Shown in pieces: positions 1 to 64,000 of a stretch of DNA of 64,000 nt (the stretch's first letter is position 1; each line of letters begins with the position of its first letter). The DNA lies in NCBI RefSeq assembly GCF_002914585.1, contig NZ_PDDM01000026.1, forward strand, positions 1 through 64,000. The letters are read 5' to 3'. This DNA is from Pseudanabaena sp. BC1403. Lineage in GTDB: Bacteria > Cyanobacteriota > Cyanobacteriia > Pseudanabaenales > Pseudanabaenaceae. The notes beneath the pieces were generated by a model. The model worked only from the letters and a program-made list of their open reading frames with translations, was not told the DNA's origin and did not search any database. The position numbers and the translations under genes are program-made.

Positions 1-145
1 ACATTTAACATTGTTATCTATCTCTTTTTTGCTTTCTGCCTTGTAGGTATATAAGCTTAAATTCTTATATAGGTTTTGCTACAGGACAAAGCGCTGTAAG
101 ATAACAACTACACCTTGGGTCATCCAACTTTGCTTGATTTTTGCT

Positions 146-907
146 ATGACGATCGCCATGACGCTGAATGACGACCTAACTATCTTAGATATTGAAGCAA
201 ATCCACTGAGTCCATTGGATTTGCCCCCTGAAGAGGAAATGCCTCTTCTAGATCCTGATGAGATGCTGGCACTTCTCAACTCGGCTATAGTTTTAGAGAG
301 AATGCAGGCTGCAAGAGCATTTTGTGAGTTAGAAGATCAAAGAGCGATACCCAGTCTCATCGAATTGCTGCAAGATGAATGTCCTTTAGTACGTGTCAGT
401 GCTGCTTATGCTCTTGGGCGTAATAAGAGCGATGAGGCGATCGCACCTCTAATCAGGCAACTCAAACAAGATTGGAATGGCTATGTACGTAAAGGTATCG
501 TTTGGGCATTAGGAACCTGTCGTGCCACATTAGGATTGCAGTCGCTTATTTCTGCGCTTAGGTATGATATTACGGCAGTGCGCTTATGGGCTGCTAGTGC
601 GTTGGGACAATTGGGTGATCTGCAAGCGATTGAGCCTCTAACCGAAGCGTTAACCAAAGATTCGATGTCTGCTGTGCGTGGTAATTGTGCATGGTCAATC
701 GGTAAGCTAATTGTGCAAATGCGCCGCGATTTTGATACTCAAGATGAAATTTATCAAGATGCCGTTGATGCGTTGATTTATGCTCTTGATGATGATGATC
801 TTAGTGTGCAGACCGATGCAAGAAATGCATTGCGTAAACTGGGAGAACCACGTGGTTTAAAGGTGCTAGATCGCATTGAGATGGATCAAGGTTATTGCGA
901 ATTCTAA
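146..907 (+). CDS. HEAT-repeat (PBS lyase HEAT-like) protein
   Basis: The protein is built of about five HEAT-like helical repeats with the usual pattern of paired helices (VRVSAAYALG, VRKGIVWALG, VRLWAASALG, VRGNCAWSIG), preceded by an acidic, proline-rich N-terminal segment and ending in a short tail. Cyanobacterial proteins of this size and type include phycobilin lyase-like and protein-scaffold members; the sequence alone does not say which, and no phycobiliprotein genes are nearby. Start is uncertain: in-frame ATG codons lie at 146 and 158 and a TTG at 134, none with a clear ribosome-binding site. A strong hairpin follows the stop. Fold is well supported; function is not. Confidence 0.8.
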   Translation: MTIAMTLNDDLTILDIEANPLSPLDLPPEEEMPLLDPDEMLALLNSAIVLERMQAARAFCELEDQRAIPSLIELLQDECPLVRVSAAYALGRNKSDEAIAPLIRQLKQDWNGYVRKGIVWALGTCRATLGLQSLISALRYDITAVRLWAASALGQLGDLQAIEPLTEALTKDSMSAVRGNCAWSIGKLIVQMRRDFDTQDEIYQDAVDALIYALDDDDLSVQTDARNALRKLGEPRGLKVLDRIEMDQGYCEF

Positions 908-946
908 AATAATAGAGAATCCGCTAATCGGATTCTCTATTATTTT
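906..946. terminator. palindromic terminator after the HEAT gene
   Basis: Perfect 17-bp inverted repeat (906-922 / 930-946) with a 7-nt loop, starting inside the stop codon and ending in a T run. Confidence 0.7.
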
Positions 947-1015
947 AGCGGAAGGCTTTGACAATGTTACGATCGCTGCTATAGTTATTAACTGGATATA
1001 TCAAATCTTTCATTT

Positions 1016-1086
1016 GCGAATGTAGTTTAGTGGTAAAACCTCTGCCTTCCAAGCAGATGTTGCGGGTTCGATTCCCGCCATTCGCT
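1016..1086 (+). tRNA. tRNA-Gly (anticodon UCC)
   Basis: Cloverleaf of 71 nt: acceptor stem GCGAATG pairs with CATTCGC, D arm with TGGTAAAA, anticodon stem TCTGC/GCAGA enclosing the loop CTTCCAA (anticodon TCC), and T arm with GGTTCGATTCC. The discriminator base is T and no CCA is encoded. Confidence 0.95.
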
Positions 1087-1100
1087 TTATACCAAAAAAT

Positions 1101-1151
1101 CTCATAAGCTAAAAGGATCTGCACTTAGTGCAGATCCTTTTAGCTTATGAG
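1101..1151. terminator. 24-bp perfect palindrome between tRNA-Gly and tcdA
   Basis: Perfect 24-bp stem with a 3-nt loop (TTA) lying between the convergent tRNA-Gly and tcdA genes and covering the tcdA stop codon. It can terminate transcription from both sides. Confidence 0.65.
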
Positions 1152-1856
1152 ATCCCGAATCACTATACTGGCTAGATTTAATCCAAACAGAGCAGGCAAA
1201 TAGGAAATTGTGCCGTAATATGATCGCTTAAAATTACTGCCATCGGTTAGTTGCAGCGAATCACGATTTACTAATTCTTCAGAATATACTGCAATAATAT
1301 TTGCATTAGCAAACCCTTTTCGGCGTAGACCTTTACGGATTTTGTAAGCAAACCTGCAACAATCAGTTTCAAAAATTGGTGCAATTCTTATCTTTTGCGG
1401 ATCGACTCGCCCACCTGCTCCCATACTACTTGCCACTTTTACGCCATTAGTAGCTGCTGCACCAAGGAAATAAAGTTTGGGCTGCAAGCTATCAATGCAG
1501 TCTAGTACCCAATCAAACTTAGTTGTTACTAGTTCCATCATTAGGTCTGGGGTAAGAAATTCTTTGATAACCGTTAGTTGTATGTCTGGATTAATATCAT
1601 GCATTCGTGCTGCCATGACATCGGCTTTATGAATATCGACTGTGCTATTGAGCGCCACAATCTGACGATTTTTATTAGAAGGATCAACGCGATCGCCATC
1701 GACTATTGTCATTTTGCCAATCCCAGCTCGGCATAAAAACTCGGCTGCAAAACTCCCCACCCCGCCCATGCCAACGACTAAAACATTGGCGCATTTGAGT
1801 TTGTTTACGCCATCTGCACCAATTAGTAATTCTGTTCGTTGTAGCCAATCTGTCAT
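1140..1856 (-). CDS. tcdA: tRNA threonylcarbamoyladenosine dehydratase
   Basis: ThiF/MoeB/E1-like protein of 238 residues. The N-terminal nucleotide-binding loop is GMGGVGS (about residues 29-35), followed by the E1-type motif with NRQI. The order and spacing match TcdA (CsdL), the enzyme that uses ATP to cyclise t6A at position 37 of ANN-reading tRNAs to ct6A. It lacks a ThiS/MoaD-type partner gene nearby, which argues against a ThiF or MoeB role. It is slightly shorter than the E. coli protein. The gene stands alone, and its stop codon lies in a palindrome shared with the convergent tRNA gene. Confidence 0.88.
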   Translation of the reverse strand: MTDWLQRTELLIGADGVNKLKCANVLVVGMGGVGSFAAEFLCRAGIGKMTIVDGDRVDPSNKNRQIVALNSTVDIHKADVMAARMHDINPDIQLTVIKEFLTPDLMMELVTTKFDWVLDCIDSLQPKLYFLGAAATNGVKVASSMGAGGRVDPQKIRIAPIFETDCCRFAYKIRKGLRRKGFANANIIAVYSEELVNRDSLQLTDGSNFKRSYYGTISYLPALFGLNLASIVIRDLIS

Positions 1857-1890
1857 AACAAAAATAAATGTATAACTTTATCTAGCAGAG

Positions 1891-2337
1891 GTGATACTTC
1901 ATGCCACATCTGCTCTTAATATGAGAAATAGACCATCTTTTGAGTCTTTAACTATGACCTTACCTTCTCATGCTGCGCTGACCAAAGCCGAACTACTTGA
2001 GCGTTATGCTAAAGGTGATCGTAACTTTGGGCAATCACATTTACATGACAGTGATATGCAAGGTGTCTCTTTACACGGCATTGATCTAAGCGAATCAATT
2101 TTGACTCACATTAACTTTAGTGGTGCTGATCTCCGCGGGGCTGATTTTGGCTGGGCAGATCTGAGCAGTGCAAATCTCGAAAAAGTAGATTTGCGAGGTG
2201 CAATTTTGACGAGAGCAGATTTAAGTAAAGCTAATCTAAGAGGTGCAAACCTATTGAAAGCAGATCTTAGTCTGGCCAAATTAGATCATACAAAGTTAAG
2301 TGGAACAATCATGCCTGATGGTTCTATGCATCAATGA
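1891..2337 (+). CDS. pentapeptide-repeat protein
   Basis: About eight A(D/N)LXX-type pentapeptide repeats occupy the C-terminal two thirds (for example GADLRGADF, KANLRGANL), which predicts a right-handed quadrilateral beta-helix. Such proteins are very common in cyanobacteria and mostly of unknown function; no DNA-gyrase-protecting role can be inferred. The reading frame opens with GTG at 1891 immediately behind AGAGG; ATG codons at 1921 and 1954 are alternatives, and 1954 (MTLPSHAALT) begins where the recognisable protein begins. Confidence 0.8.
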   Translation: MILHATSALNMRNRPSFESLTMTLPSHAALTKAELLERYAKGDRNFGQSHLHDSDMQGVSLHGIDLSESILTHINFSGADLRGADFGWADLSSANLEKVDLRGAILTRADLSKANLRGANLLKADLSLAKLDHTKLSGTIMPDGSMHQ

Positions 2338-2412
2338 GTCAGTTGTAATTGATGGAACTCACTAAAAAACAGAGGTCTCTGAAGTGTCGTTCTGCTGTTG
2401 GATATGGGCTTC

Positions 2413-2985
2413 TCACTTTATTTTTTTCTTGATAAAGTCCACTAGCTGTTGGAATTGTTTTTGCTGTGAAGCCATTTGTTGTTCTAATAGCTTCTGCTTA
2501 GCTTCTAGTTCTTCAATTCGTTTAACTAGAGCATCATCTGACCGAGTAGAAACGCTATTCTCAGTTGTTGGGGCGATAGGCATGATTGAAGACCGTGGAC
2601 GCTTTTCTGCCAGGGCCATCGCTCTTTTGATTGCGGGTATCAGTTCTTTTTGCTCAAAAGGCTTTTCAATAAATACAAAGTACTTATCTTCAAATGGTTC
2701 TCCAATTTTACTAGTGACCTCTTCCTTCCGACCAGACATTAAAACTAGAGGAATACGGCTCAGATCTGGACTCTGTTGCAAAGCTTCATAAACTTCAAAG
2801 CCACTCATTTTAGGTAATAAGAAATCTAGCATGATCATCCAAGGCTTTTCTTGCTGGATCATCTCCAGTCCTTTAATACCGTCGGCTGCCTCTAGAACCT
2901 CAAAGTTTGCTGGCGGGAGCATGTCACGCACCATATTACGGATTACGCGACTGTCGTCAATTACTAGTATTTTGCGAGCTGCCAC
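2413..2985 (-). CDS. response regulator with C-terminal coiled coil
   Basis: The N-terminal 125 residues form a receiver domain: acidic pair Asp10-Asp11, phospho-acceptor Asp54 in MLDFLLPKMSG, switch Ser in LMSG, and the conserved Lys in FIEKPF. A linker of about 30 residues leads to a C-terminal coiled coil (about residues 150-185, rich in E, K, Q and L) ending in a lysine cluster. There is no DNA-binding or enzymatic output domain, so the coiled coil probably mediates oligomerisation or partner binding. No histidine kinase is adjacent. Upstream of the start lies a long AT-rich non-coding stretch. Confidence 0.88.
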   Translation of the reverse strand: MAARKILVIDDSRVIRNMVRDMLPPANFEVLEAADGIKGLEMIQQEKPWMIMLDFLLPKMSGFEVYEALQQSPDLSRIPLVLMSGRKEEVTSKIGEPFEDKYFVFIEKPFEQKELIPAIKRAMALAEKRPRSSIMPIAPTTENSVSTRSDDALVKRIEELEAKQKLLEQQMASQQKQFQQLVDFIKKKIK

Positions 2986-3528
2986 TGCTGATAACCCCTC
3001 AGTTATTTTGGTGAATAGAGATTTAGCTTGATTAGCTAGTTTTTTGGGAGATTACATGACTACCATTGACAGGATAGCTCAAGTTCTAAACGACAATGAT
3101 AGCAAGCATTTTTTAGTTTAATTAGCCGATTTATTTGAGCTTTTATAAATTTGAGGCTTTAGTAAGTAAATAAAAGCTTACTAGTTTTTGTCAGATTTAG
3201 CTCTTAAATCCGCAATAATTTAGCATATAGCTACCCCTAAATTAGATAAGACTCGCTCTAATTTGATAGTAATTTTTATCAAAACTGATTTTCCGACTTT
3301 TCAAAACATTTTTGCGAATTAAAAACTAAACCCAGTAAGGGTTTTAAAAGCACAAAATGGCTTAGCCATTTTGTGCTTTGGTCGCGCAAAACTTACATAG
3401 CTACATAGTTTGGTATTGGCAACAATAGCTGATGTTGATCACTTGACTTGGTCTGTATAATCTCAAGTACCAAGATCGGGCATATCTTTACTATGCTCAG
3501 ATTTTTTAGGATATTCAAGCGATCGCCC
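2986..3528. other. AT-rich intergenic region
   Basis: This non-coding stretch separates the divergent response regulator and ftsE genes. Besides one dispersed repeat (3316-3382) I see only AT-rich sequence, presumably holding both promoters. No convincing small gene or RNA is visible. Confidence 0.5.
3316..3382. repeat. partial copy of the ATACCAA repeat family
   Basis: The 3' two thirds of the roughly 103-bp element seen complete at 45157 and 48635: GAATTAAAAAC, AAGGGTTTTAAAA, then the hairpin CACAAAATGG...CCATTTTGTG. The 5' end is degenerate. Confidence 0.6.
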
Positions 3529-4275
3529 ATGCTAAAACTGCCAACAAAACTAAACCCAACATCAATCGAATCAAACACAGCCAAAACTTTTGACGAAAAT
3601 ACCACTAAGGGTCAAAAGTCGGTCATCGTTAAATTAGAAAATGTTCGCAAGACCTATACTAACGGCGCTATTGGATTACGCGACGTGAACATAGAGCTTT
3701 ATAAAGGTGACTTTAAATTTATTACAGGTCATTCGGGATCGGGGAAATCCACATTATTGAAGTTACTTTATGGTGCAGAACAAGCTACAGATGGGGATGT
3801 AATTGTGAATGGGGTTAACCTTAACGGTTTAAAGGGGAATAATCTGGCGATGTTGCGCCGCAAAATTGGCATTGTATTTCAAGATTACAAACTTGTTCCA
3901 CGGCGCACTGTTTCTGAAAATATTGCCTTTGTTTTAATGGCTCAAGGCTATACTTACAAGGAAATTCAGCGACGTGTCCAGCCTGCTTTGAAGATGGTTG
4001 GTTTAATGCATAAGGCGGATTGTTTTCCTGAAGAGCTTTCGGGAGGGGAACAGCAAAGGACAAGTATTGCGAGAGCGATCGTTAATACTCCGCCGCTTGT
4101 ACTTGCGGACGAGCCAACAGGTAATCTTGATCCTGATAATGCTTGGCAAGTAATTAAAATTTTGAAAAAGTTGAATTCGTTTGGGGTGACGGTGCTTTTG
4201 ACTACTCATGATGAGCAGTTAGTCAGAGCGGCTAATCATCCTGTTTTGCATTTGCAAAATGGTTACATCGTCTAG
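3529..4275 (+). CDS. ftsE: cell-division ATP-binding protein FtsE
   Basis: ABC-transporter ATPase with Walker A GHSGSGKST, Q-loop (VFQDYKLVPRRTV), signature LSGGEQQR, Walker B VLADEPTGN and the His switch LLTTHD. The Q-loop sequence and the immediately downstream ftsX identify it as FtsE, which with FtsX couples the divisome to peptidoglycan hydrolase activation at the membrane. Cyanobacterial FtsE often carries an N-terminal extension like the roughly 45 residues seen here before the ABC domain. Start chosen at the ATG at 3529; the frame is open to 3448 (ATG at 3493 also possible) and no good ribosome-binding site decides. Confidence 0.88.
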   Translation: MLKLPTKLNPTSIESNTAKTFDENTTKGQKSVIVKLENVRKTYTNGAIGLRDVNIELYKGDFKFITGHSGSGKSTLLKLLYGAEQATDGDVIVNGVNLNGLKGNNLAMLRRKIGIVFQDYKLVPRRTVSENIAFVLMAQGYTYKEIQRRVQPALKMVGLMHKADCFPEELSGGEQQRTSIARAIVNTPPLVLADEPTGNLDPDNAWQVIKILKKLNSFGVTVLLTTHDEQLVRAANHPVLHLQNGYIV

Positions 4276-4303
4276 TAGTCTGTCAATCACAATTTGAGTT
4301 TTA

Positions 4304-4336
4304 GTTCGGTGTGTGGGCAACGCCCACACACCGAAC
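4304..4336. other. 15-bp perfect hairpin between ftsE and ftsX
   Basis: Perfect 15-bp stem (4304-4318 / 4322-4336) with a 3-nt loop in the ftsE-ftsX gap, ending 11 nt before the ftsX ATG. It has no T run, so an mRNA-processing or translational attenuation role is as likely as termination. Confidence 0.6.
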
Positions 4337-4347
4337 TCTTTAAAGTT

Positions 4348-5265
4348 ATGGTACAAAACGTCGTTCGCTTCTTCACTAAAATCGAATATCTGCTACGTGA
4401 GACTTTTTTAGGACTGCGGCGTGGCGGCTGGATGAATTGGGCTGCTATTAGTACTGTGGCAGTGTTGTTGTTTTTGTTTGGGGCAAGCCTACAAATTTCT
4501 TGGCAACTGGAAAATGTTCTGGGGCAGCTAGGAAGTCAATTAGAAATTTCGGTTTACTTAGACGAAAATGTCGTTGGTGAGTCGATGCAACCACGTTTAC
4601 TATTGGTTGAAGGTGTTACCGCTGCAAAGCTGATTCCTAAGGAAGATGCTTGGCAAAATTTGATGAAGGATCTGGGTAAAAATGATCTTAATCAAGCAAC
4701 GCAACAGCTTGGGGGGAATCCTTTGGTTGATGAGTTTAAGGTGAGGGCTGTGTCTAGCGATCGCGTGCCTGATGTTGCCAAACGTATTTCTGGCTTAAAG
4801 GGGATTAATGAGGTTTGGTATACCAATGAGGTTGTGGAGCGGATTGGACAATTACGCCGTGCTTTAAGTAATAGCAGTGTGGCGCTCGTGGCGATTTTTA
4901 CGGTAATTGCGATCGCGGTTATTACTACAACAATTCGTCTGATCGTGTTGGCAAGGCGACGTGAAATCGAGGTAATGCAATTAGTGGGTGCAACGGCGGT
5001 GTGGATTTATTTTCCGTTTGTCTTGCAGGGGGTATTTTTTGGAATTACAGGTGCTGGGACTGCTTATTTAATGCTGATGCTCAGCACTAATCTTTTAGGT
5101 GACGCGATTGTCAATCAGCCAGAATTAATCAAGTCGCTAACTTTAGGGCTGACTACTGATTTACGAGTACAGCTTCTGTTGCCTGCGGTCTTAGTATGTT
5201 TTGGATCAGTTATTGGTGTGTTGGGTAGCTTATTAGCAGTAAGGAGATTTTCCTTTAATACATAA
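4348..5265 (+). CDS. ftsX: cell-division permease FtsX
   Basis: FtsX of about 305 residues: a cytoplasmic N-terminus (RETFLGLRRGGWMNW), a first membrane helix (about residues 35-55), an extracytoplasmic domain of about 120 residues, and three C-terminal membrane helices with the typical MQLVGAT motif after the second one. It forms the membrane part of FtsEX. The frame is open upstream to a TTG at 4294, but that extension would run through the 4304-4336 hairpin and is unlike FtsX, so the ATG at 4348 is preferred. It lies 72 nt behind ftsE and is probably co-transcribed. Confidence 0.9.
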   Translation: MVQNVVRFFTKIEYLLRETFLGLRRGGWMNWAAISTVAVLLFLFGASLQISWQLENVLGQLGSQLEISVYLDENVVGESMQPRLLLVEGVTAAKLIPKEDAWQNLMKDLGKNDLNQATQQLGGNPLVDEFKVRAVSSDRVPDVAKRISGLKGINEVWYTNEVVERIGQLRRALSNSSVALVAIFTVIAIAVITTTIRLIVLARRREIEVMQLVGATAVWIYFPFVLQGVFFGITGAGTAYLMLMLSTNLLGDAIVNQPELIKSLTLGLTTDLRVQLLLPAVLVCFGSVIGVLGSLLAVRRFSFNT

Positions 5266-5277
5266 AATCTAAAGCTT

Positions 5278-5411
5278 CAGCAATTCTCATTTTATAGAAC
5301 CGATTTTGGTGTTTCCAGCACCCTCGGCGCTGGAAACACCAAAATCGGTTGTTTGAAAGCCCGCCAACGGTGCGCTTTCAAACAACCGATTTTTATAATG
5401 AGAATTGCTAG
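5278..5411. mobile_element. MITE-like element, copy 1 (two internal hairpins)
   Basis: About 134-bp element with terminal inverted repeats (CAGCAATTCTCATT at the left, AATGAGAATTGCTAG at the right) enclosing two strong hairpins: one around GTTTCCAGC...GCTGGAAAC and one around GTTTGAAAG...CTTTCAAAC. A related copy with the two hairpins in the opposite order lies at 53561-53691. It carries no coding capacity and must be mobilised, if at all, by a transposase supplied elsewhere. It lies directly behind ftsX. Confidence 0.75.
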
Positions 5412-5468
5412 CAACGCTTAGCGTTGCAGCTACTTTGCGATAAGCTATGTTATGATTTCATTTTGTAT

Positions 5469-5542
5469 GGGTATGTAGCTCAGTTGGATAGAGCATCAGA
5501 TTCCGGTTCTGAGGGTCGGGGGTTCGAACCCCTCCATACTCG
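5469..5542 (+). tRNA. tRNA-Arg (anticodon CCG)
   Basis: Cloverleaf of 74 nt: acceptor GGGTATG with CATACTC (one G-T pair), D arm TAGCTCAGTTGGATAGAGC, anticodon stem TCAGA/TCTGA around the loop TTCCGGT (anticodon CCG), T arm with GGTTCGAACCCC, discriminator G. No CCA is encoded. Confidence 0.95.
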
Positions 5543-5568
5543 TAATTACAGCGTTGCTGATATAACAA

Positions 5569-5601
5569 AGTAAAGCTTGCCTAAGTAAGGCAAGCTTTAC
5601 T
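5569..5601. terminator. terminator after tRNA-Arg
   Basis: Perfect 14-bp stem (5569-5582 / 5588-5601) with a 5-nt loop, 26 nt behind the tRNA. Confidence 0.6.
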
Positions 5602-5626
5602 AGTAAACATACTTAATTTTTAATCT

Positions 5627-6055
5627 ATGGAACGTGGATTATTGTGGTTGCCGCTGCTGGCAGTTTTTTTCTGGCTGGCTTGGTCTGGTTGGAATGAGTA
5701 CCAAAAAATTGAATCCTATAAACGTTGGGCGGAGCAGTTTGAACGCCATAAATATGATATTTATGCTGTGTTAGGTCAAAAAGACGATCGCCTAACATGG
5801 GGAAAGCCCACTCGCAAAGATCCACTTGATATTCAAACAGTTACTTTTCAAGATATTGCCCGTATCAGATTTCGGATTGACAGCAAGTTTTTTGATGAAA
5901 AAGACGCTGAATTTCCCTTAAATGCCAAGAAAATTTATTTGGAATTAGTCCTGAAAACTGGCGAGATGCCCAGTATTAGATTTACTGATATTGATATTGC
6001 GGCAGCTTGGTATCGATTTTTAAGCGATCGCCTAGCGGCTTCATCGCAACCTTAA
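5627..6055 (+). CDS. conserved hypothetical membrane-anchored protein
   Basis: This 142-residue protein begins with one hydrophobic helix (about residues 4-21, LLWLPLLAVFFWLAW), so it is probably anchored by its N-terminus, followed by a soluble domain of mixed alpha/beta character rich in Arg, Lys and Asp. I recognise no named family; the sequence has the composition of conserved cyanobacterial hypothetical proteins. It follows tRNA-Arg and its terminator and has its own transcription unit. Start is the ATG directly at the N-terminal helix. Confidence 0.65.
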   Translation: MERGLLWLPLLAVFFWLAWSGWNEYQKIESYKRWAEQFERHKYDIYAVLGQKDDRLTWGKPTRKDPLDIQTVTFQDIARIRFRIDSKFFDEKDAEFPLNAKKIYLELVLKTGEMPSIRFTDIDIAAAWYRFLSDRLAASSQP

Positions 6056-6200
6056 GTTTTGTTAAGTTGCTCTCAAGATTAATTTAACGATTTATGGTCG
6101 ATCCAAGTACATTTATTTAGCCCAAATCGATTCTTAACCTCGGTATAAACGTAGCTTTAACTTCATCTCTTAGGCTTGAATCAAGTTGTGAGGGTTTACT

Positions 6201-6758
6201 TTGGAAGTTATTTTAGAAGTTACTTTAGAGTTTATTAGGGCAATTACAGCAACATTGCTGTTGCTTCTGCTAGGCGACTTCTTTTCAACATTTTTGTATC
6301 ATGTTCCTGAACATGTGTTTGGTAAGTTTCACTCCATCGTGCATCATGGCAAAAACCGCAGCTTTCTTCACTATGCAGTTTTGACCAGAAATCCTCTCGT
6401 AATGCTAGATGGCATTTTAGGAGCGGTTCCTTACTTTATATTCACACCTTGGCTGTGGCAATTATCAGCTGTTGGTACGATTATTGGGTTGTTATTAGGT
6501 GAGTTTCATGTTGTGTGGCGACATGTTTCAATCCTTGAATGGAAAACTCCAGAACCTTTTAAATCTTGGTGTGATTTATTGTTTATCACTACGCCCGAAA
6601 GACATTGGTTACATCATCAAAATGCTTTTGCTGCTTATGGTGACATTTTTTCTTTTTATGATTATCCTGCTCAAAGATGGCTAACTTTCTTACGGTTTGT
6701 CCGCCGTAAATTTAAGCAGTTAAATCAATCAAGCAGTAGTAAAACTATTAGTGTTTAA
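6201..6758 (+). CDS. histidine-box membrane protein, fatty-acid hydroxylase/sterol desaturase-like
   Basis: The protein has about four hydrophobic segments and three histidine clusters: FHSIVHH (about 48-54), EFHVVWRH (about 101-108) and ERHWLHH (about 137-143). Clusters of this type bind the di-iron centre in the fatty-acid hydroxylase / sterol desaturase superfamily, so an oxygen-dependent lipid modification in the membrane is the best guess, though the spacing is compact and the substrate unknown. Start is TTG at 6201, supported by GAGGG about 9 nt upstream. A 25-bp palindrome separates it from the convergent fetB gene. Confidence 0.7.
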   Translation: MEVILEVTLEFIRAITATLLLLLLGDFFSTFLYHVPEHVFGKFHSIVHHGKNRSFLHYAVLTRNPLVMLDGILGAVPYFIFTPWLWQLSAVGTIIGLLLGEFHVVWRHVSILEWKTPEPFKSWCDLLFITTPERHWLHHQNAFAAYGDIFSFYDYPAQRWLTFLRFVRRKFKQLNQSSSSKTISV

Positions 6759-6761
6759 TTA

Positions 6762-6814
6762 CCTAAAAACAAAGTAGAGTGGGCGCAAAGTGCCCACTCT
6801 ACTTTGTTTTTAGG
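6762..6814. terminator. 25-bp bidirectional palindrome (AAA triloop)
   Basis: Stem 6762-6786 / 6790-6814 with one G-T pair and an AAA loop, between convergent genes; the fetB stop codon lies inside it. Confidence 0.75.
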
Positions 6815-7589
6815 GCAATTTCAATTGTTGGGCTGGAGTGAAAAACTGACGACTAACGAGATTAGTTAATATCAGAGCTGTGATTAGATTTGCGGTGGTA
6901 ATCGCAAACAAAATCACTAATTGATAACGCACCGCCAGTAATGGCGATACACCGCCTAATATTTGTCCAGTCATCATCCCTGGTAAGGACACCACACCTG
7001 TCACCATCATCACGTTAATCGTGGGGATCATCGAGGCTCTGATCGCATCAGATTGGTAATTTGCGATCGCCTGTTTTGGTGTTGCACCCAGACATAAATG
7101 TGTTTCGATTTCTCGCGATCGCTTGACTAAATCCTGTGTAAATCTCTCAGATGCGATCGCAGCACCATTCATTGAATTCCCTAAGATCATTCCTGCTAGG
7201 GGAATTAAATATTGTGGTGAATACCAAGTATCAGGCTGTACAACTAAAAATGTGGTGTAAGCGAGAATTGCCAACGTGCCAACGATGACCGATATCCACA
7301 TAATTGGCAAAATGTAAGGTACTTTTTCCCGCACGCGATTTTTAGCTTCACGGGCTGCCATTAAGCTCATCAAGAAAATGATGAATAAAATCACGACTGG
7401 TTGCTTAATTTCAAATACCGCATCCAGTAAAAATCCCACTACGATTAATTGAATAATGCTGCGAAAGGTGGCGACTAATAAATTCTTAGCGATCGCTAAT
7501 TTTTGCCAAACCGATAAACTAATAGCGATTGCCACCATACCGAGGGCGATCGCCATTTTGGGGATATCTAGATCAATAACAGCATTCAT
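6810..7589 (-). CDS. fetB: FetB-type ABC transporter permease (UPF0014)
   Basis: Integral membrane protein of 259 residues with about seven hydrophobic helices and the family hallmarks PLAGMILGNSMNGAAIASER and the LCLGATPKQA segment followed by VVSLPGMMTGQILGG. The UPF0014/FetB (YbbM) family forms, with the ATPase FetA, an iron exporter in E. coli; related proteins act with other ATPases. No fetA is adjacent, so the partner must be encoded elsewhere or the role may differ. Start is the ATG before AVIDLDIPK. Confidence 0.85.
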   Translation of the reverse strand: MNAVIDLDIPKMAIALGMVAIAISLSVWQKLAIAKNLLVATFRSIIQLIVVGFLLDAVFEIKQPVVILFIIFLMSLMAAREAKNRVREKVPYILPIMWISVIVGTLAILAYTTFLVVQPDTWYSPQYLIPLAGMILGNSMNGAAIASERFTQDLVKRSREIETHLCLGATPKQAIANYQSDAIRASMIPTINVMMVTGVVSLPGMMTGQILGGVSPLLAVRYQLVILFAITTANLITALILTNLVSRQFFTPAQQLKLP

Positions 7590-7669
7590 AAATTAATCAT
7601 AATAAAAGCGCTTGGCGTTTTTATTATCCATAGAAATCAGTAGCCATACTAAGCATGGCTACTGATTTT

Positions 7670-8755
7670 CTAAGATTGCAATGCGGCTAGAGTTGCTGAA
7701 GTCAGAACTCCATCGACGGGTAATCCATACAATGCTTGAGCTTTTTTAATAGCGGCGGTAGTCTTTGAGCCTTGAATGCCATCGATCTCCCCATCGTACA
7801 AGCCTAGATTACTTAAAAGGGTTTGCCCTTTTTTAATGGAGTTATCGGCAACATTGCTTGTGCTGTCTTGACTAGCAGCCTCTTTATAACTAACTGGTAC
7901 AACATTACTACCTGCTTCCAGAGCAGACATGGTTAGAGATCCTGCCACCCCATCTGTAACTAAGCCATAGGTTTTTTGAGCCAGAATAATTGCCTCTTGG
8001 GTCATTGGTCCACTGATCCCATCGATCGCACCGCCATAAAAACCGCGATCACTTAGCAATTGTTGCAAATTTTTGATTGAGTCTGATTTAGTACTAGCGA
8101 TGTTGCTCTTCGGGACATAATTACTGCCAGCCTCTAATGCGGCAATAGTTAGAGATCCTGCAACTCCATCAGCAACTAAGCCGTAGGTTTTTTGAGCCAG
8201 AATAATTGCCTCTTGGGTCATTGGTCCACTGATCCCATCGATCGCACCGCCATAAAAACCGCGATCGCTTAGCAATTGCTGCAAATTTTTGATTGAGTCT
8301 GATTTGTTGTCGCTATTAGCGACGCTAACAGGTGTGGCTTTGACGGGTGTAGCTTCGAGGGAAACATTAGCTTCGTAGGTGTCTGCTTCCAAAGCGGCAA
8401 TGGTTTGTGCTCCGATCGCACCATCAGCATTTAATTTGTAAAACGTTTGCGCGGCAATAATTGCTTCTGTAGTAGCCGCACCCTTAACCCCATCGATCGC
8501 ACCTGGGTTAAAGCCGCGCTTGGCTAATAGTTGTTGAATGTTTGCCACTTCAGGTGTGTAGGCAAAAGCAGCAAGGGGCATAGCATTAATCGCGATCACC
8601 CCCGCCGCTAGTCCAATACATAAGACTGACTTGGCATGACGTGAGGATTGGGCGATCGCATCAAGCAATTGACAATCTAAAGTCTGATTAATAGATTCGC
8701 CTTGCTCTATGAGTTCGCAAAGCACTTCACTGTGGAGATAAGCAACAAGTTCCAT
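7670..8755 (-). CDS. secreted/membrane peptidoglycan-binding protein with four PG_binding_1 domains
   Basis: The N-terminus (MELVAYLHSEVLCELIEQ) is followed by a hydrophobic segment (about residues 47-66) that serves as signal or anchor. Four peptidoglycan-binding (PGB_1) domains follow, each with the pattern LL..RGF..GAIDG..G..T..AI..AQ..Y.L..DG. Domains 2 and 3 are almost identical in protein and DNA, a recent tandem duplication. There is no catalytic domain, so the protein probably anchors to or senses the wall. Start chosen at the ATG at 8755; the frame is open to 8794 but the extension would add a hydrophobic stretch not usual for these proteins. Confidence 0.8.
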   Translation of the reverse strand: MELVAYLHSEVLCELIEQGESINQTLDCQLLDAIAQSSRHAKSVLCIGLAAGVIAINAMPLAAFAYTPEVANIQQLLAKRGFNPGAIDGVKGAATTEAIIAAQTFYKLNADGAIGAQTIAALEADTYEANVSLEATPVKATPVSVANSDNKSDSIKNLQQLLSDRGFYGGAIDGISGPMTQEAIILAQKTYGLVADGVAGSLTIAALEAGSNYVPKSNIASTKSDSIKNLQQLLSDRGFYGGAIDGISGPMTQEAIILAQKTYGLVTDGVAGSLTMSALEAGSNVVPVSYKEAASQDSTSNVADNSIKKGQTLLSNLGLYDGEIDGIQGSKTTAAIKKAQALYGLPVDGVLTSATLAALQS

Positions 8756-8965
8756 ACATTCAGCCTCAATAAAAAATGCTATTAAGCTCAGCAATTGGCT
8801 CTTTTACATTCGTAAAAAATCTGATTTCGAGGGTTTTCTGTAATCTATGCCTTGTGGTGTGAGGTATAAATTACAGTTTTCAAAGAGCCTTATGTACTTA
8901 TATTGTATGGAAAAAACAAGTAAATGTTGGGAATTGTTTGTTTTTGTAATTTTTGAATAGCCCCA

Positions 8966-9000
8966 AAATAAGAGCAGTCGCTTTGCACCTGTTCTTATTT
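8966..9000. terminator. terminator of the cobA/hemD operon
   Basis: 12-bp stem (8966-8977 / 8989-9000, one G-T pair) overlapping the cobA/hemD stop; on the minus strand it is followed by an A/T-rich tract. Confidence 0.5.
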
Positions 9001-10558
9001 AAAAACTTTTGCCGATCGCTTCAGCAAGCCCATCTAAGGTGTATTCCAAAGCCTCGCAGTCAACGCGCCCAAATAACTCGTAGCAAGTCTTAGAAGTTTG
9101 CGGCCCAATTGAAGCGATTTTCACCTCAGCAATCCACGATCGCCAAGTTTCTTGAGACTCGACGCGATCAAGTAATTTGCAAAAATGCTTTACGGTTTTG
9201 GAGCTAGCAAAGGCGATCGCATCAAGTCTCTGATTTTGAATAGCTTCTAGCGCGACAGGATCGATCTCCTTAGGACATCCCGACTCATAAGCCGCGATTG
9301 CGTCAACTATTGCCCCATGCTGCTGTAACTGCTCCACCAAAATCTCACGTCCGCCCGACTCTACACGCGGGAATAACATTTTTTTGCCAGTTAAAACATG
9401 ATTGGGAATGGCAAGAAAAGCATCAACCAAAGCATCGGCAACAAAATCCGTTGGCACTAAATCTGGAGAAATCCCATAACTTGCCAAAACTTCTGCTGTC
9501 TTGCGCCCGACTACGGCAACTTTAAGTGAATGCAAAGCACGGCTATCTTTGCCAGCCTCTCGCAAGCGCCCAAAAAAGCTCTCAACGGCATTTGCTGAGG
9601 TCAAAATTAGCCAATCGTATTTAGTAAGATTGGCGATCGCCTGATCGAGCATTTCCCAACTAGTCGGTGGCAAAATTGCCAAAGTTGGCATCTCGATTAC
9701 CTTTGCACCTTGACTGGTCAATAAATCTGTAAATTGGCTAGCCTGACCTGCCGCCCTTGTCACTAAAATCGTTTTGCCTTGCAACGCTAATTTTCCCTTT
9801 TCGAGATCTACGCTTTGCTCAAAATTTTCCAATGATTGATTGCCTTGACGCGACAATTGCTCATGAAACTTTACGACTTCCCCAATAATAATCACCGATG
9901 GCGATAGCGAACCTTCGGGTAATTTCGATTGAATATCTGTCAGAGTTCCTGTCCATACTTGTTGATCGGCTCTTCCACACCAACGCACGATCGCGATTTT
10001 TGTATCCCCAGATTTTCCCGTTTGTAATTTCTCTAACAAGCTTGCCAGATTATTTGTCCCCATCAAAATTACCAATGTTGGAATTTGGGTGATCGCTTCC
10101 CAAGGCAACCGATCCAAATCATGCCCCGTCATCACCGCAAAACAAGAACTCGCTTCCACTTCCGTAAGCGGAATTCCTGCCAACATGGGAGCCGCGATCG
10201 CACTAGAAATTCCTGCAACAACTTCCCATTCACAATTTGCTACTTGCAGGGCAAGTATCTCAGGTAGCGATCGTCCAAATATCCAAGGATCACCGCTCTT
10301 GAGCCGCACCACGCGCTTACCTTGCAAGCAATAATCCACCAACATTTGATTGATTTCGGCTTGTTTGATGCTTTCCTGACCACCACGTTTACCAGCAATG
10401 ATGCGATCGCATTTCTCTGGAGCCAGATCTAATAAAGTGCGATCGACCAACGCATCACTAATAATCACTTCAGCAGTACATATCAAATCCCTAGCGCGAA
10501 CTGTCAAAAACTCTACGCCACCAATTCCCGCCCCAACTATAAAGACTTTACCATTCAT
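8999..10558 (-). CDS. cobA/hemD: fused uroporphyrinogen-III C-methyltransferase / uroporphyrinogen-III synthase
   Basis: Residues 1-245 form the SUMT (CobA) methyltransferase: VGAGIGG at the N-terminus, GKRGGQESIKQAEIN, and RLKSGDPWIFGR; it uses S-adenosylmethionine to make precorrin-2 for siroheme and cobalamin. Residues about 265-515 are the HemD domain, with ILVTRAAGQA and LTSANAV, which cyclises hydroxymethylbilane to uroporphyrinogen III, the shared precursor of heme, chlorophyll and bilins. Such fusions are known in several bacteria. The ATG overlaps the stop of the upstream Uma2 gene by 4 nt (ATGA), so translation is probably coupled. Confidence 0.92.
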   Translation of the reverse strand: MNGKVFIVGAGIGGVEFLTVRARDLICTAEVIISDALVDRTLLDLAPEKCDRIIAGKRGGQESIKQAEINQMLVDYCLQGKRVVRLKSGDPWIFGRSLPEILALQVANCEWEVVAGISSAIAAPMLAGIPLTEVEASSCFAVMTGHDLDRLPWEAITQIPTLVILMGTNNLASLLEKLQTGKSGDTKIAIVRWCGRADQQVWTGTLTDIQSKLPEGSLSPSVIIIGEVVKFHEQLSRQGNQSLENFEQSVDLEKGKLALQGKTILVTRAAGQASQFTDLLTSQGAKVIEMPTLAILPPTSWEMLDQAIANLTKYDWLILTSANAVESFFGRLREAGKDSRALHSLKVAVVGRKTAEVLASYGISPDLVPTDFVADALVDAFLAIPNHVLTGKKMLFPRVESGGREILVEQLQQHGAIVDAIAAYESGCPKEIDPVALEAIQNQRLDAIAFASSKTVKHFCKLLDRVESQETWRSWIAEVKIASIGPQTSKTCYELFGRVDCEALEYTLDGLAEAIGKSF

Positions 10559-11208
10559 AAAAGATTTTTAGGATCTATGCCCATTTCGCGAAGCTTAGCT
10601 GCATATTTAGACATAGCATTCAGAGCTTGTTCTTTTTGCTCAACCTGTTCCAGATAAGTTAAAAACTTATTCCCATCTGGGTGAAAAATATTTAAACTTT
10701 CATCAGTTAGCTCAAAGCGAATCCCTAAACGTGAGCTGATCCAATTTTGGACTTTATCAATAGGCTCTAGTCGATTCTGTTCTTGATTTCTGATCCATAT
10801 TGCTAAGTCATTGGAAAGATGATCGTAGACATAATATTCCTCTACACCATAGGTTTGATAGAAATCAAACTTGCGAGACATTTCTAAAATACGATTGCCT
10901 CTAGACAAAATTTCAAATACTACTTGAGGTGCTATCCCTGACTCTATGTGTTGAATGTAAGAACCTCGCGCTCCCTTTGGTCTGCCAAATACCACCATTA
11001 CATCAGGCGCTCGACGAATATCAGACTTACCTTCAACGGGATACCACAGTAAATCTCCTGCTACAAATACATTCTCATCATCTTTAAAGAGAGATTCCAA
11101 TCCACCTGTAATCGTCACTATCCATTGATAATGCTCGGTACTTTCTGCCATTGGTTGTCCGTCACTGCTAGGATAGATAGTCTCTAACTTGCTGATTGTA
11201 TTAGTCAT
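10555..11208 (-). CDS. Uma2 family (DUF820) restriction endonuclease-like protein
   Basis: PD-(D/E)XK-fold protein of the Uma2/DUF820 family, which is strongly expanded in cyanobacteria. Visible signatures are RRAPDVMVVFG (the Asp of the fold), PQVVFEILS (the E-x-x core) and RKFDFYQTYGVEEYYVYD. The C-terminal 40 residues are a Lys/Glu/Gln-rich helix typical of the longer members. The family is predicted to be nucleolytic but no cellular role is proven. Start is the ATG at 11208 (MTNTISKLE); the frame is open to 11238. It is translationally coupled to cobA/hemD, with no obvious functional link. Confidence 0.85.
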   Translation of the reverse strand: MTNTISKLETIYPSSDGQPMAESTEHYQWIVTITGGLESLFKDDENVFVAGDLLWYPVEGKSDIRRAPDVMVVFGRPKGARGSYIQHIESGIAPQVVFEILSRGNRILEMSRKFDFYQTYGVEEYYVYDHLSNDLAIWIRNQEQNRLEPIDKVQNWISSRLGIRFELTDESLNIFHPDGNKFLTYLEQVEQKEQALNAMSKYAAKLREMGIDPKNLL

Positions 11209-11299
11209 AGGTTTTTGATCTGTGCGATCGCCAAGCAACTGAGATTAATTATACCAACTCAATTAATAGCATTACTATTTGCAGGATTTCACAAGCTTA

Positions 11300-12922
11300 C
11301 TATTTTGAGATGATCCAATTGCGGCGGAAAAATCTTGCTAGATCTGACTCATCGATCGCAAGACAAATAGGGCGACCATGCGGACAGGTATGAGGATTGC
11401 GGGTTTGTTGCCATTGCCAGAGCAGATCGCGAATTGTGGACATTTCTAACTTTGTACCATTGCGAATTGCACTACGACAGGCAGCCGTTGCCCTTGCCAT
11501 AGTTGGATCATCCAGATGACTCATTTCTTGCAAAATCACTGCACAATCTTCATGCCCAATTAAAATTTCAGGCAGCGATCGCACAGCCCATAGGTTATTC
11601 CCAAAAGCTTCAATTTCTATGCCTAGTGCTTGTAAACGGTCAATTGCATCGTCAGAAAGTTGCTTCAATAAAATCGGTTGCTCAATAGTCACAATTTGCC
11701 ATTGAGTTTCGATTTGCTCAAAGAGAACTCGCTCATGGGCAACATGTTGCTCCACTAGCCATAAACCACCTGAGTGCTCCGCTAAAATGTAAGTATCAAG
11801 AACCTGTGCGATCGCCTTCAAAGATAAATTTGGTTGATTGAAGTTCTCCCGCTTGGCAGGAATCAAATAAGAGGTTTTGCGTTCAGCAGTTTTTAATAGT
11901 TCATTAGCCGCACTTCCATAATTAATTTGAGAACTTGATTCAGAAACTTTGAGAGATTCCGTAATGCAATCTTTTAACTGAGTTTGGATATCTCCTAAAT
12001 TTTGAATATAGGCTTCAGCCTTGGCGGGATGACGATTCCAGTCGATGCGATCGCAGGGTAGATTTAAACTAACAATACATACAGGAAAACGATTGCGAGG
12101 TATGGTTCGCTCTAAACTAGAGAGAATAGTTTGCTCTAATTCAGGAAAAGTAATTCCCCGACCATTGAGAATAATCTTTACCCAGTCAGGACGACGACGC
12201 GATAGGCGATCGGGCAGTCCAAGGGTGATTGAGATGAGGGTGAATTCTCTAAACACCAAATCATAGGGCTGAATTGAACTAATAATTTGTGGCAAAATCT
12301 CACTAGCATCCTCTCCTGCCCAAATCGTCATCCATTCTCGATTGTCGAGATTTACCTGCCAGTTAATTTGAGGATTTGCGATCGCCATTTGTTGAATCTG
12401 TAATTGCACCTTGCGAGCTTGCTGCGAATTACTAGGCAAAGATTGTAAACGATTAGGATAACGCGAAAATAGATTGCGAACGGTGACGACTGTCCCCGAT
12501 GCGATCGCGACTACTTTTGGGCTGGTTTGTAAATTGCCATGCTCATCATAATTAGCTTGATAGCCCACTGGCTCTAGGACTGGGCGACTGCAAATATGCA
12601 AATCTGCAAGTTGGGCAAGACTATAGAGAGCTTCACCGCGAAAGCCTAAACTATTTATCTGTTGAAGATCTTCAGCATTATTGATTTTACTAGTTGTATG
12701 CGGAGTTGCAGCTTGGGATAAATCAGCGATCGCCATGCCACAGCCATTGTCACTCACCTGTACTGAGAGAGAATCTGTCCATATCGAAATTACGATTCTT
12801 GTCGCTTGGGCATCGATCGCATTCTCAGCAAGTTCTCTTACTACCGCCGCCAATGAATCAATCACTTCCCCAGCAGCGATTAGATGCACAACTTCAATAG
12901 GTAGCGTGTGAATGTTTTGCAT
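11300..12922 (-). CDS. mutL: DNA mismatch repair protein MutL
   Basis: GHKL ATPase N-terminal domain with motif I ELAENAIDA, motif II DNGCGM and motif III FRGEAL; C-terminal dimerisation domain ends in HTCPHGRPICLAI. The C-terminal half lacks a DQHA(X)2E(X)4E endonuclease motif: the equivalent segment reads EQHVAHERVLFE, so a degenerate form is present and nicking activity is not certain. At 540 residues it is a typical short cyanobacterial MutL. It starts 3 nt behind the stop of the AAA-like gene and is probably co-transcribed with it. Confidence 0.92.
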   Translation of the reverse strand: MQNIHTLPIEVVHLIAAGEVIDSLAAVVRELAENAIDAQATRIVISIWTDSLSVQVSDNGCGMAIADLSQAATPHTTSKINNAEDLQQINSLGFRGEALYSLAQLADLHICSRPVLEPVGYQANYDEHGNLQTSPKVVAIASGTVVTVRNLFSRYPNRLQSLPSNSQQARKVQLQIQQMAIANPQINWQVNLDNREWMTIWAGEDASEILPQIISSIQPYDLVFREFTLISITLGLPDRLSRRRPDWVKIILNGRGITFPELEQTILSSLERTIPRNRFPVCIVSLNLPCDRIDWNRHPAKAEAYIQNLGDIQTQLKDCITESLKVSESSSQINYGSAANELLKTAERKTSYLIPAKRENFNQPNLSLKAIAQVLDTYILAEHSGGLWLVEQHVAHERVLFEQIETQWQIVTIEQPILLKQLSDDAIDRLQALGIEIEAFGNNLWAVRSLPEILIGHEDCAVILQEMSHLDDPTMARATAACRSAIRNGTKLEMSTIRDLLWQWQQTRNPHTCPHGRPICLAIDESDLARFFRRNWIISK

Positions 12923-12925
12923 TGC

Positions 12926-14035
12926 CTACCCTAAGCGCTGCTTTAGCCAAAATTGTAAGGTGGGCAGCGCAATTCGATATCCATATTTTGCACTATAAAC
13001 TAGTCCCTTTTGTTCCAAACTATCTAGCGCACCTTGTAAGCTTCCCCCTTTAGAAAGTTGGTGCTTTTGGATATATTCACGACTATGCGGACTCACTGTC
13101 GGATCGATCGCTAGGCTCTCTAATACTCTCACCTGAGTTGGCGGCAATAGCATAATCAAAGACTCAAAGGTAGGAGCAAGATCTTCAACTAGCGCCAACA
13201 TGTTTTGATGAACATGATGCGGTTGAACTAGAAATTCAGTTTGGGAATGGGATTGAGAATTGGTTAGGGTAAGATATTCAAGCCAGATGCGTCTAGTTAA
13301 GGCGATCGCATCGCTAAGATTTCCTTGAATGTATTCTGTAAATAGCTGTAACGCGGTAGTTTGCGGATCAAACTTTATACCCTTTTCTTGCATGGTTGGT
13401 TCGAGCCATTCGCAAAGCTCTACATTGCTTAAAGGTGGAAGTTCGACTACATGCAGACTCAGCTTATGCATCCAAGGTTCAGGAACTGTGGCGATTAAGA
13501 CATAACTCACCCGACTTTGAAGTTGAATTTCGCGCCGCAAATATTCTTCCCATTCACCTTTGCGATCCCACGAGCGAATATGGGGGAAATTATGCAACAC
13601 GATCGCTACCCGACAATCGAGCCATTCTGCCATCTGCTGCGGCAACCTTAGCAAATGCTCAAATAAATTCCAGATTCCTGCCGAGGAGAGTTTCCAAAAC
13701 ATCTTAGGTTTAGATTGTTCCGTTAGCTCAAAGCTAATGGGTTGCTCCTTAAGTAAACCTTGTAATTTGAGCAATTCTTCAGGACTATCAAAGGTACTGA
13801 GCAAACTTTCGGCTAATAGCTTTAAAAAGCGATCTCCATCCGTGGCTCGCAAACAATCTAAAGTAATCACTCTGGCTCCAGCTTTTTGGGCAGCCCATTT
13901 GACTAAAGTTCTACGCCCACTTCCCGCTACCCCTGCGATCAGCAAATCACCATCATCTAACAAAATTTGACTAATCTGCTCTAATTCTGTTTGTCTGCCC
14001 ACCAATCGCTGGGGCAAAAATGGATTGTTAATCAT
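12926..14035 (-). CDS. AAA-like (STAND/archaeal-type) ATPase with degenerate P-loop
   Basis: The N-terminus FLPQRLVGRQTELEQI is the opening of AAA/STAND-type ATPase domains. The P-loop reads GVAGSGRRT, with Arg where Walker A has Lys, and the Walker B position reads VAIVLHNF, without the acidic pair. The C-terminal part contains a winged-helix-like region (about 300-365: VRVLESLAI ... GSLQGALDSLEQKGLV). Nucleotide binding may be lost or weak. It sits directly upstream of mutL, but no known mismatch-repair partner has this form. Start is the ATG at 14035 (MINNPFLPQ); an in-frame ATG lies at 14053. Confidence 0.7.
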   Translation of the reverse strand: MINNPFLPQRLVGRQTELEQISQILLDDGDLLIAGVAGSGRRTLVKWAAQKAGARVITLDCLRATDGDRFLKLLAESLLSTFDSPEELLKLQGLLKEQPISFELTEQSKPKMFWKLSSAGIWNLFEHLLRLPQQMAEWLDCRVAIVLHNFPHIRSWDRKGEWEEYLRREIQLQSRVSYVLIATVPEPWMHKLSLHVVELPPLSNVELCEWLEPTMQEKGIKFDPQTTALQLFTEYIQGNLSDAIALTRRIWLEYLTLTNSQSHSQTEFLVQPHHVHQNMLALVEDLAPTFESLIMLLPPTQVRVLESLAIDPTVSPHSREYIQKHQLSKGGSLQGALDSLEQKGLVYSAKYGYRIALPTLQFWLKQRLG

Positions 14036-14089
14036 CTCGCAATTGTATCGCAATTCGCTATCACTACAATTCTCTCGATATGACTTGTC

Positions 14090-14189
14090 CCAATCCCTGA
14101 AAGTGTGACTACATTCTTTGGGATTAAAACCCCAACCCAGACAAGGTTTTGAATTCTCAAAATAGCACCGCCATTTTGAGAATTGGTAT
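14090..14189. repeat. diverged copy of the ATACCAA repeat family
   Basis: Shares AAGTGTGAC, GGATTAAAA, the internal hairpin (here TTCTCAAAAT...ATTTTGAGAA) and the right end TTGGTAT with the copies at 45157 and 48635, but is strongly diverged. It fills the gap between the AAA-like gene and the P-type ATPase. Confidence 0.5.
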
Positions 14190-14318
14190 TAATTATGTGG
14201 TTTACATTGCCGACAGTGATTCAAACCACATAATTGGGCTTGCTGGCTTCAAGATTCTTTAAGGCAGCAATTACTATTTTTTAGTACCATAGTCATAACC
14301 GTTTACCTAAAAATATCG

Positions 14319-17108
14319 ATGGCACTTGAGACAAAAGATCTTACTCCTGCCCCTCCCATTCCTCGCTGGCATACCTTCAGTGCTGATGAATCTCTAGAAT
14401 TACTTAAAAGCGATCCTCATCAAGGTATCACTAGCCAAGAAGTTGCATCTAGATTGGAGCGCTATGGAACTAATGAATTAATTGAAAAAGCTGGGCGATC
14501 GTCGCTGCAAATCTTTATTGATCAGTTCACAAATATCATGCTGATCATGCTGATGGCAGTTGCTGTCGTCTCGGCTGTCCTCGATATTAGGGATAACGAA
14601 TTTCCGAAAGATGCGATCGCCATTAGCTCAATTGTTTTGCTTAATGGCATCCTTGGCTACATGCAAGAGACCAATGCCGAAAAGGCTCTCGCGGCACTCA
14701 AGCGGATGTCTTCCCCAAAAGTGCGGGTAATACGCAATGGTGAAGTAATCGAGATCAGTGGCAAAGAACTTGTGCCTGGCGACATCATGCTCTTAGAAGC
14801 AGGGGTACAAATCGCTGCTGACGGCAGATTACTTGATGAACAAAATTTACAAGTGCGAGAATCGGCTCTGACAGGCGAAGCCGAAGCTGTAAACAAAGAA
14901 GCGAAATTAATTCTTGAAGAAGATGCGAGTTTAGGCGATCGCTTAAATTGTGTTTATCAAGGTACTGAGGTCGTGCAGGGACGCGCCAAGGTACTCGTTA
15001 CTAAGACGGGGATGCAGACTGAGTTAGGAAAAATCGCTGCCCTAATTCAAGATGTGGAGACTGAAGATACCCCTCTACAACAACGGATGACGCAGCTAGG
15101 TAATGTGCTGGTAAGTGGTTCCCTAGCATTAGTGGGCTTAGTTGTACTAGTGGGAATGCTCAATAAAGGTAACTTTGGTGAACTTCTCAAGACTTCCCTC
15201 AGTATGGCGGTTGCTGTTGTGCCTGAAGGACTTCCTGCGGTAGTTACAGTTACTCTCGCGTTGGGAACTCAACGCATGGTCAGAAGAAATGCCCTAATTC
15301 GTCGGCTGCCCGCTGTTGAGACACTTGGTTCTGTCACTACGATTTGCTCTGACAAAACAGGTACGCTCACTCAGAACAAAATGGTGGTGCAGGGGATTCG
15401 CACAGGACTACATTCTTTGCAAGTCACAGGCGATGGTTATGCACCGTTTGGTGAATTTAATATATTAGGAAATTCACCTGAAGATTCTAATTTTGCGGTG
15501 AACAACATCCCTGAAGTTCAGCAATTGCTGATGGCTTGTGTATTTTGCAACGATGCGATTTTGCAGCAAAAAAATGGTGAATGGATCATCATCGGCGACC
15601 CCACTGAAGGCGCTTTGTTAGTTCTGGCAAGCAAAGGTGGCTGTGATGCGGCGGAATGGCAACATCGGATGCCGCGTGTATCTGAGGTTCCTTTCTCGTC
15701 TGAACGCAAACGCATGAGCGTAATGGTGCAAGGCGAATATGGTGGTAATGTACTTTTTTGCAAAGGTTCACCTGAGCTAACTTTAGAATGCTGTACTCAT
15801 ATTCAAATTGGCGATCAGATCCATGAGATAGCTGATTTCCAACGTCAACATGTTCTTGCGCAAAACAACGAACTCGCCAGTCGTGGGTTGCGCGTATTAG
15901 GTTTTGCCTATCGCACATTTTCGTATTTACCCGAAGATGGTATTACTGCAAAAGATGAGAGCAATCTAATTTGGGTTGGCTTAGTGGGAATGCTTGATGC
16001 ACCTCGCCCTGAAGTCCGCGAAGCGGTGAAGCGCTGTCGTGAAGCAGGTATCCGTCCCGTAATGATTACTGGTGATCATCAACTCACAGCCAAGGCGATC
16101 GCAGAAGACTTAGGAATTGCTGAATCAGGCGATCGGGTGCTCACAGGCAAAGAGCTAGAACTCATGAGTCCTGAAGCTCTAGATCAAGAAGTAAGTCAGG
16201 TTAGTGTTTATGCGCGCGTCTCCCCCGAACACAAATTGCGAATCGTTCAAGCTTTACAAAGACAGCATCAATTTGTAGCCATGACTGGTGATGGTGTGAA
16301 TGATGCCCCCGCACTCAAGCAAGCCGATATTGGGATCGCTATGGGGATCACTGGTACTGATGTATCCAAAGAAGCTAGCGACATGATCTTGCTGGATGAT
16401 AACTTCGCCACGATTGTCGCTGCTACTGAAGAAGGTCGCGTAGTTTATACCAATATTCGCCGCTTTATCAAATACATTCTTGGTAGCAACATTGGTGAAG
16501 TCATCACGATTGCGGCGGCTCCGATGCTGGGCTTAACTGTGCCTTTGATTCCTCTACAAATTTTATGGATGAATCTTGTCACCGATGGCTTGCCAGCTCT
16601 TGCACTTGCCGTAGAGCCTGCTGAACCCAATGTTATGCAAAGACCCCCTGTTGATCCTCGTGAAAATATTTTTGCCAGAGGAATGGGAGCCTACATGGTC
16701 AGAATTGGGATTGTCTTAGCAATTATCACGATCGCTCTTATGGCTTGGGCTCATGGCTACACCAACTTAAACTTTGATGATATCTATCACAAAGAACGTT
16801 GGGCAACGATGGTATTTACTACCCTCTGTTTAGCGCAAATGGGTCATGCGATCGCCATTCGTTCTAACACTCAACTGACGATCGAACTCGATCCGCGAAC
16901 TAATCTTTATGTCTGGGGATCAGTTATTATGACTACGGTTTTACAACTAGTGCTGATCTACGTAGAGCCATTCCGTCGCTTTTTTGGGACACATTTACTC
17001 AGACCAGAAGAACTAGCAGTTTGCTTTGGTTTTAGCGCCTTGATGTTTGTTTGGATAGAATTAGAGAAATTGCTAATTCGTTGGTGGTTGTGGCAACGTC
17101 AATCCTAA
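14319..17108 (+). CDS. P-type Ca2+-transporting ATPase (P2A type, PacL-like)
   Basis: Full-length P-type ATPase of 929 residues: cation-ATPase N-terminal domain (about 15-85), actuator with LTGEAEAV, helix-4 motif [11 protein letters not shown], phosphorylation motif [13 protein letters not shown] with Asp345, nucleotide-binding MITGDH, and hinge [21 protein letters not shown]; about ten membrane helices. The VVPEGLPA(V) motif and overall length match SERCA/PacL-type calcium pumps; Na+ or Mn2+ as substrate cannot be excluded. It precedes glnB by about 100 nt on the same strand but glnB has its own promoter. Confidence 0.9.
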
Positions 17109-17135
17109 CGCCAATCTGAATCACAATTCTAAAAA

Positions 17136-17149
17136 GTATGCTAGGCTAC
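17136..17149 (+). promoter_or_regulatory. NtcA-binding site of glnB
   Basis: Exact GTA-N8-TAC, the consensus of the nitrogen regulator NtcA, 56 nt upstream of the glnB start. A -10-like hexamer (TATTAA at 17173-17178) begins 23 nt after the TAC, the spacing of class II NtcA-activated promoters. NtcA activation of glnB is known in several cyanobacteria, which agrees. Confidence 0.75.
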
Positions 17150-17178
17150 AAATTTGGGTAGCGATTCAAGTGTATTAA

Positions 17179-17544
<366 letters not shown>

Positions 17545-17567
17545 GTTTTCTCAACACCATGAGCCCT

Positions 17568-17604
17568 ATTAAAAGAGTCGTCACAAAGTGGCGACTCTTT
17601 TAAT
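17568..17604. terminator. glnB terminator (AAA triloop)
   Basis: 17-bp stem with one T-G pair and AAA loop, followed by a T run, 24 nt behind the stop. Confidence 0.75.
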
Positions 17605-17609
17605 GTTTT

Positions 17610-17804
17610 TTAGCTTGGGATCAAAATTGCTTCTAATATTTGGGCGATGATTGCGCCTAAAATGGCGACTGTTAAATATCTTCCAATCATCGGATTTTTG
17701 CCAAGTGCATCATCTTTTTTGCAAACTGTGAGAAATAATGACCACGCTTGGGTGGCATTAATCGTTTGAAACCGATTAAAACTAGATCTGAATATTAAAT
17801 GCAT
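17610..17804 (-). CDS. possible small membrane protein
   Basis: A 64-codon frame with a C-terminal hydrophobic helix (YLTVAILGAIIAQILEAILI) and an N-terminal basic region. It is the only plausible coding content of the gap between glnB and the molybdopterin gene. I recognise no family, ribosome-binding support is weak (AGGT some distance upstream) and the frame could be spurious. Confidence 0.3.
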   Translation of the reverse strand: MHLIFRSSFNRFQTINATQAWSLFLTVCKKDDALGKNPMIGRYLTVAILGAIIAQILEAILIPS

Positions 17805-17921
17805 AGATTTTACCTAACCTGAATTTTAAAATTAGGATGAAAATCGCTACGTTTACACATCCGCTATTTTGAACATAACACAAGAATTGTAACAAAAATT
17901 AATCAAATAAATTATGTAGGG

Positions 17922-18665
17922 CTATAGCCCTGCATACCATTCGTAACCGAGATCTTCCCAATAGCCGCGTTTTTTGCCAAGCACACTCGTAAGCTGAATT
18001 CTGGTTACCCATTTACTGAGCTTATAGCCAAGCTTGACAGGTGAGGCTAGACGCAAAGGTGCACCATATTCTGGTGTGAGAGGTTGCCCATTCTTTTGAT
18101 ATGCCATCAAGGTTTGAGGATGCATCACCGAGTCAATATCCCAGCTTTCGTAATAGCCATCCGCCGAATAGAAATATACATACTTAACTTGATCAGATGG
18201 CTGCGCGATCGCAATTAAATCTCGCAGTCTCACACCTCCCCATTGCACGATCGCTGCCCAGCCCTCAACGCATACATGACGGATAATCATGCTCGTAAAT
18301 GAAGCTTTTTGCAGATCTCCCATACTCAGACTCAAGGGATTATTTACTTCACCATCAATAGTGAGGCGATAAGCGAGAGGGTTAATCGCTGGCGTACCAC
18401 GGAAACTATTAATAATTAATTTCTCGGGTTCGATCGCACTAATTGGAAATTCTGGTACTGACTGCTGCGGCTTAAAAATTAATGACTCAACCTGCTGGTT
18501 TAATGGCTCCGACAAACCTCCCACCAGACCTTCTGCAAGGCTACCAAAGCCAATCGTCAGTAAACCTGCACCCGCTAGAGTTAAAAAGCGGCGGCGTGGG
18601 ACTAAATCAGTATCATCAAACTCAATCTCTGAGTTTGGTTGTTTTTGTTCAGGTTCTTGTGACAT
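17922..18665 (-). CDS. Tat-exported molybdopterin-dependent oxidoreductase (sulfite oxidase/MsrP fold)
   Basis: N-terminal twin-arginine signal (PRRRFLTLAGAGLL) followed by the oxidoreductase molybdopterin-binding domain (about 85-235). The Cys in RHVCVEGWAA is the expected molybdenum ligand, and the C-terminal half has GAPLRLASPVKLGYK typical of the family. It should act in the periplasm. The upstream cytochrome b-like gene in the same orientation is the probable electron partner, giving a two-component system comparable to MsrPQ or YedYZ-like pairs. Substrate (methionine sulfoxide, sulfite or other) is not evident. Confidence 0.87.
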   Translation of the reverse strand: MSQEPEQKQPNSEIEFDDTDLVPRRRFLTLAGAGLLTIGFGSLAEGLVGGLSEPLNQQVESLIFKPQQSVPEFPISAIEPEKLIINSFRGTPAINPLAYRLTIDGEVNNPLSLSMGDLQKASFTSMIIRHVCVEGWAAIVQWGGVRLRDLIAIAQPSDQVKYVYFYSADGYYESWDIDSVMHPQTLMAYQKNGQPLTPEYGAPLRLASPVKLGYKLSKWVTRIQLTSVLGKKRGYWEDLGYEWYAGL

Positions 18666-18675
18666 AACTTAAATA

Positions 18676-18708
18676 TAGCAAAGGCAGCGCGAAGCGCTGC
18701 CTTTGCTA
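18676..18708. other. 15-bp perfect hairpin (GAA triloop) between cytochrome b and molybdopterin genes
   Basis: Stem 18676-18690 / 18694-18708. It lies within the presumed operon, upstream of the oxidoreductase start, so it could stabilise or partially terminate the transcript. Confidence 0.6.
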
Positions 18709-18732
18709 TTAAAACTCAAATAGCCAAGCTAC

Positions 18733-19308
18733 TTACTCCCAAAACATTGAATCAAGTAAGCGATCGCCCCCCACTTTTCGACCTAACTGGGAATGAATGC
18801 CACCTAAAATCAGCGTAATTGGCACAGCCATAAAGTGCGTTATTCGCAGAGGCTCCCAGCCACCAAAGCTATCAACAATCCAATAAAACTGAGCAGGCTT
18901 GTACATTCCCAACCCCGAAAAAATTGATAACAACAAAATCGGAATCAGCAAGGTGTAAACCAACCGATGCCAAGCATAGTTTTTGCGCTTCTCATTTTGG
19001 CTAACCACCAAGGCCTTCATATCTTTTCCACTGACAAACCGATGTCGCCACCTTTGCGTTAGCAATATATAAACACCATACCAAGCTAAATTCAGCGTAA
19101 AAATCCACATTGAGGCAAAGTGCCAATGTCTGCCCCCCGCGAGCCATCCCCCTAGCCCTAAAATTGGCGGTATATGAATACCCCCTCGTCCTCCAAAGAC
19201 AGGATTGGCATTATAAATCTGTAAACCACTGGTAATCATCAAGAATAGACTAACCAAGCTTACCCAATGAAAAGTTTTAGCGGCTAAAGTTTGAGTGGGC
19301 GATCGCAT
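18733..19308 (-). CDS. membrane cytochrome b (di-heme cytochrome b561-like) subunit
   Basis: Four to five hydrophobic helices with histidines placed as heme ligands: KTFHWVSLVSLF near the start, GGRHWHFASMW, YAWHRLVYTLL and RITHFMAVPITLILGGIHS. The protein resembles cytochrome b subunits that feed or take electrons from molybdopterin enzymes, matching the gene downstream. Start is set at the ATG at 19308; the frame is open to 19398, but those 30 codons begin inside a 22-bp palindromic terminator shared with the lipoprotein gene and lack homology-like features. Confidence 0.75.
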   Translation of the reverse strand: MRSPTQTLAAKTFHWVSLVSLFLMITSGLQIYNANPVFGGRGGIHIPPILGLGGWLAGGRHWHFASMWIFTLNLAWYGVYILLTQRWRHRFVSGKDMKALVVSQNEKRKNYAWHRLVYTLLIPILLLSIFSGLGMYKPAQFYWIVDSFGGWEPLRITHFMAVPITLILGGIHSQLGRKVGGDRLLDSMFWE

Positions 19309-19366
19309 AGCTATATCTACAGTACTGTCAATGTTTGCCTCGATTCTAGCCGAATCGATCTCCGCA

Positions 19367-19413
19367 TCAAACAAAAAAGAGGTGATGCTTTGCATCACCT
19401 CTTTTTTGTTTGA
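19367..19413. terminator. 22-bp palindromic terminator downstream of the lipoprotein gene
   Basis: Perfect stem 19367-19388 / 19392-19413 with TTT loop and flanking A/T runs, 13 nt behind the minus-strand lipoprotein stop. Confidence 0.75.
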
Positions 19414-19426
19414 CTAATTCAAAATA

Positions 19427-19837
19427 CTACTGGGGCTTTTTGGTTGCATCAGCAGGAGTTGCAGCAGGAGTTGCTGTTGTATCAGCAGGCTTGCTTGCAT
19501 CAGCGGGCTTAGCATCTTTAGCAGCATCAGGCTTAGCCATTGCATCGCCAGGCTTTGCATCGGTAGCAGCCTTGTCTTTAGCATCAGCAGGCTTAGCATC
19601 TTTAGTAGCATCAGGCTTATCAGACTTCATTGCATCGCCAGGCTTAGCATCTTTAGCAGCATCAGGCTTAGCCATTGAGTCGGTCTTAGGCGCATCAGCC
19701 TTGTCTTTAGCAGGAGTAGCAGCTGGAGCTGATGTAGCGGCTGGAGTAGCTTTAGGAGCTGGGGTTTCGGTAGCGCAAGAAACTAGTCCAGCAGACAAAC
19801 CAAGACTGGCAACGATTAAGAGAGCTTTCAAGTTCAT
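19427..19837 (-). CDS. Ala/Lys/Asp/Pro-rich lipoprotein
   Basis: The N-terminus MNLKALLIVASLGLSAGLVSC is a lipoprotein signal with lipobox LVSC, predicting a lipid-anchored exported protein. The remaining roughly 115 residues are low complexity, built from variants of AKPDAAKDAKPGDAM and ATPAATPA, with no aromatic residues and near-zero net charge. The composition suggests an extended, disordered surface or cell-wall-spanning segment. The internal repeats are visible in DNA and may vary in number by slippage. Start is the ATG at 19837; an upstream ATG at 19888 would place a basic stretch ahead of the signal. Confidence 0.75.
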   Translation of the reverse strand: MNLKALLIVASLGLSAGLVSCATETPAPKATPAATSAPAATPAKDKADAPKTDSMAKPDAAKDAKPGDAMKSDKPDATKDAKPADAKDKAATDAKPGDAMAKPDAAKDAKPADASKPADTTATPAATPADATKKPQ

Positions 19838-20049
19838 AATTGTAATTATTTTCTGTATTAGTAAGGGATCTAAGTGATTTGAATGCAAGTAACTATATGT
19901 AGTTTTTTTGTGGAGGAGCCTGCGTATAATTACTCACGAATTTATTCTAGGTTAAATAATTGTTAATTGCGAGCTTAATTTTTGTAAATTTGTAATCTGT
20001 ATAGCTGACTTATGGGCTAAATCATGCACAAGCCTCGTCATGTAAGGAA

Positions 20050-21162
20050 ATGATTAAAAGTATACCTATAAGAATTTTTGAACTAATAATTCAAGGCGAT
20101 CGCTTAACTAGCTCAGATTACGAATTTTTAATAAATAAATCAAGGGATAATAATGATTGTCGATGGGCGTTAGACATGGATGCTTCAGACATAAACATAT
20201 TTAACGAAATAGTTGATCAGCGATCGCAAGTTCTTAGATCGATTTACCCCAAAATTTCTCAGGTTTTAGCCACCCACAATATCCAAATTAATCCCCCATC
20301 GGCAATATTGCCGATGCTGTGGCATTATTGGTTGCCCCTTGCTCAAAGCCTAGCTAGCCAGCAAGAAAAAATTGGACGAACGTTTATCCAAGGCTTGTTA
20401 GGTGGGCAAGGCACTGGCAAAACTACATTAGGAATTGTGCTCAATGTTTTGCTGCGACATCTTGGCAAAACTTTTCTAAGTATTTCCCTTGATGATCTAT
20501 ATAAAACCTATGCCGATCGCCAAAAATTGCAAAATCGTTGTCCTGATCTTATTTGGCGAGGACCACCTAGTACCCACGATGTGGAGCTTGGCATTCAGGT
20601 TTTGCAGCAACTGCGCGATCGCCCTTTAGATAGCTCACACCCAATCGAGATTCCTCGTTTTGATAAATCTCTGCATAACGGCGCAGGTGATCGCACCGAT
20701 CCCGAAATTTCCTATGATGCCGATATTGTCTTGTTTGAGGGCTGGTTTGTGGGGATGCGCCCTCTGCCGACTTCTGCATTTAGTAATTTTGTGCCGCCAA
20801 TTTTGTCAGAACGCGATCGCGACTTTGCCCTCGAATGTAACGCCAATCTCCACAACTACCTGCCACTCTGGGAATACTTAGATCGCCTAATTTTGCTTGT
20901 ACCTGAAGATTACACTTACAGTCTGGATTGGAGGATCGAAGCTGAACATAAACTCATTGCGGCGGGCAAATCAGGCATGAACGATCAAGAAATCACCCAA
21001 TTTGTTGAATATTTTTGGAGAGCGTTGCACCCTGAATTATTTATACCCAGCATGATTAATCTCGCCAACGGTGACGCTCCCGCAGATTTGGTTGTCGAAA
21101 TATCGCGATCGCACTTGCCAACAAAAATTGATGTCCGAAAAGTATTTAACCCCAAAAACTAG
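20050..21162 (+). CDS. glyK: D-glycerate 3-kinase (photorespiratory, P-loop type)
   Basis: Kinase of 370 residues with Walker A GGQGTGKTTL (about 118-127), the SLDDLYKTYADR segment and LFEGWFVGMRP. This plant/cyanobacterial-type glycerate kinase phosphorylates D-glycerate to 3-phosphoglycerate, the last step of the photorespiratory glycolate pathway. The N-terminal 100 residues are helical and less conserved. Start ATG at 20050 has AAGGAA just upstream. Its neighbours psbB, psbT and Rubisco activase are photosynthesis genes, though separated by their own promoters. Confidence 0.88.
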   Translation: MIKSIPIRIFELIIQGDRLTSSDYEFLINKSRDNNDCRWALDMDASDINIFNEIVDQRSQVLRSIYPKISQVLATHNIQINPPSAILPMLWHYWLPLAQSLASQQEKIGRTFIQGLLGGQGTGKTTLGIVLNVLLRHLGKTFLSISLDDLYKTYADRQKLQNRCPDLIWRGPPSTHDVELGIQVLQQLRDRPLDSSHPIEIPRFDKSLHNGAGDRTDPEISYDADIVLFEGWFVGMRPLPTSAFSNFVPPILSERDRDFALECNANLHNYLPLWEYLDRLILLVPEDYTYSLDWRIEAEHKLIAAGKSGMNDQEITQFVEYFWRALHPELFIPSMINLANGDAPADLVVEISRSHLPTKIDVRKVFNPKN

Positions 21163-21398
21163 TGGGAGTGACAAGTGCTGCCCTTAGTTTTTCCGTTTTA
21201 TCGCAATCAATCGGAAGGAATAGTTTATTATGATGTTACAAATAAAATAACTCGATTGATTTAACGATTCTGACAATAAAATTTGCTCATATTACTTTAA
21301 GTATTTGAGCGAATACCTTAAGTCAGGATCAATTATCATAAATTAAAATTAAGAATCGTTAAGATCTTACTCACTAAATAGATTAAGGAACATTTGCA
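21163..21398 (+). promoter_or_regulatory. psbB leader with inverted repeats
   Basis: AT-rich upstream region of psbB. It contains TTAACGATTC (about 21260) and its complement GAATCGTTAA (about 21353), and a hairpin around 21294-21323 (ACTTTAAGTATT ... AATACCTTAAGT). These may form structure in the psbB 5' UTR. Promoter elements are not sharp enough to place. Confidence 0.35.
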
Positions 21399-22928
21399 AT
21401 GGGATTACCCTGGTATCGAGTGCATACAGTTCTCCTGAACGATCCAGGTAGACTGATTGCCACGCACCTGATGCACACTGCTCTCGTAGCAGGGTGGGCA
21501 GGCTCGATGGCACTTTATGAGCTAGCAATTTTTGACCCCAGTGACCCCGTCCTCAACCCCATGTGGCGGCAAGGCATGTTCGTAATGCCTTTTATGACTC
21601 GTCTTGGCATTACCAATTCTTGGAGCGGCTGGACAATCACTGGCGAACAAGTTGCCGACCCCGGTTTTTGGTCTTTTGAAGGTGTTGCACTCGCACACAT
21701 CGTACTTTCTGGTTTACTTTTCCTTGCTGCGATTTGGCATTGGGTTAACTGGGATCTAGAACTATTTAGAGATCCTCGTACAGGCGAGCCTGCTCTAGAT
21801 TTGCCTAAGATGTTCGGCATTCACCTATTTTTATCTGGTTTACTCTGCTTTGGCTTCGGTGCATTCCACCAAACAGGTTTATTTGGACCTGGCATGTGGG
21901 TTTCTGATGCCTATGGCTTAACTGGTCACGTTGCTCCAGTTGCTCCTGAATGGGGACCTAATGGGTTTAACCCCTTCAATGCTGGTGGTATTGTGGCTCA
22001 CCACATTGCTGCTGGTATCGTTGGTATTGTGGCTGGTCTATTCCACCTCACCGTGCGTCCACCAGAGCGTTTGTATAAGGCCCTACGCATGGGGAACATC
22101 GAAACTGTTCTATCAAGCAGTATTGCTGCTGTATTCTTTGCGGCTTTCGTTGTCGCTGGAACCATGTGGTACGGCTCGGCAGCAACACCAATCGAATTGT
22201 TTGGCCCTACCCGCTATCAGTGGGATAGCAACTCTTTCCAACAAGAAATTTCTCGCCGTGTGCAAACTGGGCTAAATGCTGGTTTGAGTGCTGAAGAAGC
22301 TTGGTCGAAAATTCCTGACAAACTTGCTTTCTATGACTATGTTGGTAACAGCCCTGCGAAAGGTGGTTTGTTCCGCGTTGGTCCTATGAATAATGGTGAT
22401 GGTGTTGCTCAAGGTTGGCAAGGGCATCCAATTTTCAAAGATGGTGAAGGCCGTGAACTTAGCGTTCGTCGTCTGCCTAACTTCTTTGAAACTTTCCCTG
22501 TAGTTCTCCAAGACCAAGATGGAGTTGTCAGAGCTGACATTCCTTTCCGTCGTGCTGAGTCTAAGTATAGTGTTGAGCAAACTGGTGTGAATGTAGCCTT
22601 TGTTGGCGGCGCATTAAATGGCAAAACCTTTACTGATGCTCCATCGGTTAAGAAGTATGCTCGTCAAGCTCAGCTAGGCGAAATCTTTGAATTCGATCAA
22701 GAAAAGAACAATTCTGATGGTGTATTCCGTACTAGCCCTCGTGGTTGGTTTACCTTCGGACATGCAGTATTTGCTCTATTCTTCTTCTTCGGTCACATTT
22801 GGCATGGCGCTCGTACCTTGTTCCGCGATGTGTTTGCTGGGGTTGACCCAGAAATGAGCGAAGAGCAAGTTGAATGGGGCGCATTCCAAAAAGTTGGTGA
22901 TAAATCTACTCGCGCTGTTGAGGCATAA
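21399..22928 (+). CDS. psbB: photosystem II CP47 chlorophyll-binding protein
   Basis: CP47, 509 residues, core antenna of photosystem II in the thylakoid membrane. The N-terminus [18 protein letters not shown] is characteristic; six membrane helices carry the chlorophyll-binding His residues (for example [54 protein letters not shown]). A large lumenal loop lies between helices 5 and 6. Full length and intact. psbT follows after 6 nt, the usual arrangement. Confidence 0.98.
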
Positions 22929-22934
22929 AATTCC

Positions 22935-23048
22935 ATGGAAGCTCTCACTTACACTTTGATTTTCGCTTGTTTGATTGGTTTGTTTTTCTTTGCAATCTTC
23001 TTCCGCGAACCTCCTAAGGTTATCTCTAACTCTAAGGATAAGAAGTAA
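22935..23048 (+). CDS. psbT: photosystem II reaction centre protein PsbT
   Basis: A 37-codon gene: [19 protein letters not shown], then AIFFREPP and a short charged tail ending in KDKK. One membrane helix followed by the FFREPP motif is diagnostic of PsbT, a low-molecular-weight subunit at the PSII dimer interface. It starts 6 nt behind psbB and ends just before a GC-rich terminator, so it is co-transcribed with psbB. The tail is slightly longer than the usual 31-35 residues. Confidence 0.95.
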
Positions 23049-23080
23049 ATAAAAAAGCCCGCCTAGGCGGGCTTTTTTAT
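23049..23080 (+). terminator. psbBT Rho-independent terminator
   Basis: Stem ATAAAAAAGCCCGCC / GGCGGGCTTTTTTAT, directly behind the psbT stop; GC-rich core and T run. Confidence 0.85.
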
Positions 23081-23082
23081 TT

Positions 23083-23142
23083 GCAAACCCAAAAATAAGA
23101 AGAGGTAATTCATGAGTTACCTCTTCTTATTTTTGGGTTTGC
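23083..23142. other. 26-bp perfect hairpin upstream of Rubisco activase
   Basis: Perfect 26-bp stem (23083-23108 / 23117-23142) with an 8-nt loop, beginning GCAAACCCAAAAATAAG. It follows the psbT terminator and ends 46 nt before the rca start. Confidence 0.65.
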
Positions 23143-23188
23143 AAAGCCTTGTAGTGTAAATTGCTATTAGTCGTCAAAATTAATCTGT

Positions 23189-24079
23189 ATGTCTTATTAC
23201 ATTTCACCGCGCTTTTTGGATAAATTAGCTGTCCATCTTGCTAAGAACTTCATGAAGCTGCCGAATGTAAATGTACCGCTGATTTTAGGTATTCATGGTG
23301 GCAAAGGCGAGGGGAAATCATTTCAATGTGAGTTGGCTTTTGAAAGGCTTGGCATTGAACCAATTAGAATGTCGGGTGGTGAGTTGGAAAGCCCTGATGC
23401 TGGGGATCCTGCAAGGTTGATTAGAATGCGTTATCGCGAAGCGGCTGAGTTGGTCAAGGTGCGGGGCAAGATGTGCGCTTTATTGATTAACGATCTTGAT
23501 GCGGGGGCGGGACGGGTTGATAGCACGACCCAATATACAGTCAATACGCAGTTGGTGAATGCGACTTTGATGAATATTGCTGACAACCCAACTAATGTGC
23601 AGTTGCCAGGGAGCTATGATAGCAATCCGATTCGGCGCGTACCGATTATTGTGACGGGGAATGATTTCTCGACTTTGTATGCGCCGTTGGTGCGAGATGG
23701 TCGCATGGATAAGTTTTTCTGGATGCCCGATCGCAGCGATCGCATTGGCATTGTCAGTGGTATTTTTGCACCCGATAATATGACTCAATGGGAAATTGAG
23801 CGCCTTGTAGATATGTATCCCGATCGCTCGATTGATTTCTTTGGCTCACTGCGATCGAGCTTGTATGATGAGCAAGTTCGTAAGTTTGTTTATGAAATTG
23901 GTTTAGATCGTTTATCGTTGCGTTTAGTTAATAGTACTGAAGCTTTACCCGAATTTCGTCCACCAAGTTTTGACTTGAGAACTCTAAAAGAAGCAGGCGA
24001 TCGCTTGTTAGCAGAAGGTGATCGGGTCAGTCAGCGCAAGTTGATCCAAGAATATATGCCTGTAGGAAATATTCATTAA
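23189..24079 (+). CDS. rca: Rubisco activase-like AAA+ protein, short form
   Basis: AAA+ protein of 296 residues with Walker A GGKGEGKS (residues 37-44), the Walker B region CALLINDLDAG, sensor/arginine-finger region PIIVTGNDFSTLYAPLVRDGRMDKFFW, matching the Rubisco activase family. These proteins remove inhibitory sugar phosphates from Rubisco or act as carboxysomal remodelling factors. Many cyanobacterial members have a C-terminal small-subunit-like domain; this one ends at the AAA+ helical domain (EYMPVGNIH) and lacks it. Start at the ATG at 23189; no clear ribosome-binding site. Confidence 0.92.
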   Translation: MSYYISPRFLDKLAVHLAKNFMKLPNVNVPLILGIHGGKGEGKSFQCELAFERLGIEPIRMSGGELESPDAGDPARLIRMRYREAAELVKVRGKMCALLINDLDAGAGRVDSTTQYTVNTQLVNATLMNIADNPTNVQLPGSYDSNPIRRVPIIVTGNDFSTLYAPLVRDGRMDKFFWMPDRSDRIGIVSGIFAPDNMTQWEIERLVDMYPDRSIDFFGSLRSSLYDEQVRKFVYEIGLDRLSLRLVNSTEALPEFRPPSFDLRTLKEAGDRLLAEGDRVSQRKLIQEYMPVGNIH

Positions 24080-24169
24080 TGCAAAACCCATAGAGTTGCG
24101 CCACACAGAGGCACAACTCTATGGGTTTTGGTAGTTTGTTTTGCACAAGTATTATTTGGTTACGAGAGT

Positions 24170-24970
24170 TTGAAAAAACGTTTAGATGTTTTATTGGTTG
24201 ACTTAGGGCTTGCACCTTCTCGGGAGCAGGCTCAAAAGTTTATTCGCGCTGGTTGGGTGCAGGTTAATCAGCAAGTGATTGACAAGGTTGGTACTGAGGT
24301 CAAAGACGATGCAGCAATTTTGGTAAAGCAACAATCGCCTTTTGTGTCCCGTGGTGGTGAAAAACTGGCTGGAGCGATCGCAACATTTGGTATAAATGTT
24401 CGCGATCGCGTTTGTTTTGACGGGGGGATTTCGACAGGCGGCTTTACGGACTGTATGCTCAAACAGGGCGCGGCGAAGGTATACGGCGTTGATGTGGGTT
24501 ATGGTCAGGTGGATTGGAAAATTCGCAGCGATGAGCGGGTAGTTTTGCGAGAGCGTACTAATTTAAGGCATCTCAAGCCTGAAGATTTATATGCTGATGG
24601 TGATATTGTTCCTGACTTTGCAGTCTTGGATTTGTCGTTTATTTCGCTGACGAAGATTTTACCTGCGTTGTGGGATTTGTTGCGATCGCCACGGGAGACA
24701 TTATTACTAGTCAAGCCGCAGTTTGAAGCAGGTAAAGGGCTAGTTGGTAAAAATGGGATTGTGCGCGAACCAAAAATTAGAGCCGATGCGATCGCGCAAG
24801 TTTTGCAATCTGCTCAAAGTCTCGGTTGGCACTTTCAAGGTTTAACACCTTCGAGCATTCAGGGTCGGACTGGTAATCATGAGTATTTACTATGGCTAAG
24901 TGATCAGTCATCAGAAATAGTTACGCCTAGTTTTGAGGAGATTTTAGAGATTGCTCAAGACAAAATGTAA
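24170..24970 (+). CDS. tlyA: TlyA-type (S4 plus FtsJ-like) RNA methyltransferase
   Basis: The N-terminus is an S4 RNA-binding domain (KKRLDVLLVDLGLAPSREQAQKFIRAGWV), followed by an FtsJ-type methyltransferase fold with DGGISTGGFTD (SAM loop), VLDLSFISL and LLVKPQFEAG. The TlyA family 2'-O-methylates rRNA (and was historically called haemolysin). Start is TTG at 24170 with GAGAG upstream; the frame is open to 24128, but the upstream codons overlap a palindromic stretch and are not conserved-looking. A long inverted repeat follows the stop. Confidence 0.85.
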   Translation: MKKRLDVLLVDLGLAPSREQAQKFIRAGWVQVNQQVIDKVGTEVKDDAAILVKQQSPFVSRGGEKLAGAIATFGINVRDRVCFDGGISTGGFTDCMLKQGAAKVYGVDVGYGQVDWKIRSDERVVLRERTNLRHLKPEDLYADGDIVPDFAVLDLSFISLTKILPALWDLLRSPRETLLLVKPQFEAGKGLVGKNGIVREPKIRADAIAQVLQSAQSLGWHFQGLTPSSIQGRTGNHEYLLWLSDQSSEIVTPSFEEILEIAQDKM

Positions 24971-25027
24971 AAACCCAAAATTGTAGCGTTGGGCTTTGTC
25001 CACCGCTACAATCTTGGGTTTTTACAT
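24965..25027. terminator. terminator after tlyA
   Basis: Imperfect 23-24-bp stem around AAAACCCAA and TTGTAGCG with their complements, beginning at the stop codon of tlyA. Confidence 0.6.
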
Positions 25028-25109
25028 TAAATTTCTTATTATTCAAAACTGATAAATTACGGCAAAATAACGGGATTAAATCTATACAACCTATAGCTTT
25101 CAATCAATC

Positions 25110-26018
25110 ATGAGAAATTACCAACCTAGCAATATTGCTCCATCACAGGGTGTTGCCATATTAGCTGCCTCTTCTTTAGTCTCAGGTGTAGCGATCGGTG
25201 GGGCAACTGCATTTATCGGTAAATTTATTTACTTCATTGTGCTATTCCCATTGGGTATGGGATTTGCCACAGGTAGTGTATTGGGATTTGCCGTTAAAAA
25301 AGGGAAAATTCGGAGTCCGATCACTGCTCTAGGAATAGGGCTTTTGGGTGGTATTGTTACCTACGGATCTTTGATGTATGGGCAGTACATGAATTTTCAG
25401 AATGAAACTGCAACAATCATGGAGCGTGAATATAATGTCAAAGATAAGAGTCTAGCAAACGAACAAATTAACGTATTTTTGCAACAGGAGACGGGTTCTT
25501 CTGGGTTTGTTGGATTTTTGAAACTGTCTGCAAAAGAAGGGACAAGCATTAGTAGAGGCAGTAGTAAACTTAAACTCAATGATACTTTTACTTATTTACT
25601 CTGGTTGATAGAGTTAGGGATTGTTGGTTTCTTGGCTGCTTCTATTCCTTTTGCTGCTGCAAAGGAACCATTCAATGAAGAAGGGAACGAATGGTATGGA
25701 GAAACAAAATTGATTGGCAGTGCGACTGAAGAATCTAGGGATGAAATCATTCGGCTCTTAAATATGGATGATATGGTAGGAGCTTCTGCTTTGTTGTCTA
25801 GTCAGACTGATATGCCGACTCCTCGTATTGATGTTTATTCTCAATCTTCTGCTGATATACCTTTTAGCGATTCTGTAATTAGAGTTAACTATGTCTCCAC
25901 TAATGCAAAGAAGCAGCTAGAAGTAAAAGAAATCTTGATAGGATTAGTTTCTGAAGCTCAGCGATCGCAACTTGTTCCGCAGATATCTGCATCAGCTCCT
26001 GAAACTCCAGAAGCCTGA
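25110..26018 (+). CDS. hypothetical membrane protein
   Basis: 302 residues: two hydrophobic helices near the N-terminus (about 14-60), a third at about 73-92, then a soluble stretch, a fourth helix (about 160-185, YLLWLIELGIVGFLAASIPFA), and a soluble C-terminal domain of about 110 residues that ends in a Pro/Glu/Ala tail. The Gly-rich first helices resemble small conserved membrane modules, but I do not recognise a family. It is flanked by terminators and forms its own unit. Confidence 0.65.
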   Translation: MRNYQPSNIAPSQGVAILAASSLVSGVAIGGATAFIGKFIYFIVLFPLGMGFATGSVLGFAVKKGKIRSPITALGIGLLGGIVTYGSLMYGQYMNFQNETATIMEREYNVKDKSLANEQINVFLQQETGSSGFVGFLKLSAKEGTSISRGSSKLKLNDTFTYLLWLIELGIVGFLAASIPFAAAKEPFNEEGNEWYGETKLIGSATEESRDEIIRLLNMDDMVGASALLSSQTDMPTPRIDVYSQSSADIPFSDSVIRVNYVSTNAKKQLEVKEILIGLVSEAQRSQLVPQISASAPETPEA

Positions 26019-26035
26019 ATTTTGCGATCACAACT

Positions 26036-26070
26036 AATAGAGTTGCGGCGCGAAGTGCCGCAACTCTATT
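26036..26070. terminator. bidirectional palindrome (GAA triloop)
   Basis: 16-bp stem with one G-T pair around a GAA loop (GCGGCGCGAAGTGCCGC core), between the convergent membrane-protein and pdxH genes. Confidence 0.7.
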
Positions 26071-26079
26071 GGTTTTATA

Positions 26080-26715
26080 TCAAGGAGCTAGCCTTTGAAT
26101 CTGCCATGATTTGTCTTCTTGAGTATACAGAAAGCGATCGTGCAAGCGGTTAGTACAGCCTTGCCAAAACTCAAAACTATCGGGAACGACCCGATAGCCA
26201 CCCCAAAAATCTGGTAGAGGGATCTCTCCATCCAAAAACTTATTCTTCATCTGTTCAAATTGCATTAGCAGAAGTTGTTTTGAGGAAATTACTGAACTTT
26301 GTTGAGAAGTCCAAGCTCCTAACTGGCTACCCCTAGGGCGAGAGGTGAAATATTCTAATGATTCGGCAGTAGTTACTTTCTCAGCAGTTCCAGTTATGTG
26401 AACTTGCCTTTGAAGTGGCAACCAAGTAAACAGAATTGAAACCTTTGGATTTGCATTCATCTGAGTTGCTTTACGACTCTCATAATTTGTAAAGAAAACC
26501 AATCCATTGGCATCAAAATATTTTAGCAATACCGTGCGCATAAATGGCTGCCCTTGTGCGGAAACTGTCGATAAGGTCATAGCATTTGGTTCTAGTAGCT
26601 CGGCATTACAAGCTTGCTGGAACCATTTCTCAAATTGCTTGAAGGGATCATCATGAAGATCTTTGCGTCTAAGCTCTCCTTGTTTGTAATCTTCTCTTAG
26701 GGCATGAATATCCAT
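26080..26715 (-). CDS. pdxH: pyridoxamine 5'-phosphate oxidase
   Basis: FMN enzyme that oxidises pyridoxine/pyridoxamine 5'-phosphate to pyridoxal 5'-phosphate. The N-terminal DPFKQFEKWFQQA, the FMN-binding TVLLKYFDANGLVFFTNYESRKA and the C-terminal DFWGGYRVVPDSFEFWQG with the family ending RLAP are all present. 211 residues, full length. A cupin gene lies 8 nt upstream on the same strand; the two are probably one operon. Confidence 0.93.
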   Translation of the reverse strand: MDIHALREDYKQGELRRKDLHDDPFKQFEKWFQQACNAELLEPNAMTLSTVSAQGQPFMRTVLLKYFDANGLVFFTNYESRKATQMNANPKVSILFTWLPLQRQVHITGTAEKVTTAESLEYFTSRPRGSQLGAWTSQQSSVISSKQLLLMQFEQMKNKFLDGEIPLPDFWGGYRVVPDSFEFWQGCTNRLHDRFLYTQEDKSWQIQRLAP

Positions 26716-26723
26716 TTTTTTGA

Positions 26724-27149
26724 CTACTCAATATTGGGATTATAAAGAACTACATTTTCTTGTTCGTTGGGATCGTTACGTGAAACGATCGCATGAGCTG
26801 CCTCAGTATCGCTGAGATTATGTGGTTGATGTGGCACACCTGCGGGAATAAAAATAAAATCACCAGCTTCATTAATTACTGATTGACTCAGCCCTTGACC
26901 ATAGCGAGTTTCTACGCGACCCTTGACCAAATAAATAGCAGTCTCATAATCACGATGAAAATGTGGCTCGGCTGCACCACCTGCGGGAATGATCACCAAA
27001 TTCATCGAGATTCCCTTTGCTCCTGCTGTAGCACCAGAGATCCCCACAAAGTAGGGCAGCTTTTGCAGTGTGGCGGTTTCGCGATCGGGACGTACTGTGA
27101 TGATTTGACTGGAGTAGTCGGGTAATTGCTCAGAATCAGAATTAACCAT
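26724..27149 (-). CDS. cupin-domain protein
   Basis: A single conserved cupin barrel of 141 residues. Motif 1 is GGAAEPHFHRDYETAIYLVKG, giving H-x-H and Glu metal ligands, and motif 2 has GDFIFIPAGVPHQPHN with the third His. Such proteins bind a metal and act as dioxygenases, isomerases or sensors; the substrate is not evident. It lies 8 nt upstream of pdxH and probably shares its transcript. Confidence 0.82.
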   Translation of the reverse strand: MVNSDSEQLPDYSSQIITVRPDRETATLQKLPYFVGISGATAGAKGISMNLVIIPAGGAAEPHFHRDYETAIYLVKGRVETRYGQGLSQSVINEAGDFIFIPAGVPHQPHNLSDTEAAHAIVSRNDPNEQENVVLYNPNIE

Positions 27150-27234
27150 AGCAATTGATAAGGCGATCGATAAGTGTTTGTTAGTATTGGCTGCACTTGC
27201 AAGAAGTACTAGCTACATCCTTAATCATATACTC

Positions 27235-27290
27235 ATCAAAAAAGTTAGGATAGTAAGCCCTAAGTAAGTTTTTGGTAACTCTTGCAAATC
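27235..27290 (+). repeat. orphan copy of the thrS upstream motif
   Basis: About 55 bp similar to 29075-29130 upstream of thrS: both contain CAAAAAAGTTA, GAT-GTA, CTAAGTAA and GTAACTCTTG in the same order. No gene follows here on the same strand. Confidence 0.45.
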
Positions 27291-27424
27291 AGTATGCGAT
27301 CGCAAAGGGCATTTTACGCTCGATGATTTCAAGGTTTGCAAAATAATTCTTTTAAGCGATCAATTTTCTGCTAGATCTATGCTTCTCAAAAATTGTCGCT
27401 TTCACTGCCAGCTAGAGGTAAGTT

Positions 27425-27703
27425 TTATTTTCTCTTGTAAATATCTCCTCTAAAGTCAATCTCATAAATTAATAACTCTTCAACGCTTGCACAAAAAATA
27501 ACTCTCAGCTTACCTATACGCATTCTTTGGTAGCCTTTCCATTCACCCTTGAGATTTTTAATGTCTAGTTCTTGAAAGGGAATTGAACCACTTTCTTCAA
27601 TGGAGAGTACAAGCGTTCTCAGCTTTTCCCGTATTCGCTCTTGGTCTATTGAGGACAGAGCATTTAAGAACTTTATTACATTTTTGCTGAATTTAACTTT
27701 CAT
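27425..27703 (-). CDS. RelE/ParE-type toxin
   Basis: 92-residue protein with the compact RelE fold: KFSKNVIKFL at the N-terminus, then ERIREKLRTL, LKGEWKGYQRMRIGKLRVIF and YEIDFRGDIYKRK, including the conserved Arg residues of ribosome-dependent mRNA interferases. Its start codon overlaps the stop of the gene upstream by 4 nt (ATGA), the usual antitoxin-first layout. It is intact. Confidence 0.85.
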   Translation of the reverse strand: MKVKFSKNVIKFLNALSSIDQERIREKLRTLVLSIEESGSIPFQELDIKNLKGEWKGYQRMRIGKLRVIFCASVEELLIYEIDFRGDIYKRK

Positions 27704-27897
27704 GATTTGATCCAGTCGGTCATGTCAATAAATTCTTCGGGAGCATATTGCGATGGGGTGGCAAATTTTGCTTCGATTTCGTGGATCTCTTTGTCGCTGA
27801 CAAGGGGGATTAGGGCAAGAAAAAGAGATAAGCGTTCTTCTCTCAAGACTTCGCGAACACTTTGCTTGATAATGTCTCTAAGCATTTGGGCTTCCAT
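27700..27897 (-). CDS. antitoxin partner of the RelE-type toxin
   Basis: 65-residue protein starting MEAQMLRDIIKQSVREVLREER. It has a helical N-terminus and an acidic C-terminal tail (PEEFIDMTDWIKS) typical of toxin-wrapping segments. The start at 27897 is supported by AGGAG 9 nt upstream; the frame is open to 27990 but lacks such support. I infer the antitoxin role from position, size and the 4-nt overlap with the toxin. Confidence 0.75.
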   Translation of the reverse strand: MEAQMLRDIIKQSVREVLREERLSLFLALIPLVSDKEIHEIEAKFATPSQYAPEEFIDMTDWIKS

Positions 27898-28017
27898 AGT
27901 TGTATCTCCTGTCATAAGTTTATGCCTAAATTTTTCAATTGTTGATTTATCCAAATTCTCCACGCCTTTTAAGCAAAGGTGTACACACAAGTTATTGGCT
28001 AGTGCTTATCTACTAAA

Positions 28018-28093
28018 GATCCCCCCTCAATCCCCCTTAAAAAAGGAGAAGAAGAAATTCTCCCCCCTTTTTAAGCGGGGCTGGGGGGAATCA
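28018..28093. repeat. GATCCCCC-type cyanobacterial repeat
   Basis: Palindromic repeat with GATCCCCCC ... CCCCCTTAAAAAAGG and its inverted partner CCTTTTTAAG(C/G)GGGG ... GGGGG. Related copies occur at 28486, 28641 and 47177. Repeats of this kind are common in cyanobacterial genomes. This copy abuts and extends into the DUF559 gene end. Confidence 0.75.
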
Positions 28094-28448
28094 TCCTCTC
28101 TATCTCCGCATAAACACTTTCAAATTCATTTAAAACCTGATGATTAGTAAATCGAATTACCTTGATCCCATAACCTTCTAATTGTTGAGTTCTCTCTTGA
28201 TCATAGTCTTTGCCTTCATCGCTATAATGCCTCTCGCCATCGACTTCAATAACTAGTTTGAGGCTAGGACAATAGAAATCAGCAATGAAGTAATCAATCG
28301 GTCTTTGGCGATAAACTTTGAACTTGAATGTTCTTAAATATTGATGCCAAAGTTTTCTTTCGGCGGGTGTCATGTTTTTCCGCAGTTCTTTGGCTCTAGG
28401 AATTAGAGCAGGATTATAGGGAAGATGAAAATCAGTTTCATATAGCAT
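28071..28448 (-). CDS. DUF559 (Vsr-like) endonuclease-domain protein
   Basis: 125-residue protein with the DUF559 signatures: RKNMTPAERKLWHQYLR, KVYRQRPIDYFIADFYCPSLKLVIEVDGERHY and KVIRFTNHQVL. The fold is that of the very-short-patch-repair endonuclease (PD-(D/E)XK), with IADFYCP and VIEVDG holding catalytic acidic residues. Free-standing DUF559 genes are widespread and of unknown role. The last residues (RMIPPSPA) are supplied by the adjacent GATCCCCC repeat, so the native C-terminus has been modified by repeat insertion. Confidence 0.82.
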   Translation of the reverse strand: MLYETDFHLPYNPALIPRAKELRKNMTPAERKLWHQYLRTFKFKVYRQRPIDYFIADFYCPSLKLVIEVDGERHYSDEGKDYDQERTQQLEGYGIKVIRFTNHQVLNEFESVYAEIERMIPPSPA

Positions 28449-28485
28449 CGTTTTCTCCCCCTAAAACTCTTCTCCCTTTTTTTAA

Positions 28486-28532
28486 GGCTTCACTCTTCTC
28501 CCCCCTTTTTAAGGGGGGCTGGGGGGGATCTA
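28486..28532. repeat. GATCCCCC-type repeat copy
   Basis: Contains CTCCCCCCTTTTTAAGGGG and GGGGGGGATC; inverted relative to 28018-28047. It lies inside a spurious minus-strand frame. Confidence 0.7.
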
Positions 28533-28599
28533 TAACCTGCAACGTAGCTACCAGATTAATTTCTACAAGCTTATATTCTTGATATATGGTTGTTTTGTG

Positions 28600-28635
28600 G
28601 AGGAGAGATGGAAGAAAATCTGCTTCATTTAGCAT
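28600..28635 (-). pseudogene. possible remnant of a DUF559 gene start
   Basis: On the minus strand this segment reads MLNEADFLPS, very like the N-terminus MLYETDFHLP of the intact DUF559 gene 190 bp away, with matching DNA over about 30 nt. After that the frame runs into a GATCCCCC repeat. It looks like a fragment left by a tandem duplication or repeat-mediated rearrangement. Confidence 0.3.
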
Positions 28636-28937
28636 GGTTGATCCCCCCCAGCCCCCCTTAAAAAGGGGGGAGAATTTTTAATTTCTAAGTTTTTTAGTTG
28701 CTGGGTTATCCAATTAATTGCTACTTCTTCATTTTGCTCTATCGCCTTTTCTACTCCAGTTTTAGCAATTTCAGGAGTTAACTTGATATCCTTCCCCCGC
28801 ACCAAATACTTAATATAAGGCACATTTCCCTTAGTACTTGCCTTTAAAAAAATAGACTGCTCAAGCCAATCCACCTCATCAGGCTTAAACTGTGAAAGCT
28901 TATACTCAGAGTCTTTCAGGATATCGGATAGGTTCAT
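28629..28937 (-). CDS. short protein resembling the N-terminus of restriction-type proteins, repeat-truncated
   Basis: The frame starts MNLSDILKDSEYKLSQFKPD and continues with YIKYLVRGKDIKLTPE, which recalls the first 55 residues of cyanobacterial type I restriction-like proteins (HsdR-N-type). The similarity, recalled and not searched, stops there; the next 35 residues are different, and the end (NSPPFLRGAGGD) is encoded by a GATCCCCC repeat. It is therefore either a decayed fragment or a small protein whose end was replaced by the repeat. Confidence 0.4.
   Translation of the reverse strand: MNLSDILKDSEYKLSQFKPDEVDWLEQSIFLKASTKGNVPYIKYLVRGKDIKLTPEIAKTGVEKAIEQNEEVAINWITQQLKNLEIKNSPPFLRGAGGDQPC
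28641..28678. repeat. GATCCCCC-type repeat copy
   Basis: GATCCCCCCAGCCCCCCTTA then AAAAGGGGGGAG; the shortest copy in the window, supplying the C-terminal codons of the minus-strand frame 28629-28937. Confidence 0.75.
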
Positions 28938-29074
28938 CAGGGGCAAAAGGTATCATATAGAAAATCGTTGTCTGTCATAGAGTGTAGCCTAATTGCGAGA
29001 AATAAATAAGTATTAGATTGGGGTGCGATCGCTAAATTCCCAAACTGAGATATAAAGCGATCGCAATATTCAGC

Positions 29075-29130
29075 AAAAAAAGTTAAGATGGTAGACTCTA
29101 AGTAAAATTTTTGTAACTCTTGTAATAAAT
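29075..29130 (+). promoter_or_regulatory. thrS upstream motif
   Basis: About 55-bp segment shared with 27235-27290 (see there), ending 20 nt before the thrS ATG. TTAAGAT and TAAGTAAAAT are candidate promoter or leader elements. Its conservation in a second place suggests it is a recognisable unit. Confidence 0.4.
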
Positions 29131-29150
29131 TAAGGTCACGACATCAAGTT

Positions 29151-30971
29151 ATGGATGCAGTTGCAGTAAAGCCCAGCGATATTAAACCTAGTGATATCCT
29201 GCGGCAAGCCGATACCGAAAAACTAGCGCGGATTCGCCACACCTGCTCTCATGTGATGGCAATGGCAGTTCAAAAGTTATATCCCGATGCTAAGGTGACT
29301 ATCGGCCCTGCAACTGAGAATGGCTTTTATTACGACTTCGATCGCAAAGAGCATTTTACCCCCAGTGATTTAAAGGCGATCGCCAAGGAAATGAAGCGGA
29401 TCATCAAGTGGAATCAACCCCTTGTGCGTCAGGAGTTGCCTCGTCCTGAGATGCTTACCGAAATCGAGAAACTTAACGAGCCTTATAAAATTGAGCTATT
29501 AGCTGCCATTCCTGAAGGGCAAAATATTAGCCGTTATTTCATTGGTGATCCAGCCAAATTTGAAAAACAACCTTGGTGGGATTTGTGCGCTGGCCCCCAC
29601 CTAGATGCTACTGGTGATATTAATCCCGATGCCTTTGCCCTAGAGAGCATTGCAGGAGCATACTGGCGCGGCGACGAAAAGAATCCCATGTTGCAAAGGA
29701 TTTATGGCACGGCTTGGGAAACTCCTGAACAACTTCAGGCGTATCACCAAATGCTCGAAGAAGCCAAACGCCGCGATCACCGCACCATTGGTAAAGATTT
29801 GCAACTATTCAGTATTCAAGAAGATGCTGGTGGTGGCTTGGTATTCTGGCATCCCAAGGGCGCAATTATCCGCAATACCATCGAAACCTTCTGGAAAGAA
29901 ACTCACGTTCAGAATGGTTACGAGTCAGTCACCACGCCTCATATGGCAAATTTAGACCTGTGGAAAATCTCAGGGCATAACGACTTCTATCGCGAAAGTA
30001 TGTTTCAGCCGATGGAAGTAGAACATCAGGTTTATCAGCTCAAGCCGATGAACTGTCCGTTCCATGTGTTGATTTACAAAGATACGCTCCATTCCTACAA
30101 AGAGTTCCCAATTCGCTATGCTGAGCTTGGCACGGTGTATCGTTACGAGCGCTCTGGAACCATGCATGGGCTGATGCGTGTGCGCGGCTTTACGCAAGAT
30201 GATGCTCATATCTTCTGTACTGAAGAACAAATTGAGCAGGAAATCCTCGGCGTTCTCAATCTTGCGGAATTGATTCTCTCGACCTTTGGCTTTGAGAATT
30301 ACGAAATCAATCTCTCTACTCGTCCCGAAAAATATGTTGGTTCCGATGCGATTTGGGAGAAATCTACGGAAGCTCTTAAGCAAGCCCTCAATCAAAAGGG
30401 TTGGAACTATGTTGTTGATGAAGGTGGTGGCGCATTCTATGGGCCAAAGATCGATATCAAGATTGAAGATGCGATCGGTCGTCGTTGGCAATGTTCTACC
30501 ATTCAGCTAGATTTCAATTTGCCCGATCGCTTCAAGATGGAATATGTTGGTGAGGATGGTGTGCGCCATCAACCGATCATGATTCACCGTGCGTTGTTTG
30601 GTTCCGTCGAGCGTTTCATCGGCGTACTGATTGAAAACTATGCTGGTGATTTTCCTCTGTGGTTAGCTCCTGTGCAAGCTAAGTTAATTGCAGTCTCCGA
30701 CAGTCAAATGGAATATGCTGAGCAAGTTGCTGCCAAGATGAAAGCAGCAGGTTTGCGCGTGCAGCTAGACCATAGCGGCGATCGCATGGCTAAGCAAATC
30801 CGTAAGGCTGAGATGGACAAAATCCCTGTGATGGCAGTCATCGGTGCGAAGGAAGTCGAATCAGGAACCCTCAGCATTCGCAGTCGTAAGCATGGCGAGC
30901 TTGGCGCGATCGCAATTGACGAAGTGATTAGCAAAATGCAAGCAGCGATTAGCGATCGCACTTGGTTCTAA
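29151..30971 (+). CDS. thrS: threonyl-tRNA synthetase
   Basis: Class II synthetase of 606 residues: editing (N2/TAA) domain with HTCSHVMAMAVQ and the DLCAGPHLDATG Zn/His motif (about 20-215), catalytic core with motif 2 MRVRGFTQDDAHIF and motif 3, Zn ligands in PMNCPFHVL, and the C-terminal anticodon-binding domain (about 500-606). It charges tRNA-Thr and clears Ser-tRNA-Thr. The N-terminal TGS domain of the E. coli enzyme is absent, which fits the shorter cyanobacterial form. A terminator follows. Confidence 0.96.
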   Translation: MDAVAVKPSDIKPSDILRQADTEKLARIRHTCSHVMAMAVQKLYPDAKVTIGPATENGFYYDFDRKEHFTPSDLKAIAKEMKRIIKWNQPLVRQELPRPEMLTEIEKLNEPYKIELLAAIPEGQNISRYFIGDPAKFEKQPWWDLCAGPHLDATGDINPDAFALESIAGAYWRGDEKNPMLQRIYGTAWETPEQLQAYHQMLEEAKRRDHRTIGKDLQLFSIQEDAGGGLVFWHPKGAIIRNTIETFWKETHVQNGYESVTTPHMANLDLWKISGHNDFYRESMFQPMEVEHQVYQLKPMNCPFHVLIYKDTLHSYKEFPIRYAELGTVYRYERSGTMHGLMRVRGFTQDDAHIFCTEEQIEQEILGVLNLAELILSTFGFENYEINLSTRPEKYVGSDAIWEKSTEALKQALNQKGWNYVVDEGGGAFYGPKIDIKIEDAIGRRWQCSTIQLDFNLPDRFKMEYVGEDGVRHQPIMIHRALFGSVERFIGVLIENYAGDFPLWLAPVQAKLIAVSDSQMEYAEQVAAKMKAAGLRVQLDHSGDRMAKQIRKAEMDKIPVMAVIGAKEVESGTLSIRSRKHGELGAIAIDEVISKMQAAISDRTWF

Positions 30972-30988
30972 AAAACACTTGAAAATAG

Positions 30989-31016
30989 AAAAAAAGGGGC
31001 TAAAGCCCCTTTTTTT
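30989..31016 (+). terminator. thrS terminator
   Basis: 12-bp stem AAAAAAAGGGGC / GCCCCTTTTTTT with a TAAA loop and terminal T run. Confidence 0.85.
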
Positions 31017-31020
31017 GTAA

Positions 31021-31180
31021 CTATCTCAAATAAATTGTGGGTTCTTCCCAAAGATAGTTTTCTAGCGATACAGAGGATGTTGGGTTTTCTAAAGATGCGC
31101 CTGATTCGTCAACGATCGAAATATTCTCAGCCTCTAACTTCTCCCTCTGAGACTCAACATGAGCCGTCAAACAACCCTGA
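31021..31180 (-). pseudogene. frameshifted C-terminal end of the MOSC/alkyltransferase-like gene
   Basis: In the frame next to that of 31154-31807 the minus strand reads IQGCLTAHVESQREKLEAEN, then a Ser/Glu-rich stretch ending in WEEPTIYLR and a stop at 31021. In alkyltransferase-like proteins the HRV(V/I)-x-S motif is followed by just such a segment (QG..., then a Gln/Arg/Leu-rich helix). A one-base insertion or two-base deletion near 31170-31185 would join the two frames and explain the otherwise empty gap up to the thrS terminator. Confidence 0.6.
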
Positions 31181-31807
31181 ATCCAAAATTCTATGAACGG
31201 GATAACCTGCGATCGCCGCTTTTTTTAAATAATTGGGAATTGCCCGAAAATGCCCATCCAGAACGCCAATACCTGAAACGATCTGCCTGTAAGTTACTAC
31301 TTTACCCGCAGGAATCTTAGCCACAAAATCTAGAAATCGCTCGTAGGGAATTTCTGACAGCGGCGGAAAAACATTGGGTTCGATATAAAGGCGATCGCCT
31401 ACTTTTAACACCCCATTTGCGATCGCCACAGCCAACATTCCGCGCTTGCCTTCAATGCACTTGAGCGAATCTACCAAATGCGCGATTCGCTTACATGGTT
31501 CGCAATGGAAAGTAAGCCGCATCGCCGCTCCATCCATAGTTTTTAAAACTGTACCCGAAGTAAGTAGTTGGCGATCAATCCCTCTAACGACAATATTCTC
31601 CCTTAATTCCGATGGCTGAATCGAGAATGACTGCAAATCCTCATATTTAGCTACTAAAATTTGTCTGGGACTGATGGGATTGGTATTAATATCGCCATCG
31701 ATCCCAGAGCCAGATGCGATCGCGATCGCATCACGTTCCATCATCGCCAAGCCATGTTTAGGCTTAACAAACAGATTCGTTATCTCTCCATATATCGCTG
31801 GCATCAT
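31154..31807 (-). CDS. MOSC domain fused to an alkyltransferase-like (MGMT/ATL) domain
   Basis: Residues about 1-140 form a MOSC domain: GDINTNPISPRQILVAKYED, LRENIVVRGID and the conserved Cys in FHCEPCKRI, which in MOSC proteins receives or transfers sulfur for molybdenum-cofactor enzymes. Residues about 155-215 match the DNA-binding winged helix of O6-methylguanine methyltransferases (FVAKIPAGKVVTYRQIV, RAIPNYLKKA, GYPVHRILDSG). The catalytic PCHR is PVHR, so the domain is of the non-catalytic ATL type. The reading frame stops early (GLFDGSC); the true end is probably in another frame down to 31021. Start uncertain: ATG at 31807 or 31804, or 31837. Confidence 0.75.
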   Translation of the reverse strand: MMPAIYGEITNLFVKPKHGLAMMERDAIAIASGSGIDGDINTNPISPRQILVAKYEDLQSFSIQPSELRENIVVRGIDRQLLTSGTVLKTMDGAAMRLTFHCEPCKRIAHLVDSLKCIEGKRGMLAVAIANGVLKVGDRLYIEPNVFPPLSEIPYERFLDFVAKIPAGKVVTYRQIVSGIGVLDGHFRAIPNYLKKAAIAGYPVHRILDSGLFDGSC

Positions 31808-31812
31808 GGAAG

Positions 31813-32358
31813 TTAATCTGTGCCTCCCCATGTCCAAACGGGCTTACCATCTTTAACATCTTTTTTCAAAATCACAGGCGTTAGTCTATTGGCATCATTC
31901 ATGCCCGTCATATCCAAAATTAGATAGGCGCTGTCATTGATAAACTGCATTCGCAAATAGGAATGACCTTCAAAGGGTTCGCCATTAATCTTCGTGATTC
32001 TGGCAGTTGCTTGGCAGTTGTGATACTTAATCTGGAGTTTTGCAACCCAAGTCACACTAAATTTATCGCTTTTCTCAATCTTAAACGGTCTAGCAAACCA
32101 ACCAAGGGAAGTTGCCGTGCCATCAATTGTATAGCCTCCTTCATAATAGGGACGAGGTGTTTCGGTCAAGGTGATCTCCGTAGGGCATATCGGGAAAGTT
32201 GCACCTGAGTCCGCAGGATAAACACTAAGCGTGAGATTGTTTGGCGCTGCAAAACTGGGATTTGCAAATAAAGATAATTGTGCGATCGCCAAAGTACCGA
32301 CACTTAAAGATAGTCGCTTTAGAAAGAGCTTGAAAGTTTGCATTTTTAAAATTTTCAT
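31813..32358 (-). CDS. secreted hypothetical protein
   Basis: Starting at the ATG at 32358 the protein opens with a signal peptide (MKILKMQTFKLFLKRLSLSV ... LFANPSFAA), with likely cleavage after SFA. The mature part, about 140 residues, is beta-rich with two Cys residues (FPICPTE and YHNCQAT) that could pair. No family recognised. The frame is open to 32439, but the signal peptide fits best at 32358. It lies immediately upstream of the MOSC gene, whose start follows its stop by 5 nt, so they are probably co-transcribed. Confidence 0.7.
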   Translation of the reverse strand: MKILKMQTFKLFLKRLSLSVGTLAIAQLSLFANPSFAAPNNLTLSVYPADSGATFPICPTEITLTETPRPYYEGGYTIDGTATSLGWFARPFKIEKSDKFSVTWVAKLQIKYHNCQATARITKINGEPFEGHSYLRMQFINDSAYLILDMTGMNDANRLTPVILKKDVKDGKPVWTWGGTD

Positions 32359-32456
32359 GTTTTTGTTTTTACCGTAAACCAGTCTACGCATTTTGCCTAT
32401 ATAAAACTCAGAAGCCGATATCACATTTCTAGTTCCCATGACTGTGTAGGTTAAAG

Positions 32457-32535
32457 GTAGGATGGGTTAGCGATCGCGTAACCCATAATTAATGAATGCC
32501 TAATTAATGCGTTACGTTGCACTAACCCATCCTAC
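32457..32535. repeat. 79-bp palindromic repeat (GTAGGATGGGTTAG ends)
   Basis: Perfect 14-bp terminal inverted repeats (32457-32470 / 32522-32535) enclose a second imperfect palindrome (CGTAAC...GTTACG) and a HIP1 site. Elements with GTAGGATGGGTTAGCG ends recur in cyanobacterial genomes and look like non-autonomous mobile sequences. It separates the divergent secreted-protein and argS genes. Confidence 0.65.
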
Positions 32536-32607
32536 TTATCGCCCATAATATTGAGTAGAGCATAAAAAAAGCTATATTGATTAGCCTGAGATCTCAGCTA
32601 CTAACCC

Positions 32608-34365
32608 ATGACCACCTCCGTTTTATCCGATTTAAAAATTCGTTTCTCTAAGGCGATCGCATCAGCTTTTGGTGAAGAATATGCCAATCACGATCCCGCC
32701 GTTGCGCCCTCTAAGGATGCTAAATTTGGCGATTATCAATGCAATGCCGCTTTGGGCTTAACCAAAAAGCTCAAACAAAAGCCTCAAGATGTGGCAGCGA
32801 AAATAATTGAAAATTTACTAGCCGATGAATCTGTAAATGAAATATTTGAGCCTCCCACGATCGCAGGAGCAGGATTTATTAACTTAAAGCTCAAACTTAG
32901 TTATTTAGAATCTCAATTAGCGAAAATGCAAAAAAGCGATCGCCTCGCGATCTCTAAGGTCGAGAAACCCGATCGCGTCATCGTTGATTTCTCAAGTCCG
33001 AATATTGCTAAGGAAATGCATGTCGGACATTTGCGATCGACGATTATCGGTGATAGCATTGCGCGGATTCTGGAATTTCAAGGACATGAAGTCTTGCGTC
33101 TCAACCATGTTGGCGATTGGGGAACTCAGTTTGGGATGTTGATTACCTATTTACGCGAAGTTTATCCCGATGCTCTGACTAAAGCTGATGCGATCGCGAT
33201 CGGTGACTTAGTAGAACTATATCGTGCTGCCAAAAAACGCTTTGACGAAGATGCGGAATTCAAAGAGATTTCTCGTGCTGCGGTAGTGGAGTTACAAGCT
33301 GGAGGTGCTGAAGCTAAACTGGCATGGCAACTACTTTGCGAACAGTCACGTCGCGAGTTCCAAAAGATCTATGATACCCTCAATATTCAATTGGAAGAAC
33401 GTGGTGAATCTTTTTATAATTCGTTCCTATCAGATGTCGTTACCGACCTCCGCGAAACTGGCTTACTCCAAGAAGATCAAGGCGCTTTATGTGTCTTTCT
33501 GGAAGGATTTAGTAACAAAGATGGTCAACCCTTACCCCTGATCATTCAGAAAACTGATGGCGGCTATAACTACGCCACCACTGACCTCGCTGCCCTTCGC
33601 TATCGCATTCGCGAAGACAAAGCCACGCGGATTATTTATGTAACTGATATCGGTCAGTCGGGACATTTTACCCAAGTCTTCCAAGTAGCCCAACGAGCAA
33701 ATTGGATTCCAGAAACCGTGCAAACGACGCATGTTCCCTTTGGCTTGGTGATGGGTGATGATGGTAAGAAATTTAAAACGCGATCGGGTGATACGATCGC
33801 ACTTAAGAGTCTCTTGGAAGAAGCGGTCACTCGTGCACGAGCTGATATTGAAACCCGCAACCCTGAAGCATCTGATGAATTCAAACAAGATGTCGCCGAA
33901 GCCGTCGGACTTGGTGCAGTAAAGTACGCCGACCTGTCACAAAATCGCACCAGCAACTATATCTTCAGCTTTGATAAGATGCTAGCCCTACAAGGCAACA
34001 CAGCACCCTATATGCTCTACGCCTATGTGCGGGTGCAGGGAATCGGGCGTAAAGGCGAGATTGATTTTGCTAGCTTAAATACTGATGCGATCAAGCTTAC
34101 GCAAGAGCCAGAGATTGTCTTAGCCAAGCATTTGTTGCAATTTGCCGAAGCGATCGATGCTGTTTCTGAAGAACTATTCCCAAATCGTCTTTGTCAATAT
34201 CTCTTTGAACTCAGTCAGAAATTCAATCAATTTTTTGAGCAATGCCCTGTATTGCAAGCTGAGGAATCAGAGAGAATATCGCGCCTAAGTCTGTGTGATA
34301 TCACCGCCAAAACTCTCAAGCTTGGTTTAAGTCTCCTCGGTATTCGCGTGTTAGAACGGATGTAA
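32608..34365 (+). CDS. argS: arginyl-tRNA synthetase
   Basis: Class I synthetase of 585 residues: N-terminal Add1 tRNA-binding domain (about 1-110), HIGH-like motif [18 protein letters not shown], core with [12 protein letters not shown], catalytic loop [16 protein letters not shown] in place of a canonical KMSKS, and DALR anticodon-binding domain with [16 protein letters not shown], ending [10 protein letters not shown]. It charges tRNA-Arg; a tRNA-Arg(CCG) lies elsewhere in the window at 5469. Full length. Confidence 0.96.
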
Positions 34366-34366
34366 A

Positions 34367-34393
34367 AAAAGGTCGTGCGAAGCACGACCTTTT
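34367..34393. terminator. argS terminator (GAA triloop)
   Basis: Perfect 12-bp stem AAAAGGTCGTGC / GCACGACCTTTT around GAA, overlapping the region directly behind the argS stop. Confidence 0.8.
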
Positions 34394-34415
34394 ATAAAAT
34401 ATAGGAATCAAAAAA

Positions 34416-34640
34416 ATGTCTTTAGAAAAACCTGATAGCGTCTGGAATCATAAGCCTTGGTGGTGTCAACCTTGGTCAATTATCTTGACTGGAATCTCGA
34501 TTATTAGTGGTAGTTGGCTATTGTTTAAAATAGTCTGGTTATCTATTCTTGTTGCGATTCCCATATCTGCATGGATGGGATTCTTTGTGATTCTATTTCC
34601 TAAACTAGCGATTCAAGAAGCTAATCAAGAGATTAATTAG
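34416..34640 (+). CDS. small conserved cyanobacterial membrane protein (DUF6737-like)
   Basis: 74 residues. The N-terminal SVWNHKPWWCQPWSIILTG motif and two closely spaced membrane helices (about 20-38 and 40-60) identify the small conserved family I remember from cyanobacterial genomes as DUF6737. Function unknown. Start ATG at 34416 has AGGAA 9 nt upstream. It is the last intact gene before the decayed toxin-antitoxin area. Confidence 0.75.
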   Translation: MSLEKPDSVWNHKPWWCQPWSIILTGISIISGSWLLFKIVWLSILVAIPISAWMGFFVILFPKLAIQEANQEIN

Positions 34641-34654
34641 TTAAAACGAGATAA

Positions 34655-34717
34655 GGCGATCGCAGTAATTTTGCCATGATCGCGCCTGTGGTGGATTACA
34701 AAGCAAAGTGCGATCGC
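34655..34717. repeat. 62-bp direct repeat, copy 1
   Basis: Nearly identical (about 4 mismatches) and in the same orientation as 35536-35598. Both begin GGCGATCGCAGTAATTTTGC and end with a HIP1-like GATCGC. The second copy begins with the C-terminal codons of a PIN toxin fragment, so this copy may be the tail of another lost toxin gene. The two copies flank both antitoxin genes. Confidence 0.75.
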
Positions 34718-34760
34718 AAATATGTTTTATAGTCAAATAAAGCAGAATAATTCGTAGTTC

Positions 34761-34871
34761 CTACCATCTTGCATGGGTGTAGTTTTCAAGGATTTTGTGG
34801 TCTTTGCTTAGTAGGATATTTTCGTTATCTCCATAAAGCCAAATTACAACATGGGTGTCAAGGTAAATCAA
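34761..34871 (-). pseudogene. PIN-domain (VapC-type) toxin with internal deletion
   Basis: From a TTG at 34871 the minus strand reads LIYLDTHVVIWLYGDNEN, then ILLSKDHKILENYTHARW and a stop, 36 codons in all. The first half is the N-terminus of a PIN toxin (first catalytic Asp in YLDTHVV). The second half is the C-terminus of the same family (ILLTKD..I..NY..A.W). The roughly 80-90 residues between them, with the other catalytic acids, are missing, and the frame was kept. It overlaps the 3' end of the antitoxin gene by 14 nt, as in the intact modules. Confidence 0.75.
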
Positions 34872-35094
34872 GGTTTATTTCATGCTCCCAAGAGATATTT
34901 ACAAGATCGTCAGGATCGCCAATATATACTTCTGGGTGAGGTACAAGATTGTCAAGTTTGCTTTTTTTCTGTATTGGTAGTATTTGGAAGCGTTTGCCTT
35001 GCCAATCAAGTTCGATGGGGTCGCCTGTGGTGGCGATTTCTTCTAGTAGGTTAATAAAGTTGGTGGTGAGTCTATCTACAGGTATGGTTTTCAT
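34858..35094 (-). CDS. antitoxin of the decayed PIN toxin locus (Phd/YefM-like)
   Basis: 78-residue protein: MKTIPVDRLTTNFINLLEEI, then DPIELDWQGKRFQILPI and an acidic C-terminal segment with PHPEVYIGDPDDL. The N-terminal half has the Phd/YefM-type DNA-binding layout and the acidic tail would wrap the toxin. The gene is intact although its PIN toxin partner has lost its core, so it is now an orphan antitoxin. Confidence 0.65.
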   Translation of the reverse strand: MKTIPVDRLTTNFINLLEEIATTGDPIELDWQGKRFQILPIQKKSKLDNLVPHPEVYIGDPDDLVNISWEHEINLDLP

Positions 35095-35116
35095 ATATTC
35101 AATTATGAATTATCAA

Positions 35117-35353
35117 TTACGAATATTCCTCAAACTCTGGTAAGGATGCCTCAAAGTCATCTGACATAAATATTTTACCTTTGTCATTGCCAAATAACGA
35201 TCGCTTGGGGGTAATGGATACTAGTCGAGCTACGGGCTGATCGCCTTGAGTAATAACAATTTCCTGTCCAGCGATCGCTAAGTCGAGTAAGTGAAGTAGT
35301 TGAATTTGGGCTTCGGAAATGTCGATTTTTAAGGAGGGTTCGGAGGCTAACAT
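35117..35353 (-). CDS. Phd/YefM-family antitoxin
   Basis: 78-residue protein with the clear Phd pattern: KIDISEAQIQLLHLLDLAIAG, then EIVITQGDQPVARLVSI, and a C-terminal tail (FMSDDFEASLPEFEEY) that in this family binds a PIN (VapC) toxin. It lies 22 nt upstream of the other antitoxin on the same strand. A toxin gene of its own is not present in the expected place; a PIN C-terminal fragment lies on the opposite strand at 35399. Confidence 0.8.
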   Translation of the reverse strand: MLASEPSLKIDISEAQIQLLHLLDLAIAGQEIVITQGDQPVARLVSITPKRSLFGNDKGKIFMSDDFEASLPEFEEYS

Positions 35354-35398
35354 AACTTTGTGAGTTAACAGCTAAGATTTAGGATAGCACTATTATTT

Positions 35399-35561
35399 AT
35401 GGCTGATGAGTCGTTTGAGTCCGTGCCGATATCGTTTGCGGATGCTTGTTTGGAGAGGATGGCTGGGCAAATACCGAATAGTGCAGTGATGACTTTGGAT
35501 AGTGATTTTAAGATTTATCGGAAGTATCGCAATGAGGCGATCGCAGTAATTTTGCCACGAT
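35399..35561 (+). pseudogene. 5'-truncated PIN-domain toxin fragment
   Basis: The plus strand reads MADESFESVPISFADACLER, then TLDSDFKIYRKYRNEAIAVILP. These are the last two conserved blocks of VapC-like PIN toxins (ADAC and T.DSDF with catalytic Asp residues). The N-terminal half is absent, and the frame runs on past the natural end into the 62-bp repeat. It is therefore a remnant and not a working toxin. Confidence 0.75.
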
Positions 35562-35598
35562 CGCGCCTGTGGTTTATTACAAAGCAAAGTGTGATCGC
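35536..35598. repeat. 62-bp direct repeat, copy 2
   Basis: Partner of 34655-34717, 881 bp away in the same orientation. It begins at the EAIAVILP codons of the PIN fragment. Confidence 0.75.
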
Positions 35599-35625
35599 GC
35601 CAAAATCAAGATTTGCTAATTATAA

Positions 35626-36675
35626 TTATCCAAAATCACCACGTCCATCACAGGCTGCATTGAAGCTTGCCACTTTGATTTCGTGATCTGTTTCAGTTTT
35701 CCAAGTCCATTTACCTGATGTTTCCGCAATAATCGTGATTTCTCCTGCACATTTTTCGACTTTAGATAGTCCTTTTGTCATAGTTGCGCGATCGCTTGCT
35801 GAATGTTTACAAGTGCGCGTAACTTCCGTGCAGATGAATTTGAATTTATCGAGACGTTTATCTTTGTTGTCCTTTAGTTCAATTAGAGCTTTAAAAAGCT
35901 CTGGTTGAACATGACCATATTGATTTGTACTTCCCACAGATAGAACTGCAAGTTCAGCATCAATCAAAGTCAATAACTCTTTCAATTCATCACCATTTTT
36001 AGGGTAGGCTCCATGATGAGGGATTTTGACAATATTCGCCTTAGCTTGTCCAGTTGCTGACATACTACTTTTTACAACAGATAGATAATCGGCTAAACCA
36101 TCATTTTCTAGATCTGCAAGTAACATTGCGGAGAATTTTCCATACTCAACTCTTAATACAACTGAGATTTCATTTATCTTGCCCTTGTGTTTTTGGGTCG
36201 CGGTAAAAATTGATCTTGGATGTAGGGTATAGATTTTAAGATTGCTTAGATTATATGGAGTCGGATCGCACAAAGCCTCAACAAAACGAACTTTATGACT
36301 TTGATCCCAGTCATTAAGACTTTTTAGAGCGTCTTCTAAAGCTCTGTGGTCAGCATCTTTACCTATTTGAGAGTCTAACTTTTCAATAGCATCCTGATAA
36401 ACGCCGTAGGGTAAACTAAATATTTCTATTTCACCACCACTGTTAAACCATAGCTCAAGAAATTCAACTAGCCTTATTAGAGAAGTAAATGGAAAGTGGT
36501 CTCTATGTTTGTGTGTGATATAAATTCTGTTGATTTTATGGAAGTTTCTTTGCTGAAGCCATTTATAAATAAATCGCGATTTATTCCCTAGATCCACTAT
36601 GACAAGGGCATCTTCAGAATGAATAGCGATACAGTCTGCATTACCAACTGGTAAGAATACAATTTCACAAGTCAT
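35626..36675 (-). CDS. metallo-beta-lactamase-fold hydrolase (ComEC-like), last gene of the methylase operon
   Basis: 349 residues. The MBL-fold metal site is intact: ITHKHRDHF (His55, His57, Asp59, His60), the downstream Asp in MLLADLENDG and the C-terminal KIPHHGAYPKN. This arrangement is that of the ComEC/Rec2 C-terminal MBL domain and of free-standing relatives predicted to be nucleases or phosphodiesterases. It has no membrane segments, so it is cytoplasmic. Its ATG overlaps the stop of the DNA methylase by 1 nt (TAATG), so the two proteins are probably made together. Role inferred: effector or accessory nuclease of a methylation-based system. Confidence 0.82.
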   Translation of the reverse strand: MTCEIVFLPVGNADCIAIHSEDALVIVDLGNKSRFIYKWLQQRNFHKINRIYITHKHRDHFPFTSLIRLVEFLELWFNSGGEIEIFSLPYGVYQDAIEKLDSQIGKDADHRALEDALKSLNDWDQSHKVRFVEALCDPTPYNLSNLKIYTLHPRSIFTATQKHKGKINEISVVLRVEYGKFSAMLLADLENDGLADYLSVVKSSMSATGQAKANIVKIPHHGAYPKNGDELKELLTLIDAELAVLSVGSTNQYGHVQPELFKALIELKDNKDKRLDKFKFICTEVTRTCKHSASDRATMTKGLSKVEKCAGEITIIAETSGKWTWKTETDHEIKVASFNAACDGRGDFG

Positions 36676-39449
36676 TAGAAATTCTCCCTACCAGTCATTC
36701 TACTCAATTTAGTTTTTAGTTCATCATTAGACAGATAGGGATAAGGTGTATGGCGAAATTTTCTCAATGCCCAAGGTCGTTGAGCGAGTTCCTCAAACGT
36801 TTCTATGTCTTCAGCAAGTTCTGCTCTAAAAACTGTACCATCGAGCGCCCAACCTGGTAATTCTTGTGGTAATGGCAACCATGCTTCTTCGTTATCATCT
36901 AATAGTCCGCTAAGACGCAACAAAATTTGATCGTTGTCTTGGCTAATTTCCAAAACTTGACCAATAACAGTCAAGGTCTTTCTTTTTTGCTCTTCTTGCC
37001 AAGCTTTTAATTCTGGAGATTTACCTGTGCGCTGACGTTTAATCCAAGTGGGATTTCCATAGGATTTTTCTACTAAACGATTCAATTGTTCTCTTAGAGG
37101 ATCGGGATTTGGAATAGGTTCACGATTTTGATCCCGCTTAACCATTTGAGCGGTGACATCAATAATTTCTTGATCTACTGACAGAGGAAGTTGGAAATGA
37201 AGGAGAATATCTTCTGTTAGATTAATAGTCCCACGACCAAACATAGATAGTTCCACTGCTAAATCTGAAGATAGAATTCCCAATAACCACAATCTTTGTT
37301 CTTTAAAGCTAAGTTTTTCCCAGTTTTTAGGTTGTTGATCTGGTTTATATCCTTTGTTCGTCATCTGAGCTTCTTGAATAGGTAAGATAAGCCAAATACT
37401 GTCATTGGGACAGAAGCCAGTTGTATCTAGTTGTACAGGAAGAGGTTTATTATTCTTAGACGAAATACTTGCTATACTACCCACAAGGATTTTTGGCTTG
37501 TCAAATAGATGAGCAACTTTAAATCGAGGTCTTTCTAAAGCAATTGAGTCATACACGATCCATTGCATACGAGTATCGACTCTTTCAGGGTCAGCCCAAA
37601 GAGAGCCTTCTTTCCCCCATGTTCTTCGCCATGTTCGTTTATATGGTCTATCGACAGGTGGATTTTCAACAGAAATATTACCTGCATGATGCTTGACTCC
37701 ATTGAAAACAAAAAAGAGATTTAATAATGAAATTGTTGAAACAAATAGATTAACTTTGGGTGCTGTAATGTTAGTCCAATCCCCATTAGGCTTGACTGAT
37801 GAAGTCCATGAAATTCCTAAGTAGCCATCATTGCGTATCTCAGGAGTTTCAGCACCAGAAATAACTTTTCTTGAAATAGAATAATATTTTTTAGGATGTC
37901 CCACGGAACCAGAGACTACGCACGTATCTTGTCTAGCACTAACCCCAATAGTTCCTACAGGTAGTTGCCAAATCTCAAATAGGTTACATTTACTAGATAA
38001 AGTCTTGCGAATATCTGATATACCATGTTTTTTACCTGAGATAAAAGAGCTTGGTAAAATAAATGCAAATTGAGAACCATCATCTAGCCAATTGATAGAT
38101 TGTTTGACAAACTCAAAGGCTAATTGCTTATCTCCTCTTATCTCAAAGGGAGGGTTAGCAATCAGAATGCGAGGCTTATTGCCAATTTTTTGGATGATAT
38201 TTTCTTTTTTTAAGAATTCGTAATTTTCACCATAAAACTTTGGAGATGGTAGAAGATCGGAAATGCCAGCAGATTCCCTAGCTAGAAAATAGCGAAGCTG
38301 AGTGATTAAATTGACATCCCTATCTAAATCGTTGCCGATTACATGATTAGCTAAATAATCCCTTCGTGATTGTTCATCAGTAGGAATGTCTGACATTTGA
38401 GCAAGCCGAGCAGTAGCTGCTAAAAGCAAACTTCCTGAACCAGCCGCAGGATCGAAAATAACCCGTTCTTCTGGACGAATACGTTCTAATGGCAATAACT
38501 CAAGCATTTTTTCGGCAACTTTGATCGGGGTGTAATGTCGATTCAAATCCCCCCAAGTATTTCCATTTAAGTCGTCAGGTAATTCTATAATTGCTTTTTC
38601 GTATAAACTGCCCACATCACGTTGATTAGTTAAAGCAAAACTAACAGATTGCCCCATATACAGAGCAAGCTGTTGTCGAATTACTTCGTTAGTAAATTGT
38701 GCGGACTCCAAAGCCCGCCTAAAAAAGCCATTGGTACGAGTCACCATAAGATTAAGCAAATCTATGGGATCGTTTGTTTGAGATAATTCAGCAGCCCCGA
38801 AAAAGCCCTTATCCTGCAAAATTCTTGCTGCTAAATAGGCGATCGCTACTCGGATAACATGACCTTGAATCTCATTTCTTGATGAACCTATTCCTTGAGA
38901 AGACTTAACTTTTTTTAATGCTTCTTCAATAGCTTTTTGGAATGCTTTATCAATCCGTTCCTGTTGACGGAGTAAAAATGTAAAACTTCTTTCAGAAATA
39001 GTTTCTTCTAGATCTGAAAGTGATAACTGCCCTTGACGAAACTGTGAAAGAGCTTTTGGCGTAAAAAGATGAGGCTTAGGAGAAACTAGCGTTTCACGCC
39101 AAGCATTAATATCTAAAGTTTTTTCATCTAATCTTTTAGAAGAATCAGAAGGTGTTACAAGATGTAGATGCTCTGAACCAACCAGTAACCCTCCCCGAAC
39201 TGGCCATTCTTCCAGTCTTCGTCTCCATCGATCTAGATCATTTTCATCAGAGACAGGCTGAACAAAGAAAGCAAGAATATTAGCATTAGGACGTAAACCA
39301 CCATCTGTCCATAAAGCTTCAATTTTTACTATTCCTTGAGTGTCAATTTCTGGCATAGGAATATTCCGCATTGGTTCGATCTGATAACGATCCTTCCAAA
39401 TACGTTGAGTTAAATCTAAAGCTTCATTAAACAGTGCTTGGCTAGTCAT
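36675..39449 (-). CDS. large N6-adenine DNA methyltransferase
   Basis: 924 residues. A roughly 170-residue N-terminal domain of unknown fold precedes a helical region (about 170-300). The methylase core follows, with motif I FDPAAGSGSLL (about 330) and motif IV NPPFE (about 434), so an amino-methylase of the HsdM / type IIG layout. The C-terminal 350 residues may recognise DNA (target-recognition-like), then a charged end (LKTKLSRMTGRENF). No PD-(D/E)XK motif is evident to me. It lacks an HsdS or HsdR neighbour; instead it is coupled to an MBL-fold protein and a MerR-like regulator. Few HIP1 sites suggest transfer. Confidence 0.85.
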   Translation of the reverse strand: MTSQALFNEALDLTQRIWKDRYQIEPMRNIPMPEIDTQGIVKIEALWTDGGLRPNANILAFFVQPVSDENDLDRWRRRLEEWPVRGGLLVGSEHLHLVTPSDSSKRLDEKTLDINAWRETLVSPKPHLFTPKALSQFRQGQLSLSDLEETISERSFTFLLRQQERIDKAFQKAIEEALKKVKSSQGIGSSRNEIQGHVIRVAIAYLAARILQDKGFFGAAELSQTNDPIDLLNLMVTRTNGFFRRALESAQFTNEVIRQQLALYMGQSVSFALTNQRDVGSLYEKAIIELPDDLNGNTWGDLNRHYTPIKVAEKMLELLPLERIRPEERVIFDPAAGSGSLLLAATARLAQMSDIPTDEQSRRDYLANHVIGNDLDRDVNLITQLRYFLARESAGISDLLPSPKFYGENYEFLKKENIIQKIGNKPRILIANPPFEIRGDKQLAFEFVKQSINWLDDGSQFAFILPSSFISGKKHGISDIRKTLSSKCNLFEIWQLPVGTIGVSARQDTCVVSGSVGHPKKYYSISRKVISGAETPEIRNDGYLGISWTSSVKPNGDWTNITAPKVNLFVSTISLLNLFFVFNGVKHHAGNISVENPPVDRPYKRTWRRTWGKEGSLWADPERVDTRMQWIVYDSIALERPRFKVAHLFDKPKILVGSIASISSKNNKPLPVQLDTTGFCPNDSIWLILPIQEAQMTNKGYKPDQQPKNWEKLSFKEQRLWLLGILSSDLAVELSMFGRGTINLTEDILLHFQLPLSVDQEIIDVTAQMVKRDQNREPIPNPDPLREQLNRLVEKSYGNPTWIKRQRTGKSPELKAWQEEQKRKTLTVIGQVLEISQDNDQILLRLSGLLDDNEEAWLPLPQELPGWALDGTVFRAELAEDIETFEELAQRPWALRKFRHTPYPYLSNDELKTKLSRMTGRENF

Positions 39450-39457
39450 GGTAATTG

Positions 39458-39931
39458 TTAACTTGCTAATGCAAGCCCTGCACGTTTCTCAAAATCAAGT
39501 ACATGATGCTTTTCAGCCTCCTTGAATAATTCAGTAATAATGTCACCGATCGCACCAACTTCATGAATTACAACTTGTCCTTTATTAACTCCTGAAGCCT
39601 CCAATACAGTCAAACCAAAATGTCTCAGATCTTCGACTAAGTACAATTGTGAATTTACCAAAACAAGTTTGTGTGCAAAAAAGGAAGGCTCATAATCATG
39701 TTCTTTGAGAAAAACAAGTACTTTGCGAATCTCCTGAAGTGTGAGATTTTCTCTGAGTCTCTCAATAGTTTTGATCTCAAGTACTTGTTGCCAGCTATAA
39801 ACGACTTTTGGATGTTTGGGATTACCAAACTTCAAAGGCACAACTAGCTTGGTGCGGTCAAGGTAACTGAGCCTACCAGAGTCAATCCCTGTTAGGTCAA
39901 TAGCTTCTTGCCTTGTAAAACCATTTGTCAT
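39458..39931 (-). CDS. MerR-like HTH regulator of the methylase operon
   Basis: 157 residues. The N-terminus (TRQEAIDLTGIDSGRLSYLD, then a beta-wing and VYSWQQVLEIKTIERLRENLTLQEIRKVLVFL) is a MerR-type winged helix-turn-helix with its two following helices. The C-terminal 80 residues (HKLVLVNSQLYLVEDLRHFG ...) are not a standard MerR effector domain. The methylase starts 8 nt downstream. Likely it represses or tunes the operon; two near-identical direct repeats lie upstream. An alternative is that it is a DNA-binding subunit of the system. Confidence 0.7.
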   Translation of the reverse strand: MTNGFTRQEAIDLTGIDSGRLSYLDRTKLVVPLKFGNPKHPKVVYSWQQVLEIKTIERLRENLTLQEIRKVLVFLKEHDYEPSFFAHKLVLVNSQLYLVEDLRHFGLTVLEASGVNKGQVVIHEVGAIGDIITELFKEAEKHHVLDFEKRAGLALAS

Positions 39932-40163
39932 ATTGAGCTTAAATACTCTAGTACTGGGATTTTACTCATTTGTTTAAATCAAGAGTCTAAATTTAAACAT
40001 TTGTTTACATATACTCTAAATTGTGAATGCCATTAAGTCTAGTAGCCTCCTGAAGAAAGTTTGTGCGTGGCTCCTAGAGCCTTCGGAACAATCCCAAAAA
40101 AGCAAAGAGCCTATAATTGTATACTTGTCTTGAATTGTCCTTAATAATTTTTGCTTAATCCTA
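39932..40163. other. upstream region of the methylase operon with direct repeats
   Basis: Two copies of CATTTGTTTAAAT/CATTTGTTTACAT (39967-39979 and 39998-40010) are spaced 31 bp, about three helical turns, upstream of the regulator start. They are candidates for its operator. The rest up to 40163 shows no gene. Confidence 0.45.
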
Positions 40164-40278
40164 AATTGACGAACAAGAACCCAAAGACCAAATATTAGCC
40201 GACTTACAAGAATCTGTAAGGCTTGCAGAAGCAGGAAAAACATTTCCTGTAGCACAACTTTGGGAAGACGCTATTTAA
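40164..40278 (+). pseudogene. fragment of an antitoxin-like protein C-terminus
   Basis: An in-frame stretch between stops reads DEQEPKDQILADLQESVRLA and then EAGKTFPVAQLWEDAI. The pattern ILADL..S...A..GKT.PV..LW is one I recall from the ends of small antitoxin-like proteins in cyanobacteria. There is no start codon or N-terminal part, so it is a remnant. Confidence 0.35.
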
Positions 40279-41080
40279 TTAATGTGGGAATCGGGAAAGT
40301 AGCACCTTGCAGATAAGCATCAAAATGTAGCTTGAAATATTGCCACGAAGTCATTTCTTCACCTTCAATCTTTTCAGATGGTGCATCTTTAAACATAGGC
40401 ACACGAGTTTCGATTTCTTTTTTGAGAATCGCTGGTAGCTCATTAAAATCTTTGACTTTTTTACCAGAAGCACTGTAAATCAGATTGCCTTCTCTCTGTC
40501 CCATTTTCATCCAAGGCAGCCATGGCCCCACGCGATTCCAAGAGAGAACTAATTTCGAGACAGTTGTCGCTTTAGGGTCTTCAAGATCGGCAATGGGAAC
40601 TGCGAGTTTAAATAATTCTACGGAGTTGTACATTGGGCGATCGCAATATTCCGCAAACTTAGGATCATCAGCCAGAGGATTAGGATAGTGACCAAATAAA
40701 TCGAAAATAAATGTTGCCGTATCGCCTTCCACCTCGGCGGGAATATTGCGGCGAAATGTACCTTGAATAGGGCTATTCGCCACATGGACTACAGGTAACA
40801 TCTCGCCAGTCCAAGGATTTTGCCAGTGACGGATCATTTCGCCAGTTTCAGGATCGAGATATAGCAACACTTCGCGCGAGGCAAAGTCCCAAGCCCCATC
40901 ACCTTTGTCGATACATCGCCCCACACTCATACCGACAATTTGAAACAGTTTGCGCTTTGGCTCATTGGGCATAAACGAATATAGATACCCACTCCAAGTC
41001 AGAAATGACGGTGTGCCATCAGTTGTACATCTGGTTTTGACAAACTGCGTAGCCGAAAATTCTCTCGTTTCTGCAAACAT
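40271..41080 (-). CDS. DUF1838 family protein
   Basis: About 270 residues with the family landmarks DGTPSFLTWSGYLYSFMPNEPKRKLF (start of domain), WQNPWTGEMLPVVHVANSPIQ and MTSWQYFKLHFDAYLQG (end). DUF1838 proteins occur in cyanobacteria and proteobacteria and have no known function. Start is set at the ATG at 41080 (MFAETREFS); the frame is open to 41134. A 28-bp perfect palindrome lies between it and the DUF2358 gene upstream. Confidence 0.82.
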   Translation of the reverse strand: MFAETREFSATQFVKTRCTTDGTPSFLTWSGYLYSFMPNEPKRKLFQIVGMSVGRCIDKGDGAWDFASREVLLYLDPETGEMIRHWQNPWTGEMLPVVHVANSPIQGTFRRNIPAEVEGDTATFIFDLFGHYPNPLADDPKFAEYCDRPMYNSVELFKLAVPIADLEDPKATTVSKLVLSWNRVGPWLPWMKMGQREGNLIYSASGKKVKDFNELPAILKKEIETRVPMFKDAPSEKIEGEEMTSWQYFKLHFDAYLQGATFPIPTLIK

Positions 41081-41153
41081 TGATGTTCTCGCTATTTTAG
41101 CTCTTGATTGCTGATCACTAGTTTCAGTGTACAAAATTTATGCGAAATATATC

Positions 41154-41212
41154 CACAAACCCAAAATATGAGAGGCGGCGCGTAGCGCCGCCTCTCATAT
41201 TTTGGGTTTGTG
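41154..41212. terminator. 28-bp perfect palindrome (GTA triloop)
   Basis: Stem 41154-41181 / 41185-41212, one of the longest in the window; core GAGGCGGCGC-GTA-GCGCCGCCTC with AAACCC/GGGTTT ends. It separates two minus-strand genes. Confidence 0.8.
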
Positions 41213-41253
41213 ATAGGGATAAAAGTACATGCGGAAAACCTGATGAGAGATCT

Positions 41254-41655
41254 CTATTTGGTGAAGATAAAATGCTGCTTAATGACATCAAATTTGGTGC
41301 ATTCCCAATAGTCAACATGGGAAATAATTAATTCACCTGCGATATCTAGAGTGAGATCACTCCAGCCTGTAACTGCAATTCTTGGCTTCCAAGGTAAGGG
41401 CGCATCCCAACTCATTGTCCAGCGTGTTTTGATCAAACTATCAGTACGATTAATTGCATGGAGATCAAGCTTGAGATTTTTAAACCAAAAGGTAATAAAT
41501 CCGATCATCTTTTGATATTGCTTGATGCCACGAAAGTTATAGACAGGATCTTTAAAATAGACATCTTCGCTATAAATGCTATAGGTTTGTGCTTCAGGAA
41601 ATTTTGCGTAATCAGCTTGCACAATATCGAGAATGTTAGTCATTGATGTGGTCAT
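41254..41655 (-). CDS. DUF2358 (NTF2-like) protein
   Basis: 133 residues from the ATG at 41655 (MTTSMTNILDIVQADY). The sequence has the NTF2-like cone-fold pattern of DUF2358: IYSEDVYFKDPVYNFRGI, a WTMSWDAPLPWKPRIAVTGWSD core and VDYWECTKFDVIKQ near the end. The family occurs in cyanobacteria and chloroplasts; role unknown. The frame is open to 41733, but the residues upstream of 41655 are basic and unlike the family. Confidence 0.8.
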   Translation of the reverse strand: MTTSMTNILDIVQADYAKFPEAQTYSIYSEDVYFKDPVYNFRGIKQYQKMIGFITFWFKNLKLDLHAINRTDSLIKTRWTMSWDAPLPWKPRIAVTGWSDLTLDIAGELIISHVDYWECTKFDVIKQHFIFTK

Positions 41656-41782
41656 TTTGCGATCGCCTCTAATGAAATCGTGGCATTGACCTTTGATGAT
41701 AACCTTGAGAACGCGCAACCCTAAGAACCTCAAGAGAGATTAGAGCGCTTTACATTAGAAATTATTAATTTAGGAGGATTTT

Positions 41783-42241
41783 ATGTGGGCTAATGCGATC
41801 GCAGCTTATTTACATTATTTAAGCTTAGGACTTATTTTTGCATCTTTATCTACAGAACTATTTACCCTAAAGCAAGACCTAACCAATCGCGATGGATGGC
41901 GAATTCTGATTGCTGATACTATCTATGGAATTGCAGGAATTACAGTCTTAGTAACGGGGATTTTAAGATATTTATATTTTGAAAAAGGCGCAGATTACTA
42001 TTCCCATCAACCAGTTTTCTGGATGAAAATATCTGTATTTATTGTGGTTGGCTTATTGTCGCTATATCCCACAGTCTCATTCTTGATGTGGATTAAAAAC
42101 CTTCGCGCTGAAAAGCCACCAGAGGTAAGCCCAGAGAAAGTCAAAACCTTAAGAACAATCATTCACATTGAGCTTGTTGGATTTAGTCTCATTCCTCTCC
42201 TTGCTTCCATGATGGCAAGAGGAATTACGTTAGGCTTATAA
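41783..42241 (+). CDS. DUF2214 family membrane protein
   Basis: 152 residues with four membrane helices. Characteristic features are AAYLHYLSLGLIFASLSTEL in helix 1, ADTIYGIAGITVLVTGILRY in helix 2 and KISVFIVVGLLSLYPTVSFL in helix 3. DUF2214 is conserved in bacteria without a proven role. Start ATG at 41783 follows AGGAGG by 6 nt, the strongest ribosome-binding site in this area. The gene ends at a short terminator before the convergent arsR. Confidence 0.85.
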   Translation: MWANAIAAYLHYLSLGLIFASLSTELFTLKQDLTNRDGWRILIADTIYGIAGITVLVTGILRYLYFEKGADYYSHQPVFWMKISVFIVVGLLSLYPTVSFLMWIKNLRAEKPPEVSPEKVKTLRTIIHIELVGFSLIPLLASMMARGITLGL

Positions 42242-42249
42242 AAAAATAA

Positions 42250-42270
42250 AGGGGACGATTAGCGTCCCCT
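42250..42270. terminator. short terminator between DUF2214 gene and arsR
   Basis: 8-bp stem AGGGGACG / CGTCCCCT with 5-nt loop between convergent genes. Confidence 0.55.
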
Positions 42271-42274
42271 CTGT

Positions 42275-42646
42275 TTACGAAAGAGCATCTCTTAACATCG
42301 CTAACTTTTCAGGCAAAATGCGATAGTAAATCCAAGTCCCTCGCCGCTCTTTGGTGAGTAATCCTGCCTCAAATAAGACTTTGAGATGATGGCTGACCGT
42401 TGGCTGTGCTAATCCTAAAGTCTCCACCAATTCACAGGCGCATACTTCTTGGCTTGGTTGAGCTGAGATCAAGCTTAAAATTTGTAATCTTGCTGGCTCT
42501 CCCAACACGCGAAAAATCGCCGCAAGATAGCTAGTATCTTCGGCAGTGATGCGACCTTTGAGCAATGGAGGACAACAACGGGTGATCGCCTTAACTTCAG
42601 GCTTAGTTGTATCAGCGATCGCAAAGGTTTTTTGAGCAGTTTTCAT
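42275..42646 (-). CDS. arsR: ArsR/SmtB family metalloregulator
   Basis: 123-residue winged-helix repressor: LGEPARLQILSLI, then the metal-site helix EVCACELVETLGLAQPTVSHHLKVL (Cys69 and Cys71) and the wing RRGTWIYYRI. A Cys24-Cys25 pair in the N-terminal extension could complete a thiolate site for arsenite. It is divergent from gap3-arsJ, with a near-perfect 20-bp palindrome between them, so it probably represses both directions and is released by As(III). Confidence 0.9.
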   Translation of the reverse strand: MKTAQKTFAIADTTKPEVKAITRCCPPLLKGRITAEDTSYLAAIFRVLGEPARLQILSLISAQPSQEVCACELVETLGLAQPTVSHHLKVLFEAGLLTKERRGTWIYYRILPEKLAMLRDALS

Positions 42647-42684
42647 AAAATATATCTTGACATATCGACCTGAAAGCCGTCAAA

Positions 42685-42704
42685 ATATCGATAATTATCA
42701 ATAT
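42685..42704. promoter_or_regulatory. ArsR operator upstream of gap3-arsJ
   Basis: 20-bp palindrome with one mismatch, of form ATATYGAT-N4-ATCRATAT, in the arsR/gap3 intergenic region (39 nt before the arsR start and 29 nt before gap3). The same form occurs at 59377-59396. Confidence 0.7.
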
Positions 42705-42733
42705 TGATGTAAACCTATATTTGAGTTTGCTCT

Positions 42734-43753
42734 ATGGCTGTGCGCGTTGGCATTAATGGTTTCGGCAGAATTGGTAGATTGACTCTCCGTGCTGCTTGGA
42801 GCTTTCCCGAATTAGAGTTTGTGCATATTAACGAAATCAATGGCGGGCTAGAAGCGGCAGCGCATTTACTCACATTTGACTCAGTACATGGACGTTGGTT
42901 GCCTGATGTGCAAGTTATAGGCGATCGCATTGCCATTGACGACCAAAAATCAAGTCAAAAGCTTAGCTTTAGCGAATATGCCAAACCCGAATTAGTAGAC
43001 TGGCAAAACTTAGGCGTTGATATAGTTCTGGAATGTTCTGGCAAATTCCGCACGCCAGAAACCCTAAATCCCTATTTCACCAAAGGCGTAAAGAAAGTAA
43101 TCGTCGCAGCTCCTGTCAAAGAAGAAGCGCTAAATATCGTCATGGGAATTAACGATTATCTCTACGATCCCGCACAGCATCATCTTCTCACTGCTGCTTC
43201 TTGTACTACCAATTGCCTCGCGCCTGTAGTGAAAGTTATCCATGAAGGTTTAGGCATTAAGCATGGTGTGATTACCACCATTCATGACAATACGAATACC
43301 CAAACCCTCGTTGATGCACCCCATAAAGATCTCCGCCGTGCTAGAGCGTCAGCTTTATCGCTAATTCCGACAACAACGGGATCGGCAACTGCGATCGCGA
43401 TGATCTATCCCGAACTCAATGGCAAGTTAAATGGATTAGCAGTGCGCGTACCTTTGCTTAACGCTTCTCTTGCAGATTGTGTATTTGAAGTAGCGCGACC
43501 GACCACGATTGAGGAAGTAAATCAATTATTAAAAACAGCCGCCGAAGGTGAACTGAAGGGGATTTTAGGCTATGAAGAACGTCCCTTAGTTTCCATTGAT
43601 TACAAAGATGATCCGCGATCGGCAATCATTGATGCCCTTTCAACAATGGTTGTGGATGGAACTCAGGTCAAGATATTGGCTTGGTATGACAACGAATGGG
43701 GGTATTCCTGTCGCATGGCGGAATTGGCGAGAAAAGTAGCGATCGCTCTCTAA
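42734..43753 (+). CDS. gap3: ArsJ-associated glyceraldehyde-3-phosphate dehydrogenase
   Basis: GAPDH of 339 residues with NAD-binding [10 protein letters not shown] and catalytic AASCTTNC (Cys157). Next to arsJ and behind an ArsR operator, such GAPDHs make 1-arseno-3-phosphoglycerate from glyceraldehyde-3-phosphate and arsenate; ArsJ exports the product, giving arsenate resistance. In cyanobacteria this third gap gene is arsenic-induced. The enzyme is complete. A 16-bp hairpin separates it from arsJ. Confidence 0.9.
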
Positions 43754-43755
43754 AA

Positions 43756-43790
43756 GCAAAATTGAGCGTGCGAAGCACGCTCAATTTTGC
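43756..43790. other. 16-bp perfect hairpin (GAA triloop) between gap3 and arsJ
   Basis: Stem 43756-43771 / 43775-43790 inside the operon; possibly a partial terminator or an mRNA-stabilising element setting the gap3:arsJ ratio. Confidence 0.65.
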
Positions 43791-43814
43791 GGCAAATATT
43801 CTTTAAGAAAACCT

Positions 43815-45047
43815 ATGACCTCCTCCACTGCATCTCAAGTAAACTTCAAGAACTATGTGCTTGTTACCCTCACCTATTGGGGATTCACGATTACCGATGG
43901 TGCTCTGCGGCTATTGGTATTGCTGTATTTCAATAACATTGGCTATACACCTATTCAAATCGCTTCTCTATTTTTGTTCTACGAAGTATTTGGAGTTGTT
44001 ACCAACTTTTTAGGCGGATGGATTGGTTCGCAATTAGGACTAAAAGTTACGCTTTATGCAGGGATAGGCTTACAGATTTTCTCCTTAGTATTGTTATCGT
44101 TTCTCAATCCTGAATGGGCACAGTGGTTAGCAGTTCTCTATGTGATGATCGCTCAGGCATTTTCGGGTATTGCGAAAGACTTAACCAAAATGAGTACCAA
44201 GAGCGCAATTCGGTTAGTCGTACCGCAAGATGCTCAATCAGCACTATTTAAATGGGTAGCAATTCTGACTGGTTCTAAGAACGCCCTCAAAGGGGTGGGC
44301 TTTTTTATCGGTAGTGCTTTGTTAGGACTATTTGGATTTGTGAATTCCCTGTGGATTATGGCGGGCGGTCTATTTCTGCTCTTGTTCACAGGCTTGTTTT
44401 TACCAAAGGGCATGGGCAAAATCAAAGCAAAAGTTAAGTTCAAGCAACTCTTTTCTAAAAGCCCTGAGATCAATCTTCTATCAGCAGCAAGATTCTTTTT
44501 ATTTGGCTCTAGAGATGTTTGGTTTGTGGTGGGATTACCCGTATTTTTACGGAGTATTTTAGGTTGGTCATTTTATCAAGTTGGTGGATTTCTTGCCTGT
44601 TGGGTGATCGGTTACGGCATCATTCAATCCCTCGCACCGACATTAATTAAGCGCTTTGGTTCTGGTCAGCCGCCGCGATCGCAAACCGTGCGATTTTGGA
44701 CAACTTCTCTAATATCTGTTCCTGCGCTCATTGCGATCGCCTTACAATTAAATCTCCCCGCAAACATAGTAATCATTAGCGGATTATTCATTTTTGGTAT
44801 AGTCTTTGCCTTTAACTCATCTGTACATTCTTATCTAGTTCTCGCATTTACCGATGACGATAAAGTGGCTCTAAATGTAGGATTCTATTACATGGCAAAT
44901 TCTGGGGGACGCTTAGCAGGAACATTGCTCTCTGGATTAGTCTACGAGTTTTATGGTTTGGTTGGCTGTTTATGGGTGTCAGCAATAATGGTTTTAGCGG
45001 CTGCTGTGATTACGCGCAAATTACCTGATCCTGATATAGCAATGTAA
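43815..45047 (+). CDS. arsJ: organoarsenical efflux MFS transporter ArsJ
   Basis: 410-residue major-facilitator protein with about eleven to twelve membrane helices. The N-terminus NYVLVTLTYWGFTITDGALRLLVLL and the FSGIAKDLTKMSTKSAIRLVVP segment are typical of ArsJ, which exports 1-arseno-3-phosphoglycerate made by the GAPDH encoded upstream. Genes gap3 and arsJ form one operon controlled from the ArsR operator. Confidence 0.9.
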   Translation: MTSSTASQVNFKNYVLVTLTYWGFTITDGALRLLVLLYFNNIGYTPIQIASLFLFYEVFGVVTNFLGGWIGSQLGLKVTLYAGIGLQIFSLVLLSFLNPEWAQWLAVLYVMIAQAFSGIAKDLTKMSTKSAIRLVVPQDAQSALFKWVAILTGSKNALKGVGFFIGSALLGLFGFVNSLWIMAGGLFLLLFTGLFLPKGMGKIKAKVKFKQLFSKSPEINLLSAARFFLFGSRDVWFVVGLPVFLRSILGWSFYQVGGFLACWVIGYGIIQSLAPTLIKRFGSGQPPRSQTVRFWTTSLISVPALIAIALQLNLPANIVIISGLFIFGIVFAFNSSVHSYLVLAFTDDDKVALNVGFYYMANSGGRLAGTLLSGLVYEFYGLVGCLWVSAIMVLAAAVITRKLPDPDIAM

Positions 45048-45063
45048 GCTTTGCTTAGGACAT

Positions 45064-45118
45064 AAAACCCAAAACAATAAAGGCGGAGCGAAGCTCCGCC
45101 TTTATTGTTTTGGGTTTT
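45064..45118. terminator. 26-bp perfect palindrome (GAA triloop) after arsJ
   Basis: Stem 45064-45089 / 45093-45118 with AAAACCC / GGGTTTT ends, the same design as at 41154 and 47334. Confidence 0.8.
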
Positions 45119-45156
45119 TATTTGCCCTATCTATCTCTCACATTGCTATACAAGTA

Positions 45157-45259
45157 ATACCAATTCACAAAAGTGTGACAACACTTCTGTGAATTAAAAA
45201 CAAAAAACCGTAAGGGTTTTAAAAACACAAAATGGCTACACCACTTTGTATTTTGGTAT
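45157..45259. repeat. ATACCAA repeat family, full copy A
   Basis: 103-bp element with short terminal inverted repeats ATACCAA / TTGGTAT, inner blocks AAAAGTGTGAC-ACACTTCTGTG, AAGGGTTTTAAAAACACAAA and a hairpin near the right end. About 85 per cent of positions match copy B (48635-48738) by eye. No coding capacity. Confidence 0.75.
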
Positions 45260-45371
45260 AAGGCGATCGCATGGAAATCTCAGGGGAATAGCGCGATTTG
45301 CGAGCCAAAATTAGCAGATCTAGAAGTAATAGAGATAGAATAGAGTTTATGTTTACCATGTCTTAACCTAA

Positions 45372-46478
45372 ATGTCAGACACACTCACAGTGGAAGCATT
45401 GCCGATCTTAGCGATCGCACCAGCACAACTCTTACGGGGAAACGGGATTTTATCGCAACTCCCACAATATTTATTGCGCTATGGGAATAAAGCTCTCGTA
45501 ATTGCTGGGAAGACCGCAAACCAAGTCACCGCAAGTTATTTGTGCAATTCTGACCTAGAAATTATTAACACGCCTGCGATCGCAGATTGCAGCGATGAAA
45601 ATCTGACGATGTTGCGCCAAATTGTTCAACAAGAAAATCCTAACGTAATTGTTGGCATTGGCGGTGGCAAGGTTTTAGATACTGCCAAACTGATCGCTTA
45701 TCAGAGCAAGCTACCAATTGTCACCGTTCCTACGACAGGCGCAACTTGTGCCGCATGGACGGCTCTAAGCAATGTATATGATGCTGATGGCGCATTTAGC
45801 TATGACGTGACCCTTGATCGCTGTCCAGAGATGATGTTCGTCGATTATGACGTAATCGCCAGCGCTCCTAAACATACACTCGTTTCGGGAATTGGTGATG
45901 CGATCGCTAAGTGGTACGAATCCTCTGTTAGCAGCGGCAGTAGCGACAAAACGATGGTGATTGCCGCCGTTCAAGAAGCCAGAATCCTGCGCGATATTTT
46001 GTTCCAAAAATCGGCTGAGGCGATCGCAAATCCTAATAGCCCCGTATGGCGTGAAGTTGTAGATGCCACAGTATGTTTAGCAGGTGCGATCGGTGGTATT
46101 GGTGGCGCAAGTTGTCGCACCGTAGCCGCTCATGCTATCCACAATGCCCTAACGCATTCTCATCACACTCATGGTAAGCTTCACGGTGAGAAAGTTGCTT
46201 ATGGAATTCTAGTACAACTGCGTTTAGAGGAATTTCAAGGCAATCAGCTAGCTGCCTCATCACGCCATCAATTACTCAAGTTTTATCAAGAGATTGGATT
46301 GCCAACCTCCCTTGCGGATCTAGGTTTAAGTCAAGTTACTCTCGCCGAATTAGAGCAGCTTGCGGAAATATCCTGTCAGCCCAATTCTGATATCCATCGG
46401 TTACCCTTTATTGTTTCACCGAGTCAAGTTCTCGCGGCGATGGTTTCTACAACTAGCCCAATTCTCGCCACAGTCTAA
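45372..46478 (+). CDS. iron-containing alcohol dehydrogenase-family protein (GldA-like)
   Basis: 368 residues with the GldA/iron-ADH fold. The NAD loop GIGGGKVLDTAK, TVPTTGATCAAWTALSNVY and metal ligands in HAIHNALTHSHHTHGKLHGEKVAYGIL are visible. These proteins oxidise polyols or reduce aldehydes; the substrate is unknown for this cyanobacterial branch. Start ATG at 45372. A terminator follows. It stands alone between the arsJ terminator/repeat and sufE. Confidence 0.85.
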   Translation: MSDTLTVEALPILAIAPAQLLRGNGILSQLPQYLLRYGNKALVIAGKTANQVTASYLCNSDLEIINTPAIADCSDENLTMLRQIVQQENPNVIVGIGGGKVLDTAKLIAYQSKLPIVTVPTTGATCAAWTALSNVYDADGAFSYDVTLDRCPEMMFVDYDVIASAPKHTLVSGIGDAIAKWYESSVSSGSSDKTMVIAAVQEARILRDILFQKSAEAIANPNSPVWREVVDATVCLAGAIGGIGGASCRTVAAHAIHNALTHSHHTHGKLHGEKVAYGILVQLRLEEFQGNQLAASSRHQLLKFYQEIGLPTSLADLGLSQVTLAELEQLAEISCQPNSDIHRLPFIVSPSQVLAAMVSTTSPILATV

Positions 46479-46480
46479 GC

Positions 46481-46509
46481 AAAAAAGCCTCGCATTGCGA
46501 GGCTTTTTT
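46481..46509. terminator. terminator after the GldA-like gene
   Basis: 14-bp stem AAAAAAGCCTCGCA / TGCGAGGCTTTTTT with T run, directly after the stop. Confidence 0.8.
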
Positions 46510-46553
46510 ATATTTTGCTAAGGGCAGTTCATGAACTGCCCCTACCGAAAACA

Positions 46554-46994
46554 TTAACGAACGCTGGGCAATTCAATTTCCATCGCTTGCTGTTGCATTT
46601 TTTTGAATACGTTATAAAACCCATTTGCCCTTGAAGGGGTAAGGCTGGCAACTAAACCAGTGTCTTTAATAAAATCAGGCGTGAGCAACTCAATCTCTTT
46701 TTGAGTCAAACCACCCATACAGATTGATAATAAACCGACAAAACCCTTGCTAATCAAAGCGTCAGAGTCACCAGCAAACACAACATGCTCATTCTCATCT
46801 AACTCTGCTACGACAAACACCTGTGAGACACATCCCATCACTTTGTTTTCAGGTGTTTTGAGCGCTTCAGGAAACTCTGCTAGCTTCTTCCCGTACAAAA
46901 TCAATTGTTCGTAACGTTGTTTGGGATCGGTGAGCCTTTGAAATCGCTGGACAATGCGATCGATAGCTTCGGGTAAATGGGTCGGACTTGGCAT
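46554..46994 (-). CDS. sufE: SufE family sulfur-transfer protein
   Basis: 146 residues with the SufE fold. The acceptor Cys55 sits in VMGCVSQVFV; GDSDALISKGFVGLLSI and LTPSRANGFYNVFKKMQQQA complete the family pattern. SufE takes persulfide sulfur from the cysteine desulfurase SufS and passes it to the SufBCD scaffold for iron-sulfur cluster assembly. Full length. The suf operon itself is not in this window, as is usual in cyanobacteria. Confidence 0.92.
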   Translation of the reverse strand: MPSPTHLPEAIDRIVQRFQRLTDPKQRYEQLILYGKKLAEFPEALKTPENKVMGCVSQVFVVAELDENEHVVFAGDSDALISKGFVGLLSICMGGLTQKEIELLTPDFIKDTGLVASLTPSRANGFYNVFKKMQQQAMEIELPSVR

Positions 46995-47150
46995 TAGCTT
47001 TGAAAATGTACAGAAAATCTTAGAGTTATTCCAGTTTAAAGGATCTGTGGGGATATTTTAGGGCGATCGCTTTAGCATTTGAATACTGTGGAAACAACTA
47101 TAATCACGTTCTCAGAAGCAATTAAACCAAAAGCAATACTAACTAATGAC

Positions 47151-47298
47151 TGAGAAACCATTTAAGAATTGTCTAGATCCCCCCCAGCCCCCCTTAAAAA
47201 AGGGGGGAGAATTTAATTCTTCCCCCTTTTTAAGGGGGATTGAGGGGGATCTCTTAGGACTTTTGAACGCAAGAAGTAATTCTTAAATGGTTTCTGAG
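47151..47298. mobile_element. MITE-like element with GATCCCCC core
   Basis: Terminal inverted repeats share a perfect 17-bp core, GAAACCATTTAAGAATT (47154-47170) and its complement (47279-47295). Between them are two GATCCCCC-type repeats in opposite orientation. Total about 148 bp, no coding capacity. Confidence 0.65.
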
Positions 47299-47333
47299 AG
47301 TGAATTAGATCAATCTGCAAGGCTCTATGAGCC

Positions 47334-47392
47334 GATAAAACCCAGAAGCTAGAGGCGGCGCGAAGCGCCGCCTCTAGCTTCTGGGTTTTATC
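47334..47392. terminator. 28-bp perfect palindrome (GAA triloop)
   Basis: Stem 47334-47361 / 47365-47392 with GAGGCGGCGC-GAA-GCGCCGCCTC core. It does not directly follow a gene on either strand, so a termination role here is uncertain. Confidence 0.65.
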
Positions 47393-47484
47393 TTTTGGTT
47401 TGAACCTTTTGACTAGATGTAAATGTCTAAACCAGCGTAAATCGTTAAACCATTAATTCAACCCAAAAACTTAAAGGTGACATC

Positions 47485-47799
47485 ATGAAAAGCTTAATTT
47501 TGCCCATTCTTGCAGCTACCTCTCTAGTCGGCACGATCGCACTTCTCAATCCAAGCTCAGCTTCAGCAGGAGAAATCCACGATCGCCAAGTCAATCAACA
47601 AGAGCGGATCTATAAAGGTGTGCAGCAAGGCACAATCAGCCAGCAAGAATATAAAAAATTGGAAACAAGAGAGGCGAAGATTGCCGCCCAACGGCGTGCC
47701 TATCTTAGTGATGGTGATTTAAGCCGTAAAGAAGCAGTGCGTTTGACCAATGCTCAAAATCGTACTTCTAGAGCAATCTATCGCGATCGCCATGACTAA
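47485..47799 (+). CDS. secreted protein of an EIHDRQ..Q..RI-type family
   Basis: 104 residues: signal peptide (MKSLILPILAATSLVGTIAL ... SSASAG, cleavage after SASA) and a mature region of charged helices (DRQVNQQERIYKGVQQGTIS, LSRKEAVRLTNAQNRTSRAI) ending YRDRHD. Similar small periplasmic proteins rich in Arg/Gln/Lys exist in many bacteria; I know no function. Start ATG at 47485 lies 10 nt behind AAAGGTG. Confidence 0.75.
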   Translation: MKSLILPILAATSLVGTIALLNPSSASAGEIHDRQVNQQERIYKGVQQGTISQQEYKKLETREAKIAAQRRAYLSDGDLSRKEAVRLTNAQNRTSRAIYRDRHD

Positions 47800-47800
47800 A

Positions 47801-47879
47801 TTACAGCGCTTTGCGCTGTAATAAGAACCAATAAAGTATTTGTAAGCGTTGCAAAGCAACGCTTACAAATACTTTATTG
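47801..47879. terminator. two consecutive palindromes (TTT and AAA triloops)
   Basis: A 9-bp stem (47801-47821) is followed by a 24-bp perfect stem (47829-47852 / 47856-47879). Both share the GCGC or GTTGC core with a 3-nt loop. Confidence 0.65.
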
Positions 47880-47992
47880 ATTTGATTGGTTACAAAGCAT
47901 GATGGTCTCGGGGTGAAATCCGAATAGAGACAACGGTTAGCTTTTATGACATATCAGTACAATATGATGAGAGTAAACCGTAAAGATAAACT

Positions 47993-48589
47993 ATGATCCC
48001 CACCGTAATCGAACAGTCTGGTCGTGGCGAAAGAGCCTTTGACATTTTTTCTCGTCTACTGCGGGAGCGGATCGTATTTTTAGGGCAACAAGTTGACGAC
48101 AGTATTTCTAATATCATCGTTGCTCAGTTGCTTTTTCTCGAAGCCGATGATCCCGAAAAAGATATTTTCTTGTATATCAATTCCCCTGGTGGTTCTGTAA
48201 CCGCAGGCATGGCAATTTACGATACGATGCAGCACATTCGCCCTGATGTTTCCACAATCTGCGTTGGCTTAGCGGCAAGTATGGGGGCTTTTTTGCTCAC
48301 AGGTGGGGCAAAGGGTAAGAGGCTTTCTTTGCCCCATACCCGCATCATGATTCACCAACCTCTTGGTGGCGCACAAGGTCAAGCGACAGATATCGAAATC
48401 CAAGCAAAGGAGATTCTGTATCATAAAAATCGACTTAATGAGCTGATGGCTTTTCATACAGGACAGCCAATTGAGCGCATTGCTGAAGATACCGATCGCG
48501 ATTTCTTCATGGCTCCTGATGAAGCTAAAAATTATGGGTTAATCGATGAAGTTGTAGCCCAACGCCCAAAATTTGCAGTCGCAGCGTAA
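47993..48589 (+). CDS. clpP: ATP-dependent Clp protease proteolytic subunit
   Basis: Serine protease subunit of 198 residues with catalytic Ser96 ([11 protein letters not shown]), His121 (MIHQPLGG) and Asp170 (TDRDFF), spaced as in E. coli ClpP (97, 122, 171). N-terminus [20 protein letters not shown] is typical of a processed-type catalytic subunit. It forms a tetradecameric barrel with ClpX or ClpC. Cyanobacteria have several clpP genes; this one resembles ClpP2 or ClpP1 rather than ClpR, as the triad is intact. No clpX is adjacent. Confidence 0.95.
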
Positions 48590-48596
48590 TTTTTCT

Positions 48597-48630
48597 AATA
48601 AGATGGCTCACTATAGTGAGCCATCTTATT
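48597..48630. terminator. clpP terminator
   Basis: Perfect 15-bp stem AATAAGATGGCTCAC / GTGAGCCATCTTATT with TATA loop followed by T run. Confidence 0.8.
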
Positions 48631-48634
48631 TTTT

Positions 48635-48738
48635 ATACCAATTTACAAAAGAGTGACGACACTTCTGTGGATTAAAAAAACAAACCCTATAAGGGTTTTA
48701 AAAACACAAAATGGTGTAGCCATTTTGTGTTTTGGTAT
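48635..48738. repeat. ATACCAA repeat family, full copy B
   Basis: 104-bp copy of the element at 45157-45259 with the same ends (ATACCAA / TTGGTAT); it lies in the clpP-glmM gap immediately behind the clpP terminator, 31 nt before the glmM start. Confidence 0.75.
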
Positions 48739-48769
48739 TTAATACTTTCTGGTGTGTGGAGTTTAATTT

Positions 48770-50143
48770 ATGAAATTGTTTGGGACAGATGGTATTCGTG
48801 GCCATGTTGGAAGTTTTTTGACAGCTCCATTGGCATTAGAAGTTGGGATTAGCGCAGGAAAAATTTTAAAAGAGCAGGTTGCGCTTGAGCGAGCTAATAG
48901 AGCCAATGTAATTGCGATCGGGCAAGATTCTCGGACATCGGGCGATATGCTCTCGTCAGCTATTTCCGCTGGTTTGACTGCGGCAGGTTGGGATGTTTGG
49001 CATATTGGGTTATGTCCTACACCTGCGATCGCTTACCTGACTGCGAATTCCCCTGAAATCTTTGGTGGTGTGATGATTTCCGCTAGCCATAATCCGCCTG
49101 AAGATAACGGAATTAAATTTTTTGGGACCAATGGAGCCAAACTCAGTGGTGAAACTCAGCAGTCGATCGAGAAACTTTTAGAATCGCGCCTCCATGCTGA
49201 TCTAGCTAACTCCTCGACAGATTGGGGTAAATATCACGAAAAATCGCATTTAATAGCTGATTATCAAGAGTCTTTGCAATCCTCGATCGCTACAGATTTA
49301 AGTGGTTTAAAAGTAGTTTTGGATCTCGCATGGGGTTCTGCTACCCGTGTATCGCTAGAAGTATTTCGCAACTTGGGCGCAGAAGTAATTTGCTTGCACC
49401 AAGAGGCTGATGGCGATCGCATTAATGTTAATTGTGGCTCTACTCACCTCGAACCATTACGATCAGCAGTGAAAGAACATCATGCCGATATCGGCTTTGC
49501 CTTTGATGGTGATGCCGATCGTGTGTTGGCGGTCGATAGTAATGGGCGTGTGGTTGATGGTGACTATATCCTGTACCTATGGGGACAGGAGCTAATGGAA
49601 AATAATCAACTGCCCAACAGTGCGATCGTCACAACTGTAATGGCAAATCTTGGCTTTGAACGCGCATGGCAAAAGCTTGGTGGCAATTTGGTACGCACCG
49701 ATGTGGGCGATCAATATGTTCATGCGGAAATGGTGCGCTCAGGTGCAATGCTCGGCGGTGAGCAGTCAGGGCATGTTCTCTGTCGTCACTATGCGGTTAG
49801 TGGTGATGGTCTATTGGCGGCGCTGCATCTTGCTGCTCTTGCCAAACAAAAAGCTCCTTTGTCTGAATTAATGGATCAAAGCTTTCATCCTTATCCACAG
49901 TTGCTTAAAAATGTGCGTGTAGAAGATCGTGAACTGCGCCGCAATTGGCAGACCTGTGATGCTCTAGTACAGGCGATCACCCTAGCCGAACAAGATTTAG
50001 GCGATCGGGGTCGGATTTTGGTGCGTGCTTCGGGCACTGAGCCGTTGATGCGGGTAATGGTAGAAGCGGAAACCCTTGATTTGGCTCAACATTGGACTAA
50101 TAGTTTGACAAGATTAATTGAGAAACAATTTGTCAAGAGCTAA
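48770..50143 (+). CDS. glmM: phosphoglucosamine mutase
   Basis: 457 residues. N-terminal GTDGIRG, catalytic phosphoserine loop [16 protein letters not shown] (Ser106), metal-binding FDGDADRVL, sugar-binding [10 protein letters not shown] and phosphate-binding [15 protein letters not shown] are all intact. The enzyme converts glucosamine-6-phosphate to glucosamine-1-phosphate for UDP-GlcNAc and peptidoglycan synthesis. Full length. Confidence 0.95.
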
Positions 50144-50180
50144 AAAAAGATGTGGCGTTTTACGCCGCATCTTTTTTTTT
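50142..50180 (+). terminator. glmM terminator
   Basis: 16-bp stem (one G-T pair) AAAGATGTGGCG / CGCCGCATCTTT with 5-nt loop and long T run. Confidence 0.8.
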
Positions 50181-50224
50181 AGCTATGCTACATATATGAC
50201 TCAGCCAGTTTGCATGGTCTAAAC

Positions 50225-52900
50225 ATGGATAATCTCGATGAAACCAAACTCAACGAAGCAATTCTGAGATTGTTCTACGATTTGCCCTTTATTGGCATGG
50301 CACTTATTTCGCCAGAAACTAAGCGTTGGCTAAAGTTTAACGATCGCCTGTGCGAAATTTTAGGCTATTCGCGAGAAGAATTACCTCAAATCACTTGGAC
50401 AGAAATAACTCATCCTGACGATCTCGATCAAGATATTGCCGAATTTGAAAGGGTAATGCGGGCAGAGACTGAAGGCTATGTCATGGATAAGCGATTTATT
50501 CGTAAAGATGGCAGCGTCATTTATGCTTCCATTGATGTCAAATGTTTACGCAAAGAAGATCGCACAATTGATTTTTTTATCGCAACTGTACAAGATATTA
50601 GCGATCGCAAGTGTGCTGAAGCAAAACAAAAGCAGATTGAACAAGCTTTGGGCGAAAGTGAAAATCGCTATCGTCAAGTTGTACAAACTCAATTAGATTT
50701 TGTGCTGCGATCGCAACCTGACACAACTATTATCTTTGCCAATGAGTCCTTCTGTCGTGCCTTGGGAATGACGCTCGATCAGGTCATCGGTCTAAAATGG
50801 ATCGACCTCTCTTCTCCCGATGAGCTGCAAAATACATTACAAAAAATATCGAAACTAAGCTTAGTCAACCCTAAATTTTTTGGTGAAAATCATAACCAAT
50901 GGGCGGATGGACAGATCGTGTTTACACAGTGGATTAATCAGGGGATTTTTGATGATCGAGGACAACTAATTGAAATCCAGTCGGCTGGAAGAGATGTCAC
51001 TGCGCTAAAAAATGCTGAAACTGCTCTCCAGAAACTCAATGACGAGCTGGAAATAAGAATTGAGCAAAGAACTGCTGACTTACACCAAAGTGAAGCCCGC
51101 AACCTGAATATTATCAAGGCTCTCCCAGATCTGCTACTTCTCTTAAAGCCTGATGGTACTTGTGTCCAGTGTATTATTCCTTCAACTCATGACAAGTCAA
51201 AATACATCCCCATCCAACAGCATGTTTCTGAAGTTTTACCGCCAGAAGATCTGGCTATACAATTGCAACTGTATAAGAAGGTGATCGCTACAGGAGAGGT
51301 GGAGATCTACGAGCATCAACTAACTAAGTTTGGTAAAACTGTATACGAAGAGGTAAGGATTTCACCCTACGGAAAAGATACGCTATTAGTGATTGTTCGT
51401 GATATTACCGATCGCAAGCAAGCTGAGCAGCAACTCCAAAATCTCACCGATCGCCTAACTCTAGCCATAAAATCAGCCGCAATCGGTATTTGGGAATGGG
51501 ATATTGCTCAAAATCGCTTTTATTGGGATGATCGCATTTATGAACTTTATGGTGTTAACCCTGATCAATGTACCGATATTTATTTAGCTTGGGAAAGTTG
51601 TATACATCCTAGCGATCTTGAATTTACTAAGAACGAAGTGCATCTAGCTTTAAATGGGAAAAAAGACTATGAACCAGAATATAGGATCTTGCTATCTGAT
51701 GGAAGCATTCGCTATCTTAAAGCCTATGGTCTAGTGCAGCGAAACGGTGAGAATGAACCAAAGAGGATGATCGGTATTAATTTTGATATTACCGATCGCA
51801 AACAAGCTGAAGAGCTGCTTATAAAAAGTGATACTCATCTCAAAGTCGCACAGCGTATTGGTAAGGTCGGTAGTTGGGAATTTGAAATAAATACTGGCAA
51901 ACTCACATGGTCAGATGAAATTTTTCATATTTATGGGCTTGAGCCTAGACCAGAGCCGCCAAGCTATGACGAATTGAAACCATATATCCATCCAGAAGAT
52001 TGGGAGCTTGTTAACCAAACCGTACAAAATGCAATTAGCTCAGCTCAATCCTACGATCTTGAACATCGCTTGTTACAACCAGATGGCACATTGATCTATG
52101 TGATGGCTCGCGGTGAAATGATCTATGACATATCAGGGCAGTTAACGCACATTATTGGTACGGCGATGGATATTAGCGATCGCAAGCTCGCTGAAGCCAA
52201 GATTTTGCGTACGGCAAATCAGTTAGCCAATATCAACCGCGAATTGGAATCCTTTAGTTATTCTGTCTCCCATGATTTGCGTGCACCATTGCGTCATATG
52301 AATGGCTTTGTTAATGCTTTACAACAACGACTGAAAGCCCACGAAGCTTTGAATGATCCGAAAGTTAATCACTATTTGCAGGTGATTGAGAAGAGTAGCC
52401 AAAAGATGGGGCATCTAATCGATGGGCTGCTTATGCTCTCTCGTTACGGACGAAGACCATTAGAGTCTAGACAGATATCAATTCGAGATTTGGTCGATGA
52501 AGCGATCGAGGTCATTCGTACTGACCCAAGCCATAATCCGTTAGTTGAATTTGAGATCGGCGACCTACCAATTACAGTTGGCGATCGCACTCTTTTACAA
52601 CAAGTTTTTCGTAATCTGCTTGGAAATGCTGTTAAATTTAGTCGTAACCAGCCCCAACCCTACATAAAAATTGATAGTTTGCCAGATCAGACCATTAGAA
52701 TTAGAGATAATGGCGTGGGCTTTCAAATGGAATATGCAGACAAACTCTTTGGTGCTTTTCAAAGATTGCATAATGACAAGGAGTTTGAAGGTACTGGTAT
52801 TGGCTTAGCGATCGTTCAACGGATTGTCCAACGTCATGGAGGCTCGATTTGGGCAGAAGGATATCCCGATCAAGGCGCAACTTTCTTTATAAAACTATAG
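50225..52900 (+). CDS. multi-PAS sensor histidine kinase
   Basis: About 891 residues, soluble. Five PAS/PAC modules are visible by their ends (QDISDRKCAEAKQ, RDVTALKNAE, RDITDRKQAEQQ, FDITDRKQAEEL, MDISDRKLAEAK), linked by short coiled coils. The kinase core has the phytochrome-like H-box SYSVSHDLRAPLRHMNGF (His near residue 683), N-box FRNLLGNAVKFSR, and G-boxes IRDNGVGF and GTGIGLAIVQ. No membrane segment, GAF or chromophore domain is seen, so it probably senses a small molecule or redox state via PAS. The response regulator downstream is the likely partner. ATG at 50225 is preferred over TTG at 50210. Confidence 0.9.
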   Translation: MDNLDETKLNEAILRLFYDLPFIGMALISPETKRWLKFNDRLCEILGYSREELPQITWTEITHPDDLDQDIAEFERVMRAETEGYVMDKRFIRKDGSVIYASIDVKCLRKEDRTIDFFIATVQDISDRKCAEAKQKQIEQALGESENRYRQVVQTQLDFVLRSQPDTTIIFANESFCRALGMTLDQVIGLKWIDLSSPDELQNTLQKISKLSLVNPKFFGENHNQWADGQIVFTQWINQGIFDDRGQLIEIQSAGRDVTALKNAETALQKLNDELEIRIEQRTADLHQSEARNLNIIKALPDLLLLLKPDGTCVQCIIPSTHDKSKYIPIQQHVSEVLPPEDLAIQLQLYKKVIATGEVEIYEHQLTKFGKTVYEEVRISPYGKDTLLVIVRDITDRKQAEQQLQNLTDRLTLAIKSAAIGIWEWDIAQNRFYWDDRIYELYGVNPDQCTDIYLAWESCIHPSDLEFTKNEVHLALNGKKDYEPEYRILLSDGSIRYLKAYGLVQRNGENEPKRMIGINFDITDRKQAEELLIKSDTHLKVAQRIGKVGSWEFEINTGKLTWSDEIFHIYGLEPRPEPPSYDELKPYIHPEDWELVNQTVQNAISSAQSYDLEHRLLQPDGTLIYVMARGEMIYDISGQLTHIIGTAMDISDRKLAEAKILRTANQLANINRELESFSYSVSHDLRAPLRHMNGFVNALQQRLKAHEALNDPKVNHYLQVIEKSSQKMGHLIDGLLMLSRYGRRPLESRQISIRDLVDEAIEVIRTDPSHNPLVEFEIGDLPITVGDRTLLQQVFRNLLGNAVKFSRNQPQPYIKIDSLPDQTIRIRDNGVGFQMEYADKLFGAFQRLHNDKEFEGTGIGLAIVQRIVQRHGGSIWAEGYPDQGATFFIKL

Positions 52901-52932
52901 AACTGTGTAGCGTAAAGTGCTACGCAGTTCTA
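52900..52932. other. hairpin between kinase and response regulator genes
   Basis: About 15-bp stem (TAGAACTGTGTAGCG / TGCTACGCAGTTCTA) with mismatches, starting at the kinase stop. Partial terminator or processing site. Confidence 0.5.
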
Positions 52933-52954
52933 TGAATTATTATGGTCTAAATAA

Positions 52955-53389
52955 ATGGAACCCACCCAAATCCTGCTTGTTGAGGATGATCCTAATGATG
53001 TTGAGTTAATCCAGATTGCCTTGGATAGTCACAACTTTGTCAATAAAATAGACGTAGTGTCAGACGGAGAACAGGCAATTCATTATCTATTTGGGCGTGA
53101 TGGTGAACTACCGATTCACCCACTCCCACGCCTAATACTTTTAGACTTAAAACTACCAAAAATAGATGGAATTCAAGTATTAGAGATGATTCGCAGTTCG
53201 CCTCGCACGCGCAATCTTGTTGTTGTCGTCATGACTTCCTCGGCTGAAAACCGAGACTTAAAAGCTTGTTATGACTTAGGTGTCAATAGTTATATTGTTA
53301 AGCCTTTAGACTTTCAGCAGTTTGTAGAGATATCACAACAGGTAGGCTTTTACTGGATGATGCTAAATCAGTTACCGCCAATTGATTAG
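52955..53389 (+). CDS. single-domain response regulator (Rcp1-like)
   Basis: 144 residues, a lone receiver domain: acidic VEDDPNDVELI, phospho-acceptor Asp64 in LLDLKLPKIDG, VMTSSAE, and Lys in YIVKPLDFQQF. The extended beta4-alpha4 region and the C-terminal VEISQQVGFYWMMLN are typical of Rcp1-type partners of bacteriophytochrome-like kinases. It lies 54 nt behind the kinase and probably takes its phosphate from it. Confidence 0.9.
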   Translation: MEPTQILLVEDDPNDVELIQIALDSHNFVNKIDVVSDGEQAIHYLFGRDGELPIHPLPRLILLDLKLPKIDGIQVLEMIRSSPRTRNLVVVVMTSSAENRDLKACYDLGVNSYIVKPLDFQQFVEISQQVGFYWMMLNQLPPID

Positions 53390-53480
53390 TTAGATATGCA
53401 ATAAATTGCAAGGTTAAAGCTTAAATTCATTGCATAGATTTGCTTTGAAGTATTCTTTATATGTAGATAAATTGTAAAAA

Positions 53481-53527
53481 ATATAGTTTAGAGTGGCGGC
53501 GCAAAGCGCCGCCACTCTAAACTATAT
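53481..53527. terminator. 22-bp perfect palindrome (AAA triloop)
   Basis: Stem 53481-53502 / 53506-53527 with GGCGGCGC-AAA-GCGCCGCC core, 92 nt behind the response regulator stop. Confidence 0.7.
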
Positions 53528-53560
53528 AAATCGGATTTGGTATTAGTTACACTTCTATGA

Positions 53561-53691
53561 CAGCAGTTCTCATTATAAAAATTGGTTGTTTGAACGCCTG
53601 CCAACGGCGGGCTTTCAAACAACCAATTTTTATGTTTCCAGCGCCGAAGGCGCTGGAAACATAAAAATTGGTTTCATAATGAGAATTGCTG
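53561..53691. mobile_element. MITE, copy 2, with 16-bp TIRs and 9-bp target duplication
   Basis: 131 bp. Terminal inverted repeats CAGCAGTTCTCATTAT and ATAATGAGAATTGCTG differ at one position. The 9-bp sequence CTTCTATGA stands on both sides (53552-53560 and 53692-53700), as expected for a target-site duplication. Inside are two hairpins, GTTTGAA...TTCAAAC and GTTTCCAGC...GCTGGAAAC, in the order opposite to copy 1 (5278-5411). Confidence 0.85.
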
Positions 53692-53901
53692 CTTCTATGA
53701 ATTGGTATTAGGTTTTTGGAGTCTCAAAATGACAACGACATTTTGAGACTCAGTATAAAGTGGCAATAGCTATAGTTTATGTATTTTTTTCAGATATACT
53801 TTAGTAAATACAGTGCATTGACTCCCCAAGTGATTAATTTCAGGCAGATGGGAATGATTATATGCAAAAACTCAAAACCTATATCTTTGCATCTGTAAAC
53901 C

Positions 53902-56232
53902 ATGGGAAAATTGATGTCAGAGCTGAGAGAATCTGAAAAGCCAGAAAAGCAGCGATCGCTGCATATTTTGATTATTGAAGATGTTGATGCCGATGTAGAG
54001 CTGACAATATTAGCTCTGGAATCAGCAGGCTTAGATTTTACCTATGACATTACTGCTACAGCGATCGGATGCCAAAAATACTTACAAGATGATATTTACG
54101 ATGTAGTTTTGTCTGACTATCGTCTGCCAAGTTTTAATGGGTTGCAAGCTTTTAACTTTCTAAAACAATCAGGTCAGGATATTCCATTTATTTTAATTAC
54201 GGGTAGTTTAGGCGAGGAAGCTGCCGTTGAATGTATCAAATCAGGGATGACTGATTATGTACTGAAAGATCGATTATTTCGGTTGCCTAGTGTTTTACAA
54301 CGTGCTCTGCAAGAGTTCTCATTGCGCCAACAACAGAAAAATGCGATCGCGCAAATTGAGCAGCAAGCATGGCGAGAGACAATTATTAATCGCATTGTCC
54401 AAGCAATGAGAGAAACTCTAGTTTTAGAAGATGTTCTACAAACAACGGCAGATTTATTACATGAAGCCTTACAAGTGACTCATTGTCTGATCTTTCAGCC
54501 AGATACTTTGAAGAGAATGCGAGTTTGTTATACCAGTAAAAACAACTTTGAGATTAGAGAATCAGTGATTGGGCTATCCTGTGGTTTTTATGAGCATTAT
54601 CATGATGATTTGGTTCAAGGAACGCAAATCTCAGTCTATCAAGTTAGCAAAGATTTGCCAGAAGAACTAAGAGAGTTAGCAGAACAATATAGTATCCATT
54701 CTCTTTTGATGACCTCTCTTGTTTATCAACAAACTTATTTAGGTGGGATTAGCCTATATCAGTGCGATCGCGATCGTATTTGGTCTGAAAACGAACTATC
54801 GCTAGTTAAGGCGATCTCCGATCAATGTGCGATCGCGATCCATCAATCTGATCTCTATCAAAATGCCCAATCAGAGCTATTAGAGCGTAAAAAGATGGAA
54901 GCGCAACTGCGTCATGATGCTTTGCATGATTCTTTGACAGGCTTACCAAACCGTGCTTTATTTCTAGATCGCCTTAACCATGCTTTACAGCTATCTAATC
55001 GGCGCTTATACCTAAATTCGGCCGATCTCCCCGAGCTGTTTGCGGTTCTCTTTTTTGATTTAGATCGATTTAAGATCATCAACGATAGTCTCGGACATTT
55101 AGCAGGCGATCAGTTATTAAAAATTGTGGCAAAACGTCTGGTTGGCTGTCTACGTGGGGGCGATACAGTTGCAAGACTAGGTGGAGATGAATTTGTGATG
55201 CTCCTTGAAGAAATCGAACATCTTAATGATGTAATTGAGGTCGTGCACAGGATTAAGGAGTCATTGCAAGTGCCAGTCATGCTTGATGGCAATGAAATAT
55301 TTATTAGTACAAGTATTGGAATTGCTCTAAATTCTGCTGATTATACTCAACCAGACCAGTTGCTACGGGATGCTGATACTGCCATGTATCGAGCTAAGGA
55401 ACAGGGACGCGATCGCTATGAAATATTTAATCCTGTGATGCATACCGAGGCGCTGAAAAAACTACGGATAGAAAATGAGTTGCGTCGAGCCATTGAACGC
55501 TACGAATTGCGAGTACATTACCAGCCAATTGTCTGCTTGCAATCACGACAAATATTGGGATTTGAAGCTCTTGTTCGTTGGCAACATCCTGAACAAGGCT
55601 TGCTATATCCTAAAGACTTTATTGCCATAGCGGAAGATGCTGGCCTAATTGTGGCAATTGATTTTTGGGTATTGCAGGAGGCTTGCACTCGTCTACGCGC
55701 ATGGCAAGAGCAGTTCCCGATCGCGATGAATCTAACTATGAATGTTAATTTATCTGCGAAACAATTTACTAAGCCTAACTTGACTAGCGAAATTGAGAAT
55801 ATTCTTAAACAAGCGAATCTCAATAATCATAATTTGAAGATAGAGATTACTGAAAGTATATTAATCGAAAAGACTTCTTTAGCAGCGCAAATTTTAGGCG
55901 AATTAAGTGAACGTAATATTCAAACTTGCATTGATGATTTTGGTACAGGATATTCTTCGTTAAGCTATTTGCATCGATTTCCAATTCATACCCTCAAGAT
56001 CGATCAATCATTTATCAACCGACTCGACCATAATCTAGAAGATGGTGAAATCGTGAAAGCGATTATTGTTTTGGGAATAAATTTGGGCTTAAATGTAGTT
56101 GCAGAAGGTGTGGAAACTGCTGAGCAGTTAGAGCGGCTAAAAAATTATAATTGTCAGGCAGGGCAAGGATATTATCTGTTTAAGCCTCTAGAAGCTGAGG
56201 CGATCGCGACATTACTGGCAGCCCCAATATAG
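53902..56232 (+). CDS. REC-GAF-GGDEF-EAL cyclic-di-GMP signalling protein
   Basis: 776 residues. Receiver domain (about 20-140, Asp72 in VVLSDYRLPS), GAF-like domain (about 165-315), GGDEF domain with an intact GGDEF at about 427-431, and EAL domain starting GFEALVRWQHP (about 553) with IDDFGTGYSSLSYL and the loop-6 and metal residues. Both diguanylate cyclase and phosphodiesterase sites look complete, so it can make or degrade c-di-GMP depending on phosphorylation and the GAF ligand. It may be a target of the upstream kinase, though repeats and about 500 bp separate them. Confidence 0.92.
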   Translation: MGKLMSELRESEKPEKQRSLHILIIEDVDADVELTILALESAGLDFTYDITATAIGCQKYLQDDIYDVVLSDYRLPSFNGLQAFNFLKQSGQDIPFILITGSLGEEAAVECIKSGMTDYVLKDRLFRLPSVLQRALQEFSLRQQQKNAIAQIEQQAWRETIINRIVQAMRETLVLEDVLQTTADLLHEALQVTHCLIFQPDTLKRMRVCYTSKNNFEIRESVIGLSCGFYEHYHDDLVQGTQISVYQVSKDLPEELRELAEQYSIHSLLMTSLVYQQTYLGGISLYQCDRDRIWSENELSLVKAISDQCAIAIHQSDLYQNAQSELLERKKMEAQLRHDALHDSLTGLPNRALFLDRLNHALQLSNRRLYLNSADLPELFAVLFFDLDRFKIINDSLGHLAGDQLLKIVAKRLVGCLRGGDTVARLGGDEFVMLLEEIEHLNDVIEVVHRIKESLQVPVMLDGNEIFISTSIGIALNSADYTQPDQLLRDADTAMYRAKEQGRDRYEIFNPVMHTEALKKLRIENELRRAIERYELRVHYQPIVCLQSRQILGFEALVRWQHPEQGLLYPKDFIAIAEDAGLIVAIDFWVLQEACTRLRAWQEQFPIAMNLTMNVNLSAKQFTKPNLTSEIENILKQANLNNHNLKIEITESILIEKTSLAAQILGELSERNIQTCIDDFGTGYSSLSYLHRFPIHTLKIDQSFINRLDHNLEDGEIVKAIIVLGINLGLNVVAEGVETAEQLERLKNYNCQAGQGYYLFKPLEAEAIATLLAAPI

Positions 56233-56265
56233 AAGGGGCGCAAAGCGCCCCTTCTATATTGGGGC
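56221..56265. terminator. 21-bp perfect palindrome (AAA triloop)
   Basis: Stem 56221-56241 / 56245-56265, starting inside the GGDEF-EAL gene; GGGGCGC-AAA-GCGCCCC core. A smaller hairpin (GGCGGCG/CGCCGCC) follows at about 56270-56293. Confidence 0.75.
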
Positions 56266-56333
56266 TGATTGGCGGCGTGGAGCGCCGCCAATCAATTCTT
56301 GGATTTTGATTTGTTCTAAATTGCTTTAATTAT

Positions 56334-57215
56334 CTAAAAAGCGATCGCTTGTTCCAATGTACTAACATTCACGAGCGCAAGGCTTGGGGCTGATTTCCTA
56401 ACTAGCCCAGTTAAAACTTTGCCTGAACCAACTTCGATCGCTGTCTCATAACCTTGAGCAGCCAGATATAAACAGATCTCGCGCCAACGTACTGGGGAAG
56501 TCATTTGTTGAGCAAGATGCTCGCGGATAACTTGTCCTGATGTTGTAGCGTCGTCTGGCGCTACATTAGAAATAACAGGCATCTCCGCATCATTAAAGAT
56601 TGTCTTTTCCAGAGTGACTGCAAATTGCGTAGCAGCTTCTGCCATAAGTGGTGAATGGAAAGCTCCACTCACTTTCAAAGGGATTGCCCTCCTAGACTTG
56701 ACCTGTTCGCAGATCGACTTGATTGCGGCTTCCGTGCCTGAAATTACCACTTGATCATTACTATTATCATTAGCCAAAATGACATCTGCGGTTTGAGCGA
56801 TCGCAGCTTCTAATTGATGGCGATCAAATCCAAGTAAAGCAGTCATCGCGCCACCACTTGCTTCAGACATCAAGAGCGATCGCTGTTTTACTAGTTCTAA
56901 ACCTGTCGCAAAATCCACAACACCTGCACAATAAAGCGCACTATATTCGCCCAAGCTATGCCCTGTCACCGCATCAGGTTTTGCACCTTTAGCCTTTAGT
57001 ACATCAGAAAGAATGGCTGAAATCACATACAGGCAAGGCTGGGTAAATTCGGTTTTAGCTAGTTCTGTGGCATCAGTCTGTGATTTATCTAAAATCGACC
57101 AACCTAAAATTTTCTCCGCCTTGTCAAATTTATCCTTGCCTATTTCCGCAAGGTCTAAACCCATACCCACTGCCTGAGAGCCTTGCCCAGGAAATATCCA
57201 TACATTTTTGGTCAT
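56334..57215 (-). CDS. fabD: malonyl-CoA:ACP transacylase
   Basis: 293 residues. N-terminal FPGQGSQAVGMG, catalytic Ser87 in GHSLGEYSAL, the conserved His in GAFHSPLM and the ending EVGSGKVLTGLVRK are all typical. It loads malonyl groups on acyl carrier protein for fatty-acid synthesis. Length is normal and no other fab gene is adjacent. Start is ATG at 57215. A palindrome lies upstream. Confidence 0.95.
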   Translation of the reverse strand: MTKNVWIFPGQGSQAVGMGLDLAEIGKDKFDKAEKILGWSILDKSQTDATELAKTEFTQPCLYVISAILSDVLKAKGAKPDAVTGHSLGEYSALYCAGVVDFATGLELVKQRSLLMSEASGGAMTALLGFDRHQLEAAIAQTADVILANDNSNDQVVISGTEAAIKSICEQVKSRRAIPLKVSGAFHSPLMAEAATQFAVTLEKTIFNDAEMPVISNVAPDDATTSGQVIREHLAQQMTSPVRWREICLYLAAQGYETAIEVGSGKVLTGLVRKSAPSLALVNVSTLEQAIAF

Positions 57216-57334
57216 TATTTATAAAATGTTATTTAAGTAACTTTATATTTTCTAAAGTTTACAGCGCTTTGGTCTGCAAACAAAAGCAAAAAACTAGTCC
57301 CAAAGGTATACAAATCAAGCTTTTATAGCTATTT

Positions 57335-57386
57335 AAACCAAAAAGATAGTTGCGGCGCGAAGCACCGCAACTATCTTTTTGGTTTG
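57335..57386. terminator. 24-bp palindrome (GAA triloop), one mismatch
   Basis: Stem AAACCAAAAAGATAGTTGCGG ... CCGCAACTATCTTTTTGG with GGCGC-GAA-GCACC at the tip. It lies between the HNH gene (whose end it follows) and fabD. Confidence 0.7.
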
Positions 57387-57414
57387 AGCGCAAAGTGCTG
57401 TAATAGCTATAAGA

Positions 57415-57909
57415 CTAATTAATAATATATTTCTGCCATTCGTCATGATTTCCTGATCTCAAGTATTTTGTTACCTCGAAATGCAAGCCACTGTGGGGGC
57501 GGCGTGGTTGCTTCTTTAATGGCATAGAAGCTTCTTTGGGTGTACGGTTGCCTTTTTTGACGTTGCAGCGTACACAGGCGGTAATAATATTGTCCCAGCT
57601 GTCACCGCCACCACGCGATCGCGGCATGACGTGATCCAGTGTCAGGTCATCGCCCGTATGTCCACAGTACTGACAGGAATGGGAGTCGCGATGGAGAATA
57701 TTACGACGAGTGAGGGGGATTTCTTTATAGGGAATGCTGATATATTGCAACATTCGGATCACTGTGGGCAGTGGCATTCCAGGGTAAATCATCCTGCCAT
57801 TATGTTCCACTTGTTCTGCTTTACCTTTTATGACCAACACAATAGCTCGCTGCCAATTTGTGATGTTCAGCGGTTCATAGGATGCGTTTAGTACAAGGAC
57901 TTTTGCCAT
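57415..57909 (-). CDS. HNH endonuclease
   Basis: 164 residues. The HNH core has CQYCG ... LTLDHVMPRSRGGGDSWDNIITACVRCNVKKGNRTPKEA, with Zn-binding CxxC pairs and the catalytic His in LDHV. The N-terminus KVLVLNASYEPLNITNWQRA is the well-conserved opening of a family found in nearly all cyanobacteria and many other bacteria; its role is unknown. It is not an intron or intein remnant here as it stands alone with its own start. Confidence 0.9.
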   Translation of the reverse strand: MAKVLVLNASYEPLNITNWQRAIVLVIKGKAEQVEHNGRMIYPGMPLPTVIRMLQYISIPYKEIPLTRRNILHRDSHSCQYCGHTGDDLTLDHVMPRSRGGGDSWDNIITACVRCNVKKGNRTPKEASMPLKKQPRRPHSGLHFEVTKYLRSGNHDEWQKYIIN

Positions 57910-57981
57910 TACTGTCCAGCGAACTTATATCAGATGCTACCACAGCTAGCCAAAATCAGCTAGATGGTTCTGGGTTATGAA

Positions 57982-58033
57982 ACCAATTATTAGATTTTTC
58001 AGCACCGTAGGTGCTGAAAAATCTAATAATTGG
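57982..58033. repeat. hairpin related to the MITE family
   Basis: 24-bp stem CCAATTATTAGATTTTTCAGC ... with the loop-proximal CAGCACC/GGTGCTG, preceded by ATGAAA as inside the MITE at 53561. It resembles one half of that element without its terminal repeats. Confidence 0.5.
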
Positions 58034-58067
58034 AAATTCAGAAGGCGTTAGGCATCAAGGGATGTTT

Positions 58068-59063
58068 TTACAGTAACAGAGCGTTGAAGATGTAACCGAT
58101 GCTGATAATGCCAACCGTCATTAGCCCAATAAATACAGCTAAGAGCTGAGGTCTTAAAACTTTTTTGAGAATTACTATTTCAGGAAGAGAAAGCGCGGTA
58201 ACAGCCATTGTGAAAGCTAATACTGTACCCATTGGCATTCCTTTATTAACTAAAGCTTCAGTAATTGGCATCACACCCGCAATATTTGCATAGAGTGGTA
58301 CGCCTAAAACTACTGCAAGTGGGACAGCTAGAGGATTATGCACACCTGCATATTTGACAATAAAATCGGTCGGTACATAACCATGAATCCCTGCCCCGAT
58401 CGCAATTCCAAGCACAACATAAAGCCAAACTGTTCGCACAATTTCGCTGGATTGATATCTGCCTTGCGCAAATCTTTGCTTCCAAGTCAGGACAGTTTCG
58501 ATGTTGTCTTCATCATCGGGACTACTCCCTTGACGGGATCTTTGCAGTTCCCATACAAATGGTTCTACCCATTTTTCTAATTTGAGAAGTCCAATGATAT
58601 ATCCTGATGCGATCGCTAAGCCCACACCAAAGCTAATATAAATCAGCGTCACTTTAAGCCCAAATAGTCCCCATAGCAAGATTACAGCGACTTCATTGAC
58701 CATTGGTGCTGCCATCAGATAGGAGAAAGTCACGCCTAACGGAACACCTGCTTCTAAGAATCCAATAAACAAAGGAACTGCCGAGCAAGAACAGAATGGC
58801 GTGATGATTCCTACCATTGCAGCCAAGACATTTCCTGCGAAAGTACGTTTGCCTTCTAACAAAGAACGAACTCGTTCTGGTTCTAAAAAACTCTGAAATG
58901 TGCCAACAATAAAGCTAATCACAATTAGCAATGTTAAAACTTTCGGCACATCGTAAAGGAAGAAATGTAAGCTCGATCCTAAATGAGAGGCGATTTCTAG
59001 TCCAAAAAGTTTTGTGACAATCTGATTTGCTAACCAGTCAAAGGGATAAAAGGGATCGAACAT
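58068..59063 (-). CDS. ArsP-type (UPF0718) membrane permease
   Basis: 331 residues with about eight to ten helices in two halves joined by a cytoplasmic loop rich in charged residues (about 175-205). The first half carries TPFCSCSAVPLFIGFLEAGVP and the second GVPLYANIAGVMPITEALV, the signature of the PF03773 permease family to which the organoarsenical exporter ArsP belongs. Its partner, a thioredoxin-like protein, is 12 nt upstream. An operator matching that of arsR/gap3 lies before the operon, suggesting arsenic control. Confidence 0.85.
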   Translation of the reverse strand: MFDPFYPFDWLANQIVTKLFGLEIASHLGSSLHFFLYDVPKVLTLLIVISFIVGTFQSFLEPERVRSLLEGKRTFAGNVLAAMVGIITPFCSCSAVPLFIGFLEAGVPLGVTFSYLMAAPMVNEVAVILLWGLFGLKVTLIYISFGVGLAIASGYIIGLLKLEKWVEPFVWELQRSRQGSSPDDEDNIETVLTWKQRFAQGRYQSSEIVRTVWLYVVLGIAIGAGIHGYVPTDFIVKYAGVHNPLAVPLAVVLGVPLYANIAGVMPITEALVNKGMPMGTVLAFTMAVTALSLPEIVILKKVLRPQLLAVFIGLMTVGIISIGYIFNALLL

Positions 59064-59075
59064 GACGTTATCCCT

Positions 59076-59318
59076 TTAGCGTTGTAATAACGGTTGAATT
59101 TGGTCTGTACTGATTACTTGACCTTTGCTGACAACCTTGCCATTAATCGCCATTGCTGGGGTAGACATCACGCCACGCATGGCAATTTCCACAGGATCGG
59201 TAATATGAGAAACTTCAGCAGTGAGATTGAGATTTGCCATAGCTTGTTTCGCATTTGCCTCTAGCTGTTGGCATTTTTTACAGCCTGTGCCCAAAATTTC
59301 AATTTTGACCGTATCCAT
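59076..59318 (-). CDS. thioredoxin-like redox-active disulfide protein
   Basis: 80 residues with a redox centre TGCKKCQQLE (CxxC, residues about 12-16) and cis-Pro region STPAMAINGK. These small proteins are regularly encoded next to PF03773 permeases and may reduce or deliver the thiol-bound substrate. It is the first gene of the operon with the permease. The ATG at 59318 is preceded by AGGAG about 6 nt upstream on the minus strand. Confidence 0.87.
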   Translation of the reverse strand: MDTVKIEILGTGCKKCQQLEANAKQAMANLNLTAEVSHITDPVEIAMRGVMSTPAMAINGKVVSKGQVISTDQIQPLLQR

Positions 59319-59767
59319 GATTTACTCCTAATTACATGGTCAGTCGGGTTTCAAAGATCTTGCCGACAGTCGATTTATATTGATATACATCGATATATGA
59401 ATTATAGAAGCAATAACTATGGAAAGCTGATTTCGTTATAATTTCTACACATGACTCAAAATATCTGACTCAAACAATTATCATCAATTTTTTTTGATTA
59501 ATTTTTTGATTAAATACCTGTGCAGAATAAATAAATTACAGGTCTATATAATTTCTAGCAGCAAATCTGCTGGCGCTATTGCATAAATAGTTTTGTCATG
59601 ACTTGTCTACAATTGACATGAAATTTTAGCCTATAGCGATCGCTGACAACCTATAAATAGCAACAATCACCGCCCCTAGATTTGCAACCCAAACTACCAA
59701 AGCGGCAAATAAGTAGAGGATGGTTACTAGCTATACTAAATGATTAAAAGGATTATGAGTTAAAGTC
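59319..59767. other. intergenic region between divergent permease operon and putA
   Basis: 449 bp AT-rich. It contains the ArsR-type operator (59377-59396). I see no gene or structured RNA in the rest. Confidence 0.5.
59377..59396. promoter_or_regulatory. ArsR-type operator upstream of the permease operon
   Basis: 20-bp palindrome ATATTGAT-ATAC-ATCGATAT, one mismatch, 58 nt upstream of the thioredoxin-like start. It has the same 8-4-8 form as the site at 42685-42704. Confidence 0.65.
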
Positions 59768-62700
59768 GTGGTTAGCCAAACGCAGCAAGCAAATAGCAAG
59801 TTTGAAAGTTCTCTAGATATCTCTAGGTATGAAGCGAAAACGCAGGAGATAGCTAAGAAGATTTTAAGTGGAACTGAAAAAAGTTCAATTTGGGCAAAAC
59901 TATCGCAACTTAAAGATGATTTGCGCCTTGATGACAAGCTGATGGCTTGGACGATGGAAAATGAAGGCTTGCGGGTGCAATTATTTAGATTGATCGATTG
60001 CTTGCCAGCATTACAGAGCAAAGCTGAGATTGCAAGGCATATGCAAGAATATCTCACCAGCGATGCTGTCGAAGTTCCCGCTTTACGAGCCTTGTTAAAT
60101 TTCAGTACCGACAATCGCAACTCGATTACGGCTACGGCGGCGGCAACAACCCTCTCGACTGCCGTGGGAACTCTCGCTAAGCGCTATATTTGCGGTGAAA
60201 ATTTGGGCGAAGCAACCAAATCGATTGAGAAACTAAGACGCGATCGCTTTGGCTTTACGATGGACTTGCTTGGTGAGGCAGTCATTAGCGAAGTAGAGGC
60301 GGGTGAATATCTAAATCGCTACATCGGCATGATGGAAGATTTGTCTAACAAGGCGAAGAATTGGGGTTTGATCGATCAGATTGATAGAGCCGATAGTGAA
60401 GAACTGAAGCGCGTTCAGGTTTCTGTAAAGCTTAGTGCTTTCTATTCGCAGTTTGATCCACTTGATCCCATTAAAACTACGGAGAAAGTCAGTGAACCCG
60501 CTAGAGTCCTATTGCGTAAGGCGCAAGCTTTAGGCTGTGGCATCCATTTTGACATGGAGCAGTATGAGTTCAAATCACTGACATTGCAAATTCTCAAACA
60601 AGTTCTAACGGAACCAGAATTTCGCGATCGCACCGATGTTGGTATCACCATCCAAGGCTATCTCCGCGATAGCGAACAGGATTTATTAGAACTAGTCGAA
60701 TGGGCAAAACAACGCGGTAAGCCTGTCACTGTTCGTCTAGTTAAAGGCGCATATTGGGATCGTGAAACCATTCGTTCCTATCAACAGGGTTGGGCTTTGC
60801 CAGTATTCTCTGACAAGGTTTCCACTGATGCCAACTATGAGCGCTTGATTCAGATTTTACTGGAAAATCATCAATATCTCTATGCGGCGATTGGCAGCCA
60901 TAACGCACGTTCTCTCGCTAAGGCGATCGCGATCGTCCAAACCCTAAATATCCCCAGTCGCGCCTTTGAAGCTCAATGTCTCTATGGCATGGGTGACAAA
61001 TTTGCCAAGGCGATCGCGGATATGGGTTATCGTGTGCGCGTGTACTGCCCCTTTGGTGATCTCATCCCAGGGATGTCTTATTTGATTCGCCGTTTGTTGG
61101 AAAACACTGCTAATAGTTCCTTTTTGAGAATTAGTGGTGAAAGTAGCGATATTAATAAATTGATTGCGGCTCCCGTCAAGACCGATCGCGATTTGAATTA
61201 CAACGGCGCACCTGTTCAAAATGTGTTTGACAATTTCGTGAATTCTAGCGATCGCGACTATGCGATTAATGAAGAGCGAGAAGCTGCCCAAACTGCTTTA
61301 CAACAGGTTCGCCGCCAACTTGGTAAAACCTATTTGCCGATCATCAATGGTCAAGTTATAGAAACGGAAACCTATATCGAATCCGTTAATCCCGCTAACT
61401 CTTCGCAAGTAGTCGGCAAAATCGGGCTAGCCAGCATCGACCAAGCCGAAGCCGCCGTGAAGTCAGCAAAATCCGCCTTTGCGTCATGGAAGAAACTAAG
61501 CGCTAAAGAACGAGGTGATATTCTCCGTAAAGCTGCGGACATCATGGAAGAGAAGCGCGAAGAATTGATTGCATGGATTTGTTGGGAAGTTGCCAAACCG
61601 ATCCGCGAAGGTGATGGCGAAGTTTCTGAAGCGATCGATTTCTGTCGCTACTATGCTAAAGAAATGGAACGCCTCGAATCGGGTGTACAGCGCAATATTC
61701 CTGGGGAAGATAATACTTACATCTATCAACCTCGTGGCGTGGTGGTAGTAATTTCGCCTTGGAACTTTCCCTTTGCGATCGCATTAGGCATGAGTGTAGC
61801 CGCGATCGCCGCAGGTAATACCGTCATTCTCAAGCCCGCCGAACAGTCCTCCGTAATTGGCGCAAAAATTGCGGAAGTTCTCCAAGCCGCAGGCTTGCCC
61901 ACAGGTGTATTTAACTTCTTGCCTGCGATCGGTTCCACCGTTGGTGCGCACTTAGTCAAACATCCCGATGTGCATCTGATCGCCTTCACAGGTTCGCAAC
62001 AAGTTGGCTGTCAAATCGTCACCGAAGCTTCCATTTTGCGTCCTAAACAGAAACACATGAAGCGTGTCATCGCCGAAATGGGCGGCAAAAATGGCATCAT
62101 CATCGATGAGAGCGCCGACCTCGATCAAGCCGTAGTGGGTGTAATGAATTCCGCCTTTGGTTTCGCTGGTCAGAAATGTTCCGCTTGTTCCAGAGCGATC
62201 GTCCTCGCGCCTGTATACGATAACTTCATGGAGCGTCTGGTGGAAGCAACGCGATCGCTAAAAGTTGGTGAAGCCCATCTCCCTGATACCAAATTCAGCG
62301 CCGTTATCGATGAAGCCGCCCAGCAGAACATTCTCAACTACATCGCCAAAGGTAAAGAAACCGCGACACTCGCCTTTGAAGGTGAAGTTCCCAATCATGG
62401 ATTCTATGTACCACCAACGATTTTTGGCGATGTCGATCCTGATAGTGCGATCGCCCAAGAGGAAATCTTTGGTCCCGTACTGGCGGTAATCAAAGCACAG
62501 AGTTTTGATGAGGCTTTAGCGATCGCGAATGGTACAAACTTCGCGCTCACTGGTGGCTTATATTCGCGCACTCCTTCCCATATCGAACGTGCCTATCGCG
62601 AGTTTGAAGTTGGCAATCTCTACATCAATCGCGGCATCACAGGCGCATTGGTAGATCGCCATCCCTTCGGTGGTTTCAAGTTAAGCGGTATCGGTTCCAA

Positions 62701-62800
62701 GGCTGGCGGACGCGATTATCTATTGCAGTTCTTAGAGCCAAGGTCTATCACCGAAAACACTCAGCGTCAAGGCTTTGCACCTCTTGATGGTATCGAGTAA
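59768..62800 (+). CDS. putA: bifunctional proline dehydrogenase / L-glutamate gamma-semialdehyde dehydrogenase
   Basis: 1010 residues. N-terminal FAD-dependent proline dehydrogenase (about 80-480) with VSVKLSAFYSQ, RLVKGAYWD and the AFEAQCLYGMGD end. C-terminal aldehyde dehydrogenase (about 510-990) with PWNFPFAIALGMSVAA, FTGSQQVG, EMGGKNGIII and catalytic Cys in FAGQKCSACSR. Together they oxidise proline to glutamate, channelling P5C. No N-terminal ribbon-helix-helix DNA-binding domain, so it is not a trifunctional PutA. Start is GTG at 59768. Confidence 0.95.
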   Translation: MVSQTQQANSKFESSLDISRYEAKTQEIAKKILSGTEKSSIWAKLSQLKDDLRLDDKLMAWTMENEGLRVQLFRLIDCLPALQSKAEIARHMQEYLTSDAVEVPALRALLNFSTDNRNSITATAAATTLSTAVGTLAKRYICGENLGEATKSIEKLRRDRFGFTMDLLGEAVISEVEAGEYLNRYIGMMEDLSNKAKNWGLIDQIDRADSEELKRVQVSVKLSAFYSQFDPLDPIKTTEKVSEPARVLLRKAQALGCGIHFDMEQYEFKSLTLQILKQVLTEPEFRDRTDVGITIQGYLRDSEQDLLELVEWAKQRGKPVTVRLVKGAYWDRETIRSYQQGWALPVFSDKVSTDANYERLIQILLENHQYLYAAIGSHNARSLAKAIAIVQTLNIPSRAFEAQCLYGMGDKFAKAIADMGYRVRVYCPFGDLIPGMSYLIRRLLENTANSSFLRISGESSDINKLIAAPVKTDRDLNYNGAPVQNVFDNFVNSSDRDYAINEEREAAQTALQQVRRQLGKTYLPIINGQVIETETYIESVNPANSSQVVGKIGLASIDQAEAAVKSAKSAFASWKKLSAKERGDILRKAADIMEEKREELIAWICWEVAKPIREGDGEVSEAIDFCRYYAKEMERLESGVQRNIPGEDNTYIYQPRGVVVVISPWNFPFAIALGMSVAAIAAGNTVILKPAEQSSVIGAKIAEVLQAAGLPTGVFNFLPAIGSTVGAHLVKHPDVHLIAFTGSQQVGCQIVTEASILRPKQKHMKRVIAEMGGKNGIIIDESADLDQAVVGVMNSAFGFAGQKCSACSRAIVLAPVYDNFMERLVEATRSLKVGEAHLPDTKFSAVIDEAAQQNILNYIAKGKETATLAFEGEVPNHGFYVPPTIFGDVDPDSAIAQEEIFGPVLAVIKAQSFDEALAIANGTNFALTGGLYSRTPSHIERAYREFEVGNLYINRGITGALVDRHPFGGFKLSGIGSKAGGRDYLLQFLEPRSITENTQRQGFAPLDGIE

Positions 62801-62811
62801 TTAAAGTCAGG

Positions 62812-62831
62812 CAAGGGGCTTAAGCCCCTTG
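62812..62831 (+). terminator. putA terminator
   Basis: 9-10-bp stem CAAGGGGCT / AGCCCCTTG, 11 nt behind the stop. Confidence 0.6.
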
Positions 62832-62878
62832 TTCTTTGGGATATACTTGATAAATGCTGTATCGCATCGCCTAAACCT

Positions 62879-63355
62879 ATGCTCCAGACTATCGAACAAA
62901 AAACTACGCTGTGTGATCGCGATCTGAATTTGTGGTTAGAAAAGGCGATCGCAAAATTAATAGCTGGTGATTTTCAAAATCTAGATGTAGAAAACTTAAT
63001 TGAGGAGTTAGAAGGTTTGGCGGGTAGAGATAGGCGTGATGCGAACTCAAGCGAAGATTGACTACACTCATTGAGCATATTCTCAAGCGTTGCTATGTTA
63101 AGAGTGAGTATGACTATGCGGGGTGGGTTGTCACAATTGTGATGACTCGCAACGATATCCAAGATATTTCTCGAACAGTCTCCAAGTTTAAAAAGCTATA
63201 TCAATAGTCCTGAGTTATTCCAAAAGGCTTTTGACGATGTGCTAAAGGTTGTGAAGGCTCATCCAGATTATAAATCTGTAAATTTCCCTAAAATATGGCA
63301 GTTTAGCCGAGATATTGACGATATACTCAATGTTGACTTCTGGGAAAAAATTTAG
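62879..63355 (+). pseudogene. DUF29 protein, two frameshifts
   Basis: The first 50 codons read LNLWLEKAIAKLIAGDFQNL, then DVENLIEELEGLAGRDRRD, the DUF29 N-terminus. The frame stops at 63061. In the next frame from about 63043 the expected continuation is present (CELKRRLTTLIEHILKRCYV ... YAGWVVTIVMTRNDIQDI). A second shift at about 63160, a single extra T, leads to EQSPSLKSYI, VKAHPDYKSVNFPKIWQFSR and the normal end VDFWEKI. The gene is otherwise complete, so the damage is recent or due to sequencing error. DUF29 function is unknown. Confidence 0.85.
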
Positions 63356-64000
63356 ATGGATATAAAAGATGTCCCAAAAAATATGCGCCGAATCGGGATG
63401 CTTTTGTTCCGAAGTGCATTTATTGAAGCTTTACAAGGACACACTCCAATGTGTGTAGTTCATGCAGCCCATGCAGCAGAAATTTTACTAAAAGCCAGAA
63501 TAGCTCAAGAAGATCTTCTCCTAATTTTTTCTAGATTACCCAAATCAGATGCCAGCACAGAACCTCTTACACTGACTGATTTGATAGAGAGTGGGTATAC
63601 TTGGTCATATAAAGACTTACCCAATAAATTATTGGAAACTGCTGGAATTAAAATTAGTCAGACTGCTCAGTACATTGAATTTGGTAAGCTAAGAAACCAA
63701 ATTGTACACTTTTCAATGCCAAATGCTGAAAATCTAGATAAATTAACTCTAAATTATTCACTAGAATTACTAGATCCTTTAGTAGAAAGCTTTTGGGGCA
63801 GGTCAGTAATTGAATTTATAGCGCGAGATCCTTCTACCTCTAGTTATATTAGCTCTGGAATATTGGAAGCGCAGATATTGGGAGATTCTAACGATCAACG
63901 CTTAAGACGTTTGTTAGGTGACGGAAGTAAGAAAGCGTATGAAAGAATAAAAGAAGAATTAGAAAAATCAAAAACTGAGTTTGAGTATATAAATTCTCTA
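63356..64000 (+). CDS. HEPN-like protein, cut by the window end
   Basis: An open frame of 215 codons starts at the ATG directly behind the DUF29 stop and runs off the window. It begins MDIKDVPKNMRRIGMLLFRS and has an all-helical look. The motif KLRNQIVHF (R-x4-H) in a helical context is that of HEPN RNases, where R and H form the active site, and VVHAAHAAEILLKARIA resembles a HEPN helix. The C-terminal part in view is charged and coiled-coil-like (YERIKEELEKSKTEFEYIN). HEPN proteins act as toxins or defence nucleases. The assignment rests on motif and fold only. Confidence 0.6.
   Translation, partial: MDIKDVPKNMRRIGMLLFRSAFIEALQGHTPMCVVHAAHAAEILLKARIAQEDLLLIFSRLPKSDASTEPLTLTDLIESGYTWSYKDLPNKLLETAGIKISQTAQYIEFGKLRNQIVHFSMPNAENLDKLTLNYSLELLDPLVESFWGRSVIEFIARDPSTSSYISSGILEAQILGDSNDQRLRRLLGDGSKKAYERIKEELEKSKTEFEYINSL

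Follow-up and report, generated by a model that had tools for sequence, protein, structure and literature searches.

The window analysed here, a 64,000-nucleotide stretch of Pseudanabaena sp. BC1403 DNA (contig NZ_PDDM01000026.1, positions 1 to 64,000), contains an open reading frame in which a MOSC domain runs into an alkyltransferase-like (ATL) domain of the MGMT type and then breaks off. This raises the question of whether such a fusion exists as an intact protein in other genomes, and of what a MOSC domain could do when attached to a domain that reads damaged DNA. The order of the two domains, as read from the sequence in the original prediction, is supported by Pfam, where both exceed the curated cut-offs: MOSC (PF03473) reaches 31.8 bits for a cut-off of 22.7, and DNA_binding_1 (PF01035) 30.5 bits for a cut-off of 27. 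The translated frame reads MMPAIYGEI...PVHRILDSGLFDGSC before its stop, and an alternative, longer version could start at a TTG at 31837. According to the HMM alignment to Schizosaccharomyces pombe Atl1, the surviving ATL remnant includes R188, the equivalent of the arginine finger, as well as Y173. The segment that follows, QGCLTAHVESQREKL... up to 31021, lies in a different frame, and its 59% identity over 51 residues to the tail of an intact sister protein agrees with the displaced C-terminus initially proposed. The parts of the ATL domain removed by the frameshift are just the last helix and the C-terminal extension. The features of the locus are listed in Table 1.

Table 1. Features of the MOSC-ATL locus, in window positions.
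Feature	Coordinates	Strand	Remarks
Truncated MOSC-ATL fusion ORF	31154..31807	(-)	217 aa + stop; start ATG at 31807
MOSC domain, residues 2-146	31370..31804	(-)	Pfam PF03473; the intact sister matches YuaD 1oru and mARC1 7p41 in structure
CEPC motif with C102 and C105	31493..31504	(-)	C102 and C105 kept in 87/88 rows
ATL domain, surviving part, residues 151-211	31175..31357	(-)	Pfam PF01035; HMM alignment to Atl1
PVHR motif, replacing PCHR (MGMT) or PWHR (most ATLs)	31190..31201	(-)	
Out-of-frame ATL remainder: last helix and C-terminal extension	31021..31179	(-)	59% identity to the sister's in-frame tail; alignment gap

The intact counterpart is found in Pseudanabaena frigida ULC066bin1 (L002/L036), where an uninterrupted ORF encodes a 260-aa protein that is 94% identical to the window protein. 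When the DNA of both genes is aligned, a short gap, whose length is not a multiple of three, falls within 31170-31185, the interval in which an indel had been predicted. Upstream of the gap (5'), third codon positions take 28 of the 39 differences between window and sister, and downstream of it (3') they take 18 of 37. The upstream third-position bias indicates that the window gene was protein-coding and under selection until recently; either it broke recently or the indel is a sequencing or assembly error. Programmed frameshifting was also considered for the window copy and set aside, as no classical slippery heptamer was seen when the alignment was inspected by eye. Since the window copy is devoid of the end of the ATL domain, its MOSC half may still work, while lesion binding has probably been lost.

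It is a fairly probable reading, compatible with any function of the family, that the window copy has become a decaying pseudogene and plays no part in this strain. The frameshift itself points in this direction, as do two further broken copies, one on a Calothrix plasmid and one in Nostoc FACHB-152, and the presence of the gene in only 2 of the 26 genomes of the genus. This reading has nevertheless to accommodate the intact MOSC half and the fact that the upstream changes are still biased towards third positions (28/39), and it bears on this copy, not on the family. The Calothrix plasmid copy (L061) is interrupted by an in-frame stop, and the reading of the second Nostoc FACHB-152 copy (L073) departs from the family past the MOSC domain.

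The fusion is not a local accident: it occurs in several phyla, in a long form and in a short form. The window genome has a single copy. The profile is matched at 1e-10 in 35 of the 388 cyanobacterial genomes. Of these matches, 25 are fusions, as counted from the table and with the window's own truncated copy included, and the other 10 are partial; a scan of genome contigs gave 67 loci. The long form is held by Nostocaceae, Leptolyngbya-type cyanobacteria, Herpetosiphon, one Bacteroidota and one Latescibacteria MAG, and the short form by Bradyrhizobium, Gammaproteobacteria, Poribacteria, Terriglobia and Argonema. Nine plasmid records, all cyanobacterial and including Nostoc, cover at least 80% of the query, and are annotated as MGMT family protein (five) or hypothetical protein (four). 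No match to the long protein was obtained among 50,697 phage records, and one viral contig carries the short form. In the tree, long and short forms split at 100/100, and the window sequence groups with Nostoc, Herpetosiphon and the Bacteroidota sequence (97/87), apart from the Leptolyngbya-type clade. This grouping, together with the patchy presence of the gene, suggests that the fusion has spread by horizontal transfer.

An AlphaFold2 model, built on the sister protein with 47 alignment rows, has a pLDDT of 95.0 and a pTM of 0.90 for this long form. With VIA-align, which lists Foldseek candidates only, so that folds missing from its list carry no meaning, residues 2-146 match YuaD (1oru; Z 19.2, 144 residues aligned, rmsd 2.2), mARC1 (7p41; Z 15.1) and YiiM (5yhh; Z 14.5). 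Residues 151-254 match Atl1 with DNA (3gx4; Z 14.2, rmsd 2.0, 100 of the 108 Atl1 residues aligned), and the ATL domain also matches Vibrio parahaemolyticus ATL (2kif; Z 12.8) and, more weakly than Atl1, human AGT (1t38; Z 10.0, 81 residues aligned). The sequence-profile ranking against the PDB follows a similar order, with Atl1 at 8.9e-9, then the Vibrio ATL at 1.1e-6 and Ada at 0.0026, and the Atl1 match extends through the C-terminal extension, an ATL feature according to PMC10779285. The MGMT/ATL fold on which the original prediction depended is thus strongly matched, and homologues do not stop at GLFDGSC. Of the 47 alignment rows (33 long and 14 short), all have a MOSC domain by Pfam and 33 have PF01035.

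The ATL part has the MGMT C-terminal DNA-binding fold and, as in ATLs, is without the MGMT N-terminal domain. With ATLs (S. pombe Atl1, V. parahaemolyticus 2KIF, Escherichia coli ATL) it also shares the missing acceptor cysteine, the arginine finger, the HR of the motif and the C-terminal extension. Neither C nor W was found at the MGMT cysteine position in any of the 56 distinct long rows, where V occurs in 33, I in 15, L in 6, and T and R in one each. The non-cysteine motif that had been noticed in the window, PVHR in place of PCHR, is confirmed, and the assignment to the ATL type stands in that respect; it has to be refined in that the residue is aliphatic (V/I/L in 54 of the 56 copies), unlike the tryptophan of most ATLs. 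This tryptophan is not a strict requirement, since the review ascribes it to most ATLs and not to all of them. The arginine finger is an R in all 56 distinct long rows. Y173 would occupy, on our reading of the HMM alignment, the position of the base-flipping tyrosine of Atl1; with duplicates included, Y is found there in 35 of 67 rows and T in 30, the tyrosine being absent from the Leptolyngbya-type clade. The fusion thus departs from known ATLs by its aliphatic residue, by the attached MOSC domain and, in one clade, by its lost tyrosine.

The MOSC part resembles the MOSC N-reductases (YiiM, YcbX, mARC and, by fold, YuaD) in its fold and in its conserved cysteine. Judged by the motif, C105 rather than C102 would be the conserved MOSC cysteine, a proposed Mo ligand and the predicted equivalent of YiiM C120. 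R97 is present in 88 of 88 rows, and C105, C102 and R122 in 87 of 88 each (duplicates included), the row without C105 being L020c, a script-read row that may come from the wrong ORF. The most conserved positions of the whole protein include the MOSC residues C105, R97, R122 and G123. For these counts, L095, L100, L101 and L102 were excluded, the broken copy L073 was dropped and L023 (one of the 25 class loci) was not included. The fusion differs from MOSC N-reductases by its ATL domain, which in the long form stands at the place of the YiiM 3-alpha domain; neither a 3-alpha nor a ferredoxin domain is among the 10 Pfam families listed for the 47 rows with E up to 1.

What could a protein of this composition do? 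In the review PMC10637980, all MOSC proteins studied in vitro are described as having N-reductive activity, and N-hydroxylated nucleobases are counted among the substrates of mARC; ATL domains, for their part, bind and flip altered purines in DNA (PMC10779285). Combining N-reduction by MOSC with base flipping by ATL, the simplest reading is that the fusion is a reductase directed to bases in DNA. A DNA-directed N-reductase is our best guess and the reading to test first. We propose tentatively that the intact protein could be a molybdoenzyme reducing N-oxygenated bases in DNA. The computed support consists of both domains, their folds and the conservation of key residues; that Moco is bound and that catalysis takes place on DNA is what we infer beyond it, along with the substrate and the electron donor.

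The steps that we propose would make the protein a Moco-dependent direct-reversal repair enzyme, which is possible though less likely than not. The helix-turn-helix of the ATL domain would bind duplex DNA, and the arginine finger would flip out a purine altered at its 6-position, which would be held in the ATL pocket devoid of a methyl-accepting cysteine. The fused MOSC domain, binding Moco via its conserved cysteine, could then reduce the N-oxygenated base in place to the normal base, for example N6-hydroxyadenine, the base of 6-hydroxylaminopurine. To our knowledge, the reduction of a flipped base in place is a DNA-repair chemistry known from no described enzyme. Several points speak against a DNA-directed reductase: one clade has lost the tyrosine, the short form is missing half of the pocket, MoaA is not enriched among fusion genomes and the fusion loci have no constant redox partner gene, as described below.

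The short form is homologous to the long one through the helix-turn-helix (hhalign 100%), but without the PxHR half of the ATL pocket. Its model (pLDDT 90.1, pTM 0.83) has MOSC structures as structural matches, and is aligned to YiiM up to residue 168-182. These observations bring in a rather unlikely alternative, in which MOSC would reduce free N-hydroxylated bases, nucleosides or small N-oxides, the ATL-derived domain serving as a substrate-binding lid with no part in DNA repair. Such a lid would replace the C-terminal helical bundle of YiiM, which walls the Moco cavity according to PMC5818509. The alignments of the YiiM chains 5yhh and 1o67, which start at residues 1-6 of the long-form model and run to residue 180, do reach into the ATL domain, and the short form has kept the helix-turn-helix and not PxHR. 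This overlay with the YiiM bundle is nevertheless weak evidence, as the alignment ranges give the first and last residue only. Moreover, a complete ATL fold with its C-terminal extension and an arginine finger in 56 of 56 long copies would be superfluous for a mere lid.

The original prediction had, by textbook analogy, the domain flag O6-alkylguanine for excision repair. Extended to the whole protein, this would give the ATL domain the role of Atl1, which is to bind O6-alkylguanine and bring in excision repair of the UvrA type, MOSC being accessory or regulatory. The ATL fold and the arginine finger would fit, and contacts of ATL with UvrA and UvrC as well as ATL-endonuclease V fusions are reported in PMC10779285. 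We nonetheless regard this as unlikely: residues of the MOSC domain rank with the best conserved of the protein, as expected for a working enzyme, the Trp of most ATLs is missing in 56 of 56 distinct copies, and the window genome already has a free ATL (118 aa, PWQR). It also has an Ada-type MGMT with PCHR, and these two separate proteins indicate that the fusion is not the sole reader of alkyl lesions. The fusion shares the domain family PF01035 with MGMT, Ada and Ogt, from which it differs by its missing cysteine and its weaker structural match (1t38). Near the gene for the free ATL (L104:179-1833, contig C9), a peroxiredoxin-like gene was noticed by eye.

The DNA-directed reductase was further considered in the light of the genome context. 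The window genome encodes MoaA and two more MOSC proteins, YcbX-like by eye. MoaA is found in 23 of the 25 fusion genomes and in 336 of the 388 genomes overall, so that there is no enrichment (23/25 versus 313/363 in the others; Fisher p 0.55); one fusion genome rated 99% complete (G242) gives no MoaA match, and 12 of the 13 genomes examined through fusion loci, mostly from other phyla, have MoaA. With no enrichment, MoaA co-occurrence is uninformative as a test of Moco dependence. In the neighbour analysis (61 fusion loci, long and short, leaving out L095, L073, L074, L100, L101 and L102), no partner gene common to the long form and no electron donor or redox partner conserved beside the gene were found. 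The ORFs on either side of the window copy look by eye like thrS and argS, and the gene on the downstream side of the sister is, unlike in the window, a type I restriction specificity subunit.

A small ORF without Pfam match closely precedes the window gene; it is unrelated, and other copies have other neighbours. This arrangement could suit a DNA- or RNA-binding regulator or a sulfur-carrier protein, in which MOSC would carry sulfur or Moco and the winged helix would bind a fixed operator or RNA; MOSC was indeed first proposed as a sulfur carrier in 2002, as recounted in PMC10637980. This is quite improbable in our opinion, since the long form has no constant neighbour, and since the half of the pocket formed by the ATL domain, with the HR of PxHR and the C-terminal extension, shows more conservation than a plain winged helix would call for.

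The fusion is a new combination of two known families, which is real and found in several phyla. The passages of PMC10637980 on MOSC architectures name fusions to MoaB and XdhC and no ATL fusion. The archaeal fusions of AGT/ATL to endonuclease V, as described in PMC10779285, likewise join an alkyltransferase-family domain to a catalytic partner, but with a nuclease in the place of a molybdoenzyme. A full-text literature search, whose coverage mostly leaves out subscription papers, returned no paper that names a MOSC domain together with methylguanine or with alkyltransferase. No NCBIfam model reaches its cut-off with the sister protein, and some fusion copies are already labelled as MGMT family proteins in databases. 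MOSC enzymes detoxify N-hydroxylated bases and ATLs read DNA damage at the 6-position, and we found no described enzyme joining both. The occurrence of the fusion across several phyla hints that cells could reduce N-hydroxylated lesions inside DNA, by a repair enzyme not yet described. If true, this would provide a concrete substrate for MOSC N-reductases, whose physiological role is so far poorly explained.

Several further observations were made around the fusion loci. In several loci of the Leptolyngbya type and of Gammaproteobacteria, a BCP-type peroxiredoxin adjoins the MOSC gene (L071:1104-2143, L077, L081, L091:8604-9137); the two tested are both AhpC-TSA, and the Leptolyngbya-type loci also carry a NUDIX gene. 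This neighbour is not counted as evidence, because many families could be noticed after the fact. A caspase-like protein, recognised by eye, is encoded directly upstream on the same strand at L070, L072 and L079, the one at L070 having no Pfam match at 0.01, and an FMN reductase lies downstream at L079. In the window, small gene pairs at 27425-27990 and 34858-35353 resemble toxin-antitoxin remnants (a weak RelB-like match, and a Phd/YefM match slightly below cut-off), and a DUF559 gene (102 bits) is located at 28071-28448. No PADLOC match indicative of a defence role was obtained with the one long and one short protein tested.

Finally, an unnamed family (GC[VL]FA...W) is encoded next to the short MOSC form or close to it at L084:8719-9621, L085:1387-2070, L092:6442-7086 and L111:4411-4959, in Acidobacteriota, a cyanobacterium, Shewanella and a viral contig. 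The idea that it could be an N-oxygenase of the YqcI/YcgG type, suggested by eye, is not supported, as the family gave no Pfam match, no relevant NCBIfam match and an hhalign probability of 0.6% against one family member. The family is rare: it was found in 1 of 369 genomes of a gammaproteobacterial draw, which is the Shewanella genome itself, and in none of 388 cyanobacterial genomes, a draw without a known positive. It also occurs on another viral contig (L115:4968-5576), there with no adjoining MOSC gene. The GC[VL]FA...W protein and the short MOSC form likely constitute a two-gene module.
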